Assembly: GCA_947624605.1 (NCBI GenBank)
Contig: CANQLA010000002.1
Coordinates: forward strand, 1-37,653
Reading direction: 5' to 3'
DNA length: 37,653 bases
DNA from: Candidatus Gastranaerophilales bacterium
GTDB lineage: Bacteria; Cyanobacteriota; Vampirovibrionia; Gastranaerophilales; Gastranaerophilaceae
The position numbers and the translations under genes were made by a program. The notes beneath the pieces are model-generated. The model was given only the letters and a program-made list of their open reading frames with translations, ran no database searches and was not told where the DNA came from. Shown piece after piece: positions 1 through 37,653 of this stretch; position 1 is the first letter of the stretch, and each line of letters opens with the position of its first letter.

Positions 1-915
1 TTCGGCAGTATTTTTATATACTGCAAGAGTATTACGATCTACGATTTCCATAACAATATCAAAAGTTGGTTGTTTTTCTCTTTCAAGAACAGTTTTTTGG
101 GAACCTCTTCTTTTTGCTTCGTCGTCTCCCAAGGTTACGGAACTTACACCACCTACCAAATCTGATAATATGGGATTTTTAATTAGGCTTTCGAGGTTAT
201 TTCCGTGTGCGGTTGCAATAAGCATAACGCCTCTTTCAGCAATAGTTCTTGCTGCTTGAGCCTCTGCTTCCGTACCGATTTCGTCCACGACAATAACTTC
301 CGGGGTGTGGTTTTCGACAGCTTCAATCATAATATCTTTTTGCATTTCCGGTTGGGGAACCTGCATTCTTCTTGCTTTGCCTATAGCGGGATGCGGGGTA
401 TCTCCATCACCTGCGATTTCATTTGAAGTATCTATAATAATTACTCTTTTGCCTATTTCGTCTGAAACCAATCTTGATATTTCTCTTAACTTGGTTGTTT
501 TTCCTACCCCCGGACGACCCAGAAATAGTATGCTTTTATTTTGCATTACAAAATCTTTTATACATTCTATGGTGCCGGTGACAACTCTTCCTATACGGCA
601 TGTAAGCCCGACAATTTTACCTTGACGATTTCTTATCGCACTAATTCTGTGAAGTGTGCCAGGTATCCCCGAACGGTTGTCATGCGTAAATGGTTGAAGT
701 TTTGATGTTGTCAATTCTATATCGTTTTCTGTAACTAATTTATTTTCTATATAGTCTGTTTTTCCGTCTGCGTGCCTAACTTCGGGATTTCTTCCCAAAT
801 CAAGGACTATTTCAATAATATCGTCAACTTTAATTGTTTCTAAAAACTTCACTATATCGGGCGGAAGAATTTCAATTAACTTATTAAAGTCATTGTGAAA
901 TCTGATTATATCCAT
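1..915 (-). CDS. Ycf45/SpoIIIAA-like P-loop ATPase (3' end beyond window)
   Basis: The frame runs open from ATG at 915 to the window edge, 305 residues without a stop, so the C-terminus is missing. Walker A is GRPGVGKTT (residues 133-141) and Walker B is VIVVDE (207-212), followed by a conserved TAHG near residue 235. This is the layout of the cyanobacterial/plastid Ycf45 and sporulation SpoIIIAA-like ATPases; cyanobacterial members usually carry a C-terminal R3H nucleic-acid-binding domain, which would lie outside the window. The role of the family outside spore formers is not settled. The start is supported by AAAGG 6-8 nt upstream and by an extended -10 at 950-958. It follows the S41 protease gene on the same strand after 107 nt but appears to have its own promoter. 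Confidence 0.85.
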
Positions 916-949
916 GAAAACCTTTCTTGAATTACTAATAATCAGCTAG

Positions 950-958
950 ATTATATCA
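950..958 (-). promoter_or_regulatory. Extended -10 promoter of the Ycf45-like gene
   Basis: Read on the minus strand this is TGATATAAT: a perfect TATAAT at 950-955 with the TGn extension. No good -35 is seen. Predicted transcription start is near 943, giving a leader of about 28 nt that includes AAAGG. Confidence 0.55.
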
Positions 959-1022
959 TTATTTTTTTTTTAAGGCTTGAAATTATAAAAAATTCAACTA
1001 CTAATAGGAAAATTATTAAAAA

Positions 1023-2285
1023 TTAGTAATTTGCAGTAATTTTATTTATTAATTCACAGGCTTTTTTCAACTGGGTATCATTTCCTTTAATAATATCTTT
1101 TCCTGTTAATTGAACAAAGTAATCGGGTTGCAAAACTCCATCCGTACAATTATAATTATTTCCGAATTCATATTTGGAAGTTGTTAAATTGAGAGAGGAA
1201 TTATTAGGTAATTTAATAATTTGTTGAATTGCATTTTTCCCATAAGAGGGTTTTCCTACGAGGATAGCTTTTTTGTTGCTTCTTAGGGAACCTGCCAAGA
1301 GTTCTGAGGAGCTTGCGGTTCTGTTGTCTATTAAAACCACTATAGGTTGTTGATAGTTATTGTTTGGTATTTGAGCGGTAAAGCAGAATTTCTTTTTATT
1401 TCTGTATTCTATTGTAACTATTTCGCCTTTATCGATGATTTCGTCAGCAATCAAAACGGCATTTTTCATTAAGCCTCCTATATCTCCTCTTAAGTCGATA
1501 ATAAAGCCTTTAGCAGTATTTTTATATTTTTCCATAATTTTGTGAAAATCTTGTGATACATTTTGGTCCATAAGAGAGAGGATGGAGATGTAAACTATGT
1601 TATTTTTGAATTGTTTTTCATCTATTTGCAAAATTTTCATACACCCTGGTACAAGAGAGAAAGTTTCTTTCCTTTTATTTCTAAGGACTTCAACTTTAGT
1701 TAAAGGATAATTGCCTCTTAATAATCTGTCAGCACTGTTCATTTCGAGTCCGTTTATAGGATAATTGTTTATGCTTAGAATTATGTCACCTTTTTTAGGA
1801 TTTACGAAAGAAGGAGAATTATCCAAAACTGTTGCACTATGTACAAAACCTGCAATTGTTGTAAGTTTTACGGTAGTACTTTTAAAATGTTTCATAAAAG
1901 GTTTGTGAAAGTTATTGCCTTTAATATTATGTTGCTGCAGAAAGAATTTTTTTTGAGATAAAAATTCCGAATGTTTATCGTTAAGGCTTGCCAGCATTGT
2001 ATTAACTGCGACTGTGGCATCTTCATTTGTTTTAATATATTTTAAATATTTATATTTCCATCTGTTCCAATCCTGATTATTTAATTTAGGGTCTATATAA
2101 TGTAGTTTTATATTTCTCCAGCAAGAGATATAAAGGCGTTGAGGGGAGATAGTTTGTAAGGCGGAAGTTTCTATAATTTTTTCTGCCCACACTCCGTTGA
2201 ATGCGGAGTAAGGAGTAATAATTATAAAAATCACAGCCATACAAGCCATAATAAACAAGAGCATTTGCAATAATCTTTTTGACAT
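1023..2285 (-). CDS. S41-family carboxyl-terminal processing protease (CtpA-like)
   Basis: A 420-residue serine protease of the Tsp/CtpA type. Residues about 5-24 form a hydrophobic N-terminal segment (signal anchor or signal peptide), so the enzyme should act outside the cytoplasmic membrane. A PDZ-like domain lies around residues 140-215 (KKGDIILSINNYPINGL). The peptidase core follows: FIIDLRGDIGG at 261-271, then NRTASSSELLAG at 321-332 and SYGKNAIQQ at 347-355. Ser325 and Lys350 are 25 residues apart, the same offset as the catalytic Ser430/Lys455 of E. coli Tsp, so they are the likely Ser-Lys dyad. The family trims or degrades proteins from their C-termini. An extended -10 sits at 2307-2315 and a weak GGAT ribosome site precedes the ATG. 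Confidence 0.9.
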   Translation of the reverse strand: MSKRLLQMLLFIMACMAVIFIIITPYSAFNGVWAEKIIETSALQTISPQRLYISCWRNIKLHYIDPKLNNQDWNRWKYKYLKYIKTNEDATVAVNTMLASLNDKHSEFLSQKKFFLQQHNIKGNNFHKPFMKHFKSTTVKLTTIAGFVHSATVLDNSPSFVNPKKGDIILSINNYPINGLEMNSADRLLRGNYPLTKVEVLRNKRKETFSLVPGCMKILQIDEKQFKNNIVYISILSLMDQNVSQDFHKIMEKYKNTAKGFIIDLRGDIGGLMKNAVLIADEIIDKGEIVTIEYRNKKKFCFTAQIPNNNYQQPIVVLIDNRTASSSELLAGSLRSNKKAILVGKPSYGKNAIQQIIKLPNNSSLNLTTSKYEFGNNYNCTDGVLQPDYFVQLTGKDIIKGNDTQLKKACELINKITANY

Positions 2286-2306
2286 AACTATCCAAATTTT
2301 TTATTT

Positions 2307-2315
2307 ATTTTATCA
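2307..2315 (-). promoter_or_regulatory. Extended -10 promoter of the S41 protease gene
   Basis: Minus-strand TGATAAAAT (TAAAAT at 2307-2312 plus TGA). Predicted start is near 2300, about 15 nt before the ATG at 2285. Confidence 0.45.
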
Positions 2316-2423
2316 TATAATTTTCATAATAAAAAGTCACAAAAACTTTTTTTTTGACTAAAGATATAGTATAGTTAAGTAAGTGTAAGATAAAATTTTT
2401 GAGTTAATACAGAATTTAAAAAC

Positions 2424-2600
2424 ATGGAAAAAGGGGATAACGTAGCAAAAATAGTAAGTTTAATAAAATCGCAGCCAAAGGTTAACGATTCAATGAAACC
2501 TTGTGCAAAGTATCATTCAAATCCTATTTTCAAGAAATATTTTGTGATAAACTTGCGGAGTGGAATTAATAAATTTAAGATATCGGATTTATTTGAGTGA
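2424..2600 (+). CDS. Hypothetical 58-residue protein
   Basis: ATG-to-TGA frame of 58 residues beginning MEKGDNVAKI and ending KISDLFE. No family is recognised and no clear ribosome binding site precedes it. Its stop overlaps the start of the next small frame as TGATG, an arrangement typical of translational coupling and the main reason for listing it. It lies in a G-rich, gene-poor stretch upstream of prmC and could equally be noncoding or decayed sequence. Confidence 0.25.
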   Translation: MEKGDNVAKIVSLIKSQPKVNDSMKPCAKYHSNPIFKKYFVINLRSGINKFKISDLFE

Positions 2601-2713
2601 TGCTTGTTAAAGTATTTGGATATATATATAATGATTGGAGAAAAACTAAGTATTTTTTCTTAGATGAAGATTTTTTAAAAGATGCAAAAAGGCGAGTGAT
2701 GAATTTTAGATAA
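2600..2713 (+). CDS. Hypothetical 37-residue protein, coupled to the frame before it
   Basis: ATG at 2600 overlaps the preceding stop (TGATG). The frame encodes 37 residues rich in aromatic and charged positions (MLVKVFGYIYNDW at the N-terminus). It ends 38 nt before the TTG start of prmC. There is no homology that I recognise. Chance is a real alternative at this length. Confidence 0.22.
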   Translation: MLVKVFGYIYNDWRKTKYFFLDEDFLKDAKRRVMNFR

Positions 2714-2751
2714 TGATTTTGGGGAAATAGAGAGACAGAAAGAAAATTTGG

Positions 2752-3591
2752 TTGAAAAAGAGTTTTAGAGAGATTTATAAAGGATTTGGACTTAATGAAT
2801 ATGAAATTTCTGCTGAGACGGATTTTGTGACGGAAGTATTAACGGGGTTAAAAGCGAAGGATATTATTCTTGGAAAGGAACTAACGCAGGAACAGCAAAA
2901 GGAGATAGAATCGGTTTTATTGGAGAGGGTAAGGACGGGACGTCCGATACAGCAGATAGTAAAAGCGGCTTATTTTGCCGGGGACAGATTTTATGTAGAT
3001 GAAAATACGCTTATACCGAGGCCTGAAACGGAATTTTTGGTTAATGTATGTAAGCAGAGGTATTCGAGGGGAGATAAGTTAAGGATATTAGATATAGGGA
3101 CGGGATCAGGTTGTATTTCAATAGAGCTGGCGAAATATTTTTCAAATTCGGAAATTGATGCAGTTGACATTTGTCAACAGACCCTTGACGCAGCATCCAA
3201 AAATGTTGATGAATATGGGTTATCAGACAGGATACATATATATAAATCAGATATATACTCATCAATATCGGGAAAGTTTGACATAATTGTGTCGAATCCT
3301 CCTTATATACCATATTGTGATATAGGGAACATTCAGAGGGATGTATACGAATACGAACCGCATATAGCACTTTTTGCGGAAGAAGGCGGATTATATTTTT
3401 ACGTAAAGATAATTGAGGAAGCGAATATTTATTTAAAAGACGGTGGATTTATAGTTTTTGAAACAGGTATAAATCAAGCGGATATAGTTTGGAAGATATT
3501 AGAGAGAAATAAATTTCGGCGAATCGGGACGGAGAGAGATTTTAACAATATAGACAGGGTTATATATGGCAATTATTTTGCAAAGGTATGA
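2752..3591 (+). CDS. prmC: Release factor glutamine methyltransferase PrmC
   Basis: A 279-residue SAM-dependent N5-glutamine methyltransferase that methylates the GGQ glutamine of peptide-chain release factors. The N-terminal helical domain occupies about residues 1-75 and contains RTGRPIQQIV; the link LIPRPETE (88-95) is typical of PrmC. The SAM loop is DIGTGSG (114-120) and the catalytic NPPY is at 182-185. The start is a TTG at 2752; the frame is closed by TAG at 2728-2730 and there is no ATG between, so either TTG or a rarer codon is used. There is no strong ribosome site. No prfA lies next to it, unlike in many genomes. Codons are unusually purine- and ATA-rich compared with genes further right. 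The stop overlaps an ATG in another frame (ATGA), which opens only 27 residues. Confidence 0.93.
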   Translation: MKKSFREIYKGFGLNEYEISAETDFVTEVLTGLKAKDIILGKELTQEQQKEIESVLLERVRTGRPIQQIVKAAYFAGDRFYVDENTLIPRPETEFLVNVCKQRYSRGDKLRILDIGTGSGCISIELAKYFSNSEIDAVDICQQTLDAASKNVDEYGLSDRIHIYKSDIYSSISGKFDIIVSNPPYIPYCDIGNIQRDVYEYEPHIALFAEEGGLYFYVKIIEEANIYLKDGGFIVFETGINQADIVWKILERNKFRRIGTERDFNNIDRVIYGNYFAKV

Positions 3592-3908
3592 TAACCGAAA
3601 ATTCAAATCAAGGGAATAAAGGGAATTATAGGTTGTTTATCGGAAAAGGCGAAAGAAACCGAGATATTTAACGTATTTGATTTTTCAAATTCGGAGAAGA
3701 AAAAATTTTTTGTATAAATACAGTTTTAAGAAGATAAATGTAAAAAATTATTTATTGTTTTTTTTACCTGTTATATTTCTTATAGCGGAATAGTTGCGGA
3801 TTTTTAGAAATGAGTCATATTAAAAATATAGGAAAAATAATAACCGGAATAATGATTAATTTTATGCGGGTTATAAGAAAATGAGGTAAAGATTCAAACG
3901 GAGGAAAA
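3592..3908 (+). other. Gap with only tiny open frames
   Basis: No convincing gene. A 27-codon frame starts at 3588 overlapping the prmC stop (ATGA), and a 24-codon frame starts at 3810 (MSHIKNIGKI at its N-terminus). Both are too short to support. The strand is strongly G over C (about 55 G to 21 C over 3601-3900, counted by hand). It may be decayed coding sequence. Confidence 0.4.
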
Positions 3909-4397
3909 ATGAGTGATGAAAATTTTGAAAAGATGTTAAGCTTTATTTTAAAAGCGGAAGGTGGTTATGTAAACGATAGGAACGATTTGGGAGGTGAAAC
4001 AAACAAAGGAATAACTTGTGCAGTGTATAATAAATACAGAGCGGGTAAAGGGTTAAAGAAACAAAGTGTAAAGTACATTTCTGATAAAGAGGTAAGAGAA
4101 ATATACTATAACGGATATTATAAGGCGAGTGGAGCGGATAGAATTAAGGATTTGGTATTAGCGATGTATGTATTTGATACAGCCGTGAATATGGGAGTTT
4201 CACGTGCAATTTCTTTTTTAAGGGAGTCAGAGGGAGATGCGGAGAAATTTGAAGAAATAAGGAGGAAGAAATATGAAGCAATAGTACTGGCACATCCGAA
4301 TCAAAAGCGATATTTAAGAGGATGGAATAACAGGGTAAGCAATTTAAGGAATTATGCGAAGGGAACCTTTGGAACAATTCAGAAGATATCTGGGTAA
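3909..4397 (+). CDS. GH108 N-acetylmuramidase (phage-type lysozyme)
   Basis: A 162-residue peptidoglycan-cleaving enzyme. Residues 17-36 read as the GH108 signature: Glu17 in EGGYVND, then GGETNKGIT, where Glu17 is the expected catalytic acid. The rest fits the all-helical fold followed by the small C-terminal peptidoglycan-binding region usual in this family (RYLRGWNNRV near residues 136-145). There is no signal peptide, so export would need a holin or the protein acts on lysis, as in phages. Start: GGAGG lies 6 nt before the ATG. Neighbours are short broken frames and tRNA-Val, which suggests a prophage remnant, but no other phage gene is intact. Confidence 0.85.
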   Translation: MSDENFEKMLSFILKAEGGYVNDRNDLGGETNKGITCAVYNKYRAGKGLKKQSVKYISDKEVREIYYNGYYKASGADRIKDLVLAMYVFDTAVNMGVSRAISFLRESEGDAEKFEEIRRKKYEAIVLAHPNQKRYLRGWNNRVSNLRNYAKGTFGTIQKISG

Positions 4398-4411
4398 AAG
4401 TAGAGGATTAG

Positions 4412-4701
4412 GAGTTAAAGCATAAAAGCGTAAAAATCATAAAAGCAAAAGAAGATGTCATAAAAGATTTTTTAAACAGTTTTGAGGGCAAAAATACACA
4501 AGAAAAGAAGTGTTGTTGGCATACTCCAAAGTTGATAATTATCTTAAAGATGTATACAAAAAAGAATTTCCGCACGGCGGAAATCGTAACGGCGGACGTC
4601 CCAAAGGCTCAAAAGCCGATAGAACGGAGCGGATAAATTGGGGCGGTATCTCCCGAGGGAAAAGTTATGATAATCGATGTTTTAACAAGTTTTCGCAATA
4701 A
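4412..4701 (+). pseudogene. Probable frameshifted remnant of a GRPKGS-type (phage-like) protein
   Basis: Two frames appear to join. From 4412 an open frame without a start codon reads KEDVIKDFLNSFEGKNTQ and so on; near 4500 the coding sense seems to pass to another frame that begins at GTG 4510 and ends at 4701. That second frame includes HGGNRNGGRPKGSKADRTER, resembling the basic GRPKGS linker of phage terminase-like or DNA-binding proteins. It stops soon after with no recognisable domain. Three CATAAAAG copies at 4421, 4438 and 4459 fall in the first frame. Alternative: a real 63-residue protein from GTG 4510. Confidence 0.35.
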
Positions 4702-5038
4702 TAAAAAACAAAATAGCTTAACAAAAATTCCGAGCAATGGTTGATTATGAATACAGTGTTGTTACCTCGAACACTTTCTTTATTTGGACTAAAGAGTCGG
4801 TTAAATCGGTGTAAAGACGATATTTAACTAATAAGTTAAATTAAAGCAAAGAAATAAGAGTATAATTAAAGATAGAAATTCATTTGACTTACAAAATATT
4901 TTAAATACATAGGGACTTTGTATGATGACATAGGAATATTGAATGCCAAAATACATACCAAAATTTGAGAAAATAAATTTTCAAAAAATTAAAACGCAAA
5001 GAGAGTGCTATATAAACATAATTGCGTCAAATATAATA
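4702..5038. other. Noncoding stretch before tRNA-Val
   Basis: No gene supported. It contains an inverted repeat AGTGTT/AACACT at 4755-4775 (9-nt loop) followed by a T-rich run, possibly a weak terminator for the frames to its left, and an 8-bp palindrome ATTTAACT/AGTTAAAT at 4822-4841 with loop AATA and no U-tract on either strand. Confidence 0.35.
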
Positions 5039-5111
5039 TGGGCGTTGAGAGGCTCGAACTCCCGACATCCTCCTTGTAAGGGAGGCGCTCTACCAACTGA
5101 GCTAAACGCCC
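5039..5111 (-). tRNA. tRNA-Val (anticodon UAC)
   Basis: 73 nt, acceptor stem GGGCGTT/AACGCCC with discriminator A. The anticodon stem is CCTCC/GGAGG and the loop is CTTACAA, so the anticodon is TAC (reads GUA valine codons). The T arm carries TTCGAGC. CCA is not encoded and must be added after transcription. No clear terminator follows. It borders the lysozyme/pseudogene stretch, and tRNA genes are common integration sites, but I saw no duplicated tRNA 3' end. Confidence 0.95.
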
Positions 5112-5506
5112 GTGCGTATATTTATTATACATACAAGAAACAAAAAATCAAGTAGAATCTTAAATTTTAATTGAAAGCAATAAAATCGGGATATATGGGT
5201 AAAATACGAAATTTTTAAGTGAGGAAGAGAAATAGAAAGACTGTTATTTATAATATTAAAATATGTAAATTTTTAAGTGATTTATAAGATGACAATCGAT
5301 GACGGCATAAATTGTTACAAATTTAACTCACCCAAAGGTTGTTTGTTTGCTTTTGTTTTGGCTGTAAACAAATATTTTCTCAAAAATATTTATATATTTC
5401 TTATTATATCATATTGATTATACAGACAAAATTACATATAATTTTTATGCAAAATTGCAAAATTGTGTAGAATTTTAATTTAATTCATTATAAGGAAGTA
5501 AACGAA
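5112..5506 (+). other. Upstream region of the autotransporter gene
   Basis: No gene. It contains an AT-only hairpin AAATATTTT/AAAATATTT at 5370-5391 (loop CTCA), the promoter at 5414-5442 and a leader of about 58 nt ending in AAGGAAG, 8 nt before the ATG. Confidence 0.5.
5414..5442 (+). promoter_or_regulatory. Sigma-70-type promoter of the autotransporter
   Basis: TTGATT (5414-5419), 17-bp spacer, TATAAT (5437-5442). This is the best full -35/-10 pair in the window. Predicted start is near 5449. Confidence 0.65.
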
Positions 5507-8500
5507 ATGGAATTTAAAAAAGTTGTTGGATTAATGGTTGTCTTACTGGCTGTTTGTTCGGCACCTGATGTATCATTATCACAGGAAGATATAACAACGT
5601 ATAATAATTTAAAATCATTCTTGGAGAAAGAAAGTAATGATACCGGTACAGTTAGTCAGGATATAGAAATGTCGGGACCTATAACTACCCATGTACACAA
5701 TTATATTTTGACATCCAACACGGGAAATACCAGAAGTTTAACAGGTGCAGACAGTATTACCATTGCTGCTGGTGCACAGCTTACCTTATATGGATTAAAT
5801 GTGGAAGGCGGTCTTGCTTTAGCTGGTGATAATTCAAAATTGATTTTGGGTCAGAAAAGCGATAATAGAGATTTCACAATAGGCATAATTTCAGGAAGCG
5901 GAGATGTTACTGTAGATACAGGAGCAGTTATTACTGCTGGTGCAAGCATTGGTGCAAAATCTTTGACTTTGACATCAGGAGAGTTAAAGGGTGAAAGTAC
6001 TGCTGTTACTCTTTCGGATAAAGCTGTTATATCTGCGGGAACGTTTGATGTGAGATCTTTATCTGCAAAAAGCTATGACCAAGACGGAGGTACGGTAAAA
6101 TTATCGAATGATTTAACAGTTACTGATGGTATAGATATAGACGGCGGTACCTTAACGCTTGGTGCTACAAGTAAAGCAGCTGCCAATAATTTTGATATGG
6201 CACAAGGTACTTCGTTAGTTTCTGACGGAGTCAATTCAGTAACGACGACTAATGGCATAAACATATCCGGAACAGCTGAAAGTAAGGCGACTGTTAATGT
6301 TAATGAAAACCATAGCTTGACATTAACTCCGGGTACAACATTGAGCTTGTCAAACGTTAACTCCACTGTGGCTAACGGTGGTACATTAACATTTGATACT
6401 TCAAAAGGCAGTGCAACAGTTAATGACACGAGTATTACCTTAAGCGGTTCGGGTGCATTGAATTTGAAGGGTAATACGACGGTTCAAAACTCTCAAGTTA
6501 CTCTTTCCGGTGAGGATTCAAAATTAAATATAGATTCCACATCAGGGGATGTTACATTTGTAAACGGCTCAAATATTACAAATTCAGGAACAATTGAAGT
6601 TGCGGGCGATAGCAATAATGTTAATTTAAACGGTACAATTAACAGTGACGGAAATACCCAAGGTTCGATACATAAAACAGGTTCAAACACATTAAATCTT
6701 AACGGTAAAGTTAATACTTCGTCTTTACAGATAGAAAACGGTATAACCAATGTTAATGAAGATGTGACGGTAAGTGGTGACGTACAAATTAAGGGAAGCA
6801 AAGGTAAAAACCAAAATGCAACGGTAAATGTTGCACAGGGCAAATCCATAACTGCACAAGGAGCTGTCAGTTTGGGATCGCAAGAAGACTATGAGTATAC
6901 ACATGTTAATTTAAATCAAGATTCAAAATTATCAGGTTCTTCTGTAACAATCAATTCCGAAGTGGATATGACGAAAGCGACAATTGAGGCGACGGCAGCA
7001 GAGGGAAGTGTTACTATAGGCAGAAAGTCAAACATTACGGTAAAAGCGTTAGAAGGACAGGATATTACCATAAGTACAATAAAAGGTGCAATAATCAACA
7101 TACTCGGTGGTTCTGTCATTACTGTTGAAAATGGAGCAAGACTTGTATATGACGGACAGACGGTCAATTCTACGGATGCACATTATGATATAAAAAACGG
7201 AGCTGTTTGGCAGGCAAGTAACGGTGTATATACAAATGCCGATTTTACCGGAAACGGTGCAATTTTAAATAACGAAGGTAATGTTTCTTTTCTTGGCGGG
7301 TCACAAGAAACTCCTATGAGCTTTACGGAAAGTTTTGCATCCGGCAATGGCGGAGCTGTTTATAATGCACAAAGCGGTACAATTGATGTTTATGATAATG
7401 TTTCATTTTCCAAAAACAAATCAAGCGGTACAGGTGGTGCGTTGTATAATGAGGGCAATTTTACGGCACATAATTATACAGAAAGAGGAACGCTTGCAAC
7501 AAATACGATTTTTGATAATAACAAAGCAGGATTTGATAATAACGGAAATGTTTTAAGCGGAGAACATCATGGTGGAGCAATCTATAATGCTCCGACAGGT
7601 AAAGTTCATTTAGGCGACAACTCAGTGTTTACATCTAACGTTGCTACAGGCAATGGCGGCGGAATTTATAATGGAAATGCCGATAATCAAGCGGTAGTTG
7701 TTGGAAACGGTGCAATTTTCAGAGAAAATATTTCTTATGGTAATGGTGGTGCTGTTTATAATAATGCAGGAACGGTTACTATTGGAGAAAATGCCAATTT
7801 TAGTACAAACTCTGCCGGAATTGGTATCAATGGCAGGGCAAATCCCGTTAAAAACAGTGATGGCGGAGCAATTTATAATGCAGGTAATTCAACGGTTGTT
7901 GTCGGCAAAAACGCAGTATTCAATGATAACTTTGCAACACAAAGCGGTGGTGCTATATATAATGAAGGAAAGTTGACTTTTGATGGAAGTTCAACCAGGG
8001 GAACCGATTTTTCGGTTCAATTTACCAGAAATCAGGTAAGCGGCTCAACTTCTGCACAGAAGAAAGGCGGAGCCGTATATAATAAAGGTACAATAGAAAC
8101 GAAGAGTGAAAATGGCGGAACCGTAAACGGTTTTTATAAAGCTTTATTCGGTTCAGCTCAAAGTACTGAATATGGCAACTCGGCACAGCAGGGCGGTGCG
8201 ATATATAATGAAGTAGGACCGGATAATACTCTTGTCATAGAGCAATCCACGTTTGTAAACAACTCGGCGACAACTGCTGGTGGTGCAATATATAATGCTT
8301 CGGGAACCTTAGATATTCATAATGGTTCGGTATTTCAAAAGAACTTATCTATGGAGGGAGAAGGCGGAGCAATCTATAATGCTGCCGGAGCAAATTTAAA
8401 TCTGGTTGAAGGTTTGGTTTTTGGTGGTGTTGATAACGGTAACCAAGCAAACAAAGGTGGTGCTATATATAACGCAGGTCAATTAAATTCAAACGGAACC

Positions 8501-11500
8501 GAACAAAACACGGTCAAGTTTATTGCAAACAGTGCGATTTCGGCAGGTGGTGCATTATATAACGAAACAAGCGGTTTAAATCTTCAATATGTTGATTTTG
8601 AGGGTAACGTTGCAGGTTCTTTATATTCAAACAATTTTGGTCAAGGAGGTGCAATATACAATACGGGTTCTAATGTAAATATCCGTAATGCAAATTTCAG
8701 AGGTAATATTGCACAAGGTCAAAACGGTTCTGACCATGCTGCAGGCGGTGCTATTTATAACGAAGGTGATATTACTTTTGATAATGAGGTTGTTATTTCT
8801 GAAAACAGTGCTACTGATGCTTCAGGTTCAAATCTTGCAAAAGGTGGTGCTATTTATAACAGTAAAAATATTAAATTTAATACAGAAGTTGAATTACAAT
8901 CAAACGTTGCAAACGGTCAAGGCGGAGCCATATTCAATGCCAAAGAAGCGACTTTAAGTTTTGCTGGTGAAGGGAATACTTTAATTGGCGGCAGACTGGA
9001 AGAAATTTGGTCGGGAGTAAATCCGACAAGAGGCAACAATGCCGATAAAGGTGGCGGTATCTATAATGAAGGTTCGCTCAAACTTTCAAAATCCGAAGCT
9101 GAAAATCCTGGCGGAAATTTCTATATTGTCGGCAACAAGGCGACAACTGCCGGCGGCGGTATCTATAATGTTTCAAATGTTGCAGGAGGAGTAATAAATC
9201 CTGAAACTCAAGGACTATATAATACATATTATTATAATAATAGTGTTGTACCTGCTCTTGGTTCGCAAATCGGTTATGGCGGCGGTTTATACAATGAAAA
9301 GAATACTTTAGATGTCAATGACAGCAATTTGATTACAATATCAAATTCATATTTTGAGAACAACAGTGCAGATATCGGTTCTGCAATATACAATACCGGA
9401 AAAATGGCAATTGATAGTTCGGTATTATTCCAAGGTAACAAGGTAGGTAGTGCTATAGGTAACGAGGGTATTTTAACCCTTCCTCTTGCTTTTCTTATTG
9501 ATAATCAAAATCCCAATGCCGGTGCTATATGGAACCAAGGTAATGGTATTGTCAATACTTATGGATTGTATTTATCTAATTTTTCAACTCCGAATACTCA
9601 AATGATATATCCTTCCATGTTAATTTCTGCCGGATATGTTGATGATTCTTTGGGCAGAGCTGCGGTTAGCGGTGCTGCATTACACCTTACTGATGAATCT
9701 CAATTGAATTTAAGTATTACAGGTTTACCACAGGAGTATCAACAAGATTATCCTAATTCGATTAAAGCTGCATTGTTTTCTAATAACATCGGATACAAAG
9801 GCGGTGCATTGTATAAAGATTCTAAGGATAATTTAACTATAGGCAGTCCGATAAACGGTTTACCCGGTAATATAAATATGAAACTTGGTTTAGATGAAAC
9901 TTCGCCTGTTTATCCGTATAACGTGTTGTTTTCAAATAATATTGCATACCAGCGTACAGATTTACCTGAAGATAATACTGCTGATGGCGGTGCTATATAT
10001 AATTCCGGAAAAGATGGTCGTAACAGTTCTATTAACATAAAAAATGATGTTATATTCTTGAGTAATATTGCGACTGGTAAAGGTGGAGCTATTTATAACG
10101 GTGTTGACGGTCAAATAAATTTTGATCCCGGTTTTACTTTAGGTGAATCTTCACAAGGATATTCTAACATTGCCCAAGTCGGTGGCGGTGGTATTGCAAG
10201 CTATGGTCTGTTACAATTTTCTAACGGAAATGACAGAGCTGCTTACTTTACTTATCAAGGCGGTGGTGCTGATATTTCTGATATCAATTTGCATATTTTT
10301 AACGGTGATGGCGGTGCTATTTATCTTGGCGGTTCTGCTGTTGTTAATACCGATGATTTGCAAAATACAATGAATAATTTTGTATTTACTCACAACGAGT
10401 CATTACGAGGCGGTGCTATATTTAATGACAGTTATAATCCTTTAACTATTCAATCTTCTCAATTTTCTTCTAACAGAGGCTATAGAGATGGTGGTGCAAT
10501 TTATACCGGCAGCGGATCTGATACAAATATTATTTTAGATAATTTAAATATATTTACGGGAAATTATTCCGGTAATACAATGCCTTCCATTTCTTCTTCA
10601 GGAAAAGGCGGTGCGATATATAACAGCGGTATTCTAAACATTTCTGTTCCCGAAGGTACTGATGCTCCTATTCCTACTTTTGTCGGCAATAGTGCAATTG
10701 GTGAAGATGGTCGTGGTGGTGCTATTTATAACCAAGGTAACCTGACAGTTCATGGAAATACGGAATTTTACAGAAACTCAGCAGAATATGGCGGTGCGAT
10801 TTTAAATGATGGTGTATTAACTTTAGATATTTCAAATGGTGATATAGTATTCAATCAAAACTATGCTACTGCCGGTTCTGCTATCTATATGCAAGGAGAT
10901 GAAACTTCAGGTTCATCACTTACTATTGACGGCAACAATTTACACTCGGTTACATTTAGTGAAGCGGATCCTCTGACTGGTACTCCTGCTCAGACTATTG
11001 CTTCTGATCCTTCTACTGCATCTGCAATTGCTGTACGTGGCGGTAGAGTTAACTTCTTATCCGATGCAAGCGGTTATCATGGTTCTTATTATCAAACAGG
11101 TGGTATTGTTACTACTGCTAACAAATTCCTTGATGTTTCCGATGCTCCTATCAAAGCTGTAACTGATGGTACTTTTATTTTTGAAAATGGTGCACAACTT
11201 GTTTCGGATGACTTAACAATTTCAAACAACGAATTAACTTCTAAAGCTACTGTTATCTTTAATAAAAACGATAAATCAAAATTATCTGACTTGAGTGCTT
11301 TATATGACAGTGCTTCTACTAATAATTATTTCTTATATGGAAGTGATGAAAACGGTTATCATAAAGTCATTTTAAGGGCTGCTGATGTTGAAATCAATGA
11401 TGATGCATTAATTGCTCAAGATGCTACTATTGGAAATGCAAGAAACAGTTACTCCGTAAGAAATTTGAAATTAAGTAACGGTGCTACAATCGGAAAAAAT

Positions 11501-14179
11501 ATTACAGTTGTCGGCGGTTCTCAATTATCTGAAGAAGGTGCTACTCTTACTCTTGCAGAAGGTGTGTTGGGATCTGAACAGGCAGGTGTTTACTTAAAAG
11601 ACTACAATGCAAATCTCAAGTTTGAAAATTCAAGAACGCCTTTGGTTATGGGCGGTAGTTTGAAAAATGACGGTCCAACTTACAATTCTTCAATTTCAAA
11701 ATCAGGTGACGGACTTGTTCTCGTTACTGGTGATGCTTCCGCTTTTAACGGTAATTATTCTCAATCAGCAGGTATTGTTGAGTTTGCTTCCGGTTCAAAA
11801 TTCTTCGGTGATGGAACATCTTTCGTAAAAAGCGATGGTTCACCTTCTATTACCGGTGGTAAGCTTCAAATTGACGACGGAACTATCTTTACCGGTCATT
11901 CTTATTTGAAACTCGGAAGTGGTGGCGGATTTTCTACTTCTGTTAAATCTAATGTAGATCTTACCGGCGATAATGTCCTTTTGTCGATTGGTGAACCAAA
12001 TCTGACTGTTGAATTTGATCCTAATTCTTTATTGGAGGTTACTAATAATTCTTCTGTTAATGCTCAAAAAGATCAAATTTTTATCGGTAACGAAAATCTT
12101 CAGGTTAATTCAGTTGTTTTAGGCGGTTCTACAAATGTCGGTTCAGTTGATGTTACTGTCAATCCTAACACTACATTCGTGTTGCAAAATGACAGGGCCG
12201 CTGCAGATCCTGCTCAAGTTGGTTTGGGCGGAGTTTTAGGTTTGGGTTCTAATGTAAAATTCCACGATGCCGCAGGTAATTCCGTAGTACCCAATATCCT
12301 TTTAAAAGATAATACTCAACTTAGATTTACTAATGATGATGATGCTAAACAAACTTTGAATATCGTTTCCGATAATGCTCAAGGTTGGGCGGATTCAAAT
12401 GGTGACATCGTTAAAGAAAATAAAGGTAAGGTCGTAATTGATGGTAATTATGATAATTTCCACGGTTCTTTAATCCTCAAAAACGGAGAAATCGCTACTA
12501 ACGGTAAACTCTTTAATTCGGATGTCAAGTTCGATTTATCTCAATTGAGTGACGGTGCTGTTGCTTCTGTTAACAACATTATTAATTCTAACGATTTATT
12601 CATCGTTGGCAACGTCGGTGAACCTAATTCTTCCAAAGTTTTCAACCTTTCCGTTAACAACAACAGAGGAAACATTGAATTTAGACAAGATGCAAATTCA
12701 CCTTATAATAATGTATACTTATACAATAATTCAGTCGCTAATTTCAGTTCTGCCGGTTCAGTTAATATGAATGATTTAACTATTAAAGATTCTACCGTTA
12801 ACTTATTGGCAGGTAATATGAATGTATTCGGCAATATGTCAATGGGTTCAAATTATAATATGATTAATAATCAAATTAATACCTTGAATATTGCAAATAA
12901 TCTGACACTGACTGGAAATAGTAATTTCGCTATTGATATCAATCCAATTTTCTATCAAAGCGATAAAGTTATTATTAACGGCAACGTTCAATCCGATTCA
13001 TCCACCCCTCGTGCTTTGAACATTTCTGATTGGAAGTTGATGTCTGATCCTGTTTCTCAAGCTTCTGTTTATCAGGTCTTTGATGTTAAAGGCTCCGTAA
13101 ATAATGTCGTATTTACTACTACAAAAAATACATTATTTACTCCAATTGCCAATTATATGTTTAATTCCTTGGGTAACGGTTCTTATATGTTATATCGTAC
13201 CGGCTATACACCGGCTGCTATGGCTGTACCTGTTGCAATGCAGGTTGGCGGCTACTTAAATCAACTCGCAAGCTATGATATGGCTTTTGGAAACCTTGAT
13301 ACCGTCTTGAATTTACCTCTTCTCGGTTACTATAACCGCTATGCTAATTCTGATGACGAACAAATGGTTTATTCTCCAATTTTTATACCTGAATTGGATA
13401 AGGGATTGTGGTTTAGACCTTATGGTAACTTTGAAAAAGTTAGCCTCCATGATGGTCCTAAAGTAAATAACCAATCTTATGGTGCTTTCGTTGGCGGTGA
13501 TACTCCTTTAACTGAACTCGGTAAGGGCTTCCAAGGTACTTTATCTGCTTATGCCGGTTATACAGGCTCTCACCAATCATTTGACGGTATTTCTAATTAC
13601 CAAAACGGCGGAACTCTTGGAGTCACCGGTGCTGTTTATAAAGGAGGCTTCTTCAGCGGGTTGACCGTTAACGTCAATGCTTCCGGAAATGACTCTTCAA
13701 CTCCATACGGAAATAATGATTTCTTTATGTTAGGTTTGGGTGTCGCTTCTAAAACAGGCTATAATTGGGAACTTGCCAGAGGTAAATTCGTCATTCAGCC
13801 CAGTTGGTTAATGTCTTATTCTTACATTAATGCTTTTGACCCGGGTAAGCTCGCAGGTATCTATAACATCGATGCTGACGGTTTACATGGTATCCAAATT
13901 TCTCCTCAAATTAAATTTATTGCTAATCTCCCTTATGGTTGGCAACCTTATGCACTCTTTAATTTCCGTTGGAATTTGGCTGATGAAACTCACGTTACAA
14001 TTAACTCCATTGATATCCCTGAAATTTCTGTTAAACCTTATCTTGAATATGGTATCGGTGTCCAAAAACGTTGGGGTGACAGATTTACTGGTTACGGTCA
14101 ATTCCTTGGCAGGGGTGTCGGAAGAACCGGTGTCGGTCTCAACTTTGGCTTTAGATGGTCTATCGGCAGCGGCAGATAA
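5507..14179 (+). CDS. Giant autotransporter with chlamydial Pmp-like GGAIYN repeats
   Basis: A 2,890-residue type Va secreted surface protein. Residues 1-25 are a signal peptide (VVGLMVVLLAVCSAP core). Residues about 30-600 are Ser/Thr/Asn-rich beta-helix sequence. Residues about 612-1795 hold about 25 strict GG[A/G][I/V/L][Y/F]N motifs plus eight or so degenerate ones, often with an FxxN just before, which is the pairing that defines chlamydial polymorphic membrane protein (Pmp) repeats. Residues about 1800-2600 are further passenger beta-helix. Residues about 2600-2890 form the translocating beta-barrel (WFRPYGNF near 2634), ending FGFRWSIGSGR, so the terminal aromatic lies six residues from the end. 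No protease or lipase motif was seen. The passenger is probably an adhesin or surface coat. It has its own promoter and a strong terminator. Third-position usage drifts along the gene from mixed to T/C-rich. Confidence 0.93.
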   Translation: MEFKKVVGLMVVLLAVCSAPDVSLSQEDITTYNNLKSFLEKESNDTGTVSQDIEMSGPITTHVHNYILTSNTGNTRSLTGADSITIAAGAQLTLYGLNVEGGLALAGDNSKLILGQKSDNRDFTIGIISGSGDVTVDTGAVITAGASIGAKSLTLTSGELKGESTAVTLSDKAVISAGTFDVRSLSAKSYDQDGGTVKLSNDLTVTDGIDIDGGTLTLGATSKAAANNFDMAQGTSLVSDGVNSVTTTNGINISGTAESKATVNVNENHSLTLTPGTTLSLSNVNSTVANGGTLTFDTSKGSATVNDTSITLSGSGALNLKGNTTVQNSQVTLSGEDSKLNIDSTSGDVTFVNGSNITNSGTIEVAGDSNNVNLNGTINSDGNTQGSIHKTGSNTLNLNGKVNTSSLQIENGITNVNEDVTVSGDVQIKGSKGKNQNATVNVAQGKSITAQGAVSLGSQEDYEYTHVNLNQDSKLSGSSVTINSEVDMTKATIEATAAEGSVTIGRKSNITVKALEGQDITISTIKGAIINILGGSVITVENGARLVYDGQTVNSTDAHYDIKNGAVWQASNGVYTNADFTGNGAILNNEGNVSFLGGSQETPMSFTESFASGNGGAVYNAQSGTIDVYDNVSFSKNKSSGTGGALYNEGNFTAHNYTERGTLATNTIFDNNKAGFDNNGNVLSGEHHGGAIYNAPTGKVHLGDNSVFTSNVATGNGGGIYNGNADNQAVVVGNGAIFRENISYGNGGAVYNNAGTVTIGENANFSTNSAGIGINGRANPVKNSDGGAIYNAGNSTVVVGKNAVFNDNFATQSGGAIYNEGKLTFDGSSTRGTDFSVQFTRNQVSGSTSAQKKGGAVYNKGTIETKSENGGTVNGFYKALFGSAQSTEYGNSAQQGGAIYNEVGPDNTLVIEQSTFVNNSATTAGGAIYNASGTLDIHNGSVFQKNLSMEGEGGAIYNAAGANLNLVEGLVFGGVDNGNQANKGGAIYNAGQLNSNGTEQNTVKFIANSAISAGGALYNETSGLNLQYVDFEGNVAGSLYSNNFGQGGAIYNTGSNVNIRNANFRGNIAQGQNGSDHAAGGAIYNEGDITFDNEVVISENSATDASGSNLAKGGAIYNSKNIKFNTEVELQSNVANGQGGAIFNAKEATLSFAGEGNTLIGGRLEEIWSGVNPTRGNNADKGGGIYNEGSLKLSKSEAENPGGNFYIVGNKATTAGGGIYNVSNVAGGVINPETQGLYNTYYYNNSVVPALGSQIGYGGGLYNEKNTLDVNDSNLITISNSYFENNSADIGSAIYNTGKMAIDSSVLFQGNKVGSAIGNEGILTLPLAFLIDNQNPNAGAIWNQGNGIVNTYGLYLSNFSTPNTQMIYPSMLISAGYVDDSLGRAAVSGAALHLTDESQLNLSITGLPQEYQQDYPNSIKAALFSNNIGYKGGALYKDSKDNLTIGSPINGLPGNINMKLGLDETSPVYPYNVLFSNNIAYQRTDLPEDNTADGGAIYNSGKDGRNSSINIKNDVIFLSNIATGKGGAIYNGVDGQINFDPGFTLGESSQGYSNIAQVGGGGIASYGLLQFSNGNDRAAYFTYQGGGADISDINLHIFNGDGGAIYLGGSAVVNTDDLQNTMNNFVFTHNESLRGGAIFNDSYNPLTIQSSQFSSNRGYRDGGAIYTGSGSDTNIILDNLNIFTGNYSGNTMPSISSSGKGGAIYNSGILNISVPEGTDAPIPTFVGNSAIGEDGRGGAIYNQGNLTVHGNTEFYRNSAEYGGAILNDGVLTLDISNGDIVFNQNYATAGSAIYMQGDETSGSSLTIDGNNLHSVTFSEADPLTGTPAQTIASDPSTASAIAVRGGRVNFLSDASGYHGSYYQTGGIVTTANKFLDVSDAPIKAVTDGTFIFENGAQLVSDDLTISNNELTSKATVIFNKNDKSKLSDLSALYDSASTNNYFLYGSDENGYHKVILRAADVEINDDALIAQDATIGNARNSYSVRNLKLSNGATIGKNITVVGGSQLSEEGATLTLAEGVLGSEQAGVYLKDYNANLKFENSRTPLVMGGSLKNDGPTYNSSISKSGDGLVLVTGDASAFNGNYSQSAGIVEFASGSKFFGDGTSFVKSDGSPSITGGKLQIDDGTIFTGHSYLKLGSGGGFSTSVKSNVDLTGDNVLLSIGEPNLTVEFDPNSLLEVTNNSSVNAQKDQIFIGNENLQVNSVVLGGSTNVGSVDVTVNPNTTFVLQNDRAAADPAQVGLGGVLGLGSNVKFHDAAGNSVVPNILLKDNTQLRFTNDDDAKQTLNIVSDNAQGWADSNGDIVKENKGKVVIDGNYDNFHGSLILKNGEIATNGKLFNSDVKFDLSQLSDGAVASVNNIINSNDLFIVGNVGEPNSSKVFNLSVNNNRGNIEFRQDANSPYNNVYLYNNSVANFSSAGSVNMNDLTIKDSTVNLLAGNMNVFGNMSMGSNYNMINNQINTLNIANNLTLTGNSNFAIDINPIFYQSDKVIINGNVQSDSSTPRALNISDWKLMSDPVSQASVYQVFDVKGSVNNVVFTTTKNTLFTPIANYMFNSLGNGSYMLYRTGYTPAAMAVPVAMQVGGYLNQLASYDMAFGNLDTVLNLPLLGYYNRYANSDDEQMVYSPIFIPELDKGLWFRPYGNFEKVSLHDGPKVNNQSYGAFVGGDTPLTELGKGFQGTLSAYAGYTGSHQSFDGISNYQNGGTLGVTGAVYKGGFFSGLTVNVNASGNDSSTPYGNNDFFMLGLGVASKTGYNWELARGKFVIQPSWLMSYSYINAFDPGKLAGIYNIDADGLHGIQISPQIKFIANLPYGWQPYALFNFRWNLADETHVTINSIDIPEISVKPYLEYGIGVQKRWGDRFTGYGQFLGRGVGRTGVGLNFGFRWSIGSGR
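7340..10890 (+). repeat. Pmp-like GGAIYN/FxxN coding repeat array
   Basis: About 33 irregularly spaced units, 20 to 60 codons apart, each centred on GGxhYN and commonly preceded by FxxN. Copies are denser and closer to consensus up to about 9300, then degenerate (GSAIYN, GSAIGN, AGAIWN, GGALYK) and reappear until about 10830. The DNA is diverged between copies, so this is an old protein repeat rather than a recent tandem duplication. Confidence 0.85.
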
Positions 14180-14200
14180 TACGTATTCATCTCAATCATT

Positions 14201-14235
14201 AAAGAGAGGGAAAATCTTTCCCTCTCTTTAATTTT
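14201..14235 (+). terminator. Rho-independent terminator after the autotransporter
   Basis: A 13-bp perfect stem, AAAGAGAGGGAAA (14201-14213) with TTTCCCTCTCTTT (14217-14229), loop ATC, followed by AATTTTATT. It lies 22 nt after the stop. It may also slow transcripts coming from higA on the other strand. Confidence 0.85.
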
Positions 14236-14278
14236 ATTATATGATTTTTTTATTATATTAAATTTTTAAATTCTTGTC

Positions 14279-14560
14279 CTAAACTAATTCCGGTATTTCA
14301 TCTACATTAACAATTTGTTCTGCCTTCTTTAAATCATATGCTGCTTGTAAATTCATCCAATATCTGGCTGATGTATTAAACGCTTTCGCCAGCCTTAATG
14401 CAGTTTGTGCTGTTATACCGTTTTTGCCGTTAACCAACTCTGACAACGATTGCCTTGAAATTCCTATGTTCGCTGCTGTTTTCGATATCGTTAACCCGTT
14501 TTCTTTTATATACAATTCATTTAATATCTCTCCGGGATGTGGCGGATTATTTGTTATCAT
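14279..14560 (-). CDS. higA: HigA-family antitoxin (XRE helix-turn-helix)
   Basis: 93 residues. The opening PPHPGEIL and the later RYWMNLQAAYDL are HigA hallmarks; between them a helix-turn-helix runs through ISKTAANIGISRQSLSEL and a conserved LAKAFNTS. HigA proteins bind and neutralise HigB and repress their own operon. It follows the toxin gene by 10 nt with GGAGGGG 5 nt before its ATG, in the usual higBA order. The C-terminal tail (KAEQIVNVDEIPELV) is longer than in many HigA proteins. Confidence 0.9.
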   Translation of the reverse strand: MITNNPPHPGEILNELYIKENGLTISKTAANIGISRQSLSELVNGKNGITAQTALRLAKAFNTSARYWMNLQAAYDLKKAEQIVNVDEIPELV

Positions 14561-14570
14561 TTCCCCTCCA

Positions 14571-14819
14571 TTAACCTTCTTTGCTTGGCGTTAGTTTGAA
14601 TACCAACTTTTTACCTTCTTCGATATAGATTGAATAAATTCCATTCTTCTTTATTCTCGTAAATTTAAATGACTGAATTTTACAATCTCTTAATTCATCT
14701 GCTGCATCTAACTGTGACAAAATTAACCGTAACCTCTTTGTGTCTACGTTTTCCAGTCCCTCTTCTTTGCCCTCTGTATAAAACTTTTCTAAAAATTTAT
14801 TCTTAAATGATTTTATCAT
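14571..14819 (-). CDS. higB: HigB-like (RelE-superfamily) toxin lacking the usual C-terminus
   Basis: 82 residues beginning MIKSFKNKFLEKFY and including KRLRLILSQLDAADELRD, which matches the HigB family closely. HigB toxins are ribosome-dependent mRNA endonucleases, usually about 92 residues, ending in a conserved Asp-Tyr-His that belongs to the active site. Here the frame stops after KLVFKLTPSKEG, before that segment, and the strand position that normally holds NWR reads KKL. The stop precedes the higA ribosome site, and no DYH is seen downstream in any frame. Either the toxin is inactivated or it is a variant. Its ATG lies 1 nt after the kinase stop, so it is in the rpsA operon. Confidence 0.82.
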   Translation of the reverse strand: MIKSFKNKFLEKFYTEGKEEGLENVDTKRLRLILSQLDAADELRDCKIQSFKFTRIKKNGIYSIYIEEGKKLVFKLTPSKEG

Positions 14820-14820
14820 G

Positions 14821-15381
14821 TCAACATTTTACGTCATTCTTACGCCTTTTGTCAATATCATTAAAATGCTTTTCTATCGCTTCAATTAGTTTGTCAACCT
14901 TCCCTTGCAATTCTTCCTTTGTTCCTCCGTTTTCTATTATATAATCCCATCCCTTATAATCATCTAATGCTGTTTCTGTGTAATCATCTTCCCTTGAAAG
15001 TTTTCCCCTCTTGCCTCGCTGTGTTGCATCTGCTTCCACTCTTATACAATATGCTTCTTGCTCTTTGAATTTTTCTATCTCATGTCGCATCCTTACATCA
15101 GGTACGATTATGCTTCCTCTCTCTGCTAATATAACTTTAATCCATTTATCTTCGTCAGCTTCTCGTCCCTTGTTCCCAAGTGCTATTAAATCTGCTCTGT
15201 ATTCAGATTTGTTCTTTTCTATTTCTTCTATGCTTATTCCGCTTTCCTGCGAATATATTTTCTTGATTGCATCTGCTAATCCAATCCTGCGGAAATTTCG
15301 CTTCTTTTCCATTATTAATTTCGCTATCGTGTCTTTTCCGCAAAATTGCTTGCCGGATATTATGATTATTTCATCTGCCAT
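14821..15381 (-). CDS. P-loop small-molecule kinase (dNMP kinase / phosphomevalonate kinase-like)
   Basis: 186 residues. Walker A is GKQFCGKDT (10-18), of the GKxxxGKDT form shared by phage deoxynucleoside-monophosphate kinases and animal-type phosphomevalonate kinases. Later landmarks fit the same group: YRADLIALGNKGREAD, IIVPDVRMRHEIEKF, an Arg-rich lid (TQRGKRGK), then ALDDYKGWDYIIENGG. From memory of both families I cannot separate them; the substrate (a nucleotide or phosphomevalonate) is unknown. It overlaps the rpsA stop by one base (TAATG), so translation is probably coupled to ribosomal protein S1. C-terminal residues are basic (DKRRKNDVKC). Confidence 0.75.
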   Translation of the reverse strand: MADEIIIISGKQFCGKDTIAKLIMEKKRNFRRIGLADAIKKIYSQESGISIEEIEKNKSEYRADLIALGNKGREADEDKWIKVILAERGSIIVPDVRMRHEIEKFKEQEAYCIRVEADATQRGKRGKLSREDDYTETALDDYKGWDYIIENGGTKEELQGKVDKLIEAIEKHFNDIDKRRKNDVKC

Positions 15382-16445
15382 TATTTATTTTCTATTTCTT
15401 TTAAACTTAAACTGATTCTCCTGTCGTCCGGGTTGAATTTTAATATCGTCGTTTCGATTTTATCCCCTACTTTCAAAATCTTATTGTTTCTGTTTTGCCA
15501 GTCTGTTAAATCTGCACTCGGTAACAATGCTTCCACTCCGTCTATTACCTCTACAAATGCTCCAAAATGTTTTATTCTCGTAATTACTCCTTCAACTTCA
15601 TCTCCCTCTTTTATCTTTTCTTTCGCATCTATCCACGGATCTGTTACCAAATTTTTTAAACTAAGACTTACCCTTTGCTTTTCATAATCTATTCCAATTA
15701 TTTCTACCGTTATTACTTCTCCTATATTTAATATATCTCCAGGATGATCTATCCATTTCCACGATATCTGCGAAAGTGGCAATAATCCATCTACTCCTCC
15801 TATATTTATAAATGCACCAAAATCCGTTATCCTTACTACTTCTCCTTCTATTTTATCACCTACTTGTATCTTCGCAAAAGTATCTCTCTTCGTTTCCTCT
15901 CTCTCTTCTCCATATATCTTTTTATTCGATAGGATGAAATTACCTTGCTGTGCATCCATGGATAAAATTTTAAGCTCAAGCTTCGTTCCCGTTATGTCTT
16001 CAGTTGATTTTACCCTTAAATGACTCGATGGTACAAAACCCTTCACTCCGTTTACTTCAACTATTACTCCCCCCTTAACAACTCCTGTTACTATTCCTTC
16101 AACCGTTTCGTCCGCCAGCTTCTTATCTTCTAATTCCCGCCAATTATACGCAGTTGCTACCCTCTTATATGATAATAGAAACTTTCCGTCTTCATCTTCC
16201 TCTTTTATTATTAAAAATTCATATTCTTCATTCTTCTTTAATATCTCTTCTATTGCTTTGCTATCTTCTGTCTTTGCTTCTTTTATCGGTACATATGCTG
16301 CTGTCTTTGCTCCTATATCTACTATTACTCCTGCATTGTCATATCCGCATACTATCCCTTTTACTAAATCTCCTTTTTGAAATCCATAATCATATTTGCA
16401 TAACATTGCTTCATATTCTTCATCTGTTATAATTTCTTTACTCAT
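15381..16445 (-). CDS. rpsA: 30S ribosomal protein S1 (four S1 domains)
   Basis: 354 residues from ATG 16445. Four S1 RNA-binding repeats are visible, at about residues 22-95 (GDLVKGIVCGYDNAGVIVD), 110-175 (GIVTGVVKGGVIVEVNGVKG), 195-265 (GDKIEGEVVRITDFGAFINI) and 280-350 (GDEVEGVITRIKHFGAFVEV), the last two closest to consensus. It helps mRNA bind the 30S subunit. Length and domain number are closer to cyanobacterial S1 (three to four domains) than to the six-domain E. coli protein. ATG 16445 was chosen over GTG 16451 because AAGGAG ends 7 nt before the ATG and only 1 nt before the GTG. The operon continues into the kinase and higBA. Confidence 0.93.
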   Translation of the reverse strand: MSKEIITDEEYEAMLCKYDYGFQKGDLVKGIVCGYDNAGVIVDIGAKTAAYVPIKEAKTEDSKAIEEILKKNEEYEFLIIKEEDEDGKFLLSYKRVATAYNWRELEDKKLADETVEGIVTGVVKGGVIVEVNGVKGFVPSSHLRVKSTEDITGTKLELKILSMDAQQGNFILSNKKIYGEEREETKRDTFAKIQVGDKIEGEVVRITDFGAFINIGGVDGLLPLSQISWKWIDHPGDILNIGEVITVEIIGIDYEKQRVSLSLKNLVTDPWIDAKEKIKEGDEVEGVITRIKHFGAFVEVIDGVEALLPSADLTDWQNRNNKILKVGDKIETTILKFNPDDRRISLSLKEIENK

Positions 16446-16469
16446 TTCCACTCTCCTTATTATTGTATT

Positions 16470-16478
16470 ATTATATCA
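16470..16478 (-). promoter_or_regulatory. Extended -10 promoter of the rpsA operon
   Basis: Minus-strand TGATATAAT, with TATAAT at 16470-16475 and TGA at 16476-16478. Predicted start is near 16463, about 18 nt before the ATG. The terminator at 16593-16624 separates it from the sigma gene. Confidence 0.5.
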
Positions 16479-16592
16479 AATTGTTTTTTAAATTATAGAT
16501 TTTTCTGAATTTTATCCTTATTTCTTTACTAATCGTAATATATCATTGTTTTTTTATTCTTTGAAAATTATTATTATTATTCCCGAATACAT

Positions 16593-16624
16593 AAAAAAAC
16601 CGCTTATTCCTTTTATAAGCGGTT
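16593..16624 (-). terminator. Rho-independent terminator of the sigma factor gene
   Basis: A 10-bp stem, AACCGCTTAT (16598-16607) with ATAAGCGGTT (16615-16624) and a 7-nt loop. Read on the minus strand it is followed by a run of T (complement of 16593-16599). It begins 17 nt after the sigma stop. The plus side also has a T-run, so it may work both ways. Confidence 0.88.
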
Positions 16625-16640
16625 CCGTTTTATTTTTTTT

Positions 16641-17519
16641 TTAACATACGTATGAATTATATAACTCTTCCGTTAAACTGTTGTTTTTCAGCTTCTTTAA
16701 CGCCCTTGATTCCGTTTGTCGAATACATTCCTTTGTCACTCCGTATAAATTCCCTATTTCCTCCAGTGTCTGCTTCTCTTGCTCAAATAACCCAAATCGC
16801 TTCTTTAATACAACTTTTTCTCTGTCCTTCAATGTGTTAAGTAATGCGTTTATATCCTCTGTAAGATTCTTGTATTCAGCATCTCTGTTCGCTGACGACC
16901 TCTTATCTTCTATTACCTCACTTAACGTTAAATCTTTTTGACCATCTCCGTCAAAATCTCCGTCTAACGATAACATCTTATTAAATGCGTTTAAATATGT
17001 GTTTATTTTCTCTGCTTCTATATTCATCCGTTTCGCTACTCTTTCCGTAGAAACACTTCCTTCTCCATCACTTTCCATCTCTGCTTTTACTTTCGTGTAT
17101 TTTGCTATCGTTTCCTGAACATATACAGGAATTCTCATTGCATACGATTGCTCCGATACCGCTTTAAACATGTATTGCTTTATCCACCATGCCGCATATG
17201 TCGCAAATCTGTATCCTAACTTGTAATTGTATTTATCTACTGCCGTAATTAAACCTAAATTACCCTCCTGAATTAAATCCGATATGCTTAATTTCCCGCA
17301 ATGAAGCATCTTCTTCGCTATAGTTACAACCAACTTTAAATTGCTTTTCGTTAATATCTCTTTTGCCTCTTCACTACCCTCTTTCGCTAGTTTCGCAAGT
17401 GCCCTTTCCTCTTCCATTGTTAATGTGCCATACCTTGATATCTTGTTTAAATATGTGTCAAGATTAAATTCCGTCAATTCTTGTGTAATCTCTTTTCTTT
17501 CCACAGCTGCCTTCTTCAT
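16641..17519 (-). CDS. RNA polymerase sigma-70 family factor (short, group-2-like)
   Basis: 292 residues. Region 1.2 is at about 17-50 (DTYLNKISRYGTLTMEEE). Region 2 contains DLIQEGNLGLITAVDKYNY and GYRFATYAAWWIKQ (81-115), covering core binding and -10 recognition. Region 3 is at about 130-185 and region 4 ends with the helix-turn-helix GVTKECIRQTESRALKKLK (260-278). Region 1.1 is absent, as in alternative group-2 sigma factors, although in a reduced genome it could be the main one. The linker between regions 3 and 4 holds DFDGDGQKD (188-196), which has the spacing of a calcium-binding loop. The start has AAGGAG 7 nt upstream. A TATAAT at 17675-17680 on the minus strand could be its -10 and would give a leader of about 150 nt. 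Confidence 0.9.
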   Translation of the reverse strand: MKKAAVERKEITQELTEFNLDTYLNKISRYGTLTMEEERALAKLAKEGSEEAKEILTKSNLKLVVTIAKKMLHCGKLSISDLIQEGNLGLITAVDKYNYKLGYRFATYAAWWIKQYMFKAVSEQSYAMRIPVYVQETIAKYTKVKAEMESDGEGSVSTERVAKRMNIEAEKINTYLNAFNKMLSLDGDFDGDGQKDLTLSEVIEDKRSSANRDAEYKNLTEDINALLNTLKDREKVVLKKRFGLFEQEKQTLEEIGNLYGVTKECIRQTESRALKKLKNNSLTEELYNSYVC

Positions 17520-17949
17520 TGCCTCTCCTTTATTTCTTTACCCTCGTTTTTGCACTTCAATTTGCACAGTCAATAACCGTGCGGAATCTCTTTAGAACAC
17601 AATAGTAATTTACATCAAAACTCCTCCCTCTCAGGAGTCTGTTCACTCTTGTCCCACTTGCTCTATGCTCTTTTATTATATTTTTCTTATATATTTAATA
17701 TATCAAATTGTGGTTATAATTTCAATCCTTTTGTTAAGAAATGTTTATTTGAATATATAGGCTATTTTATTTTTCTTAATATATCTTAATGTTCTAAATT
17801 TGCCAAATACCCCTTTGATACTCCATTATTGCCTCCTCTGTTTTCACAGTTTTTCCCTTTCTTGTTGTATATATTCTTTTGTCATAAAACTTAATGTTTT
17901 GCACCCTATATTCTTATATCTTTTCCTTTTATTATGCTAAAATGTTTTC
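17520..17949. other. Divergent intergenic region between sigma and the AddAB-like gene
   Basis: No open frame of note. It is strongly C over G on the plus strand (86 C to 39 G over 17521-17940, counted by hand). It contains a 6-bp hairpin ACTCCT/AGGAGT at 17620-17638 that would lie in the sigma leader, a minus-strand TATAAT at 17675-17680 and the extended -10 at 17935-17943 for the gene to the right. Confidence 0.5.
17935..17943 (+). promoter_or_regulatory. Extended -10 of the AddAB-like gene, leaderless geometry
   Basis: TGCTAAAAT, with TAAAAT at 17938-17943, then GTTTTC, then ATG at 17950. Transcription would start on or within a base of the ATG. No ribosome binding site is visible upstream of this start. 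Confidence 0.5.
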
Positions 17950-20900
17950 ATGTTAATTTGTGCTTCTTTACGTTCTAATAAATCTGATTTACTTCATAAT
18001 AAGTATATCGAACTTATTAATAATGGTATTCCTCCTGCTCAAATATTGGCTCTTTGCCTCAATGCCCACAAAAAACAAAAATTCCTTAACTTTATTCAAA
18101 ATAATTTAAAAAAATCAACTTTCGGAAAGTTTAATGTTCAAACTTTCTTCGGACTCTGTTATAATGCTCTGTCCGATAATTGGGTCTGCGTTGAAAATTC
18201 TCTCAATTTCGGTGAGTCAGCTTTATTTCCTAATCTTTGCGGACTCGAACTGTCCAGAATGCTCTTATCTAAAAGTATTTCTAAAGGTACTTTTCAAGAT
18301 TATTTTTCTAAAACTAATTTGCTTCATCAGTTATTTAAAAGAATCCAACTTTCTGTTTTAAATTCCTTATCCGATTCTGATTTGGAATTTAAATCTAAAT
18401 TATTAAATGAGTCATTTTTTATTGATGCGAAAAATACTTATGAAAATTTTAAGTATTTGAGTTTAAAATATAGAAGTTTTGATTATTTAAGACAACTTTC
18501 CATTTTACCTTTTATTGTTAAAAATACCGATTATTTTAAAAAAATTAAATACTTATTTGTTGATGATGCTGATGAATTAACATTTGCTGAATTTGATTTC
18601 ATTAAATCTCTTCTTCCGGGTTTGGATAATTATTTTATTGCTTTTGATAATAATGGTGCTTCAAGATGCGGGTATTTAAGTGCTTATAAAACTGCCGTTT
18701 TTCAATTTCCTAAATGGGATACTCCATTGTATTTAAAGGTTTGTGATACCCCTTCTCAAAATGCCGATAAATTGTTTAAAAATATTTTATCCGGTAAAAA
18801 AACTCTTATTTCCAATATGTACACACTTTCTTTTATCAGACGTTTAGATATGCTTGATTGTGCTTTCTCTAAAATTAATGAACTGTTAAAAAACGGTGCC
18901 GATATCTCTGATATTTTAATCGTTACTCCCGTTATCGATGATATGTTAAAATCTTTCTGCTCCGATTTCAATTCCCAATTTATCAGCGGTAGTGAAAAGC
19001 CCAAAGAAACAAGATTCTTAAGAAATATTATTACTTTTCTCAAATTAAATAACCCTGATTGGAATTTAAATATTGATGCTTCCGATTTAAAAGCTTTTTT
19101 CTTTGATTGTTTGCAAATCCCTCAGAAATTCTCTCAAAATTTGGTTTCAAAATGTATTCAAAATCGCTCTTTTGTTGATTTTTCCTTTGATTATGTTTTG
19201 TATCAAAAAAATTATGATAAGTTAAAATTATTTGTTCAAAATTGCACTAAATTATCTCTGTCTTCACAAATTTTAAGCTTTTTTAATTATTTTTCCGATA
19301 ATAAAATTTCCAAAAAAGATTTAAAAAAATTTAATTTTTTCCTTAAAGAAATCAGAAGTTTTGAAACTGCTTTTCCCAATACTGATTCTATTACTCAAAA
19401 AAATATAATTTTACAATTTGAAAACGGAATTATCAGTGAAAATCCTTCTGCACCCGATGAAATAGAACAAAATTCCGTTATTATTTCTACTCCTCAAAAA
19501 GTTATTGATTTTGAAATAAGAAAAAAATATCATTTTTGGCTGGATATATCAAATGATTTATGGACTATGAGAGATGTCGGTGTTCTCTATAATGCTTGGG
19601 TCTTTAATGCCGAATGGAAAAATAAGTCCTTTACTTTTGATGATAATATAAGACTTTCTAACGAAAAAAATGCCAGAGTCTTGAGAAAACTTTTATTGTG
19701 TTGTGAAGAAAAAATTTTTGTATTTTCCTCTCAATATGATTCTTCCGGACACGAAAATTTTGGTATTATGCCTTCTTACTTCATCTGTGATGATAATAAG
19801 TCAGATACTCCAAAAACTAAATGGTCTATAGTTCCAAGAAAAGATCAATTGCCGGTTGTTAATTATAATGGCGGTTTTGCTGCTGTTAATGCCGTACCGG
19901 GTGCAGGTAAAACCACTGTTTTGACTGCTCTTTTAATTCAATTAATTAAAAAAGGTTTTTCTCCTTCTAATATTTTTGTACTTACTTATATGGAATCCGC
20001 TGCTTCTAATATTCGTGAAAAAATTAAACTTGCCATCCCTAATCAAAATGAATTGCCTTATATTTCCACTATTCATGGTTTGGCTTTCCGTATTCTCAAA
20101 GAAAATAATAATTATGCTAAACTCAATTTACCTGATAATATTGATGTAGTTGACGATAACACAAGACAAAAAATTATCAGAGAATGTATTTCCGAATTAG
20201 CTCTTGAGCATGATGATTATGATGATTATGAAAAAGGTATTTCTGTTTTAAAACTTTCTCCCGATAATGTTAAACCTTTAAAATCCTTAAAAAATTCCAA
20301 ATCTTTTTATAAACTTTTTCCTCTCTATGAGAAAAAACTTAAAAAAGAAGGTTTAATAGATTATGACGATATGCTGAGATATGCAGTAAAACTGATTTCT
20401 GATTTTCCGGGTATCGGTGAATATTATGCGGATTTATGTTCTTTTATTATTGAAGATGAGGCTCAAGATTCTACAATTTTACAGCAAAAATTGTTATTAA
20501 AATTGGCATCCGTTCACAAAAATTTGCTTAGAATAGGAGATATCAATCAGGCTATTACTTCTTCTTTCACTGATTGCGATCCGGGATGTTTTAAAAAATT
20601 CTTTGATGAAAATACTCAAATCGTTATGCATTCTTCTCAACGCAGTTGTATACAAATCCAAAAAACGGCAAATCATTTAATTGATTTTTCTAAAGGTAAT
20701 GAATTTTTGAAAGATGCTTTTTTTGACAGCAAACTCTCTGCTACGGATAATAACCCCATTTCTTCCGTTGACCCTCAATTTTCTGTCTTTGAAAACTTGC
20801 ATGACGAAAAACTTTTCGTTTTAAATAAAATAAAAGAAATTTTTTGTTCCGGTACAAAAAAGTCTGTTGCCATACTTTTAAGAAATAATTATCAAATTAA

Positions 20901-21762
20901 TGATTGGGCTGATTTCTTTTCTCAAAACGGTTTAAGTGTTGCTTTAAGATCCGATATTCTTGAACAAAAGGTAATTTTTAAGGTTATTTTTGCTTTTCTT
21001 AAATTTTTGCAAACACCTCTTTCTAATCATTGTGTTTTAAATCTTATGCAAATTTTCAATAATTGTAATATTATTCGTTTTTCAAAAAATGATTATACTT
21101 TTGTTCAAAATTTGAAAATACCTTTTATTCAATCTTATACCGATGATTTTCCAAGTGAAAGCCTGTTAAATTTATGGTGGAACTTACAGTTTAATGATGA
21201 TTTATCATACTGTACTCCTGATATAGCTGCTATAAAAATAGGTTTGAGATTTTTTAATTCCCAAAATGAAAAGTCTAACGTTTATCTTATTTCAACAATT
21301 ATTAAACGTATAATGAATACTTATAGTTCCGATAATTCTGTTTTGGATAAATTGGAACAAATTTCAAAACGCCCTATCGGCTCTTATTTCAAATTCTTTG
21401 AAGACGAAAATATTGAGAAAAATTCTGATGTGAAAATTATGACAATACATAAGTCTAAGGGTGATGAATTTGACGTTGTTTTTATTCCTGAAACAAGTGA
21501 GGAAAACTTTCCTCTTTTAAAAGAAAAGGTTAAGATAAAATCTTATTTTACGGAAAATATAAGAGAACTCAGATTTAATTATAAAAAAAGAAGCGTTGAC
21601 GAAATGAAAAAACAAATTGCTCAAGAAACAATCAGGCTTTTATATGTCGGATTTACAAGAGCAAAAACCGATTTGTTTGTTACTTGTGCCGATAAAAATA
21701 AATTTGGCAAAAAAATTATGCCGTCTATTATTTTTAATGAATTCGGAGATAATATTTTATGA
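17950..21762 (+). CDS. Tandem UvrD/AddB-like helicase: decayed N-half fused to an active SF1 half
   Basis: 1,270 residues. The C-half is an intact superfamily 1A helicase: Walker A VPGAGKTT (649-656), TIHGLAFRIL, Walker B IIEDEAQDS (Asp836, Glu837), LLRIGDINQAITSSF, TIHKSKGDEFDVVF and LLYVGFTRAK (about 1231-1240). The N-half (1 to about 620) keeps a helicase-like plan without catalytic residues: GIPPAQILALCLNAHKK resembles the segment after Walker A but no GKT precedes it, LFVDDADELT (Asp205-Glu209) sits where motif II should be, and NARVLRKLLLCCEEKIFVFS where motif VI should be. That is how AddB and RecC derive from helicases. The stop overlaps the nuclease gene by ATGA. Likely role: double-strand-end processing for recombination. 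Assignment of the N-half is by motif order only. Confidence 0.82.
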   Translation: MLICASLRSNKSDLLHNKYIELINNGIPPAQILALCLNAHKKQKFLNFIQNNLKKSTFGKFNVQTFFGLCYNALSDNWVCVENSLNFGESALFPNLCGLELSRMLLSKSISKGTFQDYFSKTNLLHQLFKRIQLSVLNSLSDSDLEFKSKLLNESFFIDAKNTYENFKYLSLKYRSFDYLRQLSILPFIVKNTDYFKKIKYLFVDDADELTFAEFDFIKSLLPGLDNYFIAFDNNGASRCGYLSAYKTAVFQFPKWDTPLYLKVCDTPSQNADKLFKNILSGKKTLISNMYTLSFIRRLDMLDCAFSKINELLKNGADISDILIVTPVIDDMLKSFCSDFNSQFISGSEKPKETRFLRNIITFLKLNNPDWNLNIDASDLKAFFFDCLQIPQKFSQNLVSKCIQNRSFVDFSFDYVLYQKNYDKLKLFVQNCTKLSLSSQILSFFNYFSDNKISKKDLKKFNFFLKEIRSFETAFPNTDSITQKNIILQFENGIISENPSAPDEIEQNSVIISTPQKVIDFEIRKKYHFWLDISNDLWTMRDVGVLYNAWVFNAEWKNKSFTFDDNIRLSNEKNARVLRKLLLCCEEKIFVFSSQYDSSGHENFGIMPSYFICDDNKSDTPKTKWSIVPRKDQLPVVNYNGGFAAVNAVPGAGKTTVLTALLIQLIKKGFSPSNIFVLTYMESAASNIREKIKLAIPNQNELPYISTIHGLAFRILKENNNYAKLNLPDNIDVVDDNTRQKIIRECISELALEHDDYDDYEKGISVLKLSPDNVKPLKSLKNSKSFYKLFPLYEKKLKKEGLIDYDDMLRYAVKLISDFPGIGEYYADLCSFIIEDEAQDSTILQQKLLLKLASVHKNLLRIGDINQAITSSFTDCDPGCFKKFFDENTQIVMHSSQRSCIQIQKTANHLIDFSKGNEFLKDAFFDSKLSATDNNPISSVDPQFSVFENLHDEKLFVLNKIKEIFCSGTKKSVAILLRNNYQINDWADFFSQNGLSVALRSDILEQKVIFKVIFAFLKFLQTPLSNHCVLNLMQIFNNCNIIRFSKNDYTFVQNLKIPFIQSYTDDFPSESLLNLWWNLQFNDDLSYCTPDIAAIKIGLRFFNSQNEKSNVYLISTIIKRIMNTYSSDNSVLDKLEQISKRPIGSYFKFFEDENIEKNSDVKIMTIHKSKGDEFDVVFIPETSEENFPLLKEKVKIKSYFTENIRELRFNYKKRSVDEMKKQIAQETIRLLYVGFTRAKTDLFVTCADKNKFGKKIMPSIIFNEFGDNIL

Positions 21763-22430
21763 AAATATATACTGCCGGTATGTTAAAAACATTTTCACAA
21801 TGTCCTGAAAAATATAACCTTATATATAATGAACATTTGGAGGCTCCTTCTGATGATAATTCTGCTGTAATCGGTAAAAAAATTCATTCGCTGATTTATT
21901 TTTTTTTAAAAGGTGCAAATGTAAATAAAATGATTTTATCATTAGATAATCCTCAAAATGAAAATTTAAAAACTTTATGGAAAAATTTCCTCTCTTTCGG
22001 AATAAGAAATGTATCTGAATGTGAATTGACTTTTAATGTTATTTTGAATGAAAATATCCTGATGACCGGCAGAGCTGATGCACTCAGAGAAAAAAAAGAT
22101 ACAATCGAAATTTTGGATTGGAAAACGGGTTCTTCGGATAATATAAATCCTGAACGGGAATATCAAACAATCGTTTATTTATATTGTGTTTATAAATTGT
22201 TGTTTCTGCAACACAGGATTTATAATCCTGAAAATTTAAGCATGACTTATTATTTCCTTAAAAATAAAACATATAAAACTGTCAAATTCTCAAAAGAAAA
22301 ATACAAAATTTATGAAATATATTTGAACGAATTAACTGAAAAAATTATGTTATATCAATATAATACATCGAATTTTTCAGATAAATGCGTTAATTGTTCT
22401 TTTAAAATTATTTGTCAAAATACTTACTAA
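21759..22430 (+). CDS. Free-standing PD-(D/E)XK nuclease with AddB-type Fe-S cysteines
   Basis: 223 residues starting four bases inside the helicase gene. RecB/AddB-family nuclease residues are visible: His43, Asp107 in GRADAL, Asp120 and Lys122 in LDWKTG, then Gln136 in EYQTIVYLY. Four cysteines are placed as in the Fe-S nuclease domain of AddB: Cys15 in FSQCPEKY near the start and Cys210, Cys213 and Cys219 (C-x2-C-x5-C) at the very end. In known AddB this domain is the C-terminal part of the inactive-helicase subunit; here it is a separate polypeptide. With the protein before it, it should form a helicase-nuclease. Cas4 has a similar core, but no cas genes or CRISPR are nearby. Confidence 0.85.
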   Translation: MKIYTAGMLKTFSQCPEKYNLIYNEHLEAPSDDNSAVIGKKIHSLIYFFLKGANVNKMILSLDNPQNENLKTLWKNFLSFGIRNVSECELTFNVILNENILMTGRADALREKKDTIEILDWKTGSSDNINPEREYQTIVYLYCVYKLLFLQHRIYNPENLSMTYYFLKNKTYKTVKFSKEKYKIYEIYLNELTEKIMLYQYNTSNFSDKCVNCSFKIICQNTY

Positions 22431-22443
22431 TATATAAATAATG

Positions 22444-22452
22444 TGCTATAAT
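22444..22452 (+). promoter_or_regulatory. Extended -10 promoter of the blaI-like gene
   Basis: TGCTATAAT, consensus extended -10. Predicted start is near 22459 and the leader about 45 nt. Two ATTGTA words lie between it and the ATG and could be part of a BlaI-type operator, but no clear dyad was found. Confidence 0.55.
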
Positions 22453-22503
22453 TATAGTAATTGTAATAAATTGTATTCTGATTAAAACTCACGGCGGTAA
22501 AAT

Positions 22504-22854
22504 ATGAAATCAATTCATGGTTCTTTGGAAAACGAAATAATGAATGCGGTTTGGTCTTTGGAAGAAAATGACCGAAATAATGGCAATATTAATATTTCAG
22601 TCGGAGATATAGTTGATTTTATTAATTCGTACGGAAAAAATAAAGCCTATACCACAATCAAAACGGTAATGGACAGATTGGTTGATAAAAAGTATCTTCA
22701 AAGATATAAATCTGGTAAAAAATTTTTTTATTCTTCAACAGATTCAAGAGAAAAAACCGCTCAATCCGCAATAAAAAATCTTATAGGTCAGTATTTTAAT
22801 AATGATATAAGATCTTTGATAAATGTACTTGAAAAACAATGTCTAAAAAATTAA
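22504..22854 (+). CDS. BlaI/MecI/CopY-family transcriptional repressor
   Basis: 116 residues. The winged-helix plan of the family is clear: LENEIMNAVWSLEEN, a recognition region with KAYTTIKTVMDRLVDKKYL, then a wing (RYKSGKKFFYSS) and a C-terminal dimerisation helix. The N-terminal helix is followed by an insertion (NDRNNGNINIS) compared with MecI. Such proteins repress beta-lactamase, copper or cell-wall stress genes and are released when a BlaR1-type protease cuts them; no BlaR1 or beta-lactamase gene lies in the window, so its targets are unknown. The last 16 bases overlap the next gene. Confidence 0.88.
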   Translation: MKSIHGSLENEIMNAVWSLEENDRNNGNINISVGDIVDFINSYGKNKAYTTIKTVMDRLVDKKYLQRYKSGKKFFYSSTDSREKTAQSAIKNLIGQYFNNDIRSLINVLEKQCLKN

Positions 22855-23225
22855 AAGAAATTAATATTTCATATCGTAAGTTGGCAGGAGAATTGATAAA
22901 ATGTGTTCTTGCCAAAAAAATGTCCGTAAAACAAGCCCTTTTAGCTTTTCCCAAAGATGTTTCAGATACTTCTGTTAAAGCTTCCTGGCATGCTTTATGC
23001 CATCTTGAGGCTGATGAGGATTTGAGAAAAAATGATTTGGAATATGCTCAAGAACAAGATTTATATCTCGCAAATATTGCGGAAACTCTTTATAAAGGTG
23101 AACAATTGCCATTTAATATTCGTGATGCTTATAAAAAATATTATGATTTACCTCTAAATCCGCATAAACCCGGTTTTGAAGGTTTTCTTGCAAGCTTTCA
23201 AAATTTTTTAACTGTTTCTAAATAA
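22839..23225 (+). CDS. Unknown 128-residue protein coupled to the BlaI-like repressor
   Basis: Starts at ATG 22839, 16 nt inside the repressor gene, in another frame. It is predicted mainly helical and soluble with no signal peptide or membrane segment. A conserved-looking core is SVKASWHALCHLEADEDLR followed by YAQEQDLYLANIAETLYKG; the end has LPLNPHKPGFEGFL. I do not recognise a family. The overlap argues for co-translation with the repressor and possibly a shared function. Its stop directly abuts the stop of the convergent DnaJ-like gene (23225/23226), leaving no room for a terminator. Confidence 0.75.
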   Translation: MSKKLKEINISYRKLAGELIKCVLAKKMSVKQALLAFPKDVSDTSVKASWHALCHLEADEDLRKNDLEYAQEQDLYLANIAETLYKGEQLPFNIRDAYKKYYDLPLNPHKPGFEGFLASFQNFLTVSK

Positions 23226-24269
23226 CTATTTATCCAATTTTAAAAGTTGTTCATACAGTTTCTTTTGTTCATTTGTAACAGTATCAGGAATATTTATTTT
23301 GATTTTGACGTTTAAATTTCCGTAACCTGACGGCTTTTTGGGTAATCCTAATCCTTTTAAACGCATTGTAGTACCGGATTTTGTCATTGGTGGGATTTTT
23401 ATTCCGACTTGACCGTGTAAAGTTTCAATTTCCTTTTTTATTCCCAACACTGCTTCTGCCGGTGATATTGTAATTTGTTTTGAAACATCGGAACCGTCTG
23501 TTTCATATTCATTATCTTTGATATTGATTATTAAATACAGATTTCCGACTCTGCCATATTGGTCTTTGTTCCCTTCTCCGGTTAACCTTATTTTTTGTCC
23601 GTTGTTAATTCCTTTTGGGATTTTTACATTTATATTTTTTGAATTATTTATATAACCTGTTCCTCCGCAAGAAGAACAATAACCTCCGTTACTGCCGCAA
23701 ACATCGCATTTTTCCATATTGCTTATTCGTATTGTTTTAGGTGTTTCTTGCATCAAATCTTTGGCACTGAGAGTTATTTCTCTTGTAATGTCCAAATTTT
23801 TAACAGATTCTTGCTGACGGTGTTTTCTTCCTGTTGAGGAAAAATCTCCCGCATTTGAAAATCCGTTTAAATCATTAAAACTGAAAGATTTTGATTTTCT
23901 TGCACCGCCCATTAAATCTCCGAAAATTGAGCTGAAAAAGTCTGAAAAACCTCCCATATTACTGAAGTCTTGACTGTATCCACCGGTATTATTGTAATTA
24001 TTAAAATTAAAACCTTCAAATCCGGGCGGTGGTGTAAAATCAGAACCTGACTGCCAGTTTGAGCCTAAACTGTCATATCTGCTCCTTTTATTTTTATCCG
24101 ATAAAACTTCATAAGCTTCATTTATATCTTTAAATTTTTCCACAGCATCCGGATTTTTATTTACATCAGGGTGGTATTTTCTTGCAAGTTTTCTGTATGC
24201 CGATTTTATTTGTGCTTCCGTTGCATTTCTTTCAACACCTAAAATTTTATAATAGTCTTGATATTTCAT
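23226..24269 (-). CDS. DnaJ-like Hsp40 co-chaperone with a single CxxC pair
   Basis: 347 residues. The J domain occupies about 1-70 ([23 protein letters not shown] at 33-35), stimulating DnaK ATPase. A Gly/Phe/Asn/Ser-rich linker covers about 70-150. Full-length DnaJ has four CxxCxGxG repeats binding two zinc ions; here only CDVCGS (Cys188, Cys191) and CSSCGGTGY (Cys198, Cys201) remain, enough for one zinc site. Substrate-binding beta domains follow ([18 protein letters not shown], then [18 protein letters not shown]). It is intermediate between type A DnaJ and type B CbpA. GAGGTGA 10 nt before the ATG supports the start. No dnaK or grpE is adjacent. Confidence 0.9.
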
Positions 24270-24370
24270 TTGATTTATTCACCTCGGTTTATAATAAAAT
24301 CATAATATAAAAATTGTCTATTTCCATAATTTTTAATTTTTTTTTAATTATACAAACGTTATACTTGTAG

Positions 24371-24376
24371 TATAAT
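24371..24376 (+). promoter_or_regulatory. -10 element of the GHL10 gene, leaderless geometry
   Basis: TATAAT followed by TCTGTT and then ATG at 24383. Transcription would start at the ATG. There is no ribosome site and no clear -35. Confidence 0.5.
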
Positions 24377-24382
24377 TCTGTT

Positions 24383-26269
24383 ATGTTAAGGCTAATAAAA
24401 ATAATTATCATATCTTTCTTTTTGACGTTAAATTTTCAAAGTGTTACTAAATCAGCACAAATACAGGATTATGATGATAATTTTTTAATTTCTTCACTTG
24501 CGGAAAATGAAGTAATGCAAATTAAAAACATTGCTCCGCTCAGTATAGAAAATATGGATTTTGAATTTCCCGATTATCATCAAAAACTTCCGAAAGAAAT
24601 TTTTATTTGTCCTTCCGGAAAAATATATCAACAATCTTCTTTTTATGTTGATTTAATAGATCCTAAAGCCGGCGATCCCGGAGTAAACCTGGTGTATCCC
24701 GGATATAGAGGTGCAAATCAGTTAATTATTTATACCCCGGATTTTGGATCAAAAACAAATACGAATGAATTCGGTGCTGAAGTTGTTGTTGTAAATAATA
24801 CCGTAGTAAGATTTTCAGGTGCCGACTCAGTTATCCCGAAAGGAGGATTCATAATAAGCGGTCACGGTAAAGCTAAAGATTGGATTCGGAAAAATGTAAC
24901 TTTAGGTTCAAAAATATATTTTGAACCTGAAAACATGAGAATTACGTCATTTATTACTCCTGAAACATATATTTTTGAAGCAAATGAAAAAATAAAAGAA
25001 ACTTCTCAGGTAATGCAATATTACAGAATGATGGACGTAAATTATGATGGGAAAAAAGCTTCTAATTTTCTTTTTAAAGCTGATGAATACATAAAAAAAG
25101 CACAAAAACATCCTGAAAAAGCAATTAACTATTTAAATCTCAGTAAAGAAACAGTTGAAATTGCTCTGAAAAATGCTATTCCATATAAACAAGACGAATT
25201 TACCGGAATTTGGGTCAGACCGGTTGAAAACAACCCGAGAGAAATTGAAAATACGGTTAACAGGATTAAAGATGCGGGTATAAAAAATGTTTTTTTGGAA
25301 ACTTATTACCACGGTCAAACTATTTACCCCAGTAAAGTTTTGGAAAAATACGGAGTAATCTCACAAAGAGGGGAGTTTATAGGATTTGATCCTCTAAGAG
25401 TATGGATTGACGAGTGTCATAAACATCGAATAAAAATTCATATTTGGTTTGAATGCTTTTATGTGGGTAACAAACCGCCAAGAAGCAGCAGAAAACAAAT
25501 ATTATCCGTCTATCCCGATTGGGCTAATACTACAAAATCTCAAGCTGACAGCTCTGAGATTGCATATTCGGCAGCTGAACATAACGGTTATTTTGTTGAT
25601 CCGGCAAATCCTGAAGTACAAAAATTTTTGGGTGAAATTTTAACTGAAATTATTGAAGAATATTGCCCTGACGGAATTAATCTCGATTATATCAGATATC
25701 CTCAGTGTGCTCAAATTAAATCAGATTTTTCCTCAGGTACCGAGTGGGGTTATACTAAGTATGCCCGTAATGAATTTGAAAAACAGTTTGGTGTTGATCC
25801 CGTATGTTTAAAGGTTTCTGATCCTTTAAGACAAAATTGGTTTGAATTTCGTCAGAATAAAATCACTGATTTCGTTAAATTTGCAAGAAAATTAACTTAT
25901 AAAAATAATATAATGCTGACAACCGTAGTTTTCCCCGACAGAAACAGGTGTCTTGAAACAAAGCTTCAAGATTGGAAAACTTGGAGTAAATATAATCTTG
26001 TAGATGGATTCACTCCATTAATTCTCACTACGGATAAAAAAACGGCAGGCTCTATAATTCGTGCAATGAGAAGCGATATGCTTCCGGATACAAAAATTTA
26101 TCCCGGAATTTTTGTTATGTTTATGAATGCCCCTTGTGATGAACTTTTGCTCCAAATCCATGAAGCAAGAAAAATGCACTCTGACGGTGTGGTTTTATTT
26201 GATTATGCCCATTTCTGTTCGCAATATGAAGATGCAGTTTCTACAAGAGTTTTTAATAAGAAGGATTGA
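24383..26269 (+). CDS. Secreted GHL10 (glycosyl hydrolase-like 10) protein
   Basis: 628 residues with an N-terminal signal peptide (about 1-26, IKIIIISFFLTLNF core). Residues about 60-205 form a separate domain (LVYPGYRGANQLIIY, GGFIISGHGKAKDWI) resembling the N-terminal region seen on many cyanobacterial family-10-like proteins. A helical linker leads to the (beta/alpha)8 hydrolase-like domain at about 270-620: FTGIWVRPVENN, KNVFLETYYHGQTIYPS, RIKIHIWFECFYVGN, then CPDGINLDYIRYPQ. GHL10 proteins are presumed glycosidases of cell-surface polysaccharide or peptidoglycan; activity is known for few. The start is ATG 24383, directly after a -10. dapF begins 7 nt after the stop, so they are probably co-transcribed. 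Confidence 0.88.
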   Translation: MLRLIKIIIISFFLTLNFQSVTKSAQIQDYDDNFLISSLAENEVMQIKNIAPLSIENMDFEFPDYHQKLPKEIFICPSGKIYQQSSFYVDLIDPKAGDPGVNLVYPGYRGANQLIIYTPDFGSKTNTNEFGAEVVVVNNTVVRFSGADSVIPKGGFIISGHGKAKDWIRKNVTLGSKIYFEPENMRITSFITPETYIFEANEKIKETSQVMQYYRMMDVNYDGKKASNFLFKADEYIKKAQKHPEKAINYLNLSKETVEIALKNAIPYKQDEFTGIWVRPVENNPREIENTVNRIKDAGIKNVFLETYYHGQTIYPSKVLEKYGVISQRGEFIGFDPLRVWIDECHKHRIKIHIWFECFYVGNKPPRSSRKQILSVYPDWANTTKSQADSSEIAYSAAEHNGYFVDPANPEVQKFLGEILTEIIEEYCPDGINLDYIRYPQCAQIKSDFSSGTEWGYTKYARNEFEKQFGVDPVCLKVSDPLRQNWFEFRQNKITDFVKFARKLTYKNNIMLTTVVFPDRNRCLETKLQDWKTWSKYNLVDGFTPLILTTDKKTAGSIIRAMRSDMLPDTKIYPGIFVMFMNAPCDELLLQIHEARKMHSDGVVLFDYAHFCSQYEDAVSTRVFNKKD

Positions 26270-26276
26270 GGATTTT

Positions 26277-27122
26277 ATGACAAAAATAAGTTTTACAAAA
26301 ATGCAAGGTTTGGGTAACGATTTTGTAATTTTAGATTATCAGCAATACCAAAAATCAGAAAGTAAGATGGATATATTGGCAAAGAAACTATGTGACAGAC
26401 ATTTTGGAATAGGTGCCGACGGTTTGATAATTGTTAACCCTGATTCAAAAAATTCTGATATAAGTTGGTTTTTTTATAATTCTGACGGTACTGTGGCACA
26501 AATGTGCGGTAATGGAATAAGATGTTTTTCAAAATATGTATACGATAAGGGTTTTGTTAATAAAAAGGAATTTTCGGTTGATACTCTTGCAGGTAAAATT
26601 ATTCCTAAAATTAACGATGACGGAACAGTTACCGTTAATATGAACAAACCGGTTCTTGTTCCTTCAAAAATTCCGATTATACAAGATAAAATTTTAAATT
26701 TTCCAATAACTGCATGCAATGAAACATTTAACGCCAACGCAACAGGTATGGGAAATCCGCATTGTGTCATTTTTACTGACAAAGATACTAAAATGGCTGC
26801 CGAAAAATACGGATATGAAATAGAACATAATAAAATATTTCCTGAAAAAACAAATGTAGAATTCGTTAAAATAATTTCTCCTTCACAAATTAATCTTGAT
26901 GTTTGGGAACGAGGCTGCGGAATTACGCTTGCTTGCGGCACAGGTGCCTGTGCATCGGTATGTGCGGGGATATTGAACGGCGTTTTGCAAAACAATGTCA
27001 CTGTTAATCTCCCGGGGGGACAACTTAATATTTCTTGGCAGGGTAAACTAAATGATACTGATTATGATATTTTTATGACCGGCTCTGCTAATTATGTCTT
27101 TACGGGAATGATTGATGTTTAA
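26277..27122 (+). CDS. dapF: Diaminopimelate epimerase DapF
   Basis: 281 residues. It converts LL- to meso-diaminopimelate for lysine and peptidoglycan synthesis. The N-terminus (ISFTKMQGLGNDFVILD) and the two catalytic cysteines are intact: Cys77 in QMCGNGIRC and Cys220 in LACGTGACAS. GMGNPHCV and ERGCG substrate-binding segments are present. The open frame continues upstream to 26127 inside the GHL10 gene, but homology starts at ATG 26277 and GAGG lies 4-8 nt before it, so that start is used. Length is normal. It implies meso-DAP peptidoglycan, agreeing with a diderm cell. Confidence 0.96.
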   Translation: MTKISFTKMQGLGNDFVILDYQQYQKSESKMDILAKKLCDRHFGIGADGLIIVNPDSKNSDISWFFYNSDGTVAQMCGNGIRCFSKYVYDKGFVNKKEFSVDTLAGKIIPKINDDGTVTVNMNKPVLVPSKIPIIQDKILNFPITACNETFNANATGMGNPHCVIFTDKDTKMAAEKYGYEIEHNKIFPEKTNVEFVKIISPSQINLDVWERGCGITLACGTGACASVCAGILNGVLQNNVTVNLPGGQLNISWQGKLNDTDYDIFMTGSANYVFTGMIDV

Positions 27123-27169
27123 TAATATGACTGATGATTTTTCTTTAAAAAGAAAGTAAAATTTTATTT

Positions 27170-28120
27170 ATGACACTTTTAAAAACAGAAAATCTGAATT
27201 TATCCTTCAACTTACAGTCAGGAGTTTTTCAAGCTTTGCATAACGTTTCTTTGCAGCTTGAAAAGGGAAAAATATTAGCTCTTGTCGGAGAGTCCGGCTC
27301 GGGAAAAACTTTAACTGCAATGTCTGTTTTAAATCTTCTGCCTAACAATGCTGAAATCACTTCAGGAAAAATATTATATAACGACAAAAATCTTCTTGAA
27401 TTAACTCCAAAAGAAATGATGAAAATAAGAGGAAAAGAAATTGCTTTAATTCCGCAAGATCCGATGACTTCTTTAAATCCGTTATATACCATAGGAAATC
27501 AACTTTTAGAAGTTATAAACCTTCATAAAGGTTTATACGGAAAAGAAGCAGAAAAATATGCCATTGAAGCCCTTGATGCCGTCAAAATGCCTGATGCAAA
27601 AGAAAGATTGAAAGCATATCCTCATGAATTATCGGGCGGTATGAGACAAAGAGTTGTTATTGCCGCTGCTTTAGCTTGTGATGCAAAAATTATAATAGCT
27701 GATGAACCTACCACTGCACTTGATGTTACGGTACAGGCTCAAATTATTCAAATTTTAAATGAAATAAAAAATAATTTTGGTACGTCAATTATTTTAATTT
27801 CTCATGATTTGGCTCTTGTTTCGGAAAATGCCGATGAAACCGCTGTTATGTATGCAGGTTCAATTGTAGAATATTCTTTCGGAAAAGATTTGTTCTTTAA
27901 TCCTAAACATCCATACTCAAAAGCATTGATAAATTCTCTTCCGAATTTAAATAAAGAAAACCTTCAAATAATTGGCGGAAATCCTCCTTCTATAAAAGAA
28001 AAATTTATTGGTTGTTCGTTTGCACCAAGATGTATTTATAAAACGGATAAATGCTCTTTGGAAAAACCATTAATCAAAAAAATATCCGAAACATCTTCTG
28101 TAGCTTGTTTCCTTTACTGA
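27170..28120 (+). CDS. OppD/DppD-type ABC transporter ATP-binding protein
   Basis: 316 residues. Walker A is GESGSGKT (40-47), the Q-loop is ALIPQDPMTSLNPL, the signature is LSGGMRQR and Walker B with D-loop is IIIADEPTTALD, followed by ISHDL. The C-terminal oligopeptide-transporter extension is present (GCSFAPRC ... DKC), with the cysteines known to hold a [4Fe-4S] cluster in some DppD proteins. It would power di/oligopeptide or nickel import, but no permease, binding protein or second ATPase is adjacent, so it is an orphan in this window. There is no ribosome site; a TAAAAT ends 7 nt before the ATG, so leaderless transcription is possible, as is read-through from dapF (47 nt gap). The stop lies 3 nt from the convergent yitT-like stop. 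Confidence 0.92.
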   Translation: MTLLKTENLNLSFNLQSGVFQALHNVSLQLEKGKILALVGESGSGKTLTAMSVLNLLPNNAEITSGKILYNDKNLLELTPKEMMKIRGKEIALIPQDPMTSLNPLYTIGNQLLEVINLHKGLYGKEAEKYAIEALDAVKMPDAKERLKAYPHELSGGMRQRVVIAAALACDAKIIIADEPTTALDVTVQAQIIQILNEIKNNFGTSIILISHDLALVSENADETAVMYAGSIVEYSFGKDLFFNPKHPYSKALINSLPNLNKENLQIIGGNPPSIKEKFIGCSFAPRCIYKTDKCSLEKPLIKKISETSSVACFLY

Positions 28121-28123
28121 TTA

Positions 28124-29005
28124 TCAGTAATGCTTCTTCTTAATTCTTACCCCTTCTACTTCATGAACATTTTCAATGGCGATAAATGCCGTCGGATCTA
28201 TATCTTTCGTCAATGCTTTTATTTTGGCAATTTCAAGTCGGGAAATTACACAGTAAATTAGTCTTTTCTTCCGTCCTGAATATCCTCCTTCAGCATCAAT
28301 ATATGTTACGCTTACATCCATATTCTCCATAATGGACTTCCCTATTCTGTCCGAATAGTCAGTGATTATGAAAATTGATTTTGATTCATTTAAACCTTCC
28401 ATTACAATATCAATTACTTTATATGTAATATAATATGTTAAAACCGAATACATTGCACTTTCCCAACTGCTGTAAACTATTCCGGCTGCAAAAAATATAA
28501 ATAAGTTTAAAAACATTATAATTTCTCCAACCGAAAAAGGTGTTTTCCTTGAAAAAGTTACCGCTACCATTTCTGTTCCATCTGTAGAACCATGATTTCT
28601 CAGAATTGTTCCGACTCCAATTCCTAAAATTACTCCTCCAAATATACACGCTAAAAATGAATCCGTAATTTCCCAATGATGTAACACTTTTGGAACAAAT
28701 GTAGTCGCTCCACCAAGCATTATTGTTGCCATAAAAGTATAAAATACAAATGATTTACCAAGCTTTTTGAATGCCATTAATATAAAAGGTAAATTTAATG
28801 CAATTATCAATATCCCTAACGGTAATCCCGTTTTATAGGCAAACATCATTGATATACCTATTATCCCTCCGTCAATTATTTTGTTCGGTATTAAAAAACA
28901 TTCAAGCGAAAATGCTGCAATTATTGTGCCTATACATAAAAAACATAAACGTCGAAATATTGTTTTTATTAGATTTGAATTGATCTCAACGTTGAAAATT
29001 TTCAT
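28124..29005 (-). CDS. YitT-family integral membrane protein
   Basis: 293 residues. Five or so membrane helices lie in about 15-200 (LCFLCIGTIIAAFSLECFLI, then GGIIGISMMFAYKTGLPLGI, and later GVILGIGVGTIL with NHGSTDGTEM). A cytoplasmic C-terminal domain (about 205-285) of the DUF2179 type follows: SKSIFIITDYSDRIGKSIM, VTYIDAEGGYSGRKKRLIYC. The family is widespread and its transport substrate is unknown. The start has GGAGGAG 5 nt upstream and a minus-strand TATAAT at 29024-29029. Confidence 0.92.
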   Translation of the reverse strand: MKIFNVEINSNLIKTIFRRLCFLCIGTIIAAFSLECFLIPNKIIDGGIIGISMMFAYKTGLPLGILIIALNLPFILMAFKKLGKSFVFYTFMATIMLGGATTFVPKVLHHWEITDSFLACIFGGVILGIGVGTILRNHGSTDGTEMVAVTFSRKTPFSVGEIIMFLNLFIFFAAGIVYSSWESAMYSVLTYYITYKVIDIVMEGLNESKSIFIITDYSDRIGKSIMENMDVSVTYIDAEGGYSGRKKRLIYCVISRLEIAKIKALTKDIDPTAFIAIENVHEVEGVRIKKKHY

Positions 29006-29023
29006 ATCTCCTCCATATCTCTA

Positions 29024-29029
29024 ATTATA
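29024..29029 (-). promoter_or_regulatory. -10 element of the yitT-like gene
   Basis: Minus-strand TATAAT. Predicted start is near 29017, about 12 nt before the ATG, with GGAGGAG in the leader. No convincing -35. Confidence 0.4.
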
Positions 29030-29239
29030 ATATATACTTCTTTTCAATAAAAAATATTAACTTTTGTTAACAAAATTATCCGTTTTTTTTAAAAAAATGT
29101 CCAAATTTTGTAAAAAAACAGAATATGTTAAGTAATGTAAAAACGAATTTTTTCGTAGATTTCCCCGTAAATAGAAGGTTTCAGAAATTAGTTGTTTTAG
29201 ATGCCAAATTTTTCTGAAATTTTTAATTTCGTATATACT

Positions 29240-29359
29240 TTATATATATAGAGAGTTTTTTAAAAAATTTTTATACACATACCATACACACTAAACCTTT
29301 CACTTACACACGAGGAAGCAAAAAAGCTTTCGAGGGACTTGCAAAAGTCTCTTTTTTTT
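29240..29359 (+). ncRNA. Candidate small RNA with its own terminator
   Basis: A strong plus-strand terminator sits at 29332-29359 although no plus-strand gene precedes it. Just before it is a second hairpin, GGAAGC/GCTTTC (29314-29331, six-A loop, one G-T pair). A weak -10 (TATACT, 29234-29239) would give a transcript of about 115 nt. Upstream sequence is unstructured and C/A-rich. No known RNA family is recognised. The 5' end is a guess. Confidence 0.35.
29332..29359 (+). terminator. Rho-independent terminator on the plus strand
   Basis: A 9-bp stem (two G-T pairs), GAGGGACTT (29332-29340) with AAGTCTCTT (29345-29353), loop GCAA, ending in eight T. It is oriented away from any annotated gene, which implies an unannotated plus-strand transcript. 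Confidence 0.7.
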
Positions 29360-29367
29360 ACTTAATA

Positions 29368-29395
29368 AAACTCTGTTTTCATAAAAACAGAGTTT
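29368..29395 (-). terminator. Terminator hairpin after proS
   Basis: A 12-bp perfect stem, AAACTCTGTTTT (29368-29379) with AAAACAGAGTTT (29384-29395), loop CATA. On the minus strand it follows the proS stop by 68 nt and its own 3' arm ends in TTTT, continuing TATT. Confidence 0.7.
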
Positions 29396-29463
29396 ATCAT
29401 AATATTTTATTGAATTGCGAAGCTTTTTGAAAAATTTACTGAGAGGGAGGTTATAAGTGTATT

Positions 29464-31200
29464 TTAGTTATTTAAGGCATTTTGGACTGTTTTTGAAACG
29501 AAGCTGACAGCTTCATCGGGAGTTAGTTTGGATATTTCTCCGGTTTCTCTTATTTTTAATTCCACAAAACCATCCTGAACAGTTTTACCTACAGTTATTC
29601 TTAATGGGATTCCTATTAAATCCGCATCTTTAAATTTTACGCCTGCTCTTTCGTCACGGTCATCTATCAAAACTTCTATTCCTGATGAATTCAGTCTGTT
29701 ATAAATGTTTTGAGCAATTTCCATTTGTTTTTCATCTTGAACGTTAACCGGAACGATTATTACGTGGTATGGTGCTATTGATATAGGCCATTTTATTCCG
29801 TATTCATCATGATGTCTTTCTACTGCCGCAGCTGCTGTTCTTGAAATTCCTATTCCGTAGCAGCCCATAACAAAAGGTACTTCTTTACCGTTTTCGTCTG
29901 TATAAGTTGAATTCATTGCTTTTGAATACTTTGTTCCCAATTGAAAAATGTTTCCGACTTCAATTCCTCTTGTAACTTTTAGAGGCTGTCCGCATTGAGG
30001 ACATTTTTCTCCTGCTTCGACAAGTCTGACATCACATATTTTTACCGGCAATTTTACGTCTGTTCCAAAATTTGCCCCAACTACGTGAACATCATTTTCA
30101 TTTATTGCCATTACGAAGTTTTTTAAATCTTGTACTGTTTTATCTGCTATAATTTTTATGTCATCAAAACCTTTTGGTCCGATAAAACCCGGTTTTGCCT
30201 TAAATCCGTGGCTTTCCATAAGTTCTTTAATTTCCGCTTCTGAAGCTGTTCTTATTTCTTTTGCTTCTAATGCATTCATTAATTTTGTTTCTTCTACAAT
30301 TTTATCTCCTCTTATTAATACCAAGACGGGTTCTTTATCTGCTATATATACAAGACATTTACATATTACGGAAGAATTAATATGTAAAAATTTTGCAAGT
30401 TCTTCTATTGTTTTTATATCAGGTGTTGATATTTTTTCGTATTGACTCCATTCTCCTTCTATATTTGTTTCATTTAATACAGATACTGCGTGATTTGAAT
30501 TTGCCGCATAATCACAATTGTCACAATAAAATACATCATCTTCTCCGCTGTCTGTTTGGGTAATTACCATGTATTCATGACTTATATTTCCTCCGATTGC
30601 ACCTGAATCAGATTGTACCGGTTTTGTTTCTAATCCGCAGCGTTTAAAAAATTTTGTATACGCTTCTGCCATAGCCTTATATGATTTTTGCATTCCTTCT
30701 TCATCTTTATCAAAACTGTATGCATCTTTCATTATAAATTCCCGTCCTCTTAATAAGCCAAATCTCGGACGTATTTCATCCCGGAATTTTGACTGGATTT
30801 GATATAAATTTACAGGAAGCTGCTTATATGAACGTATTGCTTCTCCCGCTAATGCGGTTACTATTTCTTCGTGCGTCGGACCTAAACACATTTCTTTGTT
30901 ATGACGATCTTTTAATCTTAGTAATTCTTTTCCGTATACTTCCCAACGTCCTGATTGCTCCCATAATTCTTTCGGCTGCAAAAAAGGCATTAATATTTCT
31001 TGTGCACCGGCTTTATCCATTTCTTCACGTACAATATTTTCAATCTTTTTTAATACCCTCCACATTAGCGGTAAATAATTATATATTCCGTTTGCTAACT
31101 TCTTTATATATCCTGCTCTTACCAGTAATTTATGGCTGATTACTTCTGCATCGGAAGGGTAATCCCTCAATGTTTCCAGAAAAAGTCGTGACATCTTCAT
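29464..31200 (-). CDS. proS: Prolyl-tRNA synthetase (bacterial type)
   Basis: 578 residues, class II synthetase that charges tRNA-Pro. N-terminal catalytic core: SRLFLETLRDYPSDAEVISH, GIYNYLPLMWRVLKKIE, then CLGPTHEE and GREFIMKDAYSF (motif 2), and later VMGCYGIGISRT (motif 3). The editing insertion domain (INS) typical of bacterial ProRS lies at about 230-390 (KPGFIGPKGFDD). The C-terminal anticodon-binding domain covers about 470-578 (HVIIVPVNVQDEKQMEIA). AAAGG precedes the ATG by 8 nt; a second ATG two codons later is less well spaced. An extended -10 lies at 31235-31243. Confidence 0.96.
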   Translation of the reverse strand: MKMSRLFLETLRDYPSDAEVISHKLLVRAGYIKKLANGIYNYLPLMWRVLKKIENIVREEMDKAGAQEILMPFLQPKELWEQSGRWEVYGKELLRLKDRHNKEMCLGPTHEEIVTALAGEAIRSYKQLPVNLYQIQSKFRDEIRPRFGLLRGREFIMKDAYSFDKDEEGMQKSYKAMAEAYTKFFKRCGLETKPVQSDSGAIGGNISHEYMVITQTDSGEDDVFYCDNCDYAANSNHAVSVLNETNIEGEWSQYEKISTPDIKTIEELAKFLHINSSVICKCLVYIADKEPVLVLIRGDKIVEETKLMNALEAKEIRTASEAEIKELMESHGFKAKPGFIGPKGFDDIKIIADKTVQDLKNFVMAINENDVHVVGANFGTDVKLPVKICDVRLVEAGEKCPQCGQPLKVTRGIEVGNIFQLGTKYSKAMNSTYTDENGKEVPFVMGCYGIGISRTAAAAVERHHDEYGIKWPISIAPYHVIIVPVNVQDEKQMEIAQNIYNRLNSSGIEVLIDDRDERAGVKFKDADLIGIPLRITVGKTVQDGFVELKIRETGEISKLTPDEAVSFVSKTVQNALNN

Positions 31201-31234
31201 ATTTATTACCTTTCACATAATTTATTTCACAACT

Positions 31235-31243
31235 ATTTTATCA
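31235..31243 (-). promoter_or_regulatory. Extended -10 promoter of proS
   Basis: Minus-strand TGATAAAAT, with TAAAAT at 31235-31240. Predicted start is near 31228, about 28 nt before the ATG. Confidence 0.5.
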
Positions 31244-31316
31244 CAAATTATTTTTTCTATATAAATTAACTTTATAGAATCATATTCATTTAATCAATAA
31301 AATATATCAATATGAT

Positions 31317-32537
31317 TTAAAAATAACTTTCAGCAAGTGCTTTTAAAGTTTCATTTTCAAAAAAAGATAAAACATCTTCTTTATTAATACAGCTAATTGC
31401 ATCAAATTTTTTTAAAACTGATAATCCCTCACAAATTACCGTTTCATCCTGAACTTCATAAATCATATCGGCAACTGCAGGTATCGCTGAACGTATATCA
31501 AAATCTTTTATTACGGTTAATGCGGATAAAATTCTTGTTTTGTCCTGAGATAATTCTTGAAAGACAATTTGTTTTTGCAAATTCCAGTATTTTTCTCCAA
31601 AAGAATTTAAAAGTTTCTGTACTTCATACAATTCAGCTTTTGTATTTTTGTCTTCATCAAAAATATATTGGTCATTTTCACAAATTATTTGAATTTTATT
31701 TAATCCTTTTAACATAACAACCGCAATTTGAGAGGAAAGTTCATTTTTAGGGAGTTCAAACAGTAAACCGAAAACATTATACAGTTCAAAATTAAATACT
31801 TCCGACAAAGGCAGAATTTCTCCGAAACCGGTCAATATAAAATCAAAAACAGACAAAGCATGTGGTAAATCATTTTGTAATAATACACTGAGAGATGTTA
31901 TATAAGGAATTTTCCCTGCAATATTTTCGGCAATGCCTGATTTATAAAGAGCATTAAATATATCTTCCATCGGAGGATTTTTTATATAACTTACAAAAAA
32001 GTTAATTCCTTTTAGAACTTCAAAATCATCATTACCATTAAGTTTTTGAACAGCGATTTCATAAGATTTTTGTTCGTTAACAGCACCCAAAGCTGCAGCA
32101 CAAGCATCAGCCAAATTTTCATCATCAGAAAAAGCATTTTCTATAAGCTCTTTTATTGCAAATAAATCCGGAGCAATTTCGTAGTATCTGGCAGCATAAG
32201 TTTTTTGAGCGGGAGAACCGTTTTTTATCAAATCAAGCATTTTTGGTTTTACTTTATCTTGACCAAAAATTTTTAAGGCTGTTACAAAAATCTTGTCATA
32301 ATCAGAGGAATAACAATTAAAGAATTTAAAAAGATTAAGATAATTTGAACCTTTAATAGATTTTTCAAAACGTTTACAAACATTTTCCTTAACAAAAGGG
32401 AACAAATACTCGGATTGAGCGACAAGTTCTTCAAACATCTCAACATCTGCATCATTTATCATTTTCGTAATGACTTCGACAGCTGTTTTATCATCTTTTG
32501 AGGTAATTTTTTTTACTTCATTTTTAAAATTATCCAT
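31317..32537 (-). CDS. HEAT-repeat-like protein of unknown function
   Basis: 406 residues, soluble, almost all helical, acidic, with no signal peptide. Repeating helix pairs are suggested by segments such as GSPAQKTYAARYYEIAPD, DENLADACAAALGAVNEQKS and DIRSAIPAVADMIYEVQD, whose hydrophobic spacing resembles HEAT repeats. No catalytic motif was found. HEAT-like proteins usually act as binding scaffolds, but no partner is suggested by context beyond sharing orientation with proS (116 nt downstream). It is probably translated from a leaderless mRNA: a consensus extended -10 ends 6 nt before the ATG, with only T residues between. Confidence 0.7.
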   Translation of the reverse strand: MDNFKNEVKKITSKDDKTAVEVITKMINDADVEMFEELVAQSEYLFPFVKENVCKRFEKSIKGSNYLNLFKFFNCYSSDYDKIFVTALKIFGQDKVKPKMLDLIKNGSPAQKTYAARYYEIAPDLFAIKELIENAFSDDENLADACAAALGAVNEQKSYEIAVQKLNGNDDFEVLKGINFFVSYIKNPPMEDIFNALYKSGIAENIAGKIPYITSLSVLLQNDLPHALSVFDFILTGFGEILPLSEVFNFELYNVFGLLFELPKNELSSQIAVVMLKGLNKIQIICENDQYIFDEDKNTKAELYEVQKLLNSFGEKYWNLQKQIVFQELSQDKTRILSALTVIKDFDIRSAIPAVADMIYEVQDETVICEGLSVLKKFDAISCINKEDVLSFFENETLKALAESYF

Positions 32538-32543
32538 AAAAAA

Positions 32544-32552
32544 ATTATAACA
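32544..32552 (-). promoter_or_regulatory. Extended -10 of the HEAT-like gene, leaderless geometry
   Basis: Minus-strand TGTTATAAT, then six T, then ATG at 32537. The leader would be zero to one base. There is no ribosome site. Confidence 0.6.
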
Positions 32553-32602
32553 TGGGAAAATAAAAAAATATATAAAATCGATAAAATACGGATTTTAACG
32601 TA

Positions 32603-32631
32603 TAAAAAAAGCCGCCACTTATAAATGGCGG
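32603..32631 (-). terminator. Terminator of tRNA-Met
   Basis: Stem CCGCCA (32612-32617) with TGGCGG (32626-32631), 8-nt loop; read on the minus strand it is followed by a run of seven T. It begins 27 nt after the tRNA 3' end and insulates the HEAT-like gene's promoter. Confidence 0.8.
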
Positions 32632-32658
32632 TATATTTTAACATTAAATCCCAAAAAA

Positions 32659-32732
32659 TAGCACGGGACAGGATCGAACTGTCGACCTCACGGGTATGAG
32701 CCGTACGCTCTGACCAGCTGAGCTACCGTGCC
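32659..32732 (-). tRNA. tRNA-Met (anticodon CAU, probably elongator)
   Basis: 74 nt. Acceptor GGCACGG pairs with CCGTGCT, giving a G1-U72 wobble, discriminator A, no encoded CCA. The anticodon arm is TACGG-CTCATAC-CCGTG, anticodon CAT; the T loop has TTCGATC. The body (GTAGCTCAGCTGGTCAGAGC) resembles bacterial elongator tRNA-Met. An initiator is unlikely because the three G-C pairs expected at the base of the anticodon stem are absent; a lysidine-modified tRNA-Ile(CAU) cannot be excluded by eye. Confidence 0.93.
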
Positions 32733-32902
32733 TTATTTTCAATTATGTTTGCTGAAAAATTTTTTTCAAGTGTTTTTGTTACATAATTTTCTTTATATAA
32801 ATTTGTATTAGAATAAATATAATAAGTAAGACAAAAAGTCCAATCGGGCAGATTGATTAAATTGAAATTTAATTTAAACTTATTTTTAAAAAGAGGTATA
32901 TT

Positions 32903-35566
32903 ATGAAAAAATTGATGTCGGTATTTTTAATATTAATTGTTAATATTCTCACCGTTTATTCGCAAGAAATTTCTAAAACGAAACTGTCAAACGGTCACAC
33001 TGTAATAGTAAAAGAAATCCGTACAAATCCTATAGTGATAATTGATACTTGGGTAAAAACAGGTTCTATAGATGAAGATGATAATAATAACGGAGTTGCA
33101 CACTTTTTGGAACATTTATTTTTCAAAGGTTCTAAGAATTTCCCGTATAATGAATTTGATAAAATTTTAGAATCGAAAGGTGCCGAAACAAATGCCGCTA
33201 CAAGTAAAGATTACACTCATTTTTACATTTTAATTCCGTCAAAGGATTTTGAAACAGCGTTAAAACTTCACGCTGACATGTTGACACAGCCAATGTTTCC
33301 TGATGAAGAAATTAATAAAGAAAGAAATGTTGTAATTAGAGAAATTGAAAGAAATAATGATAATCCGTCAAGGATTTTAAATAAAAAATTTAACATTGCA
33401 CTATATCCTACACATCCTTATAAAAGAGAAGTAATAGGGACAAAAGAAATAATTTCAAACATTGCGAGAGAAGATATAATAAAATTTTATAAAAATCATT
33501 ATTCTGCTGAAAATTTAATAACGGTTATTGTAGGTGATGTAGAGCCAAAATATGCTACGGAACTTGTAAAAAAATATTTTGCAAATTCGACGGCTAATGA
33601 AAAAGCAGTGAAAAATTGTTATAAATCAGACAAAAAGCCTGACAAACAAATATATATAAATTCAAAAGAAGATATAAACACTTCTGATTTGGTTATAGGT
33701 TATAAATGCGGGTTAAAAGTTACAGATGTAGATTCTTATGCACTTGACATACTAGCAGCAGTTTTGGGAGGCGGAAAATCTTCCAGATTATATAAGAAAA
33801 TGAAGGATGATAAACAAATTGTTCAATCTGTGTTTGCAAGTAATGTATCTATGAAAGAGGATTCGGTTTTCATGATAGGAGCAGATTTAGATGAAGAAAA
33901 TATTGATCAAGCAGTAAAAAATATATTTTGCGAAATTGAAAATATAAAAAAACAAAAAATTTCAAATGAAGAACTTCAAAGAGCAAAAAAAATTATTGCC
34001 AGAGAAATTTTATACTCAAGAGAATCCGTTTCTGATAATGCTTCTGAAATAGGATATTCAACTCTTCTTACCGGTGATTGGAATTATAGTGAAGAGTATT
34101 TAAAGAATATAGAAAAAATCAGTTCGGAAGAAATTCAAAAAGCGACAATAAAATATTTGGATTCCGAAAGTGCAATAATAGCGTCAGTTACTCCGAAAGA
34201 TCCGAATAAATCTGTAAAAACGCATAAAGTAATAAATACCGAAAAAAAACAAGATTTCACAATTGAGGGAAATACATATTATAAACCGTCCCAACATAAA
34301 GCAAAGAGTTGTAAAAAAATCGGTAGAACAAACAGGTGTGAACTGGATAACGGAGCCGTATTAATTGCCGATAAACACAACAATAATGAAATAATCGCAA
34401 TAGATATAAAGGTAAAAGGCGGAGCATACACGGAAAAAACTCCGGGTATTGCAAAAGTTACTGCATTAGCATTAAATGAGGGGACGGAAAAATATCCAAA
34501 AGATACATTTGCAAAAATAACTGAAGAAAATGGTATAAAAATAAATGCCTATGACGGTGCGGAATTTTTCGGAATATCTTTGCGTTGTACAAAACCTGAT
34601 TTGCCATTGGCATTAGATTTATTATATGAAGTAATAAACCGGGCTTGTCTTGAAGATGCACAAATCGAAAAGATAAAACAGGATATTATATATAATATTA
34701 AACAAAGTAGAAATAATGCTTCAAATGTTGCGTTTGAAGAAGCTTCAAATGCTCTTTGGGGAGATAGTCCTTACAACAGAACCGGTAAATTAATTGAGAA
34801 AACGATTCCGTATATTACAAAAAAAGACGTTGATAATTATTATAAAAACCTGTTTGATGCAAAAAATACCATTATAGGAGTCAGTGGTAATGTGAATATT
34901 CAAGATTTGATTAATTATTTTTCAGAAGTAATTTCGTCAAAAAATCGACAAAAAATTGATTATAAAAATTATATCGGAACAACAGCATCATTAAATAAAA
35001 ATGAAATAATAAACAACAAACAAGGTCAAGAAGCAGCTTGGATAGTTTATGCATGGCAAACAGACGGAACTGTAAATGCAAAAGACAGAATAACATTAAA
35101 AGTTATAGATGCAATTTTAGGAAGCGGTATGAGTTCTAAACTGTTTTCAAAAGTAAGAGCCGAAAAAGGACTTGCATATGCAGTAGGGACAAGTACTTCA
35201 TTCAATGTAAATAAAGGAGCTTTTTATATGTATATAGGCACGGAACCTGTCAAGGCAGAGGAAGCAAAAAAGGCTTTAATTACTGAATTGAATGAATTGA
35301 AGAAAGGTAATGTTACTGAAAAAGAACTTGACGATGCTAAAAATAAGTTAAAAGGTGAAGCAATATTAAAAATGGAAACAAATTCCGAAAAAGCATATAT
35401 TCTTACGATATGCGAACAAAACGGAAAAGGTGTTGATTATTATTATGATAAATTTAATAAAGAAGTGGATAGTGTAACAGTTTCAGATATAATATCGACT
35501 GCAAATAAATATTTTTCAAGACCTTATGTATTAAGTGAAGTTCTTCCGCAAAAAAATAATTTTTAA
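32903..35566 (+). CDS. M16-family zinc metalloprotease, two fused domains, secreted
   Basis: 887 residues with a signal peptide (about 1-20, MSVFLILIVNILTVYS). The first M16 domain has the inverted zinc motif HFLEH (67-71) and Glu147 in NVVIREIE as the third ligand, 76 residues after His71, as in pitrilysin. The second domain (about 450-880) aligns in layout but reads GIAKVTALALN where HxxEH should be, so it is the usual inactive partner; KGLAYAVGTSTSF near 755-767 is typical of this half. In many bacteria the two halves are separate genes of about 430 residues. It likely degrades peptides in the periplasm. AGAGG precedes the ATG by 8 nt. Confidence 0.93.
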   Translation: MKKLMSVFLILIVNILTVYSQEISKTKLSNGHTVIVKEIRTNPIVIIDTWVKTGSIDEDDNNNGVAHFLEHLFFKGSKNFPYNEFDKILESKGAETNAATSKDYTHFYILIPSKDFETALKLHADMLTQPMFPDEEINKERNVVIREIERNNDNPSRILNKKFNIALYPTHPYKREVIGTKEIISNIAREDIIKFYKNHYSAENLITVIVGDVEPKYATELVKKYFANSTANEKAVKNCYKSDKKPDKQIYINSKEDINTSDLVIGYKCGLKVTDVDSYALDILAAVLGGGKSSRLYKKMKDDKQIVQSVFASNVSMKEDSVFMIGADLDEENIDQAVKNIFCEIENIKKQKISNEELQRAKKIIAREILYSRESVSDNASEIGYSTLLTGDWNYSEEYLKNIEKISSEEIQKATIKYLDSESAIIASVTPKDPNKSVKTHKVINTEKKQDFTIEGNTYYKPSQHKAKSCKKIGRTNRCELDNGAVLIADKHNNNEIIAIDIKVKGGAYTEKTPGIAKVTALALNEGTEKYPKDTFAKITEENGIKINAYDGAEFFGISLRCTKPDLPLALDLLYEVINRACLEDAQIEKIKQDIIYNIKQSRNNASNVAFEEASNALWGDSPYNRTGKLIEKTIPYITKKDVDNYYKNLFDAKNTIIGVSGNVNIQDLINYFSEVISSKNRQKIDYKNYIGTTASLNKNEIINNKQGQEAAWIVYAWQTDGTVNAKDRITLKVIDAILGSGMSSKLFSKVRAEKGLAYAVGTSTSFNVNKGAFYMYIGTEPVKAEEAKKALITELNELKKGNVTEKELDDAKNKLKGEAILKMETNSEKAYILTICEQNGKGVDYYYDKFNKEVDSVTVSDIISTANKYFSRPYVLSEVLPQKNNF

Positions 35567-35568
35567 TT

Positions 35569-35589
35569 TACGATAATTTATCGTATAAT
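35569..35589 (+). promoter_or_regulatory. Palindrome overlapping the -10 of the PilZ operon
   Basis: Inverted repeat TACGATA-ATT-TATCGTA (35569-35585) runs into TATAAT (35584-35589). It sits just after the M16 stop and 18 nt before the PilZ ATG. A transcription factor bound here would block the promoter. There is no T-run, so it is not a good terminator. Confidence 0.4.
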
Positions 35590-35606
35590 TAAATTAAACG
35601 GAATAA

Positions 35607-36200
35607 ATGATGGGAACTACTATAATCAAGAATCAAGAATTTATAATACTTTCCAAAGAAGTGACAAATGCAACAAAATGTATTGTCACAGAAATATCGG
35701 ATGAAGAATGTTTCAATGTAGAACTGATATCTGAAGAGAGATATTTTCCGGAAGAAAGTTTGGAATTTTTTTCAGTTTCCGGCAGCGGAATTTTATATTT
35801 TTCAACCCAATTAAAAGAAATAGACGGGAAATTTTTGACTGTAAAATATCCTGATAAATCATCGGTAATACAAAGAAGAAAATATACGAGAGCAGAAATT
35901 CATAAAAACATATTAATTTATACGAAAGAACACACAATCAGAGCAACAATAATTGATATTTCTGCGGGAGGGATGTGTTTGATAGCGGATACAGAAATGA
36001 GTAAAGAGAAAGATTATCAAACAGAAATAAATTTAGAAAAGAATTTAACGGTTAACTGTAAATTTAAACCTGTGAGAGTAAATATTATCGAAGAAAAGAA
36101 ATATAAAATATCAGGACAATTTTTATTGATGAAAAATGTGGACAAAATAGCATTAACACAATATTGTTTAAAGAAAGTTACAGAAATACAAAATAAATAA
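35607..36200 (+). CDS. PilZ-domain (c-di-GMP-binding) protein
   Basis: 197 residues. The N-terminal half (about 1-85) is a YcgR-like beta domain. The PilZ domain follows with both ligand motifs intact: RKYTR (91-95, RxxxR) and DISAGG (117-122, D/NxSxxG). So it should bind cyclic di-GMP and relay it to a partner, possibly motility, secretion or adhesion machinery. There are two adjacent ATGs (35607, 35610); CGGA upstream suits either. The histidine kinase gene begins 21 nt after the stop in the same direction, indicating an operon. Confidence 0.88.
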   Translation: MMGTTIIKNQEFIILSKEVTNATKCIVTEISDEECFNVELISEERYFPEESLEFFSVSGSGILYFSTQLKEIDGKFLTVKYPDKSSVIQRRKYTRAEIHKNILIYTKEHTIRATIIDISAGGMCLIADTEMSKEKDYQTEINLEKNLTVNCKFKPVRVNIIEEKKYKISGQFLLMKNVDKIALTQYCLKKVTEIQNK

Positions 36201-36220
36201 AAAGAAAAAAGTGAAAAAAT

Positions 36221-37653
36221 ATGGCAAAGCAAAATAAGAATACAAAAACAAAAAAACAACAAACCAAAAAGGGGTTAAAGGATCTGATTTTTCAAGAACT
36301 GAGTCATATAAAAAAAGGTGAAACACATTTAAGCACTGATTTTTTAGGCGGAATAACAGTAATGTTAATAACCATTTTGGTTATAGTCGGATTAGCATTA
36401 ATGAATGCAGCTCAAAAGTTAGATTTGGAAATATACCAAAAAATGGAAACACTGAGGGAGTCTATAGCATCGGATATATTTACCTCAATAAATAACCGTA
36501 TAAATACAAATAATGCCAATGTAAAAGCAACAATAGAAGCATATCCGGAATTGGGAAGATTAATGTTGGATATTAACAACCCGGAAATAATGGAACTATT
36601 GAAAACAATGGTAAACAGCCGCTTAATTTCATTTTGTGTGATAACGGATTCTGCTGGGAATAAAATATATTATTCTACAATGAAGGATATGAAAATAGTA
36701 AATGGAAAGATTTCAGAGTATACGATTAAAAAGAATAACATAAAAAGTCCGATAATTATAATAAAAAAATCTGATGCTTTTAATGTTTATACTGGTTTTG
36801 AGCAAGACATAACCTTTTTTGAAAGAATAAAACAAGCAGCGAATACAATTTGGATAGTATTTATAGCGTGTTTATGTTTGGGAATATGGTTAGCGTCAGG
36901 ATTATGCAGAAAGATTATGAAACCGGTAAAGTCGTTAATAGAAACGACAGAGGCATTTTCAAACGGAGATTTATCAAACAGATTAGAAATGACAAAATAT
37001 GTAGAATTTAATGAATTAGTAGAATCATATAACGGTATGGCAGATTCAATACAAAGGTTATACAGTTCATTGGAACATCAGGTGCAAGAGCGTACTGGTC
37101 AATTACAAGATGCAATAAAGGAACTTCAGGAAACGCAGGCGATGATGGTTCATTCCGAAAAAATGAAGTCGTTGGGAGAATTGGTTGCCGGGATAATGCA
37201 TGAGATTAATAATCCGGTTAATTTTATATATGGTAATTTAAGTCATTTAAAGAATTATTCTTCTGATTTAATAATGATAATAGATAAGTTTGATGAATAT
37301 AAGGACGACTTAAATCCTGAGCATAAGGAAGCTTATGAAAAGCTGTTAAAAGAAATTGATTATGAATTTTTGAAGGAAGATTTACCGGATTTAATAAAGA
37401 GTTGTCATGAAGGCACTGAGAGAACGAAGAATATAATTTTAAATCTTAAAGATTTTTCGAGAATGGAAGAGTCTGCAATAACAAATGTTGATTTACCAAA
37501 AGAGATAGAGTCAACATTAAACATATTAAATAATAAATTCAAGCATAAAATAACTGTTCATAAAGATTATCATTCAGATGTGCCAAAGATAGAAGCGTAT
37601 GGAGGACAATTAAATCAGGTCTTTATGAATATATTAGATAATGCAGCCTATGC
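36221..37653 (+). CDS. Membrane sensor histidine kinase (3' end beyond window)
   Basis: 477 codons are present, open at the window edge. The N-terminus is Lys/Gln-rich and cytoplasmic (KQNKNTKTKKQQTKKG). Membrane helix 1 is at about 43-63, an extracytoplasmic sensor of about 145 residues follows (NNRINTNNANVKATIEAYPE, then VITDSAGNKIYYST), and helix 2 is at about 209-229. A HAMP linker comes next (MKPVKSLIETTEAFSNGDL), then a coiled coil (LEHQVQERTGQLQDAIKEL). The H-box is SLGELVAGIMHEINNPV with His327 as phosphoacceptor, and the N-box begins at NQVFMNILDNAA near the end; the G-boxes lie beyond the edge. HEINNPxNFI kinases are common in Cyanobacteria. The ribosome site is weak. Confidence 0.92.
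   Translation, partial: MAKQNKNTKTKKQQTKKGLKDLIFQELSHIKKGETHLSTDFLGGITVMLITILVIVGLALMNAAQKLDLEIYQKMETLRESIASDIFTSINNRINTNNANVKATIEAYPELGRLMLDINNPEIMELLKTMVNSRLISFCVITDSAGNKIYYSTMKDMKIVNGKISEYTIKKNNIKSPIIIIKKSDAFNVYTGFEQDITFFERIKQAANTIWIVFIACLCLGIWLASGLCRKIMKPVKSLIETTEAFSNGDLSNRLEMTKYVEFNELVESYNGMADSIQRLYSSLEHQVQERTGQLQDAIKELQETQAMMVHSEKMKSLGELVAGIMHEINNPVNFIYGNLSHLKNYSSDLIMIIDKFDEYKDDLNPEHKEAYEKLLKEIDYEFLKEDLPDLIKSCHEGTERTKNIILNLKDFSRMEESAITNVDLPKEIESTLNILNNKFKHKITVHKDYHSDVPKIEAYGGQLNQVFMNILDNAAY

Follow-up and report, generated by a model that had tools for sequence, protein, structure and literature searches.

The window analyzed here, a stretch of 37,653 nucleotides, is contig C2 of a Candidatus Gastranaerophilales genome (G000, 85% complete). 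In what follows, G denotes a genome searched, L a locus and f a family of the genomes searched. Two ORFs, of 1270 and 223 amino acids, share an ATGA at their junction, and the features assigned to them are collected in Table 1. The first ORF encodes two helicase-like halves on one chain, which we call the N-module and the C-module, and the second encodes a nuclease. The neighboring genes are housekeeping genes. Immediately upstream of the helicase gene (16641-17519) is a divergent RpoD-like sigma factor of 292 residues, whose top NCBIfam match, MzaA, falls well under the cut-off. Further upstream, an ORF of 2890 amino acids (5507-14179) contains repeats of the Chlamydia polymorphic-membrane-protein type (Pfam Chlam_PMP, 111 bits) and encodes a large surface protein, with no tandem array at the DNA level.

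Table 1. Features of the helicase-nuclease locus, with positions in the window.
Feature	Position	Strand	Basis
Fused double-helicase gene, 1270 aa	17950..21762	+	ORF, Pfam, order-wide search
N-module, residues 1-631, SF1A helicase-like, apparently ATPase-dead	17950..19842	+	Pfam, AF2, Foldseek, phylum search, hhalign
Degenerate P-loop of N-module (ASLRSNKS; GPLKSGKT in other members)	17962..17985	+	Motif alignments
Motif II remnant of N-module (LFVDDADEL)	18553..18579	+	Motif alignments
Motif VI position of N-module (ARVLRKLLLCCEEKIFVFSS), arginine finger lost	19669..19734	+	Motif alignments
Low-confidence linker between the modules, residues 616-625	19795..19824	+	AF2; near gene break of L173/L189
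C-module, residues 632-1270, complete UvrD-like SF1A helicase, own clade	19843..21759	+	Pfam, motifs, tree
Walker A of active helicase (AVNAVPGAGKTT region)	19891..19917	+	Motif alignments
Motif II of active helicase (IEDEAQDS)	20449..20472	+	Motif alignments
Motif VI of active helicase (RLLYVGFTRAKT)	21634..21669	+	Motif alignments
ATGA stop/start overlap, helicase gene/nuclease gene	21759..21762	+	ORF coordinates, locus comparison
Stand-alone RecB-family PD-(D/E)XK nuclease, 223 aa	21759..22430	+	Pfam, AF2, fold match
Catalytic core D107...D120-x-K122 (with H43, E89)	22077..22124	+	Invariant in 34 sequences
C210-x2-C213-x5-C219, with C15 (21801-21803) a putative 4Fe-4S site	22386..22415	+	Conservation

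A first-pass annotation, made from the letters of this DNA, had described a complete SF1 helicase in the C-half of the 1270-residue protein, and both Pfam and the motifs agree. The UvrD N-terminal domain covers residues 632-870 (162.7 bits) and UvrD_C residues 1151-1247, with a complete set of motifs I (AVPGAGKTT), II (EDEAQDS), III (GDINQAI), V and VI (RLLYVGFTRAK). The chain stops after UvrD_C, at residue 1270, and carries no PDDEXK domain, meaning that the fused nuclease of AddA type is absent. As shown by a helicase tree, the fused C-halves and the stand-alone cyanobacterial helicases form one clade (SH-aLRT 99) that lies outside the PcrA, AddA, RecB and UvrD-Cas4-like groups.

The N-half, submitted alone, matched the Pfam UvrD-helicase N-terminal domain over residues 2-235 (35.9 bits, E 9e-9). 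Since a profile search against PDB sequences returned Rep alone, and weakly, we compared folds. An AF2 model from a 30-sequence alignment reached pLDDT 87.7 and pTM 0.85, with only residues 616-625 poorly ordered. Foldseek searches of the PDB with this model returned UvrD, PcrA, Rep, AddB, AdnB, AddA, RecB and RecC, where UvrD (2is1) had the best E-value (4e-18) and TMq was up to 0.67 for AdnB, 0.66 for AddA, 0.63 for AddB (4ceh_B) and 0.55 for RecC. The comparison with AddB and RecC, suggested earlier as a check, yielded an SF1A helicase fold that matches both. The N-half had also been described as an inactive helicase without Walker A. The inactivity stands, but the P-loop of the window is degenerate as opposed to deleted: its position reads MLICASLRSNKSDLL, compared with GPLKSGKT or GxxxSGKT in other family members. 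Several relatives and most homologues from cyanobacteria retain an intact loop (GPLKSGKT, GTSRSGKT). In all N-modules compared, motif III lacks its glutamine and motif VI its arginine finger, and from these losses the N-module ATPase looks dead family-wide, though the P-loop often survives. Two residues, D532 and W538, do not vary among the members compared, and R239 is almost invariant. By the AF2 and Foldseek results and by the motifs, a dead helicase module of SF1A fold is present, as in AddAB. A chain of AddB type, with dead helicase and nuclease together, is absent, as the N-module has no nuclease and the nuclease is a separate ORF.

The second ORF had been described as a nuclease-only gene with four cysteines that overlaps the helicase gene by ATGA, which the coordinates, a PDDEXK_1 match (69.8 bits) and the conserved residues bear out. 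Compared by fold, its AF2 model (pLDDT 94.5) comes closest to the AdnA nuclease domain of mycobacteria (TMq 0.74), followed by ACE1 and Cas4. In 34 homologues, G39, H43, E89, D107, D120, K122, Q136 and Y140 are invariant; conservation of C15, C210, C213 and C219 is 90% or higher, and two members have lost all four. At L020 and L022 (G007 and G006) the nuclease lacks the four cysteines and the C-terminal tail and keeps the catalytic residues. A nuclease tree recovered one clade with the stand-alone cyanobacterial nucleases (support 96/100), outside the AddA, AddB, RecB and UvrD-Cas4 groups; this tree contained no Adn sequences, and the likeness to AdnA rests on the fold match. Identity with ACE1 was also considered and rejected, as a phmmer comparison of a cyanobacterial member of the nuclease family with ACE1 gave no sequence match.

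The order to which the window belongs falls in the Cyanobacteriota/Melainabacteria group, and genome searches were confined to that phylum, with some of the genomes incomplete. When the gene pair was sought across relatives, as the first-pass annotation had advised, the fusion was found in 36 of the 39 genomes searched in the order (some as contig-end fragments), so it is not an assembly artefact. The nuclease was found in 34 of the 39, once as a weak match. At 80 loci from other assemblies, the fusion was present in 79, with the nuclease immediately downstream in 63 of those. The nuclease usually lies on a different contig from the fusion in families f2, f3, f5 and f6, and in the near-complete genomes G016 and G020 the fusion is present but no nuclease could be detected. 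Within the class, families f9, f14 and f15 have fusions of 1373-1482 amino acids, and the nuclease is adjacent in f9 and f15.

This distribution bears on whether the pair could be a defence module against phages or plasmids, one that breaks down linear DNA on entry. Phage DNA is also destroyed by RecBCD and AddAB, and in PADLOC the helicase and nuclease match the GajB, RTasHel and Cas4 models, although as distant homologues only. However, the near-universal, vertically congruent distribution and the housekeeping neighbors speak against such a role, and we found neither a defence partner that matches the pair nor viral relatives of the locus. We therefore consider a defence module very improbable, and the phage origin raised in the first-pass annotation is unsupported as far as tested.

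Searches of the wider phylum recovered the same parts in other arrangements. In oxygenic-type cyanobacteria the N-module is a stand-alone gene of ~650-780 amino acids, which the fused N-half matches by hhalign at 2E-112, the C-helicase is a gene of ~780 and the nuclease a gene of 256-300 amino acids, and all three are dispersed. The stand-alone N protein gave sub-threshold matches only in Pfam and matched no NCBIfam family at E 0.001. G155 (L173) and G173 (L189) have three adjacent genes in the order N-C-nuclease, with the N and C genes overlapping by ATGA. In G197 and G213, where the N-module is missing, matches to the C-helicase are weak and PcrA-sized and those to the nuclease are weak. Canonical AddB and AddA are present in family f8 (TIGR02773, 146 bits; TIGR02785, 364 bits), where no fusion was detected, and in f9, f14 and f15 some genomes have both the fusion and a separate AddB/AddA-like pair. 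Such pairs occur beside the fused system in G045, G040, G062, G086 and G106 (L149, L151, L154, L156 and L157), and some AddB-like members in sister families match no NCBIfam model.

The first-pass annotation had read the locus as a regrouped AddAB whose nuclease was split from AddB. A true reshuffling, where the dead AddB helicase was fused to the AddA helicase, the AddA nuclease was lost and the AddB Fe-S nuclease was freed, would explain the identical domain set. In hhalign the N-module can also be aligned with AddB over its whole length (99.6%, E 7E-23), and the profile of the N-half has a long match to a canonical AddB over residues 7-458 (19 bits). However, its hhalign closeness to PcrA, the C-helicases and UvrD-Cas4 is about equal to that with AddB, and we rejected AddB-specific descent. 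The trees place the C-helicase and the nuclease with the stand-alone cyanobacterial genes and outside AddA, AddB and RecB, and the AddB/AddA-like pair coexists with the fusion in f9, f14 and f15, all of which makes reshuffling improbable. Because of these separate clades and this coexistence, the fused system is, as judged by phylogeny, a paralogous lineage separate from AddAB. The direction of the nuclease-splitting picture is also wrong: as deeper lineages carry the parts as three individual genes, the derived event at the locus is, on this comparison, the fusion of two neighboring, ATGA-overlapping helicase genes.

We then consider which end-processing systems accompany the fusion. RecC (PF04257) has no match in the 85% complete source genome, and a RecB-type helicase-nuclease fusion was not found there either, with the stand-alone nuclease and one UvrD-Cas4-like protein being its only PDDEXK_1 proteins. 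The latter (L159, C45:9357-12428) is a UvrD-PDDEXK protein of 1023 amino acids with a C-terminal Cys cluster; proteins of this kind are patchy in the window's family, and their helicase and nuclease each form a clade of their own. The earlier expectation that a separate addAB or recBCD would be missing holds in G000 to the extent of its completeness, but the absence of addA/addB does not extend to some sister families, where the AddB/AddA-like pair sits beside the fusion. Of 38 genomes sampled from the window's family, 18 have no PDDEXK_1 match other than the stand-alone nuclease, a pattern that near-complete genomes often show. In f12, PDDEXK_1 matches are missing altogether from 9 of the 11 genomes sampled (G043, G049 and G060 among them; 86-98% complete), and for this reason these genomes apparently have no known RecBCD, AddAB or AdnAB, and no N-module.

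RecC occurs in 28 of the 244 genomes of the phylum sample. The small genomes of f41 account for 23 of these and none of the 23 shows an N-module, and among other genomes of the phylum with an N-module match RecC is absent in 98 of 103. The complementarity rests essentially on this one family, f41. The pattern agrees with the reported distribution of recBCD, which is found in Prochlorococcus and marine Synechococcus, with model cyanobacteria lacking parts of RecBCD (PMC5101192). S. elongatus has been stated to encode AddAB (PMC10269773), and the genes meant may be parts of the three-part system described here.

Given the RecC complementarity and a nuclease that is often the only PDDEXK_1 match in genomes of the window's family, we propose a role in DNA-end resection. 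The gene pair probably encodes a DNA-end-processing helicase-nuclease of the AddAB/AdnAB/RecBCD type with one motor and one nuclease, which by descent is a separate three-part cyanobacterial system. The earlier proposal that AddAB-like parts are present with a single nuclease in place of two is upheld in that an inactive and an active SF1A module share one chain and the nuclease is separate. Several observations count against this reading, including the dispersed genes of oxygenic cyanobacteria, the unlinked nuclease in several families, the failure to detect it in G016 and G020 and the loss of the cysteine site in two members. The nuclease pattern would also suit a general repair or replication-restart helicase with a UvrD/Rep-like role, to which the dead module and the nuclease are accessories and which resects no ends. 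PcrA, UvrD and Rep models give the best scores for the C-module, and an AddAB-like pair is also present in some families. We regard this alternative as unlikely, however, as PcrA is present as a separate gene in genomes carrying the fusion, the combination of dead module, live motor and RecB-family nuclease is the hallmark of AddAB, AdnAB and RecBCD, and there is complementarity with RecC in the phylum.

For an end-processing helicase-nuclease, we hypothesize that the products of both genes would assemble at a double-strand end, where the C-motor would pull one strand and split the duplex, with 3′-to-5′ movement expected from its UvrD-like family. The dead N-module could lie across the strand path as a pin, channel or scanner, like the dead helicase domains of AddB and RecC, which have SF1 topology, lack most or all motifs and act as Chi scanners (PMC4824097). 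The cysteine cluster would pin the nuclease to the DNA end, and the nuclease would cut the strand or strands that emerge, leaving RecA with a 3′ tail; the single nuclease might act on both strands or on only one. A search for a Chi-like octamer in 1.19 Mb of the relative G058, run with no positive control, turned up none, with a best z of 5.9, a ratio below 2 and no strand bias. By descent, the three-part system runs through much of the Cyanobacteriota/Melainabacteria group, as an adjacent trio in two deep lineages, as dispersed genes in oxygenic-type genomes and as a fusion in Gastranaerophilales and some sister families. In families that also carry the AddB/AddA-like pair, this coexistence suggests that the function may differ from that of AddAB.

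According to a prediction by Rocha et al. (PMC1193525), bacteria have unknown presynaptic recombination systems. The three genes described here are conserved as a set, have a distribution complementary to that of RecC and include a dead-helicase part that matches no NCBIfam family, which makes them a concrete candidate for one of these, with relevance to natural transformation, to genome editing and to the repair of double-strand breaks in cyanobacteria. We give about even chances to the broader claim that a dead SF1A module, a live SF1A module and a separate Fe-S nuclease constitute, as a three-part complex, a fourth architecture of end-processing machine in bacteria beside RecBCD, AddAB and AdnAB, ancestral to the Cyanobacteriota/Melainabacteria group, with the window holding its fused form and the unrecognized RecBCD equivalent of most oxygenic cyanobacteria as its wider identity. 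No description of this cyanobacteriota-wide architecture was found in the literature searched, which comprised open-licence papers only. Such a machine would show that a single motor with one nuclease bound to it non-covalently is enough, and the dispersed genes, operon and fusion would provide a natural series for the assembly of such machines.

In AddAB, AddB is a dead SF1 helicase and an Fe-S nuclease in one chain, and AddA is an active SF1A helicase with a C-terminal nuclease. The present system resembles AddAB of the Bacillus subtilis type in having a single motor of the SF1A type, a dead SF1A helicase-like domain that can be aligned to AddB over its full length, and a PD-(D/E)XK nuclease with a putative Fe-S site. 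It differs in that both helicases are on one chain, the nuclease is a separate protein, there is one nuclease as opposed to two, and the C-helicase and nuclease fall outside the AddA and AddB clades. The UvrD-Cas4 fusion and the UvrD/Cas4-like operon (PMC5704561) also combine a UvrD-like helicase with a Cas4-like PDDEXK_1 nuclease, but they have no dead helicase module and their clades are separate from the present ones. Cas4 and ACE1, an Argonaute-associated Cas4 family protein, share the PD-(D/E)XK fold and a Cys cluster, whereas no CRISPR or Argonaute context was seen at this locus and ACE1 has no sequence match. Mycobacterial AdnAB likewise has two UvrD-like modules and a RecB-family nuclease, and AdnA provides the best fold match of the nuclease and AdnB the highest TM-scores of the N-module. 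However, AdnAB, reported in Actinobacteria only (PMC6452273), pairs one helicase with one nuclease in each subunit, for a total of two nucleases (PMC13309787), in contrast to the two helicases on one chain and the single nuclease found here. RecBCD differs in that its nuclease is fused to the motor and in its RecC family (PF04257), which is absent from G000, but it too is a machine with a single active nuclease and a dead SF1 helicase domain, that of RecC. A single nuclease also has a precedent, since RecBCD makes do with one nuclease domain less than AddAB (PMC6452273).
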